Assembly: GCA_012517815.1 (NCBI GenBank)
Contig: JAAYUF010000113.1
Coordinates: 1 to 64,000 of the forward strand
From: Clostridiales bacterium
GTDB lineage: Bacteria > Bacillota > Clostridia > Christensenellales > Aristaeellaceae
Length of the DNA stretch: 64,000 nt
Direction: 5' to 3'
Both the position numbers and the translations under genes were made by a program. The notes below the pieces were generated by a model. It saw only the letters and a program-made list of their open reading frames with translations. It made no database searches and was not told the origin of the DNA. The stretch's first letter is position 1, and the number at the start of each line of letters is the position of its first letter. This document shows, one piece after another, positions 1 through 64,000 of the stretch.

Positions 1-245
1 CCCCGACCGCCACCCCGACGGCAACACCGACCGCGACGCCGACCGCCACCCCGACGGCAACGCCGACCGCGACGCCGACCCCCAAGCCGACGGCGACCCC
101 GACGCCCAAGCCCACCCCGACCGCCGCGCCCACCGCGACGCCGACCGCGAAACCGACCGCGACGCCCACCGCCAAGCCCACCGCCACCCCGACCGCCAAG
201 CCCACCGCGACGCCTACGGCCAAGCCCACCGCTACGGCGGCGGCC
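1..245 (+). repeat. Low-complexity Pro/Thr-encoding repeat (linker of the preceding CDS)
   Basis: Reiterated ccgaccgc(c/g)acgcc-type units, in frame with the b5 domain. Confidence 0.8.
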
Positions 246-500
246 CTCCTGCCAGGCGCGACCGAGCCCAAAGTGTTCACCGCCGCGGAACTGGCCAAGT
301 ATGACGGCCTCAACGGCAACCCGGCCTATGTGGCCGTAGACGGCATCGTGTACGACGTCAGCGCCGTGCCCCAGTGGAGCAACGGCTCCCACGCGGGCGG
401 CACCCTCCGCGCCGGGCTGGACCAGACCGACGCGCTCGCCCGCTCGCCGCACGGCGCAAAGAACCTGGTCGGCCTGCCCGTCGTCGGCGTTTATCAGTAA
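3..500 (+). CDS. Cytochrome b5-like heme-binding domain protein with N-terminal Pro/Thr-rich linker (5' end cut by window)
   Basis: Open frame 3 from window start encodes ([10 protein letters not shown])n and continues into [31 protein letters not shown]...HAGG...SPHG, typical of Cyt-b5 domains. Confidence 0.8.
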
Positions 501-518
501 CGCCGCAGGAGGTAACGC

Positions 519-1004
519 ATGAAGTTTCTCAAAACGGATTTCGGCAAGGTTCACCTTGCCGTGATGCTGTTGGGCGTGATCAACGTCGGCTTGGCGATCG
601 CCCTGAAGCTCCAGCTGGTTCCCTACGCCGTGGCTCTCCCCCTGCACCAGTGGAGCGGGATGCTGCTGCTGCCGACGCTTCTGGTATTGCCCGCGCTGTT
701 CAAGCGCCGCAGGAATCTCTACGCCGCGCTGAAAACCCGCGTGCTGATCCAGCGGCGCGATGTGAAGGCCGGAAAAACCGCGATGATCCTCGCCAAAGCG
801 GTGATCCTGCTGATGCTGCTGGGCTTCCTGATGCAGACGGTATCGGCCATTCTGATGAAAACCGGCCTGTCCGGCAGGATGTATCCGGCGGTGGACGTCT
901 ATTCGCTGCACACCGGGATGATCTACGTGATGCCGGCGCTGGTGGTGCTGCACGCGATCTTCATCCTGCTGGCCACGCGCCGGTCCGCCGCCGCGAAGCG
1001 GTAG
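519..1004 (+). CDS. Polytopic membrane protein, possibly heme-binding (b561/DUF4405-like)
   Basis: ATG with SD ggaggt; four hydrophobic helices with His in or next to helices (LPLHQWSG, YSLHTG, VVLHAIF); directly downstream of b5 gene. Confidence 0.6.
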   Translation: MKFLKTDFGKVHLAVMLLGVINVGLAIALKLQLVPYAVALPLHQWSGMLLLPTLLVLPALFKRRRNLYAALKTRVLIQRRDVKAGKTAMILAKAVILLMLLGFLMQTVSAILMKTGLSGRMYPAVDVYSLHTGMIYVMPALVVLHAIFILLATRRSAAAKR

Positions 1005-1037
1005 CGGACGCGCAACGGACCGTTACGGATACGCAAG

Positions 1038-1068
1038 CAGGGGTGGGAACCGACGGTTCCCGCCCCTG
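1038..1068 (+). terminator. Intrinsic terminator-like hairpin
   Basis: caggggtgggaaccgacggttcccgcccctg. Confidence 0.5.
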
Positions 1069-1159
1069 TTGGATATTCTCCCCGCCGCGTCGGGCAGGGA
1101 ATCGCGGTTACCACAGCGCGCTGCGGCTCCGGGCCGCGCTCCGGCCCGGGGAGGCGCGC

Positions 1160-1864
1160 TCAGTCTTCCCAGAGGTTGTCGGACAGCCGGTAATACGCCT
1201 GGATATCGGCGTAGCGCAGCTGCGCCTCAAAGTGATCGCTCCCGCTGGCGTGCACGGCCGGCAGGCTCAGCACCAGCCCGTCCGGCTTGAGGAAGCAGGC
1301 GATCTGGCCCGCCATGCCGAACGGATCGTAGCTTTGCAGGCCCGAAACCTGCAGGGCCAGCGCGTCCGCGAAGGTATCCGCGGCGTATGAGGTCACGGGA
1401 TCGCCGGGGAATGCGGCGTGATCAAAAAAGACCTTTTCAAAATCCGCGTTCACCTCGTACAGGTCCGTCAGGGTGACGGGCCGCAGGGTTTCCCGGTCGA
1501 CGTTGAGCGTGAAGAGGTCGTTGTAGGGGTGGATGCTTCCCTCCACGTTGCTGTAGCCCCAGAAAACCATGCTGACCATACGCCGGTTCAGCAGCGTAAC
1601 CGCGCACGCGTACTCGATGGTCACGCCGGCCGTGTCCTCGGGCACCATCGCCTTCACCTGCGCCTCGACCAGCGCGTTGAGCCCGTCCTGATCCGAAAAG
1701 ACGGGGTACGCGATCTGAATCTCCGGCGTTGCGGCGTACACCCGCATTTCATACCCCGACGCCTCCGCGCCGGCCGCCGGGGACGACGCCCGCGCAGGCG
1801 CGCCGCACGCGCCGGTGATCAAGAGAACCCCCGCCAGCAACATCGCAAACCGTTTGCAGTTCAT
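1160..1864 (-). CDS. Secreted/lipoprotein with RsiV/DUF3298-like domain
   Basis: Signal peptide MNCKRFAMLLAGVLLITGAC; IEYACAVTLLNRRMVSMVFWGYSNVEGSIHPYNDLFTLNVD...TLTDLY motif. Confidence 0.6.
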   Translation of the reverse strand: MNCKRFAMLLAGVLLITGACGAPARASSPAAGAEASGYEMRVYAATPEIQIAYPVFSDQDGLNALVEAQVKAMVPEDTAGVTIEYACAVTLLNRRMVSMVFWGYSNVEGSIHPYNDLFTLNVDRETLRPVTLTDLYEVNADFEKVFFDHAAFPGDPVTSYAADTFADALALQVSGLQSYDPFGMAGQIACFLKPDGLVLSLPAVHASGSDHFEAQLRYADIQAYYRLSDNLWED

Positions 1865-2062
1865 GTAGAGCCCTTCCTCGCCTCGCCCCGGCAACTTGCC
1901 GAAGCGTTGATTCGCACAGTCATGATAACGTTGGAAACGCCCGTTATCTTCCCGCGCGGGCTTGCCCGGCGCGAAAACACGGATAGGGGAAACCCTGATT
2001 CATCCGGGTTTCCGGTTGAATCAGGGGGATACGGCCGGGTTTCCCGGCAGTCCGGGGGGGTC

Positions 2063-2285
2063 GGGAACCAGCCGGTTCCCGACCCCTCGGACTGCCGAAA
2101 AGCCCCCGCCGCGGCGGCGTTGGGTCAAGGGTTTCACCCTTGCGGGGTTTGGGGCGAAGCCCCAAAGCCATATGCTGAAGCATTTTACCAAAGCGAGCGA
2201 ACAGCCCGAAGGGCGATGAGGCGAGCGGCACTCCGGATTGCATGGGTTCTTTGACGGCCTGAGGCTCGGGAACCAACCGGTTCCC
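2063..2285 (+). repeat. Dispersed structured element, copy 1 (terminal palindromes GGGAACCnnCCGGTTCCC)
   Basis: High similarity to reverse complement of 17952-18169; hairpin-rich core between two near-identical palindromes. Confidence 0.8.
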
Positions 2286-2515
2286 AAGCCCGAAACTTTC
2301 GAGAAAATTCACGCGCCTTCGGCCGTGCCCCATGACGCTTCCGGCGCTTGCGCAGGATGGCGGGCGGGTGATACGGGAGCCTCCGGCGGGCAGGAACCTC
2401 CCCACCCGCGTTCCAATCAGGGCGCGCGCTTGCCCGGTTCCTGCGCGGCGCAGGCGGGCGGCGCGCCTCCCCGACCGCTGCGCGTCGGCGGTCCGCAAAC
2501 CCCGCGCGCTGCGCG

Positions 2516-2956
2516 TCAGTCCGTTTCCGGCGGGTAATCCGGCACGTCGTCAAAGCCCTCGGTATATTCGTCCGTCGTGGCCCATTCCTCGTCGCGGCGG
2601 GCGATTTCCTCCGGCGTCAGGCGGTGGGTTTCGCCGCAGACCGCGCAGCGATCCAGCCCGCGATCCACATGCCGCCAGTCATGCGTTTCCTTCTCCTGGC
2701 CGCAGATGCGGCACACCTTTTCGCAGGGGGATTTCACCAGCCACAGGTGATGCGAGTCCCGCTGCGCGCCGCAGCGCTTGCAGCGGCAGTGGTGCCACTC
2801 GCAGGGCACGGTTTCCACAGCGCCGCAGACTTCGCAGGTGTGTTCGCACCGGCCCTCGGCTTCCACCCAGCGGTGGCCTTCGTTGCGGGTCGCGCCGCAG
2901 CGCGCGCAGCGGCAGCCTTCCCAGCGGTGTCCCAGCAGCTTGCAGATCCATCCCAC
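2516..2956 (-). CDS. Multi zinc-ribbon/zinc-knuckle protein (DUF1660-like modules)
   Basis: GTG start after gaggtgac SD, TATACT -10 upstream; repeated CxxCG...H.W modules (CRCARCGATRNEGHRW, CEHTCEVCG, CRCKRCGAQRDSHHLW, CEKVCRICGQEKETHDW, CAVCG). Confidence 0.65.
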   Translation of the reverse strand: MGWICKLLGHRWEGCRCARCGATRNEGHRWVEAEGRCEHTCEVCGAVETVPCEWHHCRCKRCGAQRDSHHLWLVKSPCEKVCRICGQEKETHDWRHVDRGLDRCAVCGETHRLTPEEIARRDEEWATTDEYTEGFDDVPDYPPETD

Positions 2957-3310
2957 GGTTGTCACCTCAGTCGTAGTATATGCGGTTCTTCCGGGCGCGT
3001 GCCGCTTGGGCGCGCGCCGCAGGGTGAAGGTCTTCCTTCGGCGTCGGTCGGCGGGGAAACGCCGGCGGGGCGGTTGCGCTTTGCCGCGGCCCGGCCCGCA
3101 ACCCCGCGCCGGACCGTTCCCCTTCGCGCCGCGCAGGCATCGTCCCGAAGTGAAAATCCGCTTGCCTGCCCGCGCGCGACGGGCAAGCCACCCTCGGGAA
3201 CGCGTGAGGGGGTGCGTTCCGTTGTCTCGCCTCAAGCGGCGTAACCCGCCGGTCTGGGGGGATGCGACGCTGCGGAACGACGGTTTGCCCGCGCCGGACA
3301 GCGCGCACCG

Positions 3311-3596
3311 GCGCAGGAGTCGCAACGACTGAGCGCAGGTTGCCACACGACGACGTGCAGGAGTCGGAACGGCTTCCCGCAGGATGCCACACGACGACGC
3401 GCAAGAGTCGAAACGACTTCGCGCAGGTTGCCACACGACTTCGCGCAGGTTGCCAAAGGACGATGCGCGAGATGCGAAATGACTTCACGCAGGATGCCAC
3501 ACGACGACGCGCAGGAGTCGAAACGATTTAGCGCACATTGCCACACGAGGACGCGCAGGAGTCGAAACGGCTTCCCGCAGGTTGCCGCATGATTTT
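3311..3596. repeat. 22-bp tandem array, 13 units, two subtypes largely alternating (44-bp higher-order repeat)
   Basis: Units GCAGGAGTCGAAACGACTTCGC and GCAGGTTGCCACACGACGACGC, exact 22-nt phase throughout. Confidence 0.95.
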
Positions 3597-3612
3597 TCGC
3601 GGCGCGCGGCCG

Positions 3613-4683
3613 TCAGGCGCGCTTCATCGCCAGCGCGAGCGCGGGTTCGGCGTTCAGGCTCAGGGTGGCAATTTCGCCCCGGCGCAGGCGGTAGTAGGCG
3701 GCACTGCCGATCATGGCGGCGTTGTCGGTGCACAGGCTTACCTCCGGCATGCAAAGGCGGAAGCCCTCCCGCGCGGCCAAATCGGTCATCTGCTCCCGCA
3801 GCAGGGCGTTGGCGCTCACCCCGCCCGCCAGGCACAGGGTGGAAAGCCCGCCCTCCCGCATGGCGAGCACGGCTTTTTCACACAGGCTGTCCACGATGGC
3901 CTTCTGGTAGGAGGCCGCCAGATCGGCCCGGGGCAGGGGCTCGCCCTTTTGCTCCAGCTTGTGGCAGGCGTTGACAAACGCGGTCTTGAGCCCGGAAAAG
4001 CTGAAATCGTACCGGCCTTCCGGATTGGGGCGCGGGAGCCGGAGGTACGTGGGATCCCCGTCCCGGGCCAGCTTGCTTAGCATCGGCCCGCCGGGGTAAG
4101 GCACGCCCAGCACGCGCGCGCCCTTGTCAAACGCCTCGCCCGCCGCGTCGTCCACGGTCCTGCCCAGCAGGGTGTACACGCCGTAATCCTCCACCCGCAC
4201 CAGGTGGCTGTGACCGCCGCTGGCGACCAGGCACAGGAAGGGCGGCGTCAGGGCGGGGTCGCTCAGGTAGTTGGCGCTCACGTGGCCCTCGATGTGGTTT
4301 ACCGGGATCAGCGGCAGGCCGGTGGCAAAGCTCAGGCCCTTCATGCAGCTCACGCCCGTCAGCAGCGCGCCCACGAGCCCCGGGCCGTGGGTCACGGCCA
4401 GCGCGTCCACATCGGCAAGGGTCATGCCAGCGTCCTGAAGCGCCAGGTCGATCACGCGGTCGCACGCATCCACATGGGCGCGGCTGGCGATCTCCGGCAC
4501 CACGCCGCCGTAGAGGGCATGCACGTCCACCTGTGAAAACACGATGTTGCTCAGGATCCGTCGGCCGTTTTCCACCACGGCGGCGGCCGTTTCGTCACAG
4601 CTGGTCTCCAGCGCCAGGATGCGAAGGGAAGCCTTGCTCTGCAAGGCTTCCAAATGGCGTTGCCAGGTTTCCGTTACGCTCAT
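3613..4683 (-). CDS. tsaD: tRNA N6-adenosine threonylcarbamoyltransferase TsaD
   Basis: ILALETSCDETAAAVVENGRRILSNIV, HIEGHVSANYL, LVASGGHSHLV, GVSANALLREQ. Confidence 0.97.
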   Translation of the reverse strand: MSVTETWQRHLEALQSKASLRILALETSCDETAAAVVENGRRILSNIVFSQVDVHALYGGVVPEIASRAHVDACDRVIDLALQDAGMTLADVDALAVTHGPGLVGALLTGVSCMKGLSFATGLPLIPVNHIEGHVSANYLSDPALTPPFLCLVASGGHSHLVRVEDYGVYTLLGRTVDDAAGEAFDKGARVLGVPYPGGPMLSKLARDGDPTYLRLPRPNPEGRYDFSFSGLKTAFVNACHKLEQKGEPLPRADLAASYQKAIVDSLCEKAVLAMREGGLSTLCLAGGVSANALLREQMTDLAAREGFRLCMPEVSLCTDNAAMIGSAAYYRLRRGEIATLSLNAEPALALAMKRA

Positions 4684-4691
4684 GGATGCCC

Positions 4692-5633
4692 TCAGTCCGA
4701 TGCTTTCCGGGAGGTTTTGGCCCCGCCCGTTTTTTTCGCGGCGGTTTTGCGCGCGGCGGCTTTACCGGCCGCGGCGGTTGTCCTGCGCGCCGCGGTTCGC
4801 CTGCCGGTCGAGCCGGACGATCCGCCGCCCGACGCGCCCTTTTTGCCCAGCAGGTTGGTCAGCAGCCGCGACAGCGGCCAGAGCACCGCCGGCAGCGCCA
4901 GCACGATCGCCGCGCCGATGCCAAACGTGATCGCCACGGGCTTGAGGTAGCTTGCAAACATCGAAACCGGGAACAGCTGCATGATCTCTTCCCCGGCGTC
5001 AAAGATGCCGTCCGGGATCAGCGTGCGGTGCACCCAGTCCCACAGGCCGTCAAAGTTCAGGTAGCCCCACAGGCCCACCCCGGCGATCAGCATGAGCGGG
5101 ATCGCCGCGCCCAGGTAGTAGCCGCCCACCGAGAAGGGCCCCCTGCGCGCGCCCTTGACGCCGACCATCGCGCGGGAAAGCAGCAAGAGCACGATGGCCA
5201 CGCCGGCCAGAAGCACCGCCTTGGCGTTTTCCACCCAGCCCTTCACGGTCGCCATGTGGGCCTTGAAGGTCTCCGGCACGCCGATGCGGTGGTCGCCCAC
5301 CGTAATCGCGGGCTCCCACACGGTTTTGATGCCGGTGAGGTAATCCAGCGTATCGTTGACGAAGGCGTCCGCGTCGCTCTGGCTGATGAGCCCGGCCGCG
5401 ACGACGTGCTGATTGACCGCGTCCCGAAACAGGCTCACGCGGGTGGCGTTATAGGCGATGGAGCCGGCCAGCGCCAGCAGCACCAGCAGGGCGGCCGCAA
5501 TCAGGCAGGTCCAAAACGCGCCGCGTTTCTTTTTCAGGTTGGCTTCGCTGAGCATTTTTCCGGGATCGACCCGATCCCCCAGTTGATCCTTCAGTTCCCC
5601 GGCGATGTTCCCAAGCGCGCCATTGTCCGCCAT
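4692..5633 (-). CDS. Four-TM membrane protein with Lys/Ala/Arg-rich C-terminal tail
   Basis: Four hydrophobic segments; C-terminus TGRRTAARRTTAAAGKAAARKTAAKKTGGAKTSRKASD. Confidence 0.7.
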   Translation of the reverse strand: MADNGALGNIAGELKDQLGDRVDPGKMLSEANLKKKRGAFWTCLIAAALLVLLALAGSIAYNATRVSLFRDAVNQHVVAAGLISQSDADAFVNDTLDYLTGIKTVWEPAITVGDHRIGVPETFKAHMATVKGWVENAKAVLLAGVAIVLLLLSRAMVGVKGARRGPFSVGGYYLGAAIPLMLIAGVGLWGYLNFDGLWDWVHRTLIPDGIFDAGEEIMQLFPVSMFASYLKPVAITFGIGAAIVLALPAVLWPLSRLLTNLLGKKGASGGGSSGSTGRRTAARRTTAAAGKAAARKTAAKKTGGAKTSRKASD

Positions 5634-5671
5634 GCCGCCCGCCCCTTTCCGCCTTTGTCCCGTTCCCAGCC

Positions 5672-6769
5672 TTACTGCATCTTCAGGTAGGCCGTAATGA
5701 AGCCCGAAAGGTTCCCGTCCATCACATCGTCCACGTTGCCGCTTTCAAAGCCCGTGCGGTGGTCCTTGACCATCGTGTAGGGCTGGAACACATAGCTGCG
5801 AATCTGGCTGCCCCACTCGATCTTCTTCATTTCGCCCTTGATATCGGCCATCTGGTCTTCCTTTTCGCGCATGCGAAGCTCCATCAGGCGGCTTTTCAGG
5901 ATGCGCAGGCACACCTCGCGGTTCTGGATCTGGCTGCGCTCGTTCTGGCACTGCGCCACGGTTCCCGTGGGAACGTGCGTCATGCGCACGGCGGAATCGG
6001 TGCGGTTGACGTGCTGGCCGCCCGCGCCGCCCGCGCGGTAGGTATCGATGCGCACTTCCTCCATGTTGACCTCGAACTTGTCGTCCTCCGGGAGGATGGG
6101 GGCCACGTCCAGGGAGCTGAAGCTGGTGTGCCGGCGGGCGTTGGAATCAAACGGGCTGATGCGCACCAGCCGGTGCACGCCGCGCTCGCTGCGCAGGTAG
6201 CCGTAGGCGTTGTCGCCCTCCACCTGAAAGGTGACGCTCTTGAGCCCCGCCTCGTCGCCGTCCAGAATATCGTTGATGGTCACCTTGAAGCCCATGCGCT
6301 CGCAGTAGCGCGTGTACATGCGGTAGAGCATCTGCGTCCAGTCCTGCGCCTCGGTGCCGCCCGCGCCCGCGTGCAGGCTCAGCACGCAGTTGCACTCGTC
6401 GTACTCGCCGCGCATCAGGGTTTGCAGCTCCAGCGCGTCCGAGTCGGCGCGCAGGGCGTCGATCTCGGTTTCGCACTCCGCGGCGATTTCCTCGTCCGGA
6501 TCCTCCTTGAGCAGGGAAAGCATCGCCTCCACGTCGTCGCAGCGGGCGTGCAGCGAGTCCACGTGCTCCAGCTGGTTTTCGATATGGCGCACGCGGCGGG
6601 TGACCGATGTGGAGCGCTCCAGATTCCCCCAGAATTCCGGGGCGTTCATTTCTTCCTTGAGCTCGCCCAGCTCCTCCTGCAAATGCGGCAGGTTGAGCGC
6701 GTCCGCCGCCTTGCCGATGGTATCGCGCAGCGCCGTGAGCTGTTGCTGGTATCGTTCGGTATCGACCAT
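5672..6769 (-). CDS. prfB: Peptide chain release factor 2
   Basis: HAGAGGTEAQDW, RAGGAGGQHVNRTDSAVRMTHVPTG, WGSQIRSYVFQPY; start MVDTERYQQQ after agagagg. Confidence 0.95.
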   Translation of the reverse strand: MVDTERYQQQLTALRDTIGKAADALNLPHLQEELGELKEEMNAPEFWGNLERSTSVTRRVRHIENQLEHVDSLHARCDDVEAMLSLLKEDPDEEIAAECETEIDALRADSDALELQTLMRGEYDECNCVLSLHAGAGGTEAQDWTQMLYRMYTRYCERMGFKVTINDILDGDEAGLKSVTFQVEGDNAYGYLRSERGVHRLVRISPFDSNARRHTSFSSLDVAPILPEDDKFEVNMEEVRIDTYRAGGAGGQHVNRTDSAVRMTHVPTGTVAQCQNERSQIQNREVCLRILKSRLMELRMREKEDQMADIKGEMKKIEWGSQIRSYVFQPYTMVKDHRTGFESGNVDDVMDGNLSGFITAYLKMQ

Positions 6770-6905
6770 ACTGCCTCTCTTCTCCCGGATGCGTCCGTCC
6801 GCGCCCCAAAAGGGGCGGGGGCGTTCCTCCGCCATGGTGTTCGCCGCGCGGGGCGCGCCGGCAGGCCCGCGGGCCTCCGGCGGCAGGGTGATGTGCGGCT
6901 CGCTT

Positions 6906-9647
6906 TCAGGCGTTCTTGCCGCAGCAGTGCTTGTACTTTTTGCCGCTGCCGCAGGGGCAGGGCTGGTTGCGGCCCACCGCGCCGGGGGTGTTGATGCTGG
7001 AAGGCGCGCCGCCCTTCTTGGCCTGCCCGTTGGTATTGGGCTGATTCTCCCCGCCGGCGAAACCTTCCTGGGTCTGGGATACGTCCACGGCCTTGTGGCG
7101 CTCGGGCAGGCGCTCCACGCGGCTTTGGAACAGCCGGCGCACGGTGTCCTCGCGGATCATGTGTACCATGTCGTTGAACATATCGTAGCTTTCCAGCCGG
7201 TATTCCTGCACGGGGTTGCGCTGGCCGTAGGCGCGCAGGCCGATGCCGTCGCGCAGGTCGTCCATCGCGTCGATGTGGTCCATCCAGTGGCGGTCGATGG
7301 CGTTGAGGAGCACCACGCGCTCAAACTCGCGCATGTCGATGCCAAGCTGCGTAAGCATTTCCTCGCGCTCGGCATAGAAATCCTCGGCGTCCTTGTACAG
7401 CAGCCGGGTCAGCTCGCCGGGCTCGTCCATCTCCTTCATCTTATCGGCATAATGGACGAAGGTGCCGGGCTTCAGGCACAGGCGCTCCAGATAGTCGCGG
7501 GCCTCGTCCACGCTCCAGTCGAAGCTCCCGTCGCCGGTGAAGTTGCGCTCGGCGGTCGCGTCGATCATGTTGTGCACCATGCCCACGATCGTTTCGCGCA
7601 TGTTGTCGCCCTTGAGGATATCGCTGCGCTGGCCGTAGATCAGCTCGCGCTGCTTGTTCATTACATCGTCGTACTCCAGCACGGATTTGCGGATGTCGTA
7701 GTTGCGGCCCTCGATGCGCTTCTGCGCGGCCTCGATCTGCTTGGTGAGCATCCCGGCTTCCAGGGGCTGGTCGTCCCCCATGCCCAGGCGCTCGATCATC
7801 GGGGCGATGCGCTCGCTGCCGAACAGGCGCATCACGTCGTCCTCAAGGCTAATGAAGAACTGCGAGCTGCCCGGGTCGCCCTGACGGCCGGCGCGGCCGC
7901 GCAGCTGGTTGTCGATGCGGCGGCTCTCGTGGCGCTCGGTGCCGATGATGTGCAGCCCGCCCAGCGCCATCACGCGCTCGTGCTCGGCGTCGGTTTCCCT
8001 GCGGAACTCCGCGAAGTAGCGGTTGTAGGTTTCCCGCGCGGCCAGCACCTCGGGGGGCACGTCCTCGTTATGGCCCACGGCTTCCATGATCAGCTCGTCG
8101 GAAAGGCCGTCCTGGCGCATCTTGCGGCGGGCCAGGTAATCCGGGTTGCCGCCCAGCAGGATGTCCGTGCCGCGGCCGGCCATGTTGGTGGCGATGGTCA
8201 CGGCGTCCACCGAACCGGCCTGCGCGATGATATCGGCCTCGCGCGCGTGGTTCTTGGCGTTGAGGATTTCGTGAGGCACCCCGCGCAGGTCGATCAGGCG
8301 GCTGAGCATTTCGCTGGTTTCCACGTTGACCGTGCTCACGAGGATCGGCTGGCCGGTCGCGTGCCTTGCGACGATCTCCTCCACCACGGCGGCGAATTTG
8401 CCCTTGCGGGTCTTGTAGACGACATCGTTGTGATCCTTGCGGATCATGGGCATGTTGGTGGGCACCTGCACCACGTCCAGGCTGTAGATGCCCTGAAACT
8501 CGGCTTCCTCGGTCTTGGCGGTGCCGGTCATGCCGCTGATCTTCTGGTACATGCGGAAGTAGTTCTGAAACGTGATGGTCGCCAGGGTCTTGCTTTCCCG
8601 GTTGACCTTCACGCGCTCCTTGGCCTCGATGGCCTGATGCAGCCCGTCGCTGTAGCGGCGGCCCACCATCAGGCGGCCGGTGAACTCGTCCACGATGACC
8701 ACTTCGCCGTTTTGCACCACGTAGTCCACGTCGCGCTTCATCATGGCGTGGGCTTTCAGGCCCTGCAGGATGTAGTGGTACAGATCGGCGTTTTCCAGAT
8801 CGGCGATGTTTTCCACGCCGAAGGCCCGCTGCGCCAGCTCCACGCCCCGCTCGGTGAGGGTGACGGCCTTTTCCTTCTCGGCGATGGTGTAGTCTTCTTC
8901 GTTTTTCAGCCGGCCCACGAAACGGTCGGCCTTCTCGTACATATCGGTGGACTGTTCGCCCTGCCCGCTGATGATCAGCGGGGTGCGCGCCTCGTCAATC
9001 AGGATGGAGTCGACCTCGTCCACGATGGCGAACTCGTGCCCGCGCTGCACCCGGTCGGCCTCGCGGATGACCATGTTGTCGCGCAGGTAGTCAAAGCCCA
9101 TCTCGTTGTTGGTGCCGTAGGTGATGTCGCAAAGGTAGGCCGCGCGGCGCTGGGTGTTGTCCAGATCGTGCACGATCACACCTACCGTCATGCCCATGAA
9201 GCGGAAGATGTTGCCCATCCACTCGCCCTGAAACTTGGCCAGGTAGTCGTTGACGGTCACGATGTGCACGCCCTTGCCGGCCAGCGCGTTTAGGTACGCC
9301 GGGAGCGTGGCGGTGTGGGTTTTGCCCTCGCCGGTCTTCATCTCGGCGATGCGGCCCTGATGCAGGCAGATGCCGCCCATCACCTGCACGGGGAAGAGGC
9401 GCTTGCCGTCCACGCGCCACACGGCCTCGCGGAACGCCGCGTAGGCGTCGGGCAGCAGCTCGTCCAGTGAAAGCCCGCCCTGCACCAGCCCTTTGAACTC
9501 GGCGGTTTTAGCGCGCAGCTCGCTGTCGGTAAGCGCCCTGTACTCCGCCTCCTTGGCCAGCACCTGATCGGCGATCTTTTGCAGGCGCTTCACTTCGGCC
9601 TCGTTGCTCTGGCCGATCATACGCTTAAACAAGTCTAATAGCGACAA
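6906..9647 (-). CDS. secA: Preprotein translocase ATPase SecA
   Basis: [37 protein letters not shown]-terminal zinc motif [15 protein letters not shown]. Confidence 0.98.
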
Positions 9648-9722
9648 AGTTTTTACTCCTTCATCAACGGCAGGCGGCCCAACGTCCGCCCGCCGAAATC
9701 ACGGCGCAATACGCCAATTTCA

Positions 9723-9752
9723 ATTATAGCATGGAGATACGTGTGTTTTCAA
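9723..9752 (-). promoter_or_regulatory. Sigma-A-type promoter for secA
   Basis: Minus strand TTGAAA - 18 - TATAAT. Confidence 0.6.
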
Positions 9753-9895
9753 GCCACGGAGGCGAACAATCCGTGAACCGCCTGTGAAATGGGCGGGGAG
9801 GAAGCGGCAGACAGTGATTTACTTTTAATGGAATGCTGTTGTACAATAGATAACAGAACGCTTTATGCAAATCGAATCCTAAGGAGAACAAGCAA

Positions 9896-10639
9896 GTGCC
9901 CAGCTTCAGCATCGATCAGACACTTACCGTGATTGCCCTCGTTTTTGCTTTGGTCGGCGGGGTTTTCGCATGGATACAATGGCAAAGAGCCAATCGTCTC
10001 AAGCGCGCCGATTTTATTCACCAGATCACTGAGAAACTTAGAACGGATACTGAGATATCACAGGTCATCTATTTAATCGAATACAGTAAACCCTGGTATA
10101 ACATGGAATTTCACGGGGGCGGTGAACTCGAACGCCAGGTGGACACAACGCTTGCGTTCTTTTCCTATATTTGTTACTTAAGAAAAGCGCGTTTGCTGTC
10201 CCGTTCAGATTTCCGTGTTCTTGACGATGAACTGGCTCGTATCGCAAACAATCCATCGGTACAGGCCTACTTAGATAACCTATATCACTTCGCTCGCAGG
10301 AACCGTTGTACCATACCACATCAATTTCTATTGGACGCGATTAAGCACCAACTGCCGGAAGCGTTTTTTGACGAGTGTTCTTCCTGCTATCCTCATTACC
10401 TGAATTTCCAGCGGGAAAATAATGGTCAGATTTCCCTTGGATCATCGTCGATCCATCGAGCCAAACCCCGCGCCGGCTTCTTGCCTGACGCGACGGGGGC
10501 GGCAATTCATCTTGCAATCCACACCCTCACGCCGCCGCTTCAGGAAACGCTTGCATATGTCCGCCCCCGTGTGGTATACTATTCCGCGATTACGCACCTT
10601 TGTCGACCGTACGATTGTGCCGCGCCTAAGCGCCGGTGA
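9896..10639 (+). CDS. Hypothetical protein with one N-terminal TM helix
   Basis: GTG start with aaggag upstream; TLTVIALVFALVGGVFAWIQWQ; locally AT-richer than neighbours; C-terminal part overlaps rpsB promoter. Confidence 0.55.
   Translation: MPSFSIDQTLTVIALVFALVGGVFAWIQWQRANRLKRADFIHQITEKLRTDTEISQVIYLIEYSKPWYNMEFHGGGELERQVDTTLAFFSYICYLRKARLLSRSDFRVLDDELARIANNPSVQAYLDNLYHFARRNRCTIPHQFLLDAIKHQLPEAFFDECSSCYPHYLNFQRENNGQISLGSSSIHRAKPRAGFLPDATGAAIHLAIHTLTPPLQETLAYVRPRVVYYSAITHLCRPYDCAAPKRR
10547..10576 (+). promoter_or_regulatory. Sigma-A-type promoter for rpsB-tsf
   Basis: ttgcat - 18 - tatact inside 3' end of the preceding ORF. Confidence 0.55.
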
Positions 10640-10686
10640 CCGTACCGGGCTGACGCAAAGGGTGGATAAACAAGGAGGAACCATCC

Positions 10687-11433
<747 letters not shown>

Positions 11434-11532
11434 GGCTTTTTCAGCGGGCGGCGCGCGCAGTTGCGCCGCTCGCTGTTGTGATGAAAGGCGGCCCATGCCG
11501 TCAGGATATGAACAGATAAGGAGAGAGTTCCC

Positions 11533-12468
11533 ATGGCTGAAGTAACCGCTCAATTGGTCAAAGAGCTTCGTGAAACGACGCAGGCGGGCATGATGGATTG
11601 CAAGAAGGCGCTGCTTGAAACCGCCGGCGATATGGAAAAGGCTATCGAATGGCTTCGTGAAAAGGGCCTTGCCGCCGCCGCCAAGAAGGCCGGCCGCATC
11701 GCCGCGGAGGGCATGGTCGCCGGGTATGTGACCGACGACGCGAAGATCGGCGTGATCGTGGAAATCAACTGCGAAACCGACTTCGTCGCCAATACCGACA
11801 ACTTTAAGGATTTCTGCGCCAAGATCGCCCGCCATATCGCCAAGGCGAGCCCGGCGAACGTCGATACGCTGATGACCCAGCCCTTCGCCGAGGATACCGG
11901 CAAGACCATCACCGACCTGGTCAGCGACGCCACCGTCGCCATCGGCGAAAAGCTCAGCATCCGCCGCTTCGCCCGCTACGAGGCCAAGGCCGGCGTGGTG
12001 GAAACCTACATCCACATGGGCGGCAAGATCGGCGTGCTGCTCGAGGTGACCAACGACAAGCCCGAAACCTATGCCAACGAGATGTTCAAGACCTATTACC
12101 ACGACCTGACCCTGCAGATCGCGGCCGCCCGGCCCGGCTATGTGGTCAAGAGCGAAGTACCCACCGAAACCCTGGACAAGGAGAAGGAGATTCTCCGCGC
12201 GCAGGCGCTCAACGAGGGCAAGCCCGAAAAGATCGTGGACAAGATGGTCGAGGGCCGCATCGAGAAGTATTACAAGGATGTCTGCCTCACCGAGCAGCCC
12301 TTTGTGAAGGATCCCGAGAAGTCCATCAACCAGTACACCGCCGAGGTCGCCAAGGCGATCGGCGCGACCATCGCGCCGGTGCGGTTTGAGCGGTTCGAGC
12401 GCGGCGAAGGCATCGAGAAACGGCAGGAGAACCTGGCCGACGAGATCGCCGCGATGGCGAAGAAGTAA
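11533..12468 (+). CDS. tsf: Elongation factor Ts
   Basis: [39 protein letters not shown]. Confidence 0.98.
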
Positions 12469-12753
12469 GCCTGAGAGGCGTTGCGCCGGACGGCCGCGAG
12501 GGGCGGATTCATCCCCCCGGGCGGCTTTCTCCCAAAGGCATCCGAAGGCCGGCGGCCCCGTGCCGCCGGCTTTCATTCGGCCTTCCCCGCGCGTCGCGGG
12601 GCAACGTCCCCAGCAGCTCGCCGGATCGCCCCGTCCGGCGTCGCACGGTTTGCCCCGCCTGCCGCGGGCCCTTGCTCAATCCGGCTCTTTTCCGAAAAAA
12701 TGCCTTGACAGAGCACCTATCGAAGCGTATAATTGTCGATGCAGCTAACGCGA

Positions 12754-12827
12754 TGGGGAATTGTGTAACGGTAGCACCTACGACTCTGACTCGTATTGTC
12801 TAGGTTCGAATCCTAGTTCCCCAGCCA
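12754..12827 (+). tRNA. tRNA-Gln (anticodon CTG), CCA encoded
   Basis: Cloverleaf: acceptor tggggaa/ttcccca, anticodon stem tacga-ctctgac-tcgta, T-arm ctaggttcgaatcctag. Confidence 0.93.
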
Positions 12828-12831
12828 AAAC

Positions 12832-12906
12832 GGCTCCATGGTCAAGCGGTTAAGACGTCGCCCTCTCAAGGCGAAATCAGGGGTTCGATTCCCCTTGGAG
12901 CTACCA
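12832..12906 (+). tRNA. tRNA-Glu (anticodon CTC), CCA encoded
   Basis: Acceptor ggctcca/tggagct, anticodon stem tcgcc-ctctcaa-ggcga, T-arm aggggttcgattcccct. Confidence 0.93.
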
Positions 12907-12913
12907 GTTGCAA

Positions 12914-12951
12914 ACCCTTCTGTATCAACGGATACGTTAGGGTTTTTTTCT
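12914..12951 (+). terminator. Intrinsic terminator after the tRNA pair
   Basis: aaaccctt...gttagggtttttttctttttg. Confidence 0.7.
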
Positions 12952-13219
12952 TTTTGCGGAGCCTTGTTCACCCTGGGCGGGCGCGTCGGCGGGCGCGGGC
13001 CCGTCGCGGCCCCCGGACGGCGCGTTTTCCCGGGAGGGCTTGCAAGCGCGCGGTCCGTCCCGTGCGGCGGCGACCCCGGCGGCACGGAAGAAACGGTCGG
13101 GCTTTCTTTCTGCTCCTGAGCATTGACGCGGACGTCCAACCATCGTATAGTATGGGCAGGATCGCCGGCACAGCCCTTCGGGGGAATGCGTAACCACATG
13201 GATGCGGGGAGGGACGGCC

Positions 13220-13996
13220 TTGAAAGCGTTTTGGTCCAAGTTCCTGGAAAGCGGCATCATCCTGGCATTGCTGACGGGAATCGCGTATTATCTGACGTAT
13301 CTGTATCTGGACGGGTCGCTGGCCGCGTACGCGTTGCCCGACGAACTGGTGGAAATAGACGCGCCCGACATCATCTCCACGCTGATCCAGCTGATGTACC
13401 GGTTCTGGGGGGTGCTGATGATCCCGGCCTTCGGCCTGATGCTCGGCCGCCTGATCCAGGACGTCGAGCTGACCCGGCTGTGGCGGTTTTCCATCGTGAT
13501 GGTGTCCGCGGTGGTGTTTGCGGTGCAGCTGGTTCAGCGCTTTGAGCAAACCAACTGGATCCTGCTTGGCATCATGGTCTTTGAATGGCTGGAAGCACTG
13601 CTTAAAACGCTGGCGCACGGCAGGGGGCGCAAGGGGTTGCGCGCCAAGTGGAAGGGCTATTGGGAGCAGCGGAGCCCCGCCGGCCAGGTCAACGAGCGCG
13701 TGGCCCTGAGCATCGGGTATCTGGCGGTGACCATCGCCGTGATGTATGTGTTGTCCGGCGCGGTGATGGAGCACGCGGCGATCGCCCGGCTCCAGCGGGA
13801 ATCCTTCTTCATCGCCCGAGACTATGAGAACCAGGTGGTCGTGTTTGAGAACAGCAAATGCTATGTGCTCATGGCGCGGGAAGGCAATCAGCTGACCAAC
13901 GCGTATCAGGTCGTCCGCTACGATCACATCGGCAGGCTTGATTATGTGCACACGGGCGTGCTCACGACGCCGGAAAAATACCCGATTGTTCAATAG
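13220..13996 (+). CDS. Hypothetical multi-TM membrane protein
   Basis: TTG start after ggggaggg SD (MKAFWSKFLESGIILALLTGIAYYLTYLYLDGS); several hydrophobic helices; ATG 13202 is an alternative start. Confidence 0.65.
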   Translation: MKAFWSKFLESGIILALLTGIAYYLTYLYLDGSLAAYALPDELVEIDAPDIISTLIQLMYRFWGVLMIPAFGLMLGRLIQDVELTRLWRFSIVMVSAVVFAVQLVQRFEQTNWILLGIMVFEWLEALLKTLAHGRGRKGLRAKWKGYWEQRSPAGQVNERVALSIGYLAVTIAVMYVLSGAVMEHAAIARLQRESFFIARDYENQVVVFENSKCYVLMAREGNQLTNAYQVVRYDHIGRLDYVHTGVLTTPEKYPIVQ

Positions 13997-14261
13997 TCCT
14001 GTTTCTGTCCATGACGCGCCGGCGCCCGCGAGCGCCTTGTTCTGCGGCGGGGAGCGGAAGCGAAGGCGCAGCGTGGCTGTGTGGGGCTTTCGCGCCGAAA
14101 TCACGGGTGAAAATCGCCTTGAGACGGAAGCGTTCAGCATTGAATGCGGGATAACGCCCGCCCCGCGCCGGGTTGACCGTCCGCGCGCGTATTCCCCGCC
14201 CCGCGACGGGAGACGGCCGGCAATGGGCGCGGCGGTCTCCCGCACGGTTCGCGGGAGCAAA

Positions 14262-14308
14262 GCACGGCCCGAACCGATCGCAGGAAGCGGATCGGTTCGG
14301 GCCGTGCC
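14262..14308. terminator. Long perfect-stem hairpin between convergent genes
   Basis: gcacggcccgaaccgatc-gcaggaagc-ggatcggttcgggccgtgc. Confidence 0.7.
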
Positions 14309-14455
14309 TTCTTCACGGATAACGGTCGGGATGAGCGCGCGGCGACTGCGCGCCGATCGCGGTTGCCGGGTCATTCCGTAGCGCACCGGCGCGCCGCCCA
14401 CGCAAAAGCGCGTTCCGGCCCCGTGTGTGCGCCGGGCGCCCCCGGCCCGCCCCGT

Positions 14456-15250
14456 TCAGGCGGTTTCCGTCTCCGGCGGCAACCCGTACAGCCTTTCCAC
14501 GTTGGCGGTCGTCTGCGCGATCAGCGTTTCCAGCGGCACATCGCGCAGGGTGGCGACCATCTCCGCCACATGGCGCACGTAGGCCGGCTCGTTGCGCCTG
14601 CCGCGCACGGGCACGGGCGCCAGGTAGGGGCTGTCGGTTTCCACCAGCAGGCGGTCGGCAGGCACGTAGCGGGCTGCCTCCTGCAAATGGCGGGCGTTGC
14701 GGAACGTGACCGAGCCGGAAAAGGAGATGTAAAACCCCATCGAAAGGTATTCCCGCGCGCTTTCCACGCTCCCGGTGTAGCAGTGCAGCACCCCGGCAGG
14801 CAGCCGCCCGCGGTGCGCGCGGAAGAGGTCCGTCACGTCCCCGTGGGCGTCCCGCACGTGAAACACGGCGGGCACGCGCTGCTCGTAGGCAAAATCCAGC
14901 TGGGCCGCAAAGGCCGCTCGCTGCGCATCGCGCGGGGAGTGGTCGTAGTAGTAATCCAGCCCTATCTCCCCCACGCCCACGATGCGCGGCTGGGAAAGCC
15001 ACTGCGCAAGGCGGGCGAGGGTATCCGGCGCAAACGTGGCGGCCTCGTGCGGGTGCACGCCCACCACGCCGTAGACGTTCGGGTGCGCGGCCACAATCGC
15101 TTCGATGCGTTCGCAGGTGGCTATATCGCTGCCCGCGAGGATGCAGCGGCCCACGCCGGCTTCCTTCATGCGGGCCAGCACGGCCTCCACCTCGCCGGCA
15201 AAGCGCTCGTCCTCCAGGTGGCAGTGCGAATCGATCAGGCTTGCGCTCAT
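14456..15250 (-). CDS. tatD: TatD family metal-dependent hydrolase
   Basis: LIDSHCHLEDERF, VGEIGLDYYYDHSPRDAQRAAFAAQLDFA, LVETDSPYLAPVPVRGRRNEPAYV. Confidence 0.93.
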   Translation of the reverse strand: MSASLIDSHCHLEDERFAGEVEAVLARMKEAGVGRCILAGSDIATCERIEAIVAAHPNVYGVVGVHPHEAATFAPDTLARLAQWLSQPRIVGVGEIGLDYYYDHSPRDAQRAAFAAQLDFAYEQRVPAVFHVRDAHGDVTDLFRAHRGRLPAGVLHCYTGSVESAREYLSMGFYISFSGSVTFRNARHLQEAARYVPADRLLVETDSPYLAPVPVRGRRNEPAYVRHVAEMVATLRDVPLETLIAQTTANVERLYGLPPETETA

Positions 15251-17256
15251 CGCACGGTCGCCCCATCCTCCATGCCGGGGGCGACGGACACCAGCTTAAG
15301 CACGGTATCCGCCTTGTCGGAGGCGCACAGGATCATGCCTTCGCTGAGCACGCCGCGCAGCTTGGCGGGTTTGAGGTTCGCCACCAGCACCACCTGCCGG
15401 TTCAGCATCTCCTGGGGGGTGTAGAACCTGGCGATGCCGCTGACCACGGTGCGCTCCGGCGCGTCCGCGCCCAGGCTCAGGCGGAGCTTGAGCAGCTTGT
15501 CGCTGCCCTCCAGCTTTTCGCAGGCCAGCACGCGCGCCACGCGCAGCTGCACGCGGGCGAACTCGTCGATGGTGATCAGCCCGTCGCCGGCGGGCGCTTC
15601 GGTTTTCGGGGCGGCCGCGGCGGCTTTGCCTGCTCCGGCCTCGGGCGCGACTTTCGGGGCGGGTTCGGGCTTCGCCTCCGCCTTGGGGGTAGGCAGGATA
15701 TCCGCCAGCTCTTTTACAATGTCGATGCGGGGGAAGATCGCCTCGCCCTTGTGTACGGCGATGCCCGCCGGCAGCAGGCCGAAGGCGCTCAGGGAGTCCA
15801 TGGTCATGCGGGTTTCGTCGGTCAGGCCCAGCTGCTCGAAAATTCGGCCGGGCGTGCGCGGCATGGTGGGCTGGATGAGCACGCCCACGAAGCGGATGCT
15901 CTCGCACAGCACGTACAGTACGGTTTTCAGGCGTTCGCGGCCTTCTTCGGTCCTGCACAGCACCCAGGGGGCCGTCGCGTCGATGTAGCGGTTGCACTCG
16001 CCGATCAGCGCCCAGATGTCGCTCAGGGCGGTGGAGTATTGCAGCTCGTTCATCTGCGCGCGCACCTTCGCGGGCGTGGCTTCCGCCAGCGCGATCAGCG
16101 CCTTGTCCAGCTCGTCGTAGCGGCCGGGCTGGGGCACCCTGCCGTCGAAGTACTTTTCCACCATGGCGACCGTGCGGCTGACCAGATTGCCCAGATCGTT
16201 GGCCAGATCGGCGTTGATGCGCTTGAGCAGCGCCTCGTAGCTGAACTGCCCGTCGCTGCCAAAGGGCATCTCCCGCATGAGGAAGTAGCGGATGGCGTCG
16301 CTGCCGTAGCGGTTGCAAAGCGCCACGGGGTCCACCACATTGCCCAGGGATTTGCTCATCTTCATGCCGTCCAGCACCAGCCAGCCGTGGCCGAACACCT
16401 GCCTGGGCAACGGCTCGCCCAGCGCGTGCAGGATGATGGGCCAGATGATGGTGTGGAAGCGGATGATCTCCTTGCCCACCAGATGGATATCGGCAGGCCA
16501 GTAGCGGCGGTAGGGCTCGTCGTGCGCGGTGCCGTAGCCCAGAACGCTGATGTAGTTGGTGAGCGCGTCCAGCCAGACGTACACGGTATGCTCCGGATCA
16601 AAATCCACCGGAATGCCCCACTTGATGGAAGTGCGGCTGACGCACAGGTCGTTGAGGCCCGGGCGCAGGAAGTTGTTGAGCATCTCGTTTTTCCGGCTGG
16701 CGGGCTGGATGAACTCCGGGTGCGTTTCGATGTAGTCGATCAGCCAGTCCTGATACTTGCCCAGCTTGAAGAAGTACGCCTCCTCGCGGGTTTTTTCCAC
16801 GGGGCGGCCGCAGTCCGGGCAGCAGCCGTCCTTCAGTTGCAGCTCGGTAAAGAAGCTCTCGCAGGGCGTGCAGTACCAGCCCTCGTAATAGCCCTTGTAG
16901 ATGTCCGCCTGCTCGTAGAGCTTGCGGAAAATCTGCTGAACGCAGTCCACGTGCCGCTGGTCGGTGGTGCGGATGAAATCGTCGTAGGCCACGTCCATCA
17001 GCTGCCACAGGCTTTTGATGCCCGCGACGATGGTATCCACATACTGCTGGGGGGTCACGCCCCGATCCTTCGCCTTGCGCTCGATCTTCTGGCCGTGCTC
17101 GTCGGTGCCGGTCACGAAATACACGTCGTACCCTTCCTGCTTTTTGAAGCGCGCCATGGTATCGGTGGCGACGCTGCAATAGGCGTGGCCGATGTGCAGG
17201 TTATCGCTGGGGTAATAGATCGGCGTGGTCACGTAGAAAGTTTTCCGTTCGGACAT
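15247..17256 (-). CDS. metG: Methionyl-tRNA synthetase with C-terminal tRNA-binding domain
   Basis: FYVTTPIYYPSDNLHIGHAYCSVATD, KMSKSLGNVVDP; C-terminal VQLRVARVLACEKLEGSDKLLKLRLSLG. Confidence 0.97.
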   Translation of the reverse strand: MSERKTFYVTTPIYYPSDNLHIGHAYCSVATDTMARFKKQEGYDVYFVTGTDEHGQKIERKAKDRGVTPQQYVDTIVAGIKSLWQLMDVAYDDFIRTTDQRHVDCVQQIFRKLYEQADIYKGYYEGWYCTPCESFFTELQLKDGCCPDCGRPVEKTREEAYFFKLGKYQDWLIDYIETHPEFIQPASRKNEMLNNFLRPGLNDLCVSRTSIKWGIPVDFDPEHTVYVWLDALTNYISVLGYGTAHDEPYRRYWPADIHLVGKEIIRFHTIIWPIILHALGEPLPRQVFGHGWLVLDGMKMSKSLGNVVDPVALCNRYGSDAIRYFLMREMPFGSDGQFSYEALLKRINADLANDLGNLVSRTVAMVEKYFDGRVPQPGRYDELDKALIALAEATPAKVRAQMNELQYSTALSDIWALIGECNRYIDATAPWVLCRTEEGRERLKTVLYVLCESIRFVGVLIQPTMPRTPGRIFEQLGLTDETRMTMDSLSAFGLLPAGIAVHKGEAIFPRIDIVKELADILPTPKAEAKPEPAPKVAPEAGAGKAAAAAPKTEAPAGDGLITIDEFARVQLRVARVLACEKLEGSDKLLKLRLSLGADAPERTVVSGIARFYTPQEMLNRQVVLVANLKPAKLRGVLSEGMILCASDKADTVLKLVSVAPGMEDGATVR

Positions 17257-17474
17257 GGGGGGATGCCTCCTCTGTTCTGGCCGTGGCGGCCGGTGCGCCG
17301 GCTTTGAGATAGGCCCGTCGGGTTGGGGAGAACCGCGTTGCTTGCGCCGCGTGTCGGGGGCAGGCGTCGCCGCTCCCCCGCCGCTTTGGGCGGGCGTCGC
17401 CGTTTCCGCGCCGCGCGGCCCTCGCCTGCGCCGTTCAGCCGACGGGGCCGCCGGGGCCGGAAACACAAAGCCCG

Positions 17475-17682
17475 CCGCCTTCGTGCGAAGGGGCGAGCTG
17501 CACCCGCGGTACCACCCTTGGTTTCTAACTTACTGGCGGCGGATATCGGTGCCTGCCGTCCCGCCCTACCTGTCGGGCGGAAACGCTCCCGGGCCATGTT
17601 CCCCGCGCCTCTCGCGCCGCATTCCAGCTGCCGCGGCTCTCTTTGGCGATGACGGGCGGGTACTCTTCCGTTCATTGCGTAT
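17475..17682 (-). ncRNA. T-box leader upstream of metG
   Basis: Minus strand GGGTGGTACCGCGG T-box core (17504-17517), AGTA-type motif, candidate specifier ATG in gggaacATGgcccggg, terminator stem; lies between promoter and metG. Confidence 0.85.
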
Positions 17683-17688
17683 GCGTTT

Positions 17689-17716
17689 ATTATACAGGTT
17701 TCCCCCTGGTTGTCAA
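17689..17716 (-). promoter_or_regulatory. Sigma-A-type promoter of metG T-box transcript
   Basis: Minus strand TTGACA - 16 - TATAAT. Confidence 0.75.
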
Positions 17717-17951
17717 CGGACAATTCCGCCGCGGCCGCCGGCAGGCCTGCGGCGGCGGGTTGCCCCGGCAGGGGCGGAAACGCGGCTCCGCGAGCGGGAA
17801 ACCCCCGCGAAAGCGTTGCAGGCCGCGATCGGACTTAGGCCCGCTCGCGCGCCGGGAACCGCGTGCCCCAAAGGCGAGGCGGAGTGCCCGCCCGCCTTTC
17901 TTGCGCCGGTACGGCCGCTCACCGGCCGGACCGGAAACAGGGCAAGAGAAA

Positions 17952-18169
17952 GGCGGCAGGCCTGCCGCCTGCCGCCCCAGGCTGTCAAGGAACCCATACA
18001 CTAAGCAGTGCCGCTTGCCTCATCGCCATTCGGGCGGTTCGCTTGCTTTGGCAAAAGGCATCGGCATATGGCTTTGGGCCTCCGCCCAAACCCCGCAAGG
18101 GTTTCCCCCCGGCCCCAATTCCGCTGCGGCGGGGGTTTTTCGGCAGCCTGAGGCGGCAGGCCTGCCGCC
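17952..18169 (-). repeat. Dispersed structured element, copy 2 (terminal palindromes GGCGGCAGGCCTGCCGCC)
   Basis: Reverse complement aligns with 2063-2285 through the whole core; both ends carry the same perfect 18-bp palindrome. Confidence 0.8.
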
Positions 18170-18877
18170 CGGCGAAGAAGAAACCGGCCGGGCCGCGGGC
18201 AAACAGGCGCATACCGGGGAACGGCCTTGATGAACCCCCGCCGCGCATGCAAGGGCGTCGGCTACCCGGGCCCCGGGAGGGGCACGGCATCGTCGGCACA
18301 AGTCGCTGGGGCGTGCGGTTTCACCGCCCCGGCGGATACGCCGTTACAGCCTGGGTTTTTCTGCGGGTGCCATGCCTGCGTCCAAGCGCGCGAGCGCTTC
18401 CTTTCGGCGGCGAGGAGCGGAGGCGAAGGGATAACGGGGCTGCGTGGAGCGCTGGCGACGGAGGCGCGGGAGGTGCACGCCGTGAACGGCAGGCATTCAT
18501 GCTTTGAAATCGGATGGCATCGGGTATCCCTACGCCGGGCTAAGCAAGGAAATCAGCGAAAAACCTTCCCTGTTCGGCGGGCGCGAATCACCCTGCGCCG
18601 CCCGGTTTGTTTCCTCCTGCATGCCGCGCCGGCATTCCTGAGCCCGTGGCGCGCCTGTCCGGGAGCGGCGAATGATCCATGCCGGGGTGCGTTTCCCCGC
18701 AAGGGCTGTTCCTCCGAGCAACGGCATGCCCGTGGGCATCGAGCCGCGCGCAACGCAGGTCGCGTTCCGGCCGATTGCCGCCAGCAAACAGGAGGCTGAT
18801 ATGCGCATTGAAAACGCCGTCCGCAAAACGCGGGCTTATGAAGGTTAAAAAATGTCCCGCGTTCCGCTCCAACCCGC

Positions 18878-18906
18878 TTGACAGACGCGTCCGCCGTGCG
18901 TATAAT
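18878..18906 (+). promoter_or_regulatory. Consensus sigma-A promoter (TTGACA-17-TATAAT)
   Basis: Direct match upstream of tetR-family gene. Confidence 0.85.
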
Positions 18907-18907
18907 C

Positions 18908-18933
18908 ATAACGCCGTTATGTAACGGTGTTAT
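18908..18933. promoter_or_regulatory. Inverted-repeat operator, probable TetR autoregulatory site
   Basis: ATAACGCCGTTAT/GTAACGGTGTTAT directly downstream of the -10. Confidence 0.65.
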
Positions 18934-18958
18934 GAATTTAGACAGGAAAGGAGGCGCC

Positions 18959-19585
18959 ATGGCCAAACAGATTAAGGGTGTGTCGGATCGCCTGTTGGCG
19001 TTCGCGCAGGCGGAATTTCTGCAAAAGGGCTTTCTGGACGCTTCGCTGCGCACCATTGCGGAAAACGCGGGAACCAGCACGGGTTCCATCTACACGCGCT
19101 TTGGCGACAAGAACGGGCTGTTTTCGGCGATCGTAGGGCCCGTGGCGGAAGGCTTTCTGGCCGCTTACCGCGAGGAGATCGACGCATTCAACGAGGGAGA
19201 GCCAAAGCCCGTCGAGCAGATGCTTCGTCACACCGCCGGGAGGCTGAACATGACGGCGGACGCCATCTACGATCACTTGGACGAGTTCAAGCTCCTGATC
19301 TGCCGCTCCGAGGGCTCGGGGTATGAGAACTTCCTCCACAGGCTGGCCCAAATCGAGGCGGAGCAGACCGAGCGCTACCTCCGATGGATCGGAAGCGACG
19401 CGATGGAGAGCGGCCGCCTTTCGCCCGCGCTCCTGCACATGCTGTCAAGCGCGTTCTGGGCGGGCGTTTTTCAGACGGTGGAACACGACATGTCCAAGGA
19501 AGAGGCGCTCGTCTACATCGCGCAGCTCAAGCGGTTTTACCGCCATGGCTGGCAGGACATTCTTCAGCCTGGTCCGGATTGCTGA
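18959..19585 (+). CDS. TetR/AcrR family transcriptional regulator
   Basis: HTH: RLLAFAQAEFLQKGFLDASLRTIAENAGTSTGSIYTRFGDKNGLFSAIV. Confidence 0.92.
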   Translation: MAKQIKGVSDRLLAFAQAEFLQKGFLDASLRTIAENAGTSTGSIYTRFGDKNGLFSAIVGPVAEGFLAAYREEIDAFNEGEPKPVEQMLRHTAGRLNMTADAIYDHLDEFKLLICRSEGSGYENFLHRLAQIEAEQTERYLRWIGSDAMESGRLSPALLHMLSSAFWAGVFQTVEHDMSKEEALVYIAQLKRFYRHGWQDILQPGPDC

Positions 19586-19626
19586 AACGGCGGGCGTCTG
19601 CGGACGCCCGATCATTTCGGCCGTAA

Positions 19627-19642
19627 GTTAGTTTCCTCTAAC
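19627..19642. promoter_or_regulatory. Inverted repeat GTTAG-N6-CTAAC upstream of MATE gene
   Basis: gttagtttcctctaac; same arms and spacing as 22247-22262. Confidence 0.45.
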
Positions 19643-19661
19643 AACGAAAGGATGGGATTTT

Positions 19662-21038
19662 GTGAATCGGGAAACGGATACGCGCACGATGCTTCTGACC
19701 GAACGCCCCTTCAGGCTGATGCTCTCGCTGAGCCTGCCCGCCATCATCGGCATGGTGGTCATCGGGCTGTATAACCTGATGGACGCGGTCTTCGTCGGGC
19801 AGATGATCGGCCCAAGCGCCATGGGCGCGGTAACGGTAGCCTATCCCTTTACATTGGTCAACAACGGCATCGCGACGCTGCTGGGCGTAGGCTCCGCCTC
19901 GGTGCTCGCCCGCGCCATCGGGAAGATGGATCAGGCGACGGTGGACAGGGTCATGGGCAACCTGTCGATGTGCGTGCTGGTCCTGTCCCTGATCGTCACC
20001 GCGGCGGGCATGGTTTTCACCCGCCGGATTCTCGCGCTCTCCGGCGCCGAGGGCGAGATTCTGTCGCAGGCCGAGCGTTATCTGCGCATCATCTACGCGG
20101 GCTCCCTGTTCGTCAACTTCGCGCAGGCCGCCAACATGGTCATGCGGGGCGAAGGGCTCTTAAAGCGCGCCATGCTGATCATGGGAATCGGCGCGGTTTT
20201 AAACATTGCCCTGGATCCTCTTTTCATCGCATTGACCCATCGCGTGGAGGGGGCCGCGTATGCCACCGTTCTCGCCCAGGCCGTACAGGCGGCCATCACC
20301 CTTTGGTATTTCGCAAAGAAGAGCAAAATCGTTCGCATCCGCCGCGTGCGCGTCGACGGGCGCATCCTCCCGGAGGTGCTGGGCGTAGGCGTCTCCGCCA
20401 TGCTGATGCAGGTGATGCAGATGGTGCAGCAGACCATCATGTACAACGTGGCGGCCCAGTACGGCGGCGATTCGTGGCAAATTCTTCTGGGAGCGTGCCT
20501 ACGCATTCAGGCGTTCGCGTTCATCCCGCTGTGGGGCCTCAGCCAGGGCTTCCAGCCCGCCGCGGGCACCAACTACGGCGCGGAGCAATTCGCGCGCGTG
20601 CGGCAGATGATGAGGGTGTTCCTTCTGGGCGGGACGGTGCTCTCGCTGGCGTTCTACCTTCCGGTGATGCTCAACCCCAGGGCGGTGCTCTCCCTGTTCA
20701 TCACCGACGCGGCCATCGCGGGTATGGGCGTTGGAAGCCTCCGGCTGTTTTTCTCCACCTATATCATCCTTCCGCTCATGATCCTGTCCATCACCCTGTT
20801 CCAGTCCATCGGCAAGGGCGGAAAAGCGGCGCTGCTCACCATCCTCAGGCAGGTTGCGCTGTTTATCCCGCTGTGCCTTCTCTTGCCTAGGGTCGGCGGC
20901 CTGGGCGTGCAGGGCGTGTTTCTCGCGCCGGTGATCACCGACCTTGGGGTGCTTGTCATATGCGTGGTCATGACGGGGCGCGAGCTGAAGAAAACGCTGC
21001 CCCTTGCCAAAAGCGCCCTTGGTTCGACGGCCCCGTAA
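19662..21038 (+). CDS. MATE family efflux transporter
   Basis: MLSLSLPAIIGMVVIGLYNLMDAVFVGQMIGPSAMGAVTVAYPF; 12-TM pattern; GTG start. Confidence 0.93.
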   Translation: MNRETDTRTMLLTERPFRLMLSLSLPAIIGMVVIGLYNLMDAVFVGQMIGPSAMGAVTVAYPFTLVNNGIATLLGVGSASVLARAIGKMDQATVDRVMGNLSMCVLVLSLIVTAAGMVFTRRILALSGAEGEILSQAERYLRIIYAGSLFVNFAQAANMVMRGEGLLKRAMLIMGIGAVLNIALDPLFIALTHRVEGAAYATVLAQAVQAAITLWYFAKKSKIVRIRRVRVDGRILPEVLGVGVSAMLMQVMQMVQQTIMYNVAAQYGGDSWQILLGACLRIQAFAFIPLWGLSQGFQPAAGTNYGAEQFARVRQMMRVFLLGGTVLSLAFYLPVMLNPRAVLSLFITDAAIAGMGVGSLRLFFSTYIILPLMILSITLFQSIGKGGKAALLTILRQVALFIPLCLLLPRVGGLGVQGVFLAPVITDLGVLVICVVMTGRELKKTLPLAKSALGSTAP

Positions 21039-21087
21039 CGCCGCCGCGGATCCCGCGCCGCGTTGCCTGCGCGGGATGGGCAAACGC

Positions 21088-21120
21088 GAGGGGGAAGGCC
21101 CGGCGCGGGCCTTCCCCCTC
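21088..21120. terminator. Bidirectional terminator hairpin
   Basis: gagggggaaggcccggcgcgggccttccccctc between convergent genes. Confidence 0.7.
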
Positions 21121-21123
21121 GCC

Positions 21124-21915
21124 CTATTTAAAGCCGAACAGAATCGCGGAACCCCTAAGCATCAGCCGCTTTGCTTCTTTGGGGCGCATGAACCTGCCGT
21201 TTGTCGTATCGATCAGCGCAACCTTGCGGTAGCCCCGTTTCTTCAGCTCCTGCGCAAACGCGCTCATGTCGCCGAATTTTCGCGGGGTCATCAGGTCGTG
21301 GATCGCAAAAACGCCGCCCGGCCTGAGCACGCGGAGCGTTTCAAGCAACAGCTTCTGCCGGTCCCTGGCGGGCACGTTGTGGTATACGTAGTTGCTCGTC
21401 ACGGCGTCGAAGCTCCCGTCGGGAAAGTCGAGCCTGACCGCGTTGCCTTTGACAAAAACCGTATTCGTTACCCCTTCCGCCCTGGCGTTGCTTTCGCAGA
21501 GCCGTCGGCTGTAGGAAGCGTATTCCTTTCCCCATCGGTCAAGGCCCGTCACGGCGCAGCCGGGATTTCGCTTGGCGCAGGCAATGGTCAGGGCGCCGCT
21601 TCCGCAGCCGACATCCAGTATCTTTCCTCCGTCGGGTACCGAGACGTATTGCGCGAGCCCCTCGACGATTTTTCTGGAGAGCTGCCTTTGCCCGCCGTAC
21701 GAAAACGCGCGGTATGCCCGAACGCACCAAACGGAAAAGCCCGCGCAAACCACAAAGGCGATTCCAAAGACAGCCGACATGAACGCCCTCAGGATCCCGT
21801 TTGGCAGCGCGCCGGTCGCCGCGCAAACGATCGTTCCCGCACACGTAAGCGCGGTGGCGCCCAGAATCCCGGCAACCATCCCTTTGGGTACCCAGTTTTG
21901 ATAATCAGGCTTCAT
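21124..21915 (-). CDS. Class I SAM-dependent methyltransferase with N-terminal TM segments
   Basis: ILDVGCGSGALTIACAKRNPGCAVTGLD, FDAVTSNYVYHNVPARDRQKLLLETLRVLRPGGVFAIHD. Confidence 0.88.
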   Translation of the reverse strand: MKPDYQNWVPKGMVAGILGATALTCAGTIVCAATGALPNGILRAFMSAVFGIAFVVCAGFSVWCVRAYRAFSYGGQRQLSRKIVEGLAQYVSVPDGGKILDVGCGSGALTIACAKRNPGCAVTGLDRWGKEYASYSRRLCESNARAEGVTNTVFVKGNAVRLDFPDGSFDAVTSNYVYHNVPARDRQKLLLETLRVLRPGGVFAIHDLMTPRKFGDMSAFAQELKKRGYRKVALIDTTNGRFMRPKEAKRLMLRGSAILFGFK

Positions 21916-22216
21916 GTGCCTCACGATCCTTTCCATTCGAGCAGGGCTTCCGGCAAGCAAAGCACGCCGTCGATTTGCCGCCTCCGCGACCATCCGCTCC
22001 GAAAAACGCCGTCGCCTCCCAACGCCCGGCGGTTCCGGCAATCCGGAAGGTAAGCTGCCCGCTGCCACAGCCCAGTTCGAGCACGCTCATCTCCCGGGTC
22101 AGGTAGCGCCTGCACCGGCCGCCGATCGCATCGCAGGGCGGGCCCGCGCGGCGCATCAGGGGCGCGTACAGCCTTGCCGCGCGCTGCCGGAAGCGCTTGT
22201 TGATCCTTTGTTTCAT
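21916..22216 (-). pseudogene. 5' fragment of a second SAM methyltransferase, frameshifted and truncated
   Basis: MKQRINKRFRQRAARLYAPL...MSVLELGCGSGQLTFRIAGTAGRWEAT then +1 frame FSERMVAEAANRR; no C-terminal domain. Confidence 0.6.
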
Positions 22217-22246
22217 CGGCCTTTCTCCTTCCTGTTCGATTTGGCA

Positions 22247-22262
22247 GTTAGTCTACACTAAC
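22247..22262. promoter_or_regulatory. Inverted repeat GTTAG-N6-CTAAC upstream of methyltransferase region
   Basis: gttagtctacactaac. Confidence 0.45.
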
Positions 22263-22504
22263 CGCCGGTCAAAAAAAGAACCGTTCTCAAAGCCACAGAA
22301 ACAGCCTTTCCCGACCGATCCCATGCTATCACTCCTTCGGCATGCTTGTCAACCATTTCCTGCAAGGGCGCGCGCGATGGGGTAAGAACAGCCGGCCTTG
22401 CCGCCTCCCGAACGCAGCGGGGATGCGCCGACGCGTTCGAAGCTTCTCAAAGCAGGCCGGTCGGCCCCGCCTCCTCCAGGCGCCCGCGTCAACCCGCGCG
22501 ATCG

Positions 22505-22543
22505 GAAGCGGGGAGACGGCCGCTTCGGGCCGTCTCCCCGCTT
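22505..22543. terminator. Long hairpin
   Basis: gaagcggggagacggccgcttcgggccgtctccccgcttc. Confidence 0.55.
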
Positions 22544-22873
22544 CCTTTCAGCTAAGTGAGGCACGGGCGCAAAGGAAAAAGGACACGGTGAAACCCGTGT
22601 CGAAGCACTGCGTACGAGCATGGCCCCGGCACGCGGACCGCACCCGGCTTTGTGCATGCGCCCAAAACGGGAAGCGCGCCCCGTAAGGCAACCCGCGACA
22701 CGCGGGCACGCGAAAACGGGTATGAGAAGCAAAAGGCAAAGGGCATCCGCGGACGCCGCGCCGCACCCCTTCCGCCAGGCAGCGGGCCCGCGGCCGGCCG
22801 GTCGGGTGTGCCGCACGCGATGCATCCTTCCGGATCAGGGCGAAAAACGACGCGTTGCCGTTCGCGCGAACCC

Positions 22874-22883
22874 AAAACGTTTC
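22874..22883. promoter_or_regulatory. LacI-type operator-like site O1
   Basis: aAAACGTTTc, exactly 100 bp from the second site. Confidence 0.5.
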
Positions 22884-22905
22884 ATACGTCGGCCTATGTT
22901 TCCTG

Positions 22906-22934
22906 TTGACACAATCGGCCTTACCCATTACTAT
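22906..22934 (+). promoter_or_regulatory. Sigma-A-type promoter upstream of GH36 operon
   Basis: TTGACA - 17 - TACTAT. Confidence 0.7.
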
Positions 22935-22973
22935 ATCAATCAAATGAAGCCATGTGCCTTTGGCGCACAAAGG

Positions 22974-22983
22974 GAAACGTTTC
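22974..22983. promoter_or_regulatory. LacI-type operator-like site O2
   Basis: Perfect palindrome GAAACGTTTC. Confidence 0.55.
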
Positions 22984-23163
22984 GGTATTCAGGCGAAACA
23001 CAGGCTCGCCGGCCGAACCGCCGCCACGCGGAGAGCCGAAAACGCCCCCGCGCGATCCGGGCCGCGACGTGAGGGCGCGCACCCCTGAAACGGCGCAAAA
23101 CCCCTACACCCCCGAACGCATGTCCGCCGGTTCCCCATTTTCTTTTGAAGGGCAGGACCAACC

Positions 23164-25290
23164 ATGACCACACTGCTGTCCGAGATCATCCTGGGGGATA
23201 TGGCCGTGCAATACCATCTGGATGATGAAACCCAACGGGTCGGCCTGCAACTGATGCCCCAGGGCATGCAGGAGCGCGCGCAAGCCAAGCGGCAGGAGCT
23301 GGATCCGCTGGTACAGCTGATGATCCAGGGGGACGGCTTCCCCAACGGCTTTGCCAACGGGCATACCCTGCGCAACGGTTCCACGGTAAACCGCTTCCGC
23401 TACGCGGGGCAGACGGTCGCGCAGGCGCAAAACCTGCGGCACATCGTTACCACGCTGCGCTCGGAGGACGGGCAGCAGGTCACGCATACGCTGACGCATG
23501 ACCGGCGCTTCGGCGGGGTACAGATCGTCACGGCCTATCAAAACAACGGCGACCGCCCCGTAACGCTCTCCCTGCTCAGTAGCTTCTGCCTGGGCGGCCT
23601 GACGCCCTTCATCGCCGGCGACGCGCCGGAGAGCCTCGTCATCCACCGCCTTCGCAGCAGGTGGAGCAACGAGGCGCGCCTGGAAAGCATCCCGGCGGAG
23701 GACCTGCAGCTGGAGCCCAGCTGGTCGGGCTACGGCGTGGCCTGCGAGCGTTTTGGACAAACAGGTTCAATGCCCGTGCGCAGGTTTTTCCCGATGGTGG
23801 TCGTGGAAGACACGCGCAGCCATGTGTTCTGGGGCGCGCAGCTGGCCTGCCCCTCCTCCTGGCAGATGGAGCTGTACCGGCGCGACGACGCGCTTTGCGT
23901 TTCGGGCGGGCTGGCGGATGAGGATTTTGGCCACTGGCAAAAAACCTTGCTGCCGGGGGAGGCCTTTACGGCCCCCGCCGCGACCCTATCGGTTTGCGCC
24001 GGCACGCTGGACGACCTGTGCGACCGGCTGACAGCCATGCACAGCAGGCCGCTGGAGCGCCTGGCCATGCCGGCGCGGCTTCCCGTGGTGTTCAACGAGT
24101 TTTGCACCACCTGGGGCAACCCGTCCAGCGGCAACATCCGGCGCATCCTTTCCCTGCTGCGGGGGCGGGATATCGACTATTTCGTGATCGATTCCGGCTG
24201 GTACGCCGATGAGGTCAAGGGCTGGGAAGCGAACATGGGCGACTGGGACATCAACGGCCGGCTGTTCCCCGACGGGCTGGAGGCAACGGTGGCGGAGATC
24301 CGCGAGGCGGGGCTCAAGCCGGGCATCTGGTTTGAACCGGAGGTGTGCGGGCAGGACGCAAGGGCGTTTCAGGAGACCCGTCACCTGCTCAGGCGTCACG
24401 GGGCGCCCATCACCGTTGGCAAGCGCCGTTTCTGGGATCTCTGCGACCCGTGGGTGCAGGCCTACCTGAAGGACCGTGTCGTGGGACTGCTGCGGCGTTA
24501 CGGCTTTTCGTACGTCAAAATCGACTATAACGACAGCATCGGCATCGGGTGCGATCACCCGGATGGGCCGGGCGAGGGGCTGCGGCTGAACCAGCTTGCC
24601 GCCAGAGACTTTCTGGCAAGCATCCCCGAAGCCTTGCCGGGCATCGTGCTGGAAAACTGCTCCTCCGGCGGGCACCGCCTGGAACCCTCGTTTCTGGGCA
24701 TCAGCCAACTATCCTCGTTTTCGGACGCGCACGAGGTGCGGGAGATCCCCATCGTCGCGGCCAATCTGCACCGCGCCATGCTGCCACGCCAGAGCCTGAT
24801 CTGGGCGGTGCTGCGCAAGCAGGACAGCCCCAAGCGCCTGGCCTGGTCGCTGTGCGCCACATTCCTGGGCGTGATGTGCCTTTCCGGCGATGTGTACGAC
24901 CTCAGCGAGGCGCAGTGGAGCATCGTGGAGGAGGGCATCCGGTTCTACCGCATGGTATCCCCCATCATTGAGGACGGCGTGAGCCTGCGGCACGGGCCCG
25001 CCGTCGCCAGCTACCGCCACCCCAAAGGCTGGCAGGCGCTGGAGCGCACCACCCGGGATGGAAAGGAAAAGCTGATCGTCGTGCACGTGTTTGACCGGGA
25101 GGAAGTTGCCATCGACCTGCCGCTGGATGGCGCATACCGAATCCATGCGCAGTTTGGCGACGCTTCCTGCCGCGCGGCCGTCCGGGAGGGCCGGCTCGCG
25201 CTCGCGCTGGCCAACGGCGCGTTCGCGCTCTGCCTGCGCGGGGAGCCATCCTGTTGCCCATCAGGCCGCCTCCCTCTTGCGGCGCTTTGA
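23164..25290 (+). CDS. Alpha-galactosidase, GH36
   Basis: FVIDSGWYAD...LKPGIWFEPEVCG...RRYGFSYVKIDYNDSIGIGCD...ENCSSGGHRLE. Confidence 0.93.
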   Translation: MTTLLSEIILGDMAVQYHLDDETQRVGLQLMPQGMQERAQAKRQELDPLVQLMIQGDGFPNGFANGHTLRNGSTVNRFRYAGQTVAQAQNLRHIVTTLRSEDGQQVTHTLTHDRRFGGVQIVTAYQNNGDRPVTLSLLSSFCLGGLTPFIAGDAPESLVIHRLRSRWSNEARLESIPAEDLQLEPSWSGYGVACERFGQTGSMPVRRFFPMVVVEDTRSHVFWGAQLACPSSWQMELYRRDDALCVSGGLADEDFGHWQKTLLPGEAFTAPAATLSVCAGTLDDLCDRLTAMHSRPLERLAMPARLPVVFNEFCTTWGNPSSGNIRRILSLLRGRDIDYFVIDSGWYADEVKGWEANMGDWDINGRLFPDGLEATVAEIREAGLKPGIWFEPEVCGQDARAFQETRHLLRRHGAPITVGKRRFWDLCDPWVQAYLKDRVVGLLRRYGFSYVKIDYNDSIGIGCDHPDGPGEGLRLNQLAARDFLASIPEALPGIVLENCSSGGHRLEPSFLGISQLSSFSDAHEVREIPIVAANLHRAMLPRQSLIWAVLRKQDSPKRLAWSLCATFLGVMCLSGDVYDLSEAQWSIVEEGIRFYRMVSPIIEDGVSLRHGPAVASYRHPKGWQALERTTRDGKEKLIVVHVFDREEVAIDLPLDGAYRIHAQFGDASCRAAVREGRLALALANGAFALCLRGEPSCCPSGRLPLAAL

Positions 25291-25359
25291 TGCGCTCATG
25301 AATTGCAATCGGATAACGCTGCCGATCAGGCTTTCGGCAGGAATGACGGGGATGAACCT

Positions 25360-27726
25360 ATGAATGAGACGGTCGTTGGCTCCAAGCCCATCCTGCATGT
25401 GGAACAGGTTGCGCAAAACATCGTGCACGTATCGTACGGCCCCAATAGCCAGTTGCCGGCGCAAAGCGACCTGATCGACCCGCGCTGGCGGCCCGACCCT
25501 GCCCAAGAACCGGTGGGCTTCGTGCGGGAAGCGGGCGGGATCCGCTTCCTCAACCGTCACGGGGACACCGTATTGGTGGCCGCGGAGCACACCCTGACGC
25601 CCAAAGCGGTTTACCGGTACGCCATCGACGGGGAGCCGGTCCTGCGCACCAAGCACACCGCCAACGGAGACGTGGCGTATATCGAAAACTCGCGGCAGGA
25701 GCCGGACGGCTTCGCCTTCCACGGCCGGCTCGGCTTCCGGGTCGCCCGGGGCGAGCACCTGTACGGGCTGGGGCAGCACGAGGATGGCCTTTTCGATTAT
25801 CGGGGGCGGCGCGAGTACCTGTACCAGACCAACATGAAGATCACGGTCCCGTTCCTGCTTTCCTCACGCAACTATGGGCTGCTGATCGATACCGAAACGG
25901 CGATGGTTTTTGACGAGCACGACGGCGCCATGGCGTTCGATCTGGAAACGGTAACCGCGCTTTCCTATTACGTAATCGTAGGCGACAGCTTCGACGGGAT
26001 CATCTTCAGCCTGCGGACGCTGACCGGGCGCGCGCCCATGCTGCCCCGCTGGGCGTTTGGATACGTGCAATCCAAGGAAAGGTACCGTTCCGCGGCCGAA
26101 CTGGTCGAAACGGCCGAGGCCTTCCGGGCGCGGAACATCCCGGTGGATTGCATCGTACAGGACTGGCACACCTGGGAGGCGGGGCTTTGGGGCGAGAAGC
26201 GCCCGGACCCGAAGCGTTATCCGGACCTGAAGGCGCTGGTGGCCGTGCTGCACCGGCTGCACGTGAAGCTGATGGTTTCGATTTGGCCCAACATGGCCGC
26301 GGCGGGCGACAACTACCGTGAGTTTGAGGAAAGCGGGCTGATGCTGCCCAACGCTTCCGTATATAACGCTTTTCAAGAGGCGGGCAGAGCGCTATACTGG
26401 AAGCAGTGCGAGGAAGCATGGTTTCGCGCCGGCATCGACGCGTGGTGGTGCGACAATGCCGAGCCGTTTTCGGACGCGGATTGGAACGGAGCGGAGAAAA
26501 GGCCGGAGGAACTGCGCTACCGCCTGATTGTGGCGGATTCCGAGAAATCGATGGATTGGACGCGCCTGAACACCTACGGCTTGTATCATGCCAGGGGCAT
26601 TTACGAAAACTGGCGCAGGCAGACCGAAGCCCGGCGCGTGGTCAACCTCACGCGCTCCACGTACGCCTCCGGCCAGCGGTACGGCGTGGTCGCCTGGTCG
26701 GGCGACCTGAGCGCGAAGTGGTCGGTGCTCAAGGCACAAATCGCCGAGGGCATCAAGTTTTGCATGAGCGGTCAGCCGTACTGGACCCTGGATATCGGCG
26801 GATTCTTTACCGTGAAGGACCGCTATGAGAACCGCGGCTGCGACCAGGCCGGCAATCCCGCCCCGCTGTGGTTCTGGAACGGCGATTATAACGACGGCGC
26901 AGACGATCTGGGATATCGGGAGCTGTATGTGCGGTGGCTGCAATTTGCGGTGTTCCTGCCCATGTTCCGCGCCCACGGCACCGATACGCCGCGCGAGCCC
27001 TGGCGGTTCGGGCAGCCGGGGGAACCGTTTTACGAGGCCATCGTTGCGTTTATCCGCCTGAGGTATCGGCTGCTGCCCTACGTTTATGCCACGGCGGCGG
27101 CGGTTTCCTTCCGCCATGGCACCATGCTGCGAAGCCTGATGTTTGACTTTCCGCAGGACGAGCGCGTCGCGGGCCTTTCCGACTGCTTCCTGTTCGGCCG
27201 CGCGCTGCTGGTGTGCCCCGTGACCGAGCCGATGGCCTACGGGCCGGGCAGCGCGCCGTTGCGCGGCGTCCGGCCAACGCGCAGTGTCTACCTCCCCGCG
27301 GGCTGTGTCTGGTACGATTTTTGGACGAATCGGGCCCTGACGGGCGGCCGCGACGAGTTGTGCGCGGCGCCGCTGGAACGCATCCCGCTATTTGTGCGGG
27401 CGGGCGCGATTGTTCCCGTGTCCGAGCCCCTCGCCTACGCGGACGAGCGCGGCGGCGAAGCGTCCGTGCTCTATGTTTACGACGGCGCGGACGGCGCCTT
27501 CACGCTCTACAACGACGCGGGCGACGGGTACGGCTATGAGCGCGGCGAATACGCCATGACGCCCGTATCATACAGCTGCTGCGACCAAACGCTGACCCTG
27601 GGCCGTGTGGAGGGCAGCTACCCCTGCCAGGCCGCTTACGCCGTCATGCTGGTTACGGACGGCTGCGTGCGCGATTGCGGCGTCGTGCGTTACCAGGGGG
27701 AGGAAACGACGGTCCGGCTCGCCTGA
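25360..27726 (+). CDS. GH31 family alpha-glucosidase/alpha-xylosidase
   Basis: LYGLGQHEDGLFDYRGR, PRWAFGYVQSKERY, DCIVQDWHTWE, DAWWCDNAEPF, FWTLDIGGFF-like segment, LPYVYATAAAVSFRHGTMLRSLMFDFP. Confidence 0.93.
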   Translation: MNETVVGSKPILHVEQVAQNIVHVSYGPNSQLPAQSDLIDPRWRPDPAQEPVGFVREAGGIRFLNRHGDTVLVAAEHTLTPKAVYRYAIDGEPVLRTKHTANGDVAYIENSRQEPDGFAFHGRLGFRVARGEHLYGLGQHEDGLFDYRGRREYLYQTNMKITVPFLLSSRNYGLLIDTETAMVFDEHDGAMAFDLETVTALSYYVIVGDSFDGIIFSLRTLTGRAPMLPRWAFGYVQSKERYRSAAELVETAEAFRARNIPVDCIVQDWHTWEAGLWGEKRPDPKRYPDLKALVAVLHRLHVKLMVSIWPNMAAAGDNYREFEESGLMLPNASVYNAFQEAGRALYWKQCEEAWFRAGIDAWWCDNAEPFSDADWNGAEKRPEELRYRLIVADSEKSMDWTRLNTYGLYHARGIYENWRRQTEARRVVNLTRSTYASGQRYGVVAWSGDLSAKWSVLKAQIAEGIKFCMSGQPYWTLDIGGFFTVKDRYENRGCDQAGNPAPLWFWNGDYNDGADDLGYRELYVRWLQFAVFLPMFRAHGTDTPREPWRFGQPGEPFYEAIVAFIRLRYRLLPYVYATAAAVSFRHGTMLRSLMFDFPQDERVAGLSDCFLFGRALLVCPVTEPMAYGPGSAPLRGVRPTRSVYLPAGCVWYDFWTNRALTGGRDELCAAPLERIPLFVRAGAIVPVSEPLAYADERGGEASVLYVYDGADGAFTLYNDAGDGYGYERGEYAMTPVSYSCCDQTLTLGRVEGSYPCQAAYAVMLVTDGCVRDCGVVRYQGEETTVRLA

Positions 27727-27738
27727 CGAAAGGAGCGC

Positions 27739-29574
27739 GTGGCATTGCATAAGCTCATTTTGGAAAACAAATTTTATCTGAAGCTGATGCTTACGTACTG
27801 CCTGGTCATCTTTCTGGGGTTTGGCCTCACGTCCTATCTGGTCACGTCCAACATGGTCGATATCCTCACCGCCATGGAATCCCGCTTCGACAGCGAGGTG
27901 ATCCAGAAGGTGCTGACCTACAGCGACGAGCGGTATCAGGATATCACCAATATCTTCGTGCGCCTGTACCAGAAACAGTATTTCAACAACAACACCAGCA
28001 TCGTGGATTTCATTAACCCCGTGCGGGAAGCCCAGCGCAACGACAGCTCCAAATCGGTGTCGATCACAAGCTACCTGCAGGATACCTGCAGCGCCAACAC
28101 GGCCATTGCCGATATCCTGCTGATCGACTACCATGACCGCCAGGTTTACTTCTGCTCCAACATCCACAACCGGGACGTGTCCCTGGGGTACGATTTTTTC
28201 CGACTGGACTTCATCGGAAGCGGTCAGGTGCACAACCGCACGGAGATTGTGCCCAACTATATCCCGGACTACATCAGTTCGGCAAGCATCAACAATTTCC
28301 CGGTGATCAGCTACAAAATCTTCCTGTTTGACGAAAACTCCGTCCGCTTTGACGAGCCGCTGGGCATGGCCGTGGTAAACATGAGGGCGGATTTTTTCGC
28401 AAACGCCTATAAGGATTCCTCCAGTTTTCTGGGGCAGATCTACGTGATCGAGCGGGGCGGGATAACGCTCTTTGACTCCTCGCGCGCGGTCACGGGGCAG
28501 CCCTTTCCCTACGGCGATTTTCAGGCGACCCGGTTGGACGATCTGGCGACCAACAGCCGCTACATCGTCAACAAGCGCTATTCGGAGAAAAGCGGCTTCA
28601 CGTTTGTGGATATCGTGGACATGCGCATCATCGAAAAGGAGACCGACCGCATCCGCCTGAGCATCAACAACGTAATCGCCGCCTGCATCGCGCTGGCGCT
28701 GGCCATCGGCCTGGTATCGGCCGCCATGCTCTCCAAGCGCATCAAGGCGCTGGTCCATAACATGAAGGATGTGGAAAGCGGAAAGCTGGACACGCACATC
28801 GTGGTGGGGTCCAAGGATGAGATCGGCTACCTGGAGCAGAGCTTTTCCACGATGTGCGCCAAGCTGGCCGCGTACATCCAGAACGTGTATGTGTTTGAAA
28901 TCCGCACCAAAACGGCCGAGCTCAACGCCCTGCAGGCGCAGATCGATCCGCACTTTCTTTTTAACACCCTGGAGTCCATCCGTATGACGGCGCAGATGAA
29001 CCAGGACACGCAAACCGCCAAAATGATCCATATTCTGGGCAACATGTTTCGCTGGAACATCAAGGCCAAGGGCATCGTCGTGGATCTGAAGGAGGAAATC
29101 GACTATGTGCGCTCCTACATCGAGCTGCAACAGCTGCGCTACAGCAACGCCTTTGACGTGACGCTGGACCTGAGCAGCAGCATTCTGAAACTGGGGGTGC
29201 TGAAGCTTACCCTGCAACCCATTGTAGAAAACGCCATCCAGCACGGCATGCAGGAAATGACCGCGGGAGGGCATATCGCCGTGGGAGGAACGATCGTGGA
29301 CCACAGGCTGGTGCTTACGGTGACCGACAACGGCAAAGGCATGGACGAGGAGAAAGTGAAAGCCATCACGGCCACCCTGACCCGGAGCTACGATGTGGAG
29401 CCAACCTCCAGCATCGGCCTGAGCAACGTGCACCAGCGCAACTGCATTCTGTTTGGCGAAGGATACGGCATCCGCATCTATAGCGGCGTCGGCCGCGGAA
29501 CGCGGGTGGAACTGACGCTTCCCGTGATGTCGAGGGAGGAGATGGAGCGATATGTACAGGGTATTCCTCGTTGA
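27739..29574 (+). CDS. YesM-type sensor histidine kinase (HAMP, His_kinase)
   Basis: ALQAQIDPHFLFNTLESIRMTAQMN, VDNGKGM-type DNGKGMDEE; GTG start. Confidence 0.93.
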   Translation: MALHKLILENKFYLKLMLTYCLVIFLGFGLTSYLVTSNMVDILTAMESRFDSEVIQKVLTYSDERYQDITNIFVRLYQKQYFNNNTSIVDFINPVREAQRNDSSKSVSITSYLQDTCSANTAIADILLIDYHDRQVYFCSNIHNRDVSLGYDFFRLDFIGSGQVHNRTEIVPNYIPDYISSASINNFPVISYKIFLFDENSVRFDEPLGMAVVNMRADFFANAYKDSSSFLGQIYVIERGGITLFDSSRAVTGQPFPYGDFQATRLDDLATNSRYIVNKRYSEKSGFTFVDIVDMRIIEKETDRIRLSINNVIAACIALALAIGLVSAAMLSKRIKALVHNMKDVESGKLDTHIVVGSKDEIGYLEQSFSTMCAKLAAYIQNVYVFEIRTKTAELNALQAQIDPHFLFNTLESIRMTAQMNQDTQTAKMIHILGNMFRWNIKAKGIVVDLKEEIDYVRSYIELQQLRYSNAFDVTLDLSSSILKLGVLKLTLQPIVENAIQHGMQEMTAGGHIAVGGTIVDHRLVLTVTDNGKGMDEEKVKAITATLTRSYDVEPTSSIGLSNVHQRNCILFGEGYGIRIYSGVGRGTRVELTLPVMSREEMERYVQGIPR

Positions 29575-30775
29575 CGACGAACCGCTCATCTGCAAGGGAC
29601 TGCGCGAGACGGTCGAATGGGACAGCCTCAGCCTGGAAATCTCCGGGGAGGCGCATAACGGCTTGGAAGCGATGGAGATGATCGCGGCCACGCACCCGCA
29701 TATCCTCATCACCGACATCCGCATGCCGGGGATGGACGGCATTTCGCTCATCCGGGCGATCCGGGAGCAGGATCTGAACATCCGCATCATCATCCTGAGC
29801 GGGTTCAGCGATTACCAGTTCCTCAAGGAGGCGATCCGCCTGGGTGTGGACGGCTACCTGCTCAAGCCGATCGATACCGACGAGCTGATCTCCAACCTGA
29901 AAAACCTGGTGGACACCATCGAAAAGGAACAGCTGCGCTCCCTGCGGCTGTACCAGGGGCTGGAGCTCCTGCGCGCCAACACGCTCAACCGGCTGGTAAC
30001 CGGGGAGATCGGGCACAGCGAGTTGGACGAGAAGGCGGCGTTGCTCAACCTCTCCCTGGACGCGGAACACTACCTGTGCGCCCTGTATGCGCCCGCGCCC
30101 GAAAACGAGGACACGGACGCGTGCGCGGACCCCGGCAAGGCCATGGAGATGCAGCGCGCCTGCCAGCCGCTTACGGAGGGCAAGGGCATCTCGTTTATCG
30201 ACAGCCGCAACCATCTGGTGTTCCTCTTCTACGGCGGCAGCGAAAGCGAGGTGGCCGCCCACGCGAATGCCGTGCTGGCGCACGTGCAAACGCAGGCGCG
30301 GGAGAGCGCGGGGACGGCCGGCGTGACCCGCGCAGGCCCGATGGTGCACGCGCGGGATGATATCGCAAAGTCGTACGCCGCCATCTCGGAGGGCTGCGAC
30401 CGGGAGAAAACCATCCTGGAGGGCGACCCGCTGGACAGCCGGTGGAAATGCGTGGTCAGCCGTACCGTCGACTATGTGGCCGCGCACTACCATGAGGCGC
30501 TTTCCCTCAAGCAGATCGCGTGCGATTGCGGGATCAACACATCCTACCTGGGGCAGGTGTTCCGCAAGGCCATGGGCGATTCCTTTACCAATTATGTGAA
30601 CGGCTACCGCATCCAGAAGGCCAGGGAGCTGCTGGCCGGCACAAACCTGAAGGTATACGAGGTTTCGGAGCGCGTGGGCTTTACCGATTACCACTACTTT
30701 CTCAAGATCTTCAAGAAGGTGACCGGCAGCGTGCCTACGGATACCCGCACTGATAATTTTTACCACAAGAACTAG
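29552..30775 (+). CDS. YesN-type response regulator with AraC output domain
   Basis: YRVFLVDDEPLICKGL, ITDIRMPGMDGI, C-terminal AraC HTH FTNYVNGYRIQKARELLAGT...VGFTDYHYFLKIFKKVTG. Confidence 0.95.
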   Translation: MYRVFLVDDEPLICKGLRETVEWDSLSLEISGEAHNGLEAMEMIAATHPHILITDIRMPGMDGISLIRAIREQDLNIRIIILSGFSDYQFLKEAIRLGVDGYLLKPIDTDELISNLKNLVDTIEKEQLRSLRLYQGLELLRANTLNRLVTGEIGHSELDEKAALLNLSLDAEHYLCALYAPAPENEDTDACADPGKAMEMQRACQPLTEGKGISFIDSRNHLVFLFYGGSESEVAAHANAVLAHVQTQARESAGTAGVTRAGPMVHARDDIAKSYAAISEGCDREKTILEGDPLDSRWKCVVSRTVDYVAAHYHEALSLKQIACDCGINTSYLGQVFRKAMGDSFTNYVNGYRIQKARELLAGTNLKVYEVSERVGFTDYHYFLKIFKKVTGSVPTDTRTDNFYHKN

Positions 30776-30860
30776 AATTCCTTCCATTGACGTTTTTCAG
30801 GCAAAAAGATAGCATAAAACCTATCAAAGGTTCCCATAATAAACAAAGGAGCGATCAGTC

Positions 30861-32117
30861 ATGAAACGTACCCTCTCCCTGCTTGTGGCCGTAGCGCTGC
30901 TCATGGGCCTTTTCGCGGGCGTCAGCCTCGCGGAAACCGCCAAGGCAAAGATCGTGTTCTGCGTGAACATCCAGCCGCAGCTTCCGGTGGAGTTCTGGCA
31001 GTCCATCGCCGACAAGTATATGGCGGCCAACCCGGACGTGGATGTTGAGATCATCGGTCAGCCTTCCTCCAACGTGGACATCTTCCAGTACGAGAAAACC
31101 CTGCTTGCCACCGGCCAGTTCCCGGACGTGATGGTCATGCAGAACCCCGCCGACTTCGTGCCTTCCGGCGCCTTGCTGGCCTTTGAGGACAGCGAGCTGG
31201 ATTACCTGGCCGATCCCAACATCGGCAAGATCGGCGGCAAGCAGTATGTCGCCAACTACAAAAAGCAGGTCATCGGCGTGTTCTACAACAAGGACATCTT
31301 CGCCGCCAACGGCCTGGAAGTGCCCACCACCTATCAGGCGTTCCTGGATGTGTGCGAAGCCCTCAAGGCCAAGGAAATCCTGCCCGTGTCGCTGGGCATC
31401 AAGGACGGCTGGCCGCAAATCATGCTGGCCAACATGATCGCCGGCACGGACCTGCTCGCCAAGAACCCCAACTGGGGCTCCGAGCGCAACGCGGACACCG
31501 TGAAGTTCAACAACCCGGAACTCGTCAAGGCGATGGAAAAGTACCAGTACATCTGCCAGAACTACGCCGGCGACAGCCTGCCCAGCATCACCTACACGCA
31601 GATGCTTGAGCAGTTCTTTACCGGCAAGGCGGCCATGCTGCCCATGGGTTCCTGGGTGAACGCCGAAGTCGCCAAGGCGCAGCAGGATTTCGAAGTCGGC
31701 TGGTTCCCGATGCCCGGCGACAACGACGCCAGCGTGCTCAGCGTGTTTGTCAACGAGGGCATCTCCATCAGCGCCACCTCGAAGTATCCCGAGGTCTGCA
31801 AGGACTTTGTGAAGTTCTTCTTCACCAACACGGATCTGTACAGCTACTTCCTCAGCAGCGAGCAGCTCTTCGCCACCACCAAGGCGAGCGTTCCCTACGA
31901 AATGATCCCCCTGCGCCAGTACATCGAGCAGGCGATCGCCGGCATGACGGAAGTGGAAGGCTTTGAGAGCATGACGGGCGACGCCGCCTTCCTGCCGGGC
32001 CTGAAGGACTACTACACCAACAAGCTCACCCAGAACATCGCGCTGGGCAACGACGTGGCAACGGAACTGTCCAACTTCGACAACGAGTGGACCATCGCCA
32101 AGGAGGCCATGAACTGA
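30861..32117 (+). CDS. ABC sugar transporter, extracellular solute-binding protein
   Basis: Signal peptide MKRTLSLLVAVALLMGLFAGVSLAE; IGVFYNKDIFAANGLEVPTTYQAFLDVCEAL, FTGKAAMLPMGSWV. Confidence 0.93.
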   Translation: MKRTLSLLVAVALLMGLFAGVSLAETAKAKIVFCVNIQPQLPVEFWQSIADKYMAANPDVDVEIIGQPSSNVDIFQYEKTLLATGQFPDVMVMQNPADFVPSGALLAFEDSELDYLADPNIGKIGGKQYVANYKKQVIGVFYNKDIFAANGLEVPTTYQAFLDVCEALKAKEILPVSLGIKDGWPQIMLANMIAGTDLLAKNPNWGSERNADTVKFNNPELVKAMEKYQYICQNYAGDSLPSITYTQMLEQFFTGKAAMLPMGSWVNAEVAKAQQDFEVGWFPMPGDNDASVLSVFVNEGISISATSKYPEVCKDFVKFFFTNTDLYSYFLSSEQLFATTKASVPYEMIPLRQYIEQAIAGMTEVEGFESMTGDAAFLPGLKDYYTNKLTQNIALGNDVATELSNFDNEWTIAKEAMN

Positions 32118-32208
32118 TCGTCATGGTCGGATAACCGCCACAGGTTCGGTGTCGCCGGGGGGTAAGCCGTAAAAAGTTTACCCCCCTTTCATAGTGGAGG
32201 GATCGGGA

Positions 32209-33078
32209 ATGAAACACAGCAAACTTTACGATACGCTCTTTCTGGCTCCCGGTTTTTTGATCTATCTCATTTTCATGATCGTGCCGGTCGTCATGTGTTT
32301 TTTATACAGCTTTACCAACTGGGACGGCATCAGCGTCACCTACCGCATCATCGGCCTGAAAAACTTTGAAAACCTCTTCCGGGACGCGTCGTTCTATCAG
32401 GCGATGCAGGTGACCGTGATCATCATGATCGTGACGACGCTCATCTACAACGTGCTGGGCATCATCCTGGCCACCCTGCTCAACGACAAGGGCAAGCTGC
32501 TGGGCATCTCCCGCAGCGCCATCTTTATTCCCACGGTCATGAGCAGCGTGGTCGTCGCGTTCATCTGGTCTTATATGGTGCAAACCAACGGCGGCGTGAT
32601 CAACTCCGTCATCGAACTGCTTGGCGGCCAAACGGTGGATTTTTACCGTACGCCTACGACGACCATTTTCATGATATCCGGCATCATCTGCTGGAACAGC
32701 CTGGGGTTCTTTGTTGTGATCTACATCTCCACGCTGTCCACCATCCCCCAGGAGATCTACGAGGCGTGCATGGTGGACGGCGCGGGCTGGTTTCAGCGGT
32801 TCTTCCACATCACGCTGCCGCTGCTCGCGCCGGGCATCACCATCAACTGCATCCTCGCCGTGGCGGGCGGCCTTAAGCAGTACGACCATGTGAAGGTGAT
32901 CACCGGCGGCGGACCGGGCGGCGCCACCCAGACGGTAACGCTGTTCAGCGTGGAAAAGGCGTTCGAGTACAACCGAAGGGGGTACTCGTCGGCGGCCGTC
33001 ATCATCCTGTTCCTGATCATCGTCATCCTGTCGGTCATTCAGCTTTCCATTTCCAAGAGGCACGAGGTGGAATACTGA
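32209..33078 (+). CDS. ABC sugar transporter permease (MalF/UgpA-type)
   Basis: EAA loop IYEACMVDGAGWFQRFFHITLPLLAPGI. Confidence 0.95.
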   Translation: MKHSKLYDTLFLAPGFLIYLIFMIVPVVMCFLYSFTNWDGISVTYRIIGLKNFENLFRDASFYQAMQVTVIIMIVTTLIYNVLGIILATLLNDKGKLLGISRSAIFIPTVMSSVVVAFIWSYMVQTNGGVINSVIELLGGQTVDFYRTPTTTIFMISGIICWNSLGFFVVIYISTLSTIPQEIYEACMVDGAGWFQRFFHITLPLLAPGITINCILAVAGGLKQYDHVKVITGGGPGGATQTVTLFSVEKAFEYNRRGYSSAAVIILFLIIVILSVIQLSISKRHEVEY

Positions 33079-33079
33079 T

Positions 33080-33907
33080 ATGAGAAAGGCTGCGATTGGC
33101 GGTTGGATCAAGTCGATCCTGGTACTGATCTTTGCGCTGGTTTACCTTGCGCCGCTGTATATCGCCGTGGTCAACTCGGTCAAGCCCTACAGCGAAATCA
33201 TCAAAACGCCCCTGAACCTGCCCCAGGCCTTCACGCTGCAAAACTTTGCAGACGCGTTTGAAACCTCCAACATGCTGGAGCTGTACCGCAACAGCATCGT
33301 GATTACGGGCTCCTCGGTCGCGGTGCTGATCCTGCTTACCTCCATGGCGGCCTACGTCATCGCCCGCCGCAGGGGAAAGGTATACCAGGCGCTGTACGTG
33401 TTTTCGCTGGCGGGCATCATGATTCCGCCGGTGGTCACGCTGATCCCCAGCATCAAGACGCTCAGCGCCCTGCACCTGCTCTATACCATGCCCGGCCTGC
33501 TTATGTTCTATGCAGGCACCTATTTCAGCACGATCATCTTCCTGTACGTCGGGTTCATCCGCACCATTCCCGCCAGCCTGGACGAATCGGCCTACATGGA
33601 CGGCGCAAACCCTTTCCGGACGTTCTTTTCGATCATCTTCCCGCTGATCAAGCCCTGCACGGCGACCGCCGTGATCTTTCTGGGAATGTGGATCTGGAAC
33701 GATTTCCTCAACCCCATGTACATTTTGGGCTTCCGGGGCGGCAAGACGATCACCACGGGCATCTACAACGCCATCGGCGCATACACCTCCATGTGGAACC
33801 TGGTGTTCGCCAACGTGATGCTGGCGTCGCTGCCCATCATTATCCTGTACCTTTCCATGCAGAAGCTGTTCATGCAGGGGCTTACCTCCGGCGCGGTCAA
33901 AGGGTAG
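33080..33907 (+). CDS. ABC sugar transporter permease (MalG/UgpE-type)
   Basis: EAA loop LDESAYMDGANPFRTFFSIIFPLIKP. Confidence 0.95.
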   Translation: MRKAAIGGWIKSILVLIFALVYLAPLYIAVVNSVKPYSEIIKTPLNLPQAFTLQNFADAFETSNMLELYRNSIVITGSSVAVLILLTSMAAYVIARRRGKVYQALYVFSLAGIMIPPVVTLIPSIKTLSALHLLYTMPGLLMFYAGTYFSTIIFLYVGFIRTIPASLDESAYMDGANPFRTFFSIIFPLIKPCTATAVIFLGMWIWNDFLNPMYILGFRGGKTITTGIYNAIGAYTSMWNLVFANVMLASLPIIILYLSMQKLFMQGLTSGAVKG

Positions 33908-34158
33908 CGGGTAAAACGGTCGCCGCGCGGTTCAACCCCGATACCGACGGCGGTCCGCAAACGCGGCCGACGGTTGCGCAGCGACGGCTGTGCCGACCGC
34001 GGGCGCGGCAACGGTGAGCTCGCCTCAGACCTCCGCCGGCAAACCCATCCGCCTGTCGCGGGTCGGGGGAAGGCAACGCCGTCGCGGGCGGCAGCGGTTT
34101 GCCCGGCTGCCGGACGCCCCCGCGTCGCAAGCCGGGGAAACCGCGCTTGCCAAACACA

Positions 34159-34205
34159 GAACCGGGCCTTGCGCAGCACGCGGAAGGCCCGGTTCCGGTT
34201 TTTGT
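34159..34205 (+). terminator. Intrinsic terminator of the GH36/GH31/ABC cluster
   Basis: gaaccgggccttgcgcagcacgcggaaggcccggttccggttttt. Confidence 0.75.
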
Positions 34206-34368
34206 ATTTCGGCCGGGGCCCGCCGCGGCCCCCATTTCGCCGTACCGTCGGCCGTTACCGCAAAGCCGTGCGCGGCGGCATGTGCGGCGCCCGCGTCCGG
34301 GTGCGCCGAGCCGATGCGCTGCGTTTCCGCCGCGGGCTTCGCCGGCCCGCCGCAGGTCGCCCGGTCCG

Positions 34369-35214
34369 TCACCCTTCCAGCTCCACACGCTGCCCGGCGG
34401 GCACGCACCCCGTGCGCCCGCGGCACGCGTACCATACGTCCGTAGACGTCGGGTTTTCCACCAGCCGCCCGTCGCAGCTCATCCGCAGCGCGCGGAACGC
34501 GGCCACGTAATCGCACAGCTCGCCGTTGGTCGCGTAGCAGATGTCCTCGCGCCCGCCCAGCCGTTCCGCCAGCCGTTCCATCAGCGCCCAGTTGCCCTCG
34601 CGCTCAAACTCGAAACTGTGCCCCCAGAGGTAGAAAAGCAGCGGCCTGCGCTCCGCCGGATCCGAAAGGAACCGCGCGGTCAGCTCCTCCAGCCGCGGGT
34701 CGCCGTGGTGGCAGGTGGGGGGAAGCAGCAGCCAGTCCTGCGGCACATCGAACCCGCCGGTGGAGGCCGTCGTGCGGCAGTAAGCCGCGCCGCACGCGCG
34801 CAGCGTTTCCACGGTCTGCGCGTTCCACGTGCCGTAGGGGTACGCCCCGCCGCGCACCAGCGTGTGGAACATCCCCTCCAGCCGCCTGCGGTCCTCCAGT
34901 ATCTCCTGCGCGACGCGCATCGGGGGCATCTGCTCCCAGTAGGCGTGCGTCAAGCCGTGAAAGCCGATCTCGTGCGCCGTGCCGCCAAACGTGCGCAGCG
35001 CCTGCCGCGCCGTCATGCGGCGCACGGCCGTTCCCTCCGGCCACGGGTTTCCCTCGTCCCTGAACAGCCCGCCGTTTAAGTTGAACGTGCCCTTGAGCCC
35101 GTTGCGGTTGAAGATGTCCGCCAGCCGGGCGTCCTCCTCCACCCCGTCGTCGTAGCTGAAGGTGAGCGCCTTGGCCCGGCCCCCGGGAAAGCGCAGGAAA
35201 AAGTCCAGCAGCAT
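34369..35214 (-). CDS. Polysaccharide deacetylase family protein
   Basis: ALTFSYDDGVEEDARLADIFNRNGLKGTFNLNGGLF, HEIGFHGLTHAYWEQMP. Confidence 0.88.
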   Translation of the reverse strand: MLLDFFLRFPGGRAKALTFSYDDGVEEDARLADIFNRNGLKGTFNLNGGLFRDEGNPWPEGTAVRRMTARQALRTFGGTAHEIGFHGLTHAYWEQMPPMRVAQEILEDRRRLEGMFHTLVRGGAYPYGTWNAQTVETLRACGAAYCRTTASTGGFDVPQDWLLLPPTCHHGDPRLEELTARFLSDPAERRPLLFYLWGHSFEFEREGNWALMERLAERLGGREDICYATNGELCDYVAAFRALRMSCDGRLVENPTSTDVWYACRGRTGCVPAGQRVELEG

Positions 35215-35487
35215 GCCGATCCCCTCCCCGGATGAAACATGGCCGCGGTTTGCGGCTTCTGCGCAGATCATACCACGCGCGCCGTAAAATGGAAAGGCCC
35301 GCCGATAGCTTCCGACGGATGAAAGGGCTTTCTAACGCTTTATTTGTCATCGGCCGCGCGCACTAGATTTGTTCGGGATGGCATTAACATGGCGTTTTCG
35401 CGCATGCATTGAATGCCCGAAAACGATTTTGCCCAAAAATGCGCGGTTTGCGCCCGCGCGATCGTCCGCCCGTCGCGCTCCGGTTAG

Positions 35488-35508
35488 CGCAATATTTGCA
35501 CGCAATAT
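35488..35508 (+). promoter_or_regulatory. Direct repeat CGCAATAT (13-bp phase), candidate AraC-family site
   Basis: cgcaatatttgcacgcaatat upstream of -35. Confidence 0.4.
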
Positions 35509-35531
35509 GGTAAAAAACGCAAAACCGGCGC

Positions 35532-35560
35532 TTTACGCTCCGATAAGGCTTTGGTATAGT
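35532..35560 (+). promoter_or_regulatory. Sigma-A-type promoter of the pectin-cluster ABC operon
   Basis: TTTACG - 17 - TATAGT. Confidence 0.55.
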
Positions 35561-35610
35561 ACTCTCAGCGGAATCCATCTCTGTCCAAATGAAAAGGAGG
35601 CAACGGAATC

Positions 35611-36885
35611 ATGAAAAAACTCTTTGCGCTGCTCCTCGTTGTGAGCATGCTTGCCGCGGCCGGCGCCAACGCGCTCGCGGCCGAAACCACCGCCATCAGC
35701 TTCGCCTGGTGGGGCGGCGACGCGCGCCATGAAGCCACCCAGGCCGCTGTAAACGCTTACATGGCCGCCAACCCGGGCGTGACCATCAGCACCGATTACG
35801 GCGCCTGGACGGGCTGGGAGGAGAAAGTTTCCACCGCGCTGTACGCCGGCACCGCCGCGGACATCAACCAGGCCAACTGGAGCTGGCTGATCAACTACGG
35901 CAACGGCGGCAAGACCTTCGTGGACCTGAACGACTACGCCGAGTACATCGACCTGACCCAGTTTGACCAGAGCGCGCTGGACACCTGCACCGTGGACGGC
36001 AAGCTCAACGGCCTGCCCATCTCGGTCACCGGCCGCATCTTCTACTGGAACAGCGACACCTTCGCCAAGGCCGGCATCGATTTCCCGAAATCCTTCGCGG
36101 AGCTCAAGGCCGCGGGCGAAGTGTTCAAAACAAAGCTGGGCGACGATTACTACCCGCTGGTGATGGGCGAGTACGATCGCATGATCTTTATGGTATACTA
36201 TCTGGAGAGCAAGTACGGCAAGGCGTGGATCGAGAACAGCCAGCTGCAGTACGGCGCGGCCGAGATCGCCGAGGTGTTTGACGTGCTCAAGGAGCTGGAG
36301 GCCGCGCACGTCATCCCCAGCATCAAGACCATCCTGGGCGACGGCGCCGAGTCGCTGGACAAGAACCCCAAATGGACGGACGGCCGCTACGCCGGGATCC
36401 TGGAATGGGATTCTTCCGCCAGCAAGTTCCAAAAGGCCCTGAGCAATCCCGATGCCTTCACCGTGGGCGAGTACTTCGCCGATCTGGGCGCCTATCAGGG
36501 CGGCTTTACCAAGGTTTCGATGTGCTTTGCCATCAGCTCCACCGCCAAGGACCCCGTCGCCTGCGCGAAGTTCCTCAACTACCTCCTCAACGAGAAAGAG
36601 GGCGTGGAACTGCTCAACAGCCAGCGCGGCATTCCGGTGAGCAAGCAGGGCCTGAGCATCTGCAAGGAAAACAGCCTTCTGGATCCGCTGGTAGCCGCCG
36701 CCAACGGCAAGGTGGTTGCGTGGTGCCAGTTCAAGCTCGACCCCTACTTTGAGGACGCGGGCCTGCGCGCGGAAAACGACGGCGTGTACTACGACGCGCA
36801 GCAGGGCGTGAGCTACGGCGATTACACCTCCGCCGAGGCCGCGCAGATTCTGATCGACGGCATCAACGAGGTGCTGGCCAAGTAA
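35611..36885 (+). CDS. ABC sugar transporter, extracellular solute-binding protein
   Basis: MKKLFALLLVVSMLAAAGANALAAETT; ISFAWWGGDARHEATQAAVNAYMAANPGV. Confidence 0.93.
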   Translation: MKKLFALLLVVSMLAAAGANALAAETTAISFAWWGGDARHEATQAAVNAYMAANPGVTISTDYGAWTGWEEKVSTALYAGTAADINQANWSWLINYGNGGKTFVDLNDYAEYIDLTQFDQSALDTCTVDGKLNGLPISVTGRIFYWNSDTFAKAGIDFPKSFAELKAAGEVFKTKLGDDYYPLVMGEYDRMIFMVYYLESKYGKAWIENSQLQYGAAEIAEVFDVLKELEAAHVIPSIKTILGDGAESLDKNPKWTDGRYAGILEWDSSASKFQKALSNPDAFTVGEYFADLGAYQGGFTKVSMCFAISSTAKDPVACAKFLNYLLNEKEGVELLNSQRGIPVSKQGLSICKENSLLDPLVAAANGKVVAWCQFKLDPYFEDAGLRAENDGVYYDAQQGVSYGDYTSAEAAQILIDGINEVLAK

Positions 36886-37098
36886 CGTTCCCTGCCCGCC
36901 CGTGGACCGCCGCCGTACTTTCCCCGGCAGGCGGTCCGCGCCGGGCGGGCGTCGCCCCGCCGAGGCCGCCCGGGCATCGCCCGGGCATCGCAGGCGCTCG
37001 GCCGCCGCCGGGCAGGCGCCGCCGGACAGGGTTCCGGCGCGGCCTGCCCGCGGCTTTCCCGCCCCGCATCCGGCTTACGCCTCAAAGGAGGTCGCGCC

Positions 37099-38022
37099 AT
37101 GACCCGCCCCACCGCCGCCCCCGTCCTACGGCCACGCACGGGCCGGGCGTATGCCCGCCGCAACGTCGGCTGGCTGTACATCCTGCCGTGGATCGCCGGC
37201 TTTCTGGTGTTCAAGCTCTATCCCTTCGCGTCGTCGCTGATCTACAGCTTCACCGATTTTCACCTGTTCAAGGGCATCACCGAATACGGCGTGATGAACT
37301 ACGTTGATATTTTCTCCACACGCAAAATTGTCGCGGCGCTGTCGGCCACGGTGTGGTACGCGCTGACCACCGTGCCGCTCAAGCTGACCTTCGCGCTGCT
37401 GATCGCCTATATTCTCAACTTTAAAATCCGCGGGCAAAACCTGTTTCGCACGGCGTACTACGTCCCCTCCATCCTGGGCGGGAGCGTCGCCATCGCGGTG
37501 CTGTGGAAGGCGCTGTTCCGCGACGAAGGGCTGGTTAACACCCTGCTTGGCTACCTGGGCATTCAGGGCCCCACGTGGCTGTCCGATCCGGCGTACGCCA
37601 TCTGGATCATCTGCCTGTTGCGCGTGTGGCAGTTCGGCAGCGCCATGGTGCTGTTTCTGGCGGCCCTGAAGGGCGTGCCGGAGGACCTTTACGAGGCGGC
37701 CACCATCGACGGGGCGGGCCGCGTCCGGCAATTCTTCGGCGTTACCGTTCCGCTGATTACCCCGGTGATCTTCTACAACCTGATTACCCAGCTTTGCGTG
37801 GCGTTTCAGGAGTTCAACGGGCCCTACATCATCACCAACGGCGGGCCGCGCGGCTCTACCACGCTCATCGCCATGCTGGTGTACAACTACGGCTTCAAGC
37901 TCAACGAAATGGGCATGGCCAGCGCCCTGGCCTGGGTGATGTTCCTGGCCGTGGGGGTGCTGACGGTCCTTTCCTTCCTGAGCCAGAAATACTGGGTTTA
38001 CTACGGCGACGGGGAGAGGTGA
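37099..38022 (+). CDS. ABC sugar transporter permease
   Basis: EAA loop LYEAATIDGAGRVRQFFGVTVPLITP. Confidence 0.95.
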   Translation: MTRPTAAPVLRPRTGRAYARRNVGWLYILPWIAGFLVFKLYPFASSLIYSFTDFHLFKGITEYGVMNYVDIFSTRKIVAALSATVWYALTTVPLKLTFALLIAYILNFKIRGQNLFRTAYYVPSILGGSVAIAVLWKALFRDEGLVNTLLGYLGIQGPTWLSDPAYAIWIICLLRVWQFGSAMVLFLAALKGVPEDLYEAATIDGAGRVRQFFGVTVPLITPVIFYNLITQLCVAFQEFNGPYIITNGGPRGSTTLIAMLVYNYGFKLNEMGMASALAWVMFLAVGVLTVLSFLSQKYWVYYGDGER

Positions 38023-38029
38023 TCATACG

Positions 38030-38887
38030 TTGAATGCCCGCACCCATAAAAAGCTGACCCTGCTTGCCCAGTACGGCATCCTGCTGCTGGTGGGCACGGT
38101 GATGATCTACCCGCTGCTGTGGATGGCGATGTCCACCTTCAAGACCAACGCCGATATGTTCAACGGCGTAAGCCTCCTGCCCCGGGCGTGGACGCTGGAC
38201 GGCTGGCGGGACGCGATGGCCGACTACGGCGGCGATCTGGACATCTGGCGCGCCATGGTCAACACCTACCGCTACGTGCTGCCCAAGGTGCTGTTCACGG
38301 TTATCTCCTGCACGCTGGCGGCCTACGGTTTTGGCCGTTTCCGCTTCCGGGGCCGGGGCGCGATGTTTGGGCTGATGCTTTCCATGCTCTTCCTGCCCCA
38401 GGTGGTGCTCAACGTTCCGCAGTACATCCTGTTTAACCAGTTCGGGTGGATCAACAGCCCGTGGTACGCGCCGCTGATCGTGCCCACGATGTTCGCCACG
38501 GAAAGCTATTTCGTTTTCATGCTGGTGCAGTTCATGCGCGGCATTCCCCGGGAGCTGGACGAGGCCGCCACCATCGACGGCTGCGGCTCGCTTCAGACGC
38601 TTTGGCGGGTGATCGCGCCCCTGCTGCGGCCGGCGCTGGTATCGGTGGCGCTGTTCCAGTTCATGTGGTCGTCCAACGACTTCATGGGGCCGCTTTTGTA
38701 CGTGACCACGCAATCCAACAAGCCCGCCTCGCTGTTTGTGAAGCTCAGCATGGACGCGGACGCGGGCTTCAGCTGGAACCGGGTGCTCGCCGTATCGCTG
38801 ATTTCCATCCTCCCGTCGCTGCTGGTGTTTTTCGCGGCGCAAAAGCAGTTCATCGACGGCATCGCGGCGGGCTCCATCAAGGGCTGA
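38030..38887 (+). CDS. ABC sugar transporter permease
   Basis: EAA loop LDEAATIDGCGSLQTLWRVIAPLLRP; TTG start. Confidence 0.94.
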   Translation: MNARTHKKLTLLAQYGILLLVGTVMIYPLLWMAMSTFKTNADMFNGVSLLPRAWTLDGWRDAMADYGGDLDIWRAMVNTYRYVLPKVLFTVISCTLAAYGFGRFRFRGRGAMFGLMLSMLFLPQVVLNVPQYILFNQFGWINSPWYAPLIVPTMFATESYFVFMLVQFMRGIPRELDEAATIDGCGSLQTLWRVIAPLLRPALVSVALFQFMWSSNDFMGPLLYVTTQSNKPASLFVKLSMDADAGFSWNRVLAVSLISILPSLLVFFAAQKQFIDGIAAGSIKG

Positions 38888-38928
38888 AACGGCGCGCGGG
38901 CAGGATAAAGCCGCCCGGGCGCTCCCGG

Positions 38929-39783
38929 TCAGGGCTGTACGCGGAACATCTTGCGGTACTCCTTGGGCGAAAGTCCCGTGCCGATGCGGAACATCCGCGA
39001 AAAGTGCCCGGGGGTCGCGTAGCCCACCTCCTGGGCGACCTCGGACACCGGCGTCGCGGTGTTCTCCAGCAGATCCTTGGCGGCGCGCAGGCGTACGCCG
39101 TTAACGTATTCCATCACGCCGATGTTGGTGGTCTGCTTGAACAGGCGGCTTAGGTAGCAGCGGCTCAAATGAAAGCGACCGGCCAGCACGTCCAGGGTGA
39201 GCTTCTCCCGGTAGTGCGCCGAGACGTACCCGGCCACGGCGTCGATGGTCTTGTTGCTGATGCGCGCCGCGTCCCGTTCGGCCTTGCTCTGGGAGGCTTT
39301 GTACTCGGTCAGGAGCACCAGGAGCTCGCAAAGCAGCAGGCGGCGCATGGCGACGGCCGTGGGGGTTTCGCAGGCTCCCGCGGTTACAAGCTTGGCCAGG
39401 ATTTCCTCCGTCTGCGCGCGGGCGCGCATGTCCAGCGCGAGCACCTTTTGCCCCGAGTGGAACAGCGCCAGCAGGTCCACATCCGGGAAACAGCGCGCGA
39501 CCGGGGCGATCAGCTCCTCGCAGAAATTGAGGACGACGCGCGCGTGCGGCTCGTCGTGCACGCTGGACGCCTTGTGGATCTCCGACTGGTCGATGAGCAC
39601 CACATTGCCCACGTTGATGAAATACGCGCTGTCCTCGATGAAATACTTGCGCGTGCCGGAAAGCTGATAGTAGATTTCGTACTTTTTGTGGAAATGGAAG
39701 CTGGACATGCTGTAGCCGCCGCTGCGCTGCGCCTTGTTGATGTAAAAATCGTAGTGCGGCGAAAACACGTAGTACTGCACCAT
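38929..39783 (-). CDS. AraC family transcriptional regulator (cupin + HTH)
   Basis: YVNGVRLRAAKDLLENTATPVSEVAQEVGYATPGHFSRMFRIGTGLSPKEYRK. Confidence 0.94.
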   Translation of the reverse strand: MVQYYVFSPHYDFYINKAQRSGGYSMSSFHFHKKYEIYYQLSGTRKYFIEDSAYFINVGNVVLIDQSEIHKASSVHDEPHARVVLNFCEELIAPVARCFPDVDLLALFHSGQKVLALDMRARAQTEEILAKLVTAGACETPTAVAMRRLLLCELLVLLTEYKASQSKAERDAARISNKTIDAVAGYVSAHYREKLTLDVLAGRFHLSRCYLSRLFKQTTNIGVMEYVNGVRLRAAKDLLENTATPVSEVAQEVGYATPGHFSRMFRIGTGLSPKEYRKMFRVQP

Positions 39784-39914
39784 CGATCACAGCCTCCCTT
39801 CCGGTTCCGTATCAAGCCCATGATACCGCAAGCCGCCCGCTTCCACAAGCCCCCGGGCCCTTCGCGCGGGGCGGCGGCGGGGCGGATCACCCCAAGCAAA
39901 GGATGGATAGGCGC

Positions 39915-41492
39915 ATGGATTTTTCCCTGCCGGCCATTGGCAAACGCTGCGTAACGCTGGAAATCGACGACGATACCTGCTACTTTTCCCGCGCGCCCTA
40001 CGAGGTGTACCTCAACGGCGCCTTTTTGCGCGCCGAGCGCCACAATGTGATCACCCTGCACGGCCTCGCCCCTGCCACCGCCTACACGGTGGAGGTGCGC
40101 CGCGAGGGCGAGAGCGCCGACCGCTCGTTTACCACCGCGCCGGAAACGGTGCTGCTGGACGTGCGGCGCTTCGGCGCGCGCGGCGACGGCGTAACGCCGG
40201 ATACGGCCATGCTGCAGGCCGCCCTGCTGGCCTGCCCCGCCGGGGGCACGGTGCGTGTGCCGGCCGGCGCGTACCTCACCGGCCCGCTGTTTTTGCAAAG
40301 CGACATCACCCTGTGGCTGGACGAGGGCGCGGTGCTGCTGGGCGACCCCGACCGCGCGCATTACCCCGTGCTGCCCGGCATGAGCGAAAGCACCGACGAA
40401 ACCACCGAGTACAACCTGGGCACCTGGGAAGGGAACCCTCTGGACAGCTTCGCCTCGCTGCTGACCGGCATCGGGGTGCGCAACGTGGACATCGCGGGCC
40501 CCGGCGCGCTGGACGCCAACGCCCACAACGGCGACTGGTGGCGGGACGCCAAGGTGAAACGCGGCGCGTGGCGGCCGCGCATGGTGTTCCTCAACCGCTG
40601 CGAAAACGTGCGCCTGCAGGGCGTCACCCTGCGCAACGCCTACGCGTGGACGGTGCACCCCTACTACTCCCGGCGGCTTCAGTTTTTAAACCTCGTGATC
40701 CAAAACCACGCCGATTCCCCCAACACCGACGGCATCGATCCCGAATCCAGCGAGGATGTGGCGATTCTGGGCTGCCACCTGTCCACAGGGGACGACTGCA
40801 TCGCCATCAAAAGCGGCAAAATCTATCAGGGGCTATACCACTACGCGCCCACGCGAGGCGTTGATATCCGCAACTGCCTGCTGTGCCGGGGGCACGGCGG
40901 GGTGGTGATGGGGAGCGAAATCGCCAGCGGGGTGTACGACGTGCGCATCAGCCGCTGCCTGTTTCGCGGAACCGACCGGGGCTTGCGCGTTAAAACCCGG
41001 CGCGGCCGCGGCGAGCGCTCGGTGCTGGATCGGGTCACCATGGAAAACGTGCGCATGGAGGACGTGGCGGTGCCCTTTACCATCAACATGTTCTACTGCT
41101 GCGATCCCGACGGCCACAGCGATTTTGTGCAGAACCGAAACCCCCGGCCCGTGGAGCCGGCGGTCACCCCGGCCATCGGCACCCTGCGCGTGCGGGGCGC
41201 CGTGTGCGAGGGCGCGCAGGCGGCGGGCGGGTTCTTCTTCGGCCTGCCGGAGCGGCCCATCGAGGCCGTGGAGCTGACGGATGTGGAAATCGTCTTTTCC
41301 CCGGATGCCCGGCCCTCCGTACCCGTGATGATGGACGGGCTGGAACCGGTGTGCCGGCTGGGGCTGTACGCGCACAACGTCAAGCGGCTGGCGCTGCGCA
41401 ACGTGACCCTGCGAAACGCCCAAACCTGCGCGCCGGTGCTGGTGGACGTGGGGCGCTTTTCCGAGGAGGCCTGCCGCTATGACGCCGATTGA
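39915..41492 (+). CDS. GH28 polygalacturonase-like glycosidase
   Basis: VRRFGARGDGVTPDTAMLQAAL, NTDGIDPESSEDVAILGCHLSTGDDCIAIKSGK, GHGGVVMGSE. Confidence 0.93.
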   Translation: MDFSLPAIGKRCVTLEIDDDTCYFSRAPYEVYLNGAFLRAERHNVITLHGLAPATAYTVEVRREGESADRSFTTAPETVLLDVRRFGARGDGVTPDTAMLQAALLACPAGGTVRVPAGAYLTGPLFLQSDITLWLDEGAVLLGDPDRAHYPVLPGMSESTDETTEYNLGTWEGNPLDSFASLLTGIGVRNVDIAGPGALDANAHNGDWWRDAKVKRGAWRPRMVFLNRCENVRLQGVTLRNAYAWTVHPYYSRRLQFLNLVIQNHADSPNTDGIDPESSEDVAILGCHLSTGDDCIAIKSGKIYQGLYHYAPTRGVDIRNCLLCRGHGGVVMGSEIASGVYDVRISRCLFRGTDRGLRVKTRRGRGERSVLDRVTMENVRMEDVAVPFTINMFYCCDPDGHSDFVQNRNPRPVEPAVTPAIGTLRVRGAVCEGAQAAGGFFFGLPERPIEAVELTDVEIVFSPDARPSVPVMMDGLEPVCRLGLYAHNVKRLALRNVTLRNAQTCAPVLVDVGRFSEEACRYDAD

Positions 41493-42648
41493 GGCCTGCG
41501 ACCTGCTGCGACGCTCTCTTGACGGGATGCTGAGCGGCAGCACGCCGGACCGCCCGCTGTGGAACCAGGAACTGCTGCGAAGCGGCGGGAAAAACCGATG
41601 GAACTACATTGACGGCGTGATGATCACCGCTGTTTTGGCTCTCTGCGAAGCGACCGGCGAGGAGGCGCTCCTGCGCTTTGCCGACGGCTTCGTGGGCGCG
41701 TTTGTGGCGGAGGACGGCACCATCCGCGGGTACGACGCCGCCGAGCAAAACCTGGACAACCTGAGCCCCGGCCGCAACCTGTTCCCCCTGTACCGCCTTA
41801 CGGGGCGGGAGAAGTACCGCCGGGCGATGGATACCCTGCGCGCCCAGCTGGAAACCGCGCCGCGCACGCGGGAGGGCAGCTTCTGGCATAAGCGCATCTA
41901 TCCGGGGCAGGTATGGCTGGACGGCCTGTACATGGCCCAGCCCTTCTACATGGAATACGAAACCCGCTACCACCGCATGCGCGGCTGCGCGGATGTGTTC
42001 GCCCAGTTGCGCAACGCGCGCCGCCTGATGCGGGACGGGGCCACGGGCCTTTACTACCACGGCTACGATGAAACCCGCGCCATGCCGTGGGCCGATCCCG
42101 TAACGGGTTTGAGCGCGAGCTTCTGGCTGCGCTCAATCGGCTGGCTGTATGTGGCGCTGGTGGATTGCCTTGCCGCGATGAGCGACGAACTCTACTACGA
42201 GTACCGCACCCTGCAAGCCATGCTGCGGGAGCTGAGCGACGCGCTGCTGCCCTGGCAGGGCGAAAACGGGATGTTCCATCAGGTGGTGGACAGCCCCGGC
42301 GAGCCCGGCAACTACCCCGAAACCAGCGGCACCGCGCTGGTGGCCTACGGGATGCTCCGGGCCGCGCGGCTGGGCTTCCTGCCCGCGCGCTACGCGGCGC
42401 ACGGCCTGCGCGCCTTTCAGGGTACGGCGGATACCTGGCTTGCCGCCAACCCGGACGGTTCCGTCCGGCTGGGCGGCATCTGCCTGGTGGCGGGGCTGGG
42501 CGGGCCGGCCGGCCGAGCCGGCACCCACGCCTACTACTACGGCGAGCCGGTGGTGGAAAATGAGGCCAAGGGCATCGGGCCCATGCTGCTGGCCGCCTCG
42601 GAAGTGCTGCGCCGGGAGGCGGCGGGCGGAGCGCCGGCAAATCGGTAA
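41479..42648 (+). CDS. GH105 unsaturated rhamnogalacturonyl/glucuronyl hydrolase
   Basis: WNYIDGVMITAVLAL, GSFWHKRIYPGQVWLDGLYMAQPF, WADPVTGLSASFWLRSIGWLYVALVD. Confidence 0.93.
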   Translation: MTPIEACDLLRRSLDGMLSGSTPDRPLWNQELLRSGGKNRWNYIDGVMITAVLALCEATGEEALLRFADGFVGAFVAEDGTIRGYDAAEQNLDNLSPGRNLFPLYRLTGREKYRRAMDTLRAQLETAPRTREGSFWHKRIYPGQVWLDGLYMAQPFYMEYETRYHRMRGCADVFAQLRNARRLMRDGATGLYYHGYDETRAMPWADPVTGLSASFWLRSIGWLYVALVDCLAAMSDELYYEYRTLQAMLRELSDALLPWQGENGMFHQVVDSPGEPGNYPETSGTALVAYGMLRAARLGFLPARYAAHGLRAFQGTADTWLAANPDGSVRLGGICLVAGLGGPAGRAGTHAYYYGEPVVENEAKGIGPMLLAASEVLRREAAGGAPANR

Positions 42649-42809
42649 CGGGAAATCCTACAGGGGGTTCTGCCGGTGCCGCTCAGGGCCTGTCTGGTTT
42701 ACGCTGGGGCGGGGAAACGGCATGGGTGCCGGCGACGGACAAGGCCGGTGCGCGGCATGGGTTCGGCTTGGTTCAGGTAAGTGGCGCGGGTTGCGGGTTG
42801 CTCGGTACA

Positions 42810-43296
42810 GGCAGCCGGAACGCGTTGCGGGCCTTGCAGCATGGGCGGCCGGAATGCGTTGCGATCCTCTCGGTACGGGCGACCGGAATGCGTTGCGGGC
42901 CTCGCACCATGAGCGGCCGGAATGCGTTGCAGACCTTGCTGCACAGGCGGCCGGAACAGATTGCGAACCTCTCGGTACGGGCGACCCGAATGCGTTGCGA
43001 GCTTTACATCATAGGCGACCGGAACAGGTTGCGTTCTTATCAGTACGGGCGGCCGGAATGCGTTGCGGGCCTCTCGGTACGGGCGACCCGAATGCGTTGC
43101 GAGCTTCACAGCATAGGCAGCCGGAACGCGTTGCGGGCCTTGCAGCATGGGCGGCCGGAACAGGTTGCGATCCTCTCGGTACAGGGGACCCGAATACGTT
43201 GCGGGCTTTACAGCATAGGCGACTGGAACAGGTTGTGGGCCTCTCGGTACAGGCGGCCGGAATGCGTTGCAGACCTTGCTGCACAGGCGGCCGGAA
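42810..43296. repeat. 34-bp tandem array, 14 full units + partial
   Basis: Consensus GGCGGCCGGAATGCGTTGCGGGCCTCTCGGTACG, exact 34-nt phase, constant 5' half and several 3' tail subtypes. Confidence 0.95.
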
Positions 43297-43503
43297 AGGT
43301 TCACGATAAAGCAGCCGTGCGACAACCTTCTCCAGCCAACTTGCCGCCCGTTTCGCCAGGCGCCACCAGGGGCGCTGGATGCTGGCCCCCGTGGCCATCA
43401 TCCAACAGGCTAAGCCGTATCGCTTCTATTTCATCCTTGCGCCGCGCCCCACAGCGACAGCCGTACCCCAAACCTTGCCGGCAAGCCCTTGGGAGGTACC
43501 GTC

Positions 43504-44484
43504 ATGCTCACCATCCGGGTGGAAAAGAATGGCACAGGCGATTTTCGCACCGTTGCGGAGGCGCTGCAAAGCGTACCCTACGCGCTGCCTGCCCTTATCG
43601 TGATCGGCGAGGGCGTGTTTGAGGAAAAGCTGTTCAGCGATCACCGGGACATCCGGATGGAGGGCAGCGGCCCGGGCCGCACGGTGCTTCGCTGGGCGGA
43701 CGGGGCGAAACACCCGCACGCGGACGGAACCCTCACCGGCACCTTCCGCAGTTACACGCTGTTCCTGGGCGGCGGGCGGGCATCGCTTGCGCGCCTCACA
43801 GTGGAAAACGCCGCGGGCGACGGCGAGCGGCACGGGCAGGGGCTCGCCGTCTACGCGGACGCGGAGCGGGTTTTCATGGAGGAGGTTCAGCTGCTGGGCT
43901 GTCAGGATACGCTGTTTTGCGCCCCCCTGCCGCAAAAGGAACGCCTGCCGCGAGGCTTTCTGGGCCCGCGCGCGCTGACCCCGCGCGTGCCCTCGCGGCA
44001 GCAGTACCGTCGCTGCGAGATCCACGGGGACGTGGATTTCATTTTCGGCGGCGCGGACGCTTTGTTTGAGGATTGCACCCTGGTATCCCGCGACCGGGGC
44101 GAAGCCGTAAACGGCTATGTCGCCGCCCCCTCGGGCGGGGCGGACGGGGCGGGCTTCCTGTTTGCGGGCTGCCGCTTTGTATCCGCCGCGCCCGCGGGCA
44201 CCGTATACCTGGGCCGCCCATGGCGCGAAACCGGCCGCGCGGTGCTTTTGGGCTGCGCGCTGGGCGCGCACATCCGACCGGAAGGCTGGTCTGCCTGGGA
44301 GCCCGGGCAGCGGGAGCCGCGCGCATTCTTTGCCGAGTACCGCAGCGCCGGGCCGGGAGCGAACCCCGACGCCCGGGTGGAATGGTCGCATGAGTTGACG
44401 GAGCGCGAAGCCGCCGATTGGTACGCCCGGGCCGAGGCGATCCGCAGGGATGCTGCGGGGATCGATCCGCCGACATCCGCATGA
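43504..44484 (+). CDS. Pectinesterase (CE8)
   Basis: IRVEKNGTGDFRTVAEALQSVPYALPALIVIGEGVFEEKL, GCQDTLF, GDVDFIFGGADALFEDC, YLGRPWRETGRAVLL. Confidence 0.93.
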   Translation: MLTIRVEKNGTGDFRTVAEALQSVPYALPALIVIGEGVFEEKLFSDHRDIRMEGSGPGRTVLRWADGAKHPHADGTLTGTFRSYTLFLGGGRASLARLTVENAAGDGERHGQGLAVYADAERVFMEEVQLLGCQDTLFCAPLPQKERLPRGFLGPRALTPRVPSRQQYRRCEIHGDVDFIFGGADALFEDCTLVSRDRGEAVNGYVAAPSGGADGAGFLFAGCRFVSAAPAGTVYLGRPWRETGRAVLLGCALGAHIRPEGWSAWEPGQREPRAFFAEYRSAGPGANPDARVEWSHELTEREAADWYARAEAIRRDAAGIDPPTSA

Positions 44485-44834
44485 AACGCAGACAGGCGGT
44501 ACCGATGCGCTGCGCTTCTCTGTGAAACGTCCGGCGCGCAGTTTGGCGTGGCGTTTGGCGTCCGTTCATCCGTTGCCGCGATGTACCCCGGAAAGCCAAG
44601 ATTCCCGCGGTTGAGCACGGAAAGCATCCCCCGCTGGAGAAGCCGCCCGTTGCGCCATGCACCGGATGCCGGCGGCGCGCGCCGCTTCCGTGATCAAAAA
44701 ACAGGTGGAACCAGCCACGCGGTGTCCTGCGCGATCCGCCAAAACCGCATCCCCCTCCCGCCATGGCGGGGAACGGGCGAGCCCCGGCGAAAACCGCCGC
44801 GCGGACGCCTGTTTTCGCTTTCGCGGATTTGTGG

Positions 44835-44840
44835 TAGAAT
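44835..44840 (+). promoter_or_regulatory. Extended -10 promoter (TGGTAGAAT) driving the AKR transcript
   Basis: ttttcg-17-tagaat with TGn extension; ~480 nt upstream of AKR start. Confidence 0.4.
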
Positions 44841-44929
44841 AGTCTTATGGCAAAGGAGCGTTCAGCCTCACGGGAGTGATCCCGATGTCCGCGACACGCG
44901 GCCGGGCTGTCCGGCGCAAACAGAACGGG

Positions 44930-45205
44930 GTTGTGCGTGGAGACCCGCTTGGCGGCTTGCGACGGCCACAAACCAAGCCACGGCGGCTGCGAACCGCGCG
45001 GTCACCGGATGCGGAAAAGCAACCGAAGCCGTGCGCGGAGAACCGCTTGGCGGCTTGCGACGGCCACAAACCAAGCCACGGCGGCTGCGAATCGCGCGGT
45101 CACCGGATACGGAAAAGCAACCGACGCCGTGCGCAGAGAACCGCTTGGCGGCTTGCGACGGCCACAAACCAAGCCACGGCGGCTGCGAACCGCGCGGCGA
45201 TCGGC
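44930..45205. repeat. 98-bp tandem repeat, ~2.8 copies, in AKR leader
   Basis: cgcttggcggcttgcgacggccacaaaccaagcc starts at 44946, 45044, 45142. Confidence 0.93.
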
Positions 45206-45322
45206 AGCGGTCCTCAAACGGGCATTACCGGCGGCGAACCGCGCGCCGGCCGGAAGCGAAACAGGAACAAACGTCGGCCGCAAACCGCCGCGCGCAGGCC
45301 GGAAGCGAAGGAGGTAATCCGC

Positions 45323-46243
45323 ATGAAAACCATGAAGCTTGGTACATCCGATCTGCAGGTGCCGGTGATCGCCGTGGGCTGCCTGCGCATCACAGGGCTT
45401 AATCAGACCGAGGCGGAGCGTTTCGTGCAAACGGCGCTGGACGCGGGCGCCAACTTTTTCGACCACGCGGACAAGTACGGCGACGGCGCGTGCGAGCAAA
45501 TCTTCGCGGACGCCGTCCACATGACCCCCGCCGTGCGCGAGCGCATCCTCCTGCAATCCAAATGCGGCATCCGCGACGGCGTCGCGTTTGATTTTTCCAA
45601 GGAGCACATCCTGGCCTCGGTGCACGGCAGCCTCAAACGGCTGAAAACCGACTATCTGGACGTGCTGCTTCTGCACCGCCCGGACGCGCTGGTGGAGCCC
45701 GAGGAGGTGGCCGAAGCCTTCGATCACCTCGTGCACAGCGGCAAGGTCCGCCACTTCGGCGTTTCCAACCAGAACCCCATGCAGATACAGCTGCTCCGGA
45801 AATTCGTCAGGCAGCCCATCGTCGCCAACCAGCTACAGCTGAGCATCATGCACGCCGGCATGATCTCCCAGGGCCTGCATGTGAACATGGAGGACGAGCG
45901 GGCCGTGAACCGTGACGGCAGCGTGCTGGATTTCTGCCGCCTGAACGACATCACCGTCCAGGCCTGGTCGCCCTTCCAGTACGGCTTCTTTGAGGGCGTG
46001 TTTCTGGGCAGCGACAGGTTCCCCGCTCTCAACCGCAAGATCGACGAGATCGCCGCCCGCTACGGCGTAAGCAACACCACCGTCGCCATCGCGTGGCTGC
46101 TGCGCCACCCGGCCCGCATCCAGCCCGTGACAGGCACCATGAACACGGGCCGCCTGCTGGATTGCGTAAAGGCCGCCGAGATCCGCCTGACCCGCGAGGA
46201 GTGGTACGAAATTTACCTCGCGGCGGGGAATGTGCTGCCCTAA
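45323..46243 (+). CDS. Aldo/keto reductase family oxidoreductase
   Basis: MKTMKLGTSDLQVPVIAVGCLRI, FFDHADKYGDGACEQIF, LKTDYLDVLLLHRPDALV; ATG after gaggtaa. Confidence 0.92.
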   Translation: MKTMKLGTSDLQVPVIAVGCLRITGLNQTEAERFVQTALDAGANFFDHADKYGDGACEQIFADAVHMTPAVRERILLQSKCGIRDGVAFDFSKEHILASVHGSLKRLKTDYLDVLLLHRPDALVEPEEVAEAFDHLVHSGKVRHFGVSNQNPMQIQLLRKFVRQPIVANQLQLSIMHAGMISQGLHVNMEDERAVNRDGSVLDFCRLNDITVQAWSPFQYGFFEGVFLGSDRFPALNRKIDEIAARYGVSNTTVAIAWLLRHPARIQPVTGTMNTGRLLDCVKAAEIRLTREEWYEIYLAAGNVLP

Positions 46244-46437
46244 GGCATGGTAGGAGCGACGCGGAACCGTTTTGCGCCGCTTTGCAGTGTTCAGCTTGTG
46301 CAACCCCGCGGCTACCCTGCCGGCATTGGCTCGGTCGGGCGCGCGATGGGTGCGTGTCGTTCGCATGGACGGAGCGTTGTTCCGTTCCATGCGTACGCGT
46401 TGTCCGTTTAGTACCGGGTGCGTATTCAGGCGGCATG

Positions 46438-46477
46438 AGGCGGCCCCTGTTCCGCAAGGGAGCACAGGGCCGTTTTC
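46438..46477 (+). terminator. Intrinsic terminator hairpin
   Basis: cggcccctgttccgcaagggagcacagggccgttttcg. Confidence 0.6.
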
Positions 46478-46571
46478 GTTTGGGCGAAGCGTAAGGCGCC
46501 AGGCATCAGTAGCATTTGCTGCAAGGGGTAAACCCCCTTCTTTCCGCTTCCTCCCGTGTGATCCTCTCCGC

Positions 46572-47441
46572 TTATTTCGTGTTGCCGCAGTGGTCCGTCC
46601 GATGGTATTTGGTTCCGGTTTTGGTAATCCACACATAGACGGTTCCGGTCTTCTTCTCCGTCTGTTGTTGGGGCGTGGCGGCGGCGGCAGGTTTTGCCGC
46701 CGCCGATTCCCCCAATAGCGCGCCAAGCGTTGCGGCTCCGGCGATCCCGTCGGCTGTCAGTCCGCTGGTTTTCTGAAACTCCAGGATCGCCTTTTTCGTC
46801 TCGGTGCCAAACACCCCGTCCGGCGTGCCGCTCAGGTAGCCCAGTTGAGCCAACCGCCGCTGCAAGGCCAGAACCTCGTCGCCCTTTGCGCCGACTTTCA
46901 GGACGGCCGGGGAAGGTGCGGGGGTGGGCGTAGGGGTTGGCGTGGGCGTGGGCGTCGGCGTCGGCGTTGGCGTTGGCGTCGGCGTGGAGGTTGGCGTCGG
47001 CATAGGGGTTGGCGTGGAGGTTGGGCTCGGCGTAGGGGTTGGCGTGGGCGTAGGGGTTGACGTGGGCGTGGGTGTCGACGTAGGCGTCGGCGTGGGGGCT
47101 GAGGTCGCCGTCTGCGTCGGCGCGAGCGCAGAGGCGAGCAGCGACGCTGTCTGCATAGCCGGGGCCTGTTCCGTCGCCGCGCCCTCGGCGGACGAACCGG
47201 CCTTCGCCGCCGGTCCATCTTCCAATAGAACAAAGGACGCGGGCCGGATTGAGCCGTCGCCCGTCACGGACGAGGCGGCGACAGTCTGCGGGCCGGCCGC
47301 CGGGCTGCCGCCGGAACGGTCGCCCGGCGCACGGTTCAGCGCCCATAGCGCCAATGCCCACACAGCCGCCGTGCAAACCGCGAGCGTGGCGATGACCATT
47401 CTTCTGTTTTGACTATGTTTACGACGCTTCGGGTGGGGCAT
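46572..47441 (-). CDS. Membrane-anchored peptidoglycan-binding (PG_binding_1) protein with (PT)n linker
   Basis: N-terminal [14 protein letters not shown] linker; [54 protein letters not shown]-terminal [16 protein letters not shown]. Confidence 0.88.
46915..47105 (-). repeat. Low-complexity Pro/Thr-encoding repeat
   Basis: Reiterated ggcgtnggcgt units within the preceding CDS. Confidence 0.85.
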
Positions 47442-47760
47442 GGGCTCTCTCCATTTCGCGGACGGGGCGGAGGCGCTGCGGGCCGCGCGCCGTCTGCCAT
47501 GCGGCGGGAGGTTGAACGTCTCAGGGGAGGGTCATGCGGTCGGCGGGGTCTGTCCGTCCGGCGGTGATGGGGCGGCGGGCGCTTCACATCGGTTGAGTAA
47601 CCATAATATACCATTTTTCACCGTCGGATACAACCGAAACTTGCCGGGGATGGAAGGCGGGCCGGCAAACCGGCACGGGCTTGCCCGTCCGTTGCGCCTC
47701 CGCGGCCTTCCGCCACCGAACGGTTGCGTTTCCCCATTATCTGCGCGGCACCGGAGAAAA

Positions 47761-47797
47761 CCCAGCGCCCGGATTCCCAACGGAACCGGGTGCTGGG
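47761..47797 (-). terminator. Terminator downstream of LacI-family gene
   Basis: Minus strand cccagcacccggttccgttgggaatccgggcgctgggttttct. Confidence 0.65.
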
Positions 47798-48036
47798 TTC
47801 AAACCTTCAGGTTGATCATGAGGCGGTACCCGATGCCGCTTTGCGCATTCCGGCCGGTAGGCCGCCCGCGGGGCGGCAGGCGGGCGGCTGCCCCGGGCGC
47901 GCGGGCGTCGCGGGTTGCCGCGCGGCACGATCGCGCACAGGCCGGTTCGCTCCTGTGGCCGGAAATGCGACGCGGGTTGCGTCGCCACGGCGGGCGGCCC
48001 GGCCCGTGGTCCGCGCGCCCCAACGGCGCAGCTTTT

Positions 48037-49059
48037 CTACACCAGCTCGTCGGTCAGGATGCTGATGGGCACCTGCACCGAACGCTCCGGCTCGATGCCC
48101 TTGATCAGGTAGTTGAACAGAATCTGCACCAGCTTGTAGCCCTGATCATACGCGTTTTGCTCAATGGAAAAGTCGATGACCCCGCTTTTGAGCAGCGGGC
48201 ACACCTTGGCGGGGATGTCGTGGCAGATCACCCGGATGCGCCCGGCCAGGCCCAGGATATCCAGCGCGCTGCAAATGCCCGAAACGCCGCCGCTGGTGAT
48301 GTAGATGCTGTCCAGATCGGGGTACTTGCGGCACAGGTCCATCGTGTATTTGAAGGATTCCTCGCTCTTGTCCTGGTTTTCCAGCGTCTCCACGATCCGG
48401 ATGCCGGGGTAGGCTTCGCCAAGCTTGTCCCGGAAGCCGCGCATGCGCTCCGTATGGCAGGACAGGCTGCGGGAGCTGTAGATGATCGCGGTTTTCCCGT
48501 CGCCGCGGATCCGGCGGCCCAGCAGACTCGCCGCCACCCGGCCCCCGATGTAGTGGTTCTGCCCCACAAAGCAGATCGAGTGGATGCTCTCCACCGGGGA
48601 GTTGAAGGTGATCACCGGCATGCCGTCGGCGATCATCCGGTTGACCTTCCTGACCACGGCCGGATCGTTGATCGGGAACACCGCCACGCCGGCAAAGCTC
48701 TCGGATTCGAAATAGTTCAGAATATTGATCAGCTCGCCCGCGTCCAGCGAAACCATCATCTTGGTTTCGATTTCAAGCCCGAACGGCGCGATCTCCGCGG
48801 CCGCCGCGTTCACGCCCTCCAGCATCGCCTGCACGAAGGGGTTGTAATAAGGCGTCATGACGATGCCGATTTTATTCCTTTTTTTGCTCATCACCAGCGC
48901 CTTACCGATGAGGTTGGGCTGATAATTCAATTCCTTGGCGATTTTCAGAATCGTCTCCTTGGTTTCCTTCTTGACGCCCGCGCGGTTGTTGAGGACCTTG
49001 TCGACCGTCGCGCGCGATACGCCGGCAATCGTGGCGATCTGCTTAATGGTAACAGCCAT
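48037..49059 (-). CDS. LacI family transcriptional regulator
   Basis: MAVTIKQIATIAGVSRATVDKVLNNRAGVKKETKETILKIAKELNYQPN. Confidence 0.95.
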   Translation of the reverse strand: MAVTIKQIATIAGVSRATVDKVLNNRAGVKKETKETILKIAKELNYQPNLIGKALVMSKKRNKIGIVMTPYYNPFVQAMLEGVNAAAAEIAPFGLEIETKMMVSLDAGELINILNYFESESFAGVAVFPINDPAVVRKVNRMIADGMPVITFNSPVESIHSICFVGQNHYIGGRVAASLLGRRIRGDGKTAIIYSSRSLSCHTERMRGFRDKLGEAYPGIRIVETLENQDKSEESFKYTMDLCRKYPDLDSIYITSGGVSGICSALDILGLAGRIRVICHDIPAKVCPLLKSGVIDFSIEQNAYDQGYKLVQILFNYLIKGIEPERSVQVPISILTDELV

Positions 49060-50102
49060 AGCTTTACTCTCCTTGAGCGAAAATTCTATGCTCACGGGCG
49101 ATCCGGCCAAACGGAACGCGCCGCCGGTGTGCCCGTACATGAGGCGGGCGCTTCGGTCGGCCGCGCCGGCCGGCGATCCCGGCAGGGCGACTCCGTGCTG
49201 TGCACGTGCACATTTTGGATGGATTCCCTGCGCCGCGGCTTTGCCCGGTATCGGGCGCTTTGCGACGCGCGTGCCGCCCGGCGTCGGGCGGCGCACGGCC
49301 CGCTGATAAGGGCGCGCGTTGCGGCGTTCATCGCCGGAACCGGCCGCCGGGCAGGCGCCGGGTTGCCGGCTCCCGCGACGTTCCGCGGCGTTCTGCCCGG
49401 AAGGGACCGGCGGCGCTGTTGCGCGCTCTGCGGCCGGCAGCGGCGTCGCCTGCTGTTCCGGGTTGCCCGGGGCTCGCCCGGCCGCGTCTGCTTGCGCCCG
49501 GTTTCACCGGCCGCGCTCGGTATCCGCTGGCTCCCGGCGGTTTGGCGGGGTTTCCGTGCGGCCTTTCCAGGTTGGGGCTCCATGAGCCGAAAGCCGGGCA
49601 GGGGGCGCCGTTGGTTCGGGGTACCGCGCTCCGTGTTCCATGCTCCGTGTTCCGCGCTCCAATCGCCTTGCGCCGCGGCGCGCGCTCCGCGCGCCCGCCG
49701 CATCCCGGCCGCGTAGCGCGCTCTTCCCGGCAGACGGGCACGGATCACGTGCTCGTTCCACGGCCGAATTTCGACCGTTTCCCCACGCCTTTGCGGTTTC
49801 GGTGTTCCGCCGCGGCTGCGCCGAGGCCGCGCACCTCCGAGAAGCTTCCATATCCCACCAAATGCTCCTTTACCATACCACATTTCGGAGCCAAGCACAA
49901 CATCATTCTTGTACAAAGCGGAAAAAAAGAGCCGTAACTAGACACGAGCAACTACACCAAACCTGTACATATTCACCAAATCCAAATATGATAGTTTATG
50001 ATATCGGTATATTTACAAACCTTCCGGGGCTGATGTACACTCTGTCTATAGAGCACGAGCACATTTTCGACATCCCACTAACTAGCAAAGGAGGATGTGT
50101 TC

Positions 50103-51605
50103 TTGAGCATGTTACGGTTGGAACTGAAGAACCTGCACAAGCGTTTTCTGGGCGTTTATGCGGTGAACGACGTTTCGCTGCAAGTCCTGCCCGGCGAGGT
50201 GCACGCGCTGGTCGGCGAGAACGGCGCGGGCAAGTCTACGCTGGTCAAGATGATCATCGGGGAATATACCCCGGACCAGGGCACGATATTCCACAACGGC
50301 GCGGAAATGAAGCCCCGCACGATTTCCGAATCGATCGGCAACGGGATCGCCATGATCCATCAGGAACTGGCGCCCCTGCCCAACATGACCATCGCGGAGA
50401 ATATCTTTCTGGGGCAGGAGATCATGAACGGGGTGTTCCTCAACCGCAAGGCCATGTACGACGCGACCATCGACATCCTCAGGGAGTACGGGCTGTCGTT
50501 TAACCCGGATAAACGGGTCAGCGAGCTGAGCGTCGCGCAGACGCAGATGCTGGAGATCATCAAGGCCACCCGCCGCAACGCCGACGTGGTCATCATGGAC
50601 GAGCCCACGTCCTCCCTGTCCAACGAGGAAGCCAGGAAGCTTTTCAGCATCATCGACCAGCTGCGCAAAAAGAACGTCTCCATCATCTACATTTCGCACC
50701 GGCTGGAAGAAATCATGGCCCTGGCCGACAACATCACCGTGCTTCGGGACGGGCGGCTCATCGACACGGTGGACGCCAAGAGCATCACCCAGTCGCGGCT
50801 GGTGGAAATGATGGTCGGCCGCAAGCTGGATCAGGTCTACCCCAAGGAGAAGGTCGATATCGGCGAAAGCGTGTTTTCCGTCGATGGGCTTTCTTCCCAC
50901 CGGCTGTTCAAGGATATCCGCTTCGAGGTCCGCAGGGGCGAGATCCTCGGTTTTTACGGGCTGGTCGGCGCGGGCCGCAGCGAAGTCATGCGCGCCATTT
51001 TCGGCATCGACCGCTACGACGGCGGCCGGATGACGCTGGACGGGAAGGAAATCCGCATCGCCTCCTCCAAGGACGCCATCGACCACAGGATCGCTTTGGT
51101 CAGCGAGGACCGCCGGCTTTTCGGGCTGGTGCTGTGCCGCTCGATCCGGGAAAACATCTCGCTGCCCAACCTCTACCGCTATTTCAGGTCCCTGTTCATC
51201 AAACGGAGCCTGGAAACGCAAAAGGTAACGGAATACGAAAAAGCGCTGGATATCCGCTGCCCCTCCGTGGACGCCAACGCGGGCAGCCTGTCGGGCGGCA
51301 ATCAGCAAAAGGTCGTGCTGGCCAAATGGCTGATGATGAAGCCCGAGGTCATGATCATGGACGAGCCGACCCGCGGCATCGACGTGGGCGCGAAATATGA
51401 AATCTACAAAGCCATCGTCAGCCTGGCCCGGCAGGGGATGGCCGTGATCATGGTATCCTCCGAGCTGCCCGAGATTCTGGGCATGAGCGATCGGATCATC
51501 GTCATGTCCAAAGGCCGCATCACCGGCGAGTTTACGCGCGAGCAGGTCGATTCGGGCCGGATCACCCAGAAGGATATCCTGAACAGTTCTCTGGAAGCGA
51601 TGTAA
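50103..51605 (+). CDS. Ribose-type sugar ABC transporter ATP-binding protein (two ATPase domains)
   Basis: LVGENGAGKSTLVKMIIGEY, VIMDEPTSSLSNEEA, LSGGNQQKVVLAKWLMMKPEVMIMDEPTRGIDVGAKYEIY; TTG start best spaced from aaaggagg. Confidence 0.95.
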   Translation: MSMLRLELKNLHKRFLGVYAVNDVSLQVLPGEVHALVGENGAGKSTLVKMIIGEYTPDQGTIFHNGAEMKPRTISESIGNGIAMIHQELAPLPNMTIAENIFLGQEIMNGVFLNRKAMYDATIDILREYGLSFNPDKRVSELSVAQTQMLEIIKATRRNADVVIMDEPTSSLSNEEARKLFSIIDQLRKKNVSIIYISHRLEEIMALADNITVLRDGRLIDTVDAKSITQSRLVEMMVGRKLDQVYPKEKVDIGESVFSVDGLSSHRLFKDIRFEVRRGEILGFYGLVGAGRSEVMRAIFGIDRYDGGRMTLDGKEIRIASSKDAIDHRIALVSEDRRLFGLVLCRSIRENISLPNLYRYFRSLFIKRSLETQKVTEYEKALDIRCPSVDANAGSLSGGNQQKVVLAKWLMMKPEVMIMDEPTRGIDVGAKYEIYKAIVSLARQGMAVIMVSSELPEILGMSDRIIVMSKGRITGEFTREQVDSGRITQKDILNSSLEAM

Positions 51606-51619
51606 CGGGAGGAATACCC

Positions 51620-52618
51620 ATGAAAACGAGAAGGCTGACCATCGACGCGAACTTCTATAAAAAGTACGGCATTTTGCTGGTGCTGGTCGTGATGTGGGCG
51701 ATCATGTTCTGCGTATCCCCCACGTTCCGCTCCCTCAACAACGTGATCAACATCTTCCGGCAGGTGTCCATCAAGGGGATCATCGCGGTGGGCATGACGT
51801 TTGTCATCCTCATCTGCGGCATCGATTTGACCGTGGGCTCCCAGGTGGCGGTGGCGGGCGTCTTTACCGGCAGCATTCTGGTCGCCTTCCCGGGCAACGA
51901 CACCATGGTGGTGGTCGCCTGTCTGGCGGGCATTCTGGTGTGCGGACTTCTGGGGCTGGTCAACGGCCTGTTCATCGCCCACGCGAAGGTGCCGCCGTTC
52001 ATTGCGACCATCGCGGCCATGACCATCGCGCGCGGCATCGCCTACGTCTACTCCAACGGCCAGCCTTACACGCTGCCCCCCTCGATGTTCCGGGACATCG
52101 GCCAGGGCTATACGCCGATTATCATCTTTGTGGTGATCTGCGTGGTGTTCCACCTGATCCTCTCCAAAACGAAGTTCGGCCGCTACATCTACGCCGTAGG
52201 CGGCAACGATAAGGCCGCGGCCGCCTCGGGCGTCAAGGTCAAGCCGCTGATCGTCAAGGTGTACGTGATTTCGGGCATCCTGTCGGGCATCGCGGGCCTG
52301 ATCCTGACGGCGCGCACGAACTCCGGCCAGCCGGCCGTGGGCACGGGGTACGAAATCGACGTCATCGCCGCGGTCGTCATCGGCGGAACCAGCATGACCG
52401 GCGGCATCGGGACCATCTACGGCACCTTCATCGGCATGATCATCATCGGCACCCTGGAAAACGGCATGAACCTGATCGGCGTATCCTCATACTGGCAGCA
52501 GATCATCAAGGGCTCCATCATATTGATAACAGTTGTTTTGGATACCTACGCGAGGGAGCGTTTTCAGACAACTGTTAAAAATACCATCCTACAAGAAGAA
52601 AGGACTGTCACAAAATGA
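51620..52618 (+). CDS. Ribose-type sugar ABC transporter permease (RbsC-like)
   Basis: RQVSIKGIIAVGMTFVILICGIDLTVGSQVAVAG, YIYAVGGNDKAAAASGVKV, VIGGTSMTGGIGTIYGTFIG. Confidence 0.95.
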   Translation: MKTRRLTIDANFYKKYGILLVLVVMWAIMFCVSPTFRSLNNVINIFRQVSIKGIIAVGMTFVILICGIDLTVGSQVAVAGVFTGSILVAFPGNDTMVVVACLAGILVCGLLGLVNGLFIAHAKVPPFIATIAAMTIARGIAYVYSNGQPYTLPPSMFRDIGQGYTPIIIFVVICVVFHLILSKTKFGRYIYAVGGNDKAAAASGVKVKPLIVKVYVISGILSGIAGLILTARTNSGQPAVGTGYEIDVIAAVVIGGTSMTGGIGTIYGTFIGMIIIGTLENGMNLIGVSSYWQQIIKGSIILITVVLDTYARERFQTTVKNTILQEERTVTK

Positions 52619-53553
52619 AAAAGACTCTGGCTCTGGTACTGGCACTGGTCCTGGTGTTCACCCTGGGGATCGCGGCGTCCGTCGCCGAAAGCAACACGAC
52701 CGCCGCCTTCAAGATCGGCGTGTCGATGAAGACCATGTCGGACGCGTATTCCAACAAGCTCGGCACCGACATTGAAACCTACGCCGCCGCCACCTACCCC
52801 GGCTGCCAGCTGGTTCTGCTGGACGCCAAAGCGGATATCGCCACGCAGATCTCACAGGTGGAAGACCTGATCGCGCAGAAGTGCGACGTGATCATCCTCA
52901 ACGCCCAGGATGCCGACGGCTCCGGCGAGTGCGTCGTCAAGTGCAAGGAAGCCGGCATCCCCTGCGTGGAAGTGAACGCCAGCACCAAGAACACCGATTA
53001 CGTGAGCTACATCGGCTCCAACGACGTGGAAGCCGGCGAGATCATGGGCAACTTCATCATGGGCAAGCTGGGCGAAGCCGGCGGCCAGATCGCCATTCTG
53101 GAAGGCAACATGGGCCAGAGCGCGCAGATCGACCGCTATCAGGGCCTGACCAACACCATCCTGGCGCAGGCCAACATCGAGTGCGTGTACACCATCACCT
53201 GCGACTGGCAGCGTGACACGGCGCTGAGCACCACCGAGGACATCCTGGCCCGCTTCCCCGACCTCAAGGCGCTGTGCTGCGAGAATGACGACATGGCCAT
53301 GGGCGCGCTGCAGGCTTGCGAAGCCAACAACCGCAGCGACGTGATCATCTGCGGCATCGACGCGATCGACGACGCGCTGCAGGCTGTCAAGGACGGCCGT
53401 CTGGACGCCACCATCCTGCAGGATCACGCCGGGCAGGCCCAGCAGGTGATCGACGTCGCGGTGAAAGTCGCCGCCGGCGAGCAGGTGGAATCCCTCTACT
53501 ACATCCCCTTTGTGCTGATCACCAGCGACAACATCGGCGACTATCTGAAGTAA
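52615..53553 (+). CDS. Sugar ABC transporter substrate-binding protein (periplasmic_binding_4)
   Basis: MKKTLALVLALVLVFTLGIAASVAES; QISQVEDLIAQKCDVIILNAQDADG. Confidence 0.94.
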   Translation: MKKTLALVLALVLVFTLGIAASVAESNTTAAFKIGVSMKTMSDAYSNKLGTDIETYAAATYPGCQLVLLDAKADIATQISQVEDLIAQKCDVIILNAQDADGSGECVVKCKEAGIPCVEVNASTKNTDYVSYIGSNDVEAGEIMGNFIMGKLGEAGGQIAILEGNMGQSAQIDRYQGLTNTILAQANIECVYTITCDWQRDTALSTTEDILARFPDLKALCCENDDMAMGALQACEANNRSDVIICGIDAIDDALQAVKDGRLDATILQDHAGQAQQVIDVAVKVAAGEQVESLYYIPFVLITSDNIGDYLK

Positions 53554-53618
53554 GCGGACGCACCCCAGATAGCCCCCAAGGACGAACGGGTAGCTTCTAT
53601 AGGTAAAACCCTAGCGGC

Positions 53619-53653
53619 GTAGAGGCTCCCTGCGGTTTGCAGAGAGCCTCTAC
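53619..53653 (+). terminator. Hairpin between SBP and RpiB-like gene (terminator/attenuator)
   Basis: gtagaggctccctgcggtttgcagagagcctctacgttt. Confidence 0.6.
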
Positions 53654-53861
53654 GTTTGGGCCCGGCGGCTGCGTGCCAACCCGGGTGTTCCTGTCTGGTC
53701 AGCGTGCACGAGCACAACGCCATCCGGCCCATCGCCCGCGCGACGCGGCCGGCCGGCGGGACGGGTCCCGGGCTGCCCCCTCGCAGGCCGCAACGGTCTT
53801 CCGGCGCCGGCCGGCGGTCCGGGTTTCCCCTTCTTGGGAACGGTAAATCGATTGGGAAGCG

Positions 53862-54413
53862 GTGACACGGATGAATCCAGTGAAAATCGCGTTCGGTTGC
53901 GACATCGTGGGGTTCGAGCTAAAGGAAATCATCAGGCAATACCTCGTGCAGGAGAAAAACGCGCAGGTCGTCATCGATCCGGTGCAAACCCCGGAGCAGG
54001 CTTCCATGCTGTTTACGGACCAGCTGGAGCTGATCTGCACCGGCATCCAGAGGGACGAATGCCGGCTGGCCATCCTGATTTGCGGCACGGGCCTGGGGTT
54101 TTGCACGGTCGCCAATACCTACTGGGGCATCCGCGCGGCCCACGCCTCCGATTGCTACACGGCGGAGCGCGCCCGCAAGAGCCTCAACGCGCAGGTGCTG
54201 TGCATCGGGGCGCGGGTGCTGGCCCCGGAATACGCCAAGAAGGTCGTTTCCGCCTGGTTTGACGAGCCCTTTTCCTTTGATAGAAAGTCCTCCGTGTACA
54301 ACTTAAAGCTCATGGAGGACGCGCAATATAAACGCATGCCCAAGCCCGCCCACGTCGCGTGGAGCATGGGCTTTGACCCCGCGGACGCGGACCCGCAGCC
54401 GGGGCAAAAATAA
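53862..54413 (+). CDS. Divergent RpiB/LacAB family sugar-phosphate isomerase
   Basis: KIAFGCDIVGFELKEIIRQYL, LAILICGTGLGFCTVANTYWGIRAAHASDCYTAERARKSLNAQVLCIGARVL. Confidence 0.88.
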   Translation: MTRMNPVKIAFGCDIVGFELKEIIRQYLVQEKNAQVVIDPVQTPEQASMLFTDQLELICTGIQRDECRLAILICGTGLGFCTVANTYWGIRAAHASDCYTAERARKSLNAQVLCIGARVLAPEYAKKVVSAWFDEPFSFDRKSSVYNLKLMEDAQYKRMPKPAHVAWSMGFDPADADPQPGQK

Positions 54414-54438
54414 CCGGAAGAAACGCGAGGTGCACGCT

Positions 54439-55077
54439 ATGCCCAAACTTCAGCTTGCCCTGGACGCCATCGGGCTGGAGGACGCCCTGACGCTCCTTGG
54501 GCGCATCCGGGATCACGTGGACATCATCGAGATCGGCACGCCTTTCCTGATGGAATACGGCCTGGAGGCGATCCGCCGCGTTAAGGCCGCGCTGCCGCGG
54601 CACGAGGTGCTCTGCGACGGCAAGATTATGGACGCGGGCGATTACGAGGCCCGGCAGATGTTTGCGGCGGGCGCCGACTACGTGACGGTGCTGGCCGTTA
54701 CCGACGAACAGACGGTTGCCGCCTGCGTGAAGGCGGCCCGGGAGCACGGCGGCAAGGTGATGGCGGATATGATCTGCGCAAACGGCCTTGCCGGCACGGC
54801 CCGGCGCATGGAAGCGCTGGGGGCGGACGTCGTGGCGGTGCACACGGGCGTGGATCAGCAGGCCGTAGGCCGCACGCCGCTTCAGGATCTGGCGGAGCTC
54901 AAGCAATGCGTCCGGCAGGCGCAGGTGGCCGTCGCCGGTGGCATCCGCGCGGATACGGTCGAAGCGTACCTCCGACTGGCGCCCGATATCGTCATCGTCG
55001 GCGGCGGGATCCTGAGCCAGCCGGACCGCGTATCGGCGGCGGAAACGCTCTACCGGGCCATCCACGGCAACGCCTGA
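54439..55077 (+). CDS. 3-hexulose-6-phosphate synthase-like (HxlA/UlaD, OMPDC superfamily)
   Basis: MPKLQLALDAIGLEDALTLLGRI..DIIEIGTPFLMEYG, DGKIMDAGDYEARQMFAAGADYVTVL, AVAGGIRADTVEAYLRLAPDIVIVGGGI. Confidence 0.88.
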   Translation: MPKLQLALDAIGLEDALTLLGRIRDHVDIIEIGTPFLMEYGLEAIRRVKAALPRHEVLCDGKIMDAGDYEARQMFAAGADYVTVLAVTDEQTVAACVKAAREHGGKVMADMICANGLAGTARRMEALGADVVAVHTGVDQQAVGRTPLQDLAELKQCVRQAQVAVAGGIRADTVEAYLRLAPDIVIVGGGILSQPDRVSAAETLYRAIHGNA

Positions 55078-55164
55078 CCCTCGGCCTCCCGAAAACGCCG
55101 GCCCGAAGGGCACGTAAGAATCACGGCGGTGGCTCGCCGCCAAAAACGCCTGTCGTTCTCACCT

Positions 55165-55420
55165 TTGCTACGCGGCAGGGCAACGTCGGTAAAACGCGCG
55201 CCTCCGCGCCGGAAACCGGCCAGGGTCATCGGCGCATACCCTTTGGCGCAAACGTCGGCAGGAGCTGCCCTCCGCGTTGGAAACCAGCAAAGGTTTCCCA
55301 ACGGATACACGGCGGAGCGAGCGGCGGCAGGGAACGTGCCTCCGGATTGGTAAAATAACCAAGGTCGCTAACGGACAGGCTTCGGCGCAAACGCCGGCAG
55401 GGGCGTCCCTTAACGTTGGG
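55165..55420. repeat. Degenerate ~70-bp tandem repeats (3-4 units)
   Basis: Recurrent (g)gcgcaaacg(t/c)cggcagg...gcctcc/gccctcc...ttggaaaccag..aacgga at ~68-82-bp spacing. Confidence 0.55.
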
Positions 55421-55661
55421 AACACGGCGCGCACGCGCGCCGGAGGCGCGACTTCTTCGCGAAAGCGAGGCGCGGCCGCATGGCGGAGGCGAAGCGCGGC
55501 CTGCGTCGGGAAGGGGGCTTGCTTCCCCCCCCGACGCCACGCGGCGCGTACCGGCGGCGGCACGCGGGTTCCGCGCAGGCTCCGGGGCGCCGCGGCCCCG
55601 GCGACCCTCTGCCGCGACGCCCCGGGATTCTTCATCGGACTGAGATATAGAAGGTGACGGT

Positions 55662-57146
55662 ATGGGTTACTATCTGGGGATCGATCTGGGCACGTCCAGC
55701 ACCAAGTCCCTGCTGATGCTGGCGGACGGCCTGATTCTGGGCTCGGCACAGGAAGGGTATGATTTTTCTCAGCCGGCGTTGGGCTATGCCGAACAGGACC
55801 CGGAAGTGCTCTGGCTGGCCGTGCGGCGGACGGTGCAACAGCTCACCGCGGATTATCCCAAGGAAATGGCGCAGCTCAAGGGCATCGGCTATTCCGGGCA
55901 GATGCACGGCCTGGTGATGCTGGACGCGGACAACCGCCCGCTTTCAAACATCATCATCTGGCCCGACATCCGTTCCACCCAGGAGATTGCGGAAATATAC
56001 CAAACCGTCCCGTGGGACGAATACAACCGTATTATCCTCAACCCGCTGTGCACCGGGTACCAGGTCAGTTCCCTGGCGTGGGTGCGCAAGCACCGGCCCG
56101 AGCTGTACGCGCGCACGGCCAAAATCGTGTTCCCCAAGGACTACATTCGCTACCTGATGACCGGCAACATCGGCGTGGAAAGCTCCGACGCCTCCGGCGG
56201 GGCGCTCTTTGACACCTCCCGGCGCCAGTGGTCCTGGGAGCTGATCGACAGGCTCGGCTTCCGGCGGGACATTTTCCCCGAGTGCCACGAGTCCTACGAG
56301 TTGGCGGGCCTCATCACCGAGGAGTGCGCGGCGCTCACGGGGCTGCGCGCGGGCGTCAGGGTGGCCTTTGGCGGCGGGGATACGATCATGCAGCAGGTGG
56401 GCAACGGCATGGTGTCGGATAACGGCGTCTGGGTTTCCAACATCGGCACCTCCAACCAGCTTTCCTGCGCGGTCAGCCGCCCGGTGTACGATACGCAGTA
56501 CCGCAGCAACACCTTCTGCCACGTCCACGAGAAACTGTGGATGATGATGGGCGCCAACGTGACCGGCGGCCTCGCGCAGAAGTGGCTTAAGGAAAAGGTG
56601 CTGCACATGCAGGACTACCGGGATTGGGACCGGGAGGCCTCCCAGGTGCCGCCGGGGAGCGACGGCCTGCTGTTCCTGCCCTACCTCAGCGGCGCGCGCT
56701 GCCCCCACAACGACGCCAACGCCAAGGGCATCTATTTCGGCCTCCAGCTGGGCCACACGCGCGCGCACCTGATCCGCAGCAACATGGAAGGCATCATCTT
56801 TTCGCTGATGGACTGCTACCGGGTGTTCCAGAGCTGCGGCATGGAGCCCGACCGGCTGCTGGCTTCGGGCGGCGGGGCGCGCAGCGAGCTGATGCTGCAC
56901 ATTCAGGCGGATATGTACAACCGGGAAATCTACACCAACCTGGGCAAGGAGCAGTCCTGCATCGGCGCCGCCGTAGCCGCCGCCGTGTGCGCGGGCGAGT
57001 ACCGCGATTATGAGGAGGCCTGCGCGCAGATCGTGCGCTACAGCGATACGGTGATCAAGCCCGACAAAGAAAACCACAAGGTGTATCTGGAACGGTTCGA
57101 AGTCTATCGACAGCTGTACGACCACACGAAGGATCTGCTGTCGTAA
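55662..57146 (+). CDS. xylB: FGGY carbohydrate kinase, xylulokinase-like
   Basis: YYLGIDLGTSSTKSLLM, GIGYSGQMHGLVMLD, FGGGDTIMQQVGNGMV, LASGGGARSELMLHIQADMYN. Confidence 0.9.
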   Translation: MGYYLGIDLGTSSTKSLLMLADGLILGSAQEGYDFSQPALGYAEQDPEVLWLAVRRTVQQLTADYPKEMAQLKGIGYSGQMHGLVMLDADNRPLSNIIIWPDIRSTQEIAEIYQTVPWDEYNRIILNPLCTGYQVSSLAWVRKHRPELYARTAKIVFPKDYIRYLMTGNIGVESSDASGGALFDTSRRQWSWELIDRLGFRRDIFPECHESYELAGLITEECAALTGLRAGVRVAFGGGDTIMQQVGNGMVSDNGVWVSNIGTSNQLSCAVSRPVYDTQYRSNTFCHVHEKLWMMMGANVTGGLAQKWLKEKVLHMQDYRDWDREASQVPPGSDGLLFLPYLSGARCPHNDANAKGIYFGLQLGHTRAHLIRSNMEGIIFSLMDCYRVFQSCGMEPDRLLASGGGARSELMLHIQADMYNREIYTNLGKEQSCIGAAVAAAVCAGEYRDYEEACAQIVRYSDTVIKPDKENHKVYLERFEVYRQLYDHTKDLLS

Positions 57147-57184
57147 ACGCGTTTAGAAAGCAATCGAAAGCGAGGAATCACCGG

Positions 57185-57862
57185 ATGAAACGTTCGCAGG
57201 TCAACCAGATCATCAGGGATTTCGAAGCGTTGCTGGACAAGCACCGCTTTGAACTGCCGCCTTTCCTGAAATTCACCCCCGAAGAATGGAAAACCAAAGG
57301 CCACGAATACGATGAGATCCGCGACAACGCCCTGGGCTGGGACATCACCGACTTCGGCATGGGCGAGTACGACAAGATGGGCCTTGCGCTGATTACCCTG
57401 CGCAACGGCAACGTGAACAACCCCAAATACACCAAAACCTACGCCGAAAAAATCTGCTACGTCAAGGAAGGCCAAAGCTGCCCCCGGCACTTCCACTGGA
57501 AAAAGATGGAGGACATCATCAACCGCGGCGGCGGGACCATCGACTTCCGGCTGTGGGTGGCCAACGAGGACGGCACCGTTTCCGACAGCGATGTGACGAT
57601 CTTTATGGACGGCCGCCGCTATACCGTGCCCGCCGGCCAGGAGATCTCGCTGCGCCCCGGCGAATCGCTCAGCCTGTACCCCTACTATTACCATGAGTAC
57701 ATCATCCGCGAGGGCTCGGCGCTGGTGGGCGAGGTATCCATGTGCAACGACGATCACGAGGACAACTATTTCTTCCTGCCCATCGGGCGCTTCCCCGCCA
57801 TCGAGGAGGACGAGCCCCCCTACCGGCTGCTGTGCAGCGAGTACCCGCCCGCGGCGGATTGA
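57185..57862 (+). CDS. D-lyxose ketol-isomerase family protein
   Basis: INQ..LGWDITDFGMGEYDKMGLALITLRNGN, YVKEGQSCPRHFHWKKMEDIINRGGGTI, SLYPYYYHEYI. Confidence 0.9.
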   Translation: MKRSQVNQIIRDFEALLDKHRFELPPFLKFTPEEWKTKGHEYDEIRDNALGWDITDFGMGEYDKMGLALITLRNGNVNNPKYTKTYAEKICYVKEGQSCPRHFHWKKMEDIINRGGGTIDFRLWVANEDGTVSDSDVTIFMDGRRYTVPAGQEISLRPGESLSLYPYYYHEYIIREGSALVGEVSMCNDDHEDNYFFLPIGRFPAIEEDEPPYRLLCSEYPPAAD

Positions 57863-57970
57863 CGCAGCCGCGCCCGCCGGGCCGCCGGGAGCGCCCTCTG
57901 CGGGGCGCTTCCCCGCCCGGGCCGCGCCGCGCGCCACGTCCCAACACAATCGACTGGGGAGGTTTTTACC

Positions 57971-58846
57971 ATGAAGTACGGTTTGCTGTTTCATTACTGG
58001 ATGGATCGGGCGGACGCCAAGTGCGACTATCTCGAGGTTGCACGGAAAATCAAAAAGGCCGGTTTTGACGTGATCGAGATCGACGGCGGAGATCTGTACC
58101 GCATGGGCGGCGTGGAAATCGACCGGCTCAGGAGCGCCGTGGAAGACCTGGGGCTTGAGGTATCGGTCAACTGCGGCCCGTCCAAGGAGACGGATTTCGC
58201 CTCCACCGACCCCGCGGTGCGCCAAAACGGCGTGCGCTATTTCTCCGACATTCTCCGGCAGATGAAGCGGCTGGGCAGCAAAACGCTGATCGGCGGCTTG
58301 TGCACCGCCTGGCCGGTGGATTGGAACCTGGAGTACGACAAGGCGGTTTCCTGGCGCAACAGCGTCAACTCCCTCAGGGAGCTGTGCAAGGTGGCCGAGG
58401 AATTGGGCATCACCATCCATCTGGAGGTGCTCAACCGCTTTGAATCCTACATCGTCAACGACACGGCGGAGGGCCTGCGCTACCTGGACGAGGTCGGAAG
58501 CCCCAACCTCAAGCTGCTGCTGGATACGTTTCACATGAACATCGAGGAGGACAGCCTGCCCGGCGCCATCCGTCTGGCGGGCCGCAAGGTGGGCCACCTG
58601 CACCTTGGCGAGGGCAACCGCAAGCTCCCCGGCCTTGGCTCGCTGCCGTGGGCCGAAATGGGACAGGCCCTGCGGGACGTTCACTTCGACGGCTTCGCGG
58701 TGATCGAGCCCTTCATGCTGCAAAACGGGCCGTTTGGCAAGCCCGTGCACCTGTGGCGGGACTTCGTGCCGGGCGTGACCCCGGAACAGTACGACCAGAT
58801 GCTGCTGGATTCGCTCGCGTTCCTGAAAAAGAACCTCGGCGCCTGA
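57971..58846 (+). CDS. Sugar phosphate isomerase/epimerase, AP_endonuc_2 TIM barrel (D-psicose 3-epimerase-like)
   Basis: MKYGLLFHYWMDRADAKCDYLEVARKIKKAGFDVIEI, HLEVLNRFESYIVNDTAEGLRYLDEVGSPNLKLLLDTFHMNIEE, VIEPF. Confidence 0.9.
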   Translation: MKYGLLFHYWMDRADAKCDYLEVARKIKKAGFDVIEIDGGDLYRMGGVEIDRLRSAVEDLGLEVSVNCGPSKETDFASTDPAVRQNGVRYFSDILRQMKRLGSKTLIGGLCTAWPVDWNLEYDKAVSWRNSVNSLRELCKVAEELGITIHLEVLNRFESYIVNDTAEGLRYLDEVGSPNLKLLLDTFHMNIEEDSLPGAIRLAGRKVGHLHLGEGNRKLPGLGSLPWAEMGQALRDVHFDGFAVIEPFMLQNGPFGKPVHLWRDFVPGVTPEQYDQMLLDSLAFLKKNLGA

Positions 58847-59029
58847 GGCGCGGCGGAGAACCCCGGCGTTCTCCCTGGCGCGCCCCGCCATCCGGCGAGG
58901 GGCCGCGCGCGGCGGTTGGCTTTGGCGTTTTCCCCCCTGCACCATGCTTACCGCCGGAGCGGCCCGGCAGCCGGCGGGGCGCGCCGCGGCGGGCGGCCCG
59001 CGACCCAAACGAAACCCCCGGAGGTCCAT

Positions 59030-59872
59030 ATGCTGCAAAACACCCTTGAAATGCTGAAAAGCGCCCAACGGGGCGGGTATGCCGCAGGCGCCTTTAACGT
59101 GGAAAACCTGGAGATGGCCCAGGGCGTGATCGCCGCCGCGAAGGCGTTGGACGCCCCGGTCATCCTGCAAACGACGCCTTCCACCCTGAAATACGCCGGC
59201 GTGCACGTGTTCGCAAGCCTCCTGACGGCCCTTGTCCGCGAGGCGGGCGTTACCGCCGCGGTTCACCTGGACCACGGCAACCGCGTGGAGCTGTGCCGGC
59301 AGGCCGCCGAGGAAGGCTATACCTCCGTCATGTTTGACGGTTCCGACCTGCCCTACGAGGAAAACGTGCGCCTGAGCGCGCAGGTGGCCGCCTTCAACCG
59401 CGCCCGCAACATCACAACCGAGGCGGAACTGGGCGCGATCGGCGGCAAGGAGGACTCCCTGAAAGCCGAAATCGCCTACACCGATCCGGAACAGGCCGAG
59501 GATTTCGCGCGCCGCACCAGCGTGGATTCCTTCGCCATCGCCATCGGCACCGCGCACGGCTTTTACAGGGGCGAGCCGAAGCTCCGCTTCGACCTGCTGG
59601 AAGCCATCCGGGGACGCGTATCCACGCCGCTGGTGCTGCACGGCGCATCGGGGCTGAGCGACCGGGATGTTTCCACCGCGGTTTCGCTGGGTATCTGCAA
59701 GGTGAATTTCGCCACGGAGTTGCGCTGCGCCTACACCGACGCCGTGCGGGCGTTCCTGAACGCCGACGCCGGGGCGTACGACCCCAAGAAGTACGGCGCG
59801 GCCGGCCGAAGCGCCGTGCAGGCGCTGGTGATGCGCAAGATGGCCGTCTGCGGGTGCGCAGGCAGGGCCTAA
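59030..59872 (+). CDS. Class II fructose-/tagatose-bisphosphate aldolase family
   Basis: GYAAGAFNVENLEMAQGVIAAAKALDAPVILQTTPSTLKYAG, VHLDHGNRVELCRQAAEEGYTSVMFDGSDLPYEEN, LVLHGASGLSDRDV. Confidence 0.92.
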   Translation: MLQNTLEMLKSAQRGGYAAGAFNVENLEMAQGVIAAAKALDAPVILQTTPSTLKYAGVHVFASLLTALVREAGVTAAVHLDHGNRVELCRQAAEEGYTSVMFDGSDLPYEENVRLSAQVAAFNRARNITTEAELGAIGGKEDSLKAEIAYTDPEQAEDFARRTSVDSFAIAIGTAHGFYRGEPKLRFDLLEAIRGRVSTPLVLHGASGLSDRDVSTAVSLGICKVNFATELRCAYTDAVRAFLNADAGAYDPKKYGAAGRSAVQALVMRKMAVCGCAGRA

Positions 59873-60076
59873 CACCGTTGCAACGCAGGAATGCGCCGGC
59901 GGTCCCGAGCGCTTTTGGCTGCGGCATGCAACCGGGCTGCGACGTGCAACCGGGCTGCGCCGAGCCTGCGCGACCAAGTCACGGCAGCAAACGCCGTGAG
60001 GCGCGGGCGTACAGGAGGAGAAATCGCTTGAGCCCGATCCCCGGTTGCCCATTCTGTTTTCCGAGGTGACGCGACC

Positions 60077-61039
60077 ATGTATGACATTCTCACAATCGGG
60101 GAAATTCTGGTGGAAATTCTCGCCGAGCAGACGGATCAGTCGCTGGATCGGCCGGGCGTCCTGCTGGGGCCCTACCCCAGCGGCGCGCCGGCGATCTTCA
60201 TCGACCAGGCGGCGCGGATGGGGGCGAAATGCGCCATCATCGCCAAAACGGGCCGGGACGATTTCGCCAGCCTGAACATCGAGCGCCTGCGGGGCGACGG
60301 GGTGGATGTGTCCCACATCCTGCAAACGCCCGACAACACCACGGGCGTCGCTTTCGTGACCTATTTTTCGGACGGCTCGCGCAAGTTCATCTTTCACTTT
60401 ACGCACGCCGCCTGCGGCGAGCTCGCCCCCAAGGACGTGGACCTGAGCCTGATCGGCAGCGCCCGCTACCTGCACGTCATGGGCTGTTCCATCACCGGCA
60501 GCCCCAGCATGGGCGAGGCGATCCTGCGCGCCGTCGAGCTGGCGGCGGAGCAGGGGGTGCAGGTTTCGTTTGACCCCAACATCCGGCCGGAGCTGCTAAG
60601 CGGCAAGATCACCGCCTACTATCAGGCGATCCTGAACCGATGCGACGTGCTCCTGACCGGGAAAAGCGAGCTCTCGCTGATCGTCCCCGGGGAAACGGAC
60701 CCCGTAGCGGCGCTGCTGGCCGGAAAGGATCGCCTGATCGTCGTGAAGGATGGCGGCCGGGGCACGACCGTCTACACCCGGGACACGGCCCTGCGCTGCG
60801 CCGCCTATCCCGCCCGGGAGGTAGACCCGACGGGCGCGGGAGACTGTTTTGACGCGACGTTCCTGGCAGGCCTGTGCCGGGGCCTGAGCCTGGAGGACTG
60901 CCTGAAAACGGCGAACGCCGCCGGCGCCAAGGCGGTGGAAAAGCGGGGGCCCATGGAGGGCAACACCACCCGCGACGAGCTGGCGGCGTTCATGGCCTCC
61001 TGCCCCGCGCCGAAGCTGGAAGTCCTGCCGGTGCGGTAA
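60077..61039 (+). CDS. PfkB family carbohydrate kinase
   Basis: YDILTIGEILVEIL, GGAPAI-like SGAPAIFIDQAARMGAKCAIIAKTGRDDF, EVDPTGAGDCFDATFLAGL. Confidence 0.93.
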   Translation: MYDILTIGEILVEILAEQTDQSLDRPGVLLGPYPSGAPAIFIDQAARMGAKCAIIAKTGRDDFASLNIERLRGDGVDVSHILQTPDNTTGVAFVTYFSDGSRKFIFHFTHAACGELAPKDVDLSLIGSARYLHVMGCSITGSPSMGEAILRAVELAAEQGVQVSFDPNIRPELLSGKITAYYQAILNRCDVLLTGKSELSLIVPGETDPVAALLAGKDRLIVVKDGGRGTTVYTRDTALRCAAYPAREVDPTGAGDCFDATFLAGLCRGLSLEDCLKTANAAGAKAVEKRGPMEGNTTRDELAAFMASCPAPKLEVLPVR

Positions 61040-61262
61040 GGGCCGCGCGGGGCAGCATGCGGTTACAAACCGCAAACGCCTCGCTCTTGCGGCGCGCTTT
61101 CCCCTGTGGCTTCGTCGGGCAAGCCCGATGGCACAGCAGAAAAGCGCCGTGAGCTAACCGCATGCAGGAGCGGAAACCGGATCGGCGGCCAGGGCGGCAC
61201 CGCCCCGGGGGGCGGATCGGGCCGGCGTCGCCGGACGGGCAATCATCAGGGCACATGGCAAA

Positions 61263-61293
61263 GCGCCGCGCGAAATGCGCGGCGCTCCTTTTG
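61263..61293 (+). terminator. Intrinsic terminator after PfkB gene
   Basis: gcgccgcgcgaaatgcgcggcgctccttttg. Confidence 0.65.
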
Positions 61294-61320
61294 TCTGCGA
61301 ATCCCTGCGGCCGGCTGCCG

Positions 61321-61358
61321 TCGCTTGCCTCACAGCGCCTTTGGCGCCGTTCGCTCGC
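61321..61358 (-). repeat. Fragment related to the core of the 2.1/18.0-kb dispersed element
   Basis: Minus strand GCGAGCGAAC-GGCGCCAAAGGCGC-TGTGAGGCAAGCGA vs GCGAGCGAAC-AGCCCGAAGGGCG-ATGAGGCGAGCGG. Confidence 0.45.
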
Positions 61359-61566
61359 CGCGGCGTCTGAAACGGTCGGAACCCCGGGGGATCCGGTCGG
61401 TTCCATCATCGCTCCGAGCGTTGCCGTGTCCGGCCCTTGTGAAGCGCCCCGCCTCCGGTCGATTTGGGCATCGCGCAAGCGGCCGCGGGTTGCGCGCCTC
61501 CCTCCGGCGCACCGGCCCCGGCTGCGCCGCGGCGGGGTACTGGGCCCCGCCTGGCGGACGCTGCGC

Positions 61567-62736
61567 TTACCCCAGCGCCTCGTATACCAAATCGCGTATT
61601 CTCGGGTGGATCGTCCGGTAATTCTCCTCAAATCCCAGCACATGCTCCGCCACAAACAGGCTCAGCCGGTTCTCCGGGTCGATCAGCACATAGGCGCCGG
61701 CCGCGCCGTCCCAGCCGAATTCCCCGACGGGGCTTCGGGCCGCGCTCGCGTCCATCAGCGTGCGCACCCCCAGCCCATACCCGTAGCCCGTTTTTCCGGT
61801 GGCGGCAAAATCGCGGAGCATCCGCTCGTCCAGCCAGTTGCGCCGCATCAGATCAATCGATTCCGAGGTGAGGATGCGGTTCCCCGTTGCGCCCACGCCG
61901 CCGTTGGCCAGCGCCTGCGCGAAAAGGCTGTATGCGTTCACCGTGCAGTAAAGCCCCGCGCCGCCGCTCTCGTACGCCTCGGTAAGCCGGTAGGGAGAAG
62001 GCTCCTCCCACGGGACGATCCGGCCTGTGGCCGCGTCGGCCTGGTATTGCGCGCTCAACCGCGCCCGCTGCGCCGCGTCCGGCGTGAGCGTCATGTCGCG
62101 GATCTCCAGCGGCTCAAACAGATGCCGTTGCAGGTACGCCCCGTAGCGCTCGCCCGATACGGTTTCCACTAGCCCGCCCAGCACGTCGTGGGCCAGGCTG
62201 TACACCCAGCGGGTGCCGGGCTCGCAGATCAGCGGCATCCGCGCGATGGCCGCCATCGCCCCTCGCATGGTGCCGCCGTGCCGGTTGTCCCGCACATAGG
62301 CTTGCAGCGCGGCGGCGCCGAGGTCATACGTAAGCCCCGCCGTCATCCGGAACAGATCCAGCACGCGGATGGGGTTTTGCGCCCGCGCCGGCGACGCGTC
62401 CCCGCCGGGCGAACGAAGCGGCGCATCGCCCGCAGGGTCGCCCCGCGACACGAAAAGTTCGGCAAATTCCGGCAGGTAGGCGTCCAGCCGGTCGGAAAGG
62501 CTCAGCTTGCCCTGTTGGATCAGTTGCAGGGCCGCGACGGCGGTTACTACCTTCGTCGCCGAGTAGACGCCGTACAGGTCGGTATCGGCCACGGGCCGCG
62601 CGCCCTGCGGATCGGCGTATCCCGCGCCGTGGCGGTACAGGGTTTCGTAGCCGCGCGTCACCTTGCAATCCACCGCGGGGATGCCATAGGTTCCCGCCAG
62701 CGAGTCCAGATAGGCTGTCAGTTTTGTAAAATCCAT
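61567..62736 (-). CDS. Serine hydrolase, beta-lactamase class C/penicillin-binding family
   Basis: LYGVYSATKVVTAVAALQLIQQGKLSLSDRLDAYLPEFAEL (SxxK), WVYSLAHDVLGGLVE (YSL), GETGYGYGLGVR-like GKTGYGYG. Confidence 0.92.
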   Translation of the reverse strand: MDFTKLTAYLDSLAGTYGIPAVDCKVTRGYETLYRHGAGYADPQGARPVADTDLYGVYSATKVVTAVAALQLIQQGKLSLSDRLDAYLPEFAELFVSRGDPAGDAPLRSPGGDASPARAQNPIRVLDLFRMTAGLTYDLGAAALQAYVRDNRHGGTMRGAMAAIARMPLICEPGTRWVYSLAHDVLGGLVETVSGERYGAYLQRHLFEPLEIRDMTLTPDAAQRARLSAQYQADAATGRIVPWEEPSPYRLTEAYESGGAGLYCTVNAYSLFAQALANGGVGATGNRILTSESIDLMRRNWLDERMLRDFAATGKTGYGYGLGVRTLMDASAARSPVGEFGWDGAAGAYVLIDPENRLSLFVAEHVLGFEENYRTIHPRIRDLVYEALG

Positions 62737-62826
62737 CGGTTCCTGCCCTTTCTGACCAGGCGTCCGCCGGCCGCCTTCGCGCCGCGCCGGCAACGGTTAT
62801 CGCGCGCCGGTCAGCAAAACGCGCTT

Positions 62827-63048
62827 GCGCCGGTCTGGGCCCGGCTGCGCGCAAGGAGAATTCACACACAAGCGTAATGCCGTGTGCCCGTCCGTGCCGG
62901 GCTGCAATGTTCCGCCGCCCGTTTGCAACGGCCCGCCGCGCCGGTCTGGGCCCGGCTGCGCGCAAGGAGAATTTACACACAAGCGTAATGCCGTGTGCCC
63001 GTCCGTGCCGGGCTGCAATGTTCCGCCGCCCGTTTGCAACGGCCCGCC
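62827..63048. repeat. 111-bp tandem duplication (2 copies, one visible mismatch)
   Basis: gcgccggtctgggcccggctgcgcgcaaggagaattc/tacacacaagcg... repeated at 62938. Confidence 0.95.
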
Positions 63049-63093
63049 GCGCCGGACGGCCGCGCTTCCCGAAGCCCGGCCGCCCGGCGCGCG

Positions 63094-64000
63094 TCACGCC
63101 TGCCGGTACACCGGGGCGCGCTCGCCCGCCGCGTCCGCCGTTTCCACGGTAAAGGCGAGCGTTCGCAGGTTCGCGTCCAGCGTCGCCTCGCACCCGTTCC
63201 CGCGCCAGGTGAGGCGCAGGGTTTCGACGCTCGGCCGGGCGATGTCCAGCGCCGCGTCAAAGCCGAAAGCCGGGCAGGCGTTGCGGAACCTGAGCAGGGT
63301 CAGCTGGTCCTGAACAACCGGCTGTTGCAGGGCCCGTTCGACCGCTTCGGCGGTCAGGTTGGTACGGTTGATCTCCTTGTGCCCGGCCGCGCCCGCGCCC
63401 CGCGCCGCCGCGAGATCGTTGCGGCCCGCGAACAGGTCCAGATACCACACCTGCGGCTTGCCCGGCATGAAGAGGTGAATCGCGCGCGCCAGCAGCAGCC
63501 GCCGTTCGTCCTCGCCCAAGGCGCTGAAATAGGTGGCGTTCACCTGATAGTACACGTTTTTTTGCCCGTGCAGGTCCTTGACCAGCCCGCCCCGGCCGAC
63601 GACCACCCGGATGAGCGCTTCGATCTGCTCCTCCGTAAGCAGGCCCTTTAAATCCAGCAGCGGGATGCCGTCGTGGCAGCCCAGCATGGTCACGGAGCGG
63701 ATGCCCTTTTCCACCTGTTCCTGCGCCCAGCGCGCCAGCAGATCGCCGTTTTGGCGTTCCAGCGCGTCGATCACAAGCCCCGGCAGGAAGAAATCATAGC
63801 ACGGGTAGCCTTCCCGCGCGAGGCGCGCGTAGGTTTTTTCCGCGTAGCTCGCGTGGATTTCCGGCAGCAGGGTCAGCCCGTAGCGGTCGGCCAGGGCGCG
63901 CACGCGCGCGAGCAGCTCCCAGGTGTCCGGCTCGTTGAGGAAGTTCCGCTTGCCGGGCGCTTTGGGCGCATACGCGAAGGCGTCCAGCCGCACAATCTGC
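63094..64000 (-). CDS. Sucrose phosphorylase-like GH13 enzyme (5' end beyond window)
   Basis: (QIV)RLDAFAYAPKAPGKRNFLNEPDTWELL, LPEIHASY, VTMLGCHDGIPLLDLKGLL, QVWYLDLFAGRND. Confidence 0.9.
   Translation of the reverse strand, partial: QIVRLDAFAYAPKAPGKRNFLNEPDTWELLARVRALADRYGLTLLPEIHASYAEKTYARLAREGYPCYDFFLPGLVIDALERQNGDLLARWAQEQVEKGIRSVTMLGCHDGIPLLDLKGLLTEEQIEALIRVVVGRGGLVKDLHGQKNVYYQVNATYFSALGEDERRLLLARAIHLFMPGKPQVWYLDLFAGRNDLAAARGAGAAGHKEINRTNLTAEAVERALQQPVVQDQLTLLRFRNACPAFGFDAALDIARPSVETLRLTWRGNGCEATLDANLRTLAFTVETADAAGERAPVYRQA

Follow-up and report, generated by a model that had tools for sequence, protein, structure and literature searches.

Palindromes beside an IS1182-type MITE in a Clostridiales genome are very probably target-site duplications of entire hairpins

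The window, a stretch of 64,000 nucleotides from the Clostridiales contig JAAYUF010000113.1, contains two copies of a short repeat accompanied by palindromes (Table 1). Copy 2 is located between metG (15247-17463, minus strand) and a TetR-type gene (18878-19582). Exactly two matches to the 18-bp palindrome GGCGGCAGGCCTGCCGCC lie in the window (17952-17969 and 18152-18169), against an expectation of 0.00 in shuffled sequences. In a BLAST search with the copy-2 region, copy 1 was recovered as an inverted copy at 2085-2265 (82% identity over 181 bp, E-value 2e-47). The palindromes had originally been read as the termini of the repeat itself. However, the element begins with CAGGCTGTC at 17978 and finishes with GGCAGCCTG at 18150, and both palindromes lie outside these ends. 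The hairpin of copy 1 differs from that of copy 2, and each is present on both sides of its own element; the left and right hairpins of copy 1 are distinguished by one compensatory C-G to G-C change. The left hairpin of copy 2 is terminator-like when read on the minus strand, and no proven gene end was found beside it. The 8-bp extension TGCCGCCC next to this hairpin is probably a slippage duplication of TGCCGCC (7 bp).

Table 1. Features of the two repeat copies in the window.
Feature	Position	Strand	Remark
Copy 2, left copy of the probably duplicated target hairpin, AGGCGGCAGGCCTGCCGCC	17951..17969	.	repeats 18151-18169 exactly
8-bp extension TGCCGCCC from the left hairpin to the element end	17970..17977	.	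sequence; not beside the right hairpin
Copy 2, 173-bp non-autonomous element (MITE)	17978..18150	+	family member; ends CAGGCTGTCAAGGAACCC / GGGTTTTTCGGCAGCCTG
Copy 2, left terminal inverted repeat	17978..17995	+	
Copy 2, right terminal inverted repeat	18133..18150	-	
Copy 2, right copy of the probably duplicated target hairpin	18151..18169	.	matches left copy AGGCGGCAGGCCTGCCGCC
Copy 1, 174-bp MITE (L016)	2088..2261	-	82% identical to copy 2
Copy 1, hairpin at the element's left end, GGGCTTGGGAACCGGTTGGTTCCCGAGCC	2263..2291	.	
Copy 1, hairpin at the element's right end, GGGGTCGGGAACCGGCTGGTTCCCGACCC	2058..2086	.	

Several further features were noted in the window. Upstream of metG, a sigma-70-type promoter match is located at 17716-17689 on the minus strand, which is perfect at 12/12 positions (TTGACA-16-TATAAT). 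An Rfam search of the whole window returned two tRNAs and nothing else. Tandem repeats are present at 3311-3586 (22/44-bp units, GCGCAGGAGTCGAAACGACT...), at 42807-43296 (14 diverged copies of a 34-bp unit with a 102-bp higher order), and at 44933-45226 (three units of 98 bp that are 80-95% alike, with a related half unit after them).

The source assembly contains 44 matches to the repeat, and the members of this family measure about 174 bp (171-178 bp). As short elements without a transposase gene, they are classified as MITEs. They are bounded by CAGGCTGTCNAAGAACCC and GGGTTTTTCGACAGYCTG, which form an imperfect inverted repeat and thus provide 18-bp terminal inverted repeats (TIRs). Scanning the genome for TIR-like ends yielded 99 sites, compared with 3 for a reversed-pattern control. 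Of five other genomes of the genus, two contain the MITE core. In two same-genus genomes it also forms tandem arrays of 3-7 copies with units of 147-167 bp (L076 at G003:C5:51800-54200, L077, L086, and L094), and a terminator-like hairpin is often found within or next to the unit. A hybrid in a same-genus genome, L090, joins an IS-type end to a MITE core and carries CCGCCCACYTGGGCGGG on both sides. Viral contigs contained neither a relative of the insertion sequence described below nor one of the MITE ends.

Two hairpins are located in the core of the element. The differences between copies 1 and 2 in these hairpins are as originally described, but their interpretation as compensatory changes does not extend to the family. 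Among 41 aligned copies, the hairpins are paired in 93.6% of cells, while only one double-sided change was found, which is not above the level in shuffled columns, and the covariation term of RNAalifold is near zero. The core hairpins may be simply inherited sequence.

Target-site duplication predicts that the left and right flanks of the same copy resemble each other. For the 42 copies with both ends defined, the 60 bp beyond the left end were aligned with the 60 bp beyond the right end. The median score was 43 for flanks of the same copy and 17 for pairs from different copies (n=1,722), which is the comparison of intra-copy with inter-copy identity that the original prediction had proposed. 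Its claim that the ends are alike within a copy and unlike between copies is borne out by both window copies, and family-wide by 32 of the 42 bounded copies, in which the same-copy score exceeds the 99th percentile of the different-copy scores. The shared segment usually abuts the TIR without a gap. Examples are L036, with GCGCCGCCTGCTTGACGCAGGCGGCGC twice, and L028, with ACGCGGGCCGCATGTGCATGCAGGCCCGCGT twice; L025, L027, and L011 behave likewise. The other 10 of the 42 copies show no clear left/right repeat. Three of these (L010, L022, and L033) form nests with further copies or an insertion sequence, or share the hairpin of a neighbour; in the remainder no left/right repeat is recognisable. 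The orientation of the MITE relative to the T-tract of the terminator is unbiased (12 versus 15).

The source genome also harbours a multicopy insertion sequence (IS) whose ends are near-identical to those of the MITE, namely CAGACCGTCAAAGAACCC on the right and CAGACCGTCAAAAAAGCC on the left. This IS is known from its ends alone, as its body is absent from the assembly; many source contigs stop within it. Flanks were read for eight left and nine right ends, and each of the eight left flanks pairs with a right flank bearing the same complete palindrome (contigs C11-C102, C31-C17, C65-C66, C70-C162, C33-C134, C42-C92, C163-C51, and C137-C106). Its target sites are palindromic, as reported for some IS1182 members. 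The 66-aa C-terminus of the IS matched no family model by itself and is 69% identical over 35 aa to a protein of Chakrabartyella piscis. The MITE end CAGGCTGTCNAAGAACCC resembles not only CAGACCGTCAAAGAACCC but also CAGACTGTCAAA and TTTGACAGTCTG of the C. piscis IS. Furthermore, contig C2 starts with a relic that shares an identical end with the MITE and contains transposase fragments matching PF13751. Judging from these sequence likenesses, an insertion sequence of the IS1182 family most likely mobilises the MITE in trans. Other transposases with PF13751 and PF05598 are encoded at G000:C8:1-1700 (L047) and G000:C57:98000-100200 (L059); the ends of the former element are different and GTTGACAAAGTC-like.

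Using the 66-aa C-terminus as a query, 80 loci were obtained, mainly in Clostridia. The complete genome of C. piscis BP5G (CP092441.1) contains 11 copies of a 1,484-bp IS (one of 1,483 bp) at 10 sites, with the ends CAGACTGTCAAA.../...GGGTTCTTTGACAGTCTG. Each of the 11 copies sits between two copies of a complete terminator-like hairpin, with duplications of 20-36 bp. The transposase of 473 aa is assigned to the IS1182 family by NF033551, scoring 372 bits against a cut-off of 270 bits, and a relative from Gemmiger reaches 391 bits. Pfam domains in the transposases of the relatives are PF13751 (DDE_Tnp_1_6), PF05598 (DUF772), and PF01609 (DDE_Tnp_1). A hairpin directly behind the IS end was observed in many further species. 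In three related IS copies, L126, L131, and L188, the hairpins differ between the two ends. Such unlike ends require recombination between copies or an assembly error, and these copies are possibly recombination products.

An occupied and an empty site can be compared in Streptococcus suis. In the phage record YS387, a related IS, whose transposase shares 47.7% identity with that of C. piscis, lies within the pgmA terminator, preceded by AAAGAGCCGCGAAAGCGACTCTTT and followed by AAAGAGCCGCGAAAGCGACTCTTTTTGG. The same end of pgmA in five other records has a single hairpin and no IS. Thus, the hairpin is present even where the element is absent, and its full 24 bp were duplicated. Empty sites for the copies of the source genome were sought in genomes of the same genus and none were found, as the orthologous genes diverge too far downstream; none were found in Gemmiger and Fournierella genomes either.

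The palindromes beside the MITE are thus very probably target-site duplications of entire hairpins, often terminators, generated through insertion of an IS1182-type MITE. Target-derived ends had been one of the explanations offered originally, and it is this one that agrees with the flanks of the in-genome IS (8/8), of the C. piscis IS (11/11), and of the MITE (32/42), as well as with the empty site in S. suis. Terminus conversion and selection for end-to-end identity, which had been offered beside it, become superfluous given target-site duplication. That the palindromes are element ends homogenised within each copy by one of these two processes is also highly improbable on other grounds. It would account for ends that are alike in any one copy but unlike in different copies, and four double (paired) changes between some left and right hairpins speak for it, although these stand against 14 broken pairs and are too weak for a claim of selection. 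Against it, the hairpin is already present at the element-free S. suis site, the TIRs are internal to the palindromes, and the same flank pattern surrounds an IS with a different interior. Chance insertion near hairpins that are common in the intergenic DNA of the genome can practically be dismissed: the source genome is GC-rich, and such DNA is rich in hairpins, but it is contradicted by exact repeats that abut the TIRs in most copies and by their occurrence at 11/11 copies in the complete genome of a different species.

The original prediction had also pointed to a REP-associated tyrosine transposase. A REP/BIME-like element moved by TnpA_REP (RAYT) would share the dispersed palindromes, and just one Y1 transposase (IS200/TnpA_REP-like, 166 aa) is encoded in the genome (G000:C21:1844-2200, L234). 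However, REP/BIME elements use another transposase class and have neither TIRs nor a long target duplication, whereas the elements observed here have long direct repeats, as well as long TIRs that match those of an IS1182-type IS. To our knowledge, HUH single-strand transposition produces no such duplications, and a REP/BIME-like origin is very improbable, even slightly more so than homogenised ends. Instead, the likely partner is a DDE element of the IS1182 family whose terminal inverted repeats are almost identical to those of the MITE.

How an IS1182-type element would duplicate an entire hairpin is suggested by the lengths of the duplications. In a set of 44 from the MITE, the IS, C. piscis, and S. 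suis, for which boundaries were taken from direct-repeat alignment in the case of the MITE and palindromes were entered by hand in the other three, the lengths range from 20 to 52 bp with a median of 29. In 33 of the 44 duplications the predicted stem starts at the very first base, and in 32 it extends to the last; the loops vary, and the targets have no evident common sequence. The MITE or IS would insert into a hairpin and copy the target stem-loop from foot to foot onto both flanks. Because the stem mostly spans the duplication from its first to its last base, we infer that integration takes place at the feet of the two hairpins in an extruded cruciform; such an attack at the hairpin feet seems reasonably probable from the sequences. 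Alternatively, a transposase dimer could read the palindrome in double-stranded form and make an unusually wide staggered cut, with no hairpin extrusion. Whole-palindrome duplications would presumably be expected equally in this case, and the flank data alone do not discriminate between the two. Nevertheless, a fixed protein dimer should give a narrow spacing, while the observed lengths of 20-52 bp track the hairpin, the loops vary, and a common target sequence is missing. A staggered cut by a dimer is therefore rather unlikely, albeit the least unlikely of the alternatives.

With cruciform-foot integration as the favoured step, it appears somewhat probable that this IS1182 clade is structure-directed as a whole, with the target hairpin setting the length of the duplication and a home in a terminator leaving a stem-loop on each side. 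At a terminator target, the terminator stem-loop would be kept on either side of the element, which may make insertion nearly harmless. Target-site duplication accounts for a puzzling class of repeats in gut Clostridia. More than 40 natural targets and an empty-site comparison are now available for the branch of IS1182 transposition that duplicates the stem-loop, and structure-directed target choice is open to direct test, since duplication length tracks hairpin length.

Targeting of palindromes by IS1182 elements is already known, and the duplication outcome adds to it. IS1272 and TnSha1, IS1182-family elements of staphylococci, target hairpins that lack a sequence consensus and are often terminators, and one hairpin can be used repeatedly (PMC5678879, PMC4923244). 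The elements described here share with them the hairpin or terminator targets and, in the relatives, an IS1182-family transposase. In the IS1272 subgroup, the target stem-loop is removed or replaced and a duplication is absent (PMC4923244, PMC5678879), whereas here the whole stem-loop is duplicated. Stem-loop duplication was drawn beside the IS1272 replacement as a possibility, the hypothetical "pathway b" (PMC5678879). Similar duplications may already stand in ISfinder, which would limit the novelty of this outcome. MITEPye1 of Paracoccus yeei is a non-autonomous intergenic element of 159 bp with 18-bp TIRs like those of IS1182-family ISs, 4-bp direct repeats, and 1-3 copies per chromosome (PMC11578231). 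It is likewise a short IS1182-related element, but the repeats here comprise whole hairpins instead of 4 bp. ISEfa7-type IS1182 elements of enterococci have a different TIR, CAGACTGTAGACAAA, and the ISEfa7 transposase shares 48.5% identity with its C. piscis counterpart. In the stretch read for the Enterococcus faecium copies L204 and L227, hairpin duplication was not found. An ISEfa7-type copy in E. raffinosus (L226) is flanked on both sides by TGGTATATCCATCGGATATGC, which is able to form a hairpin.
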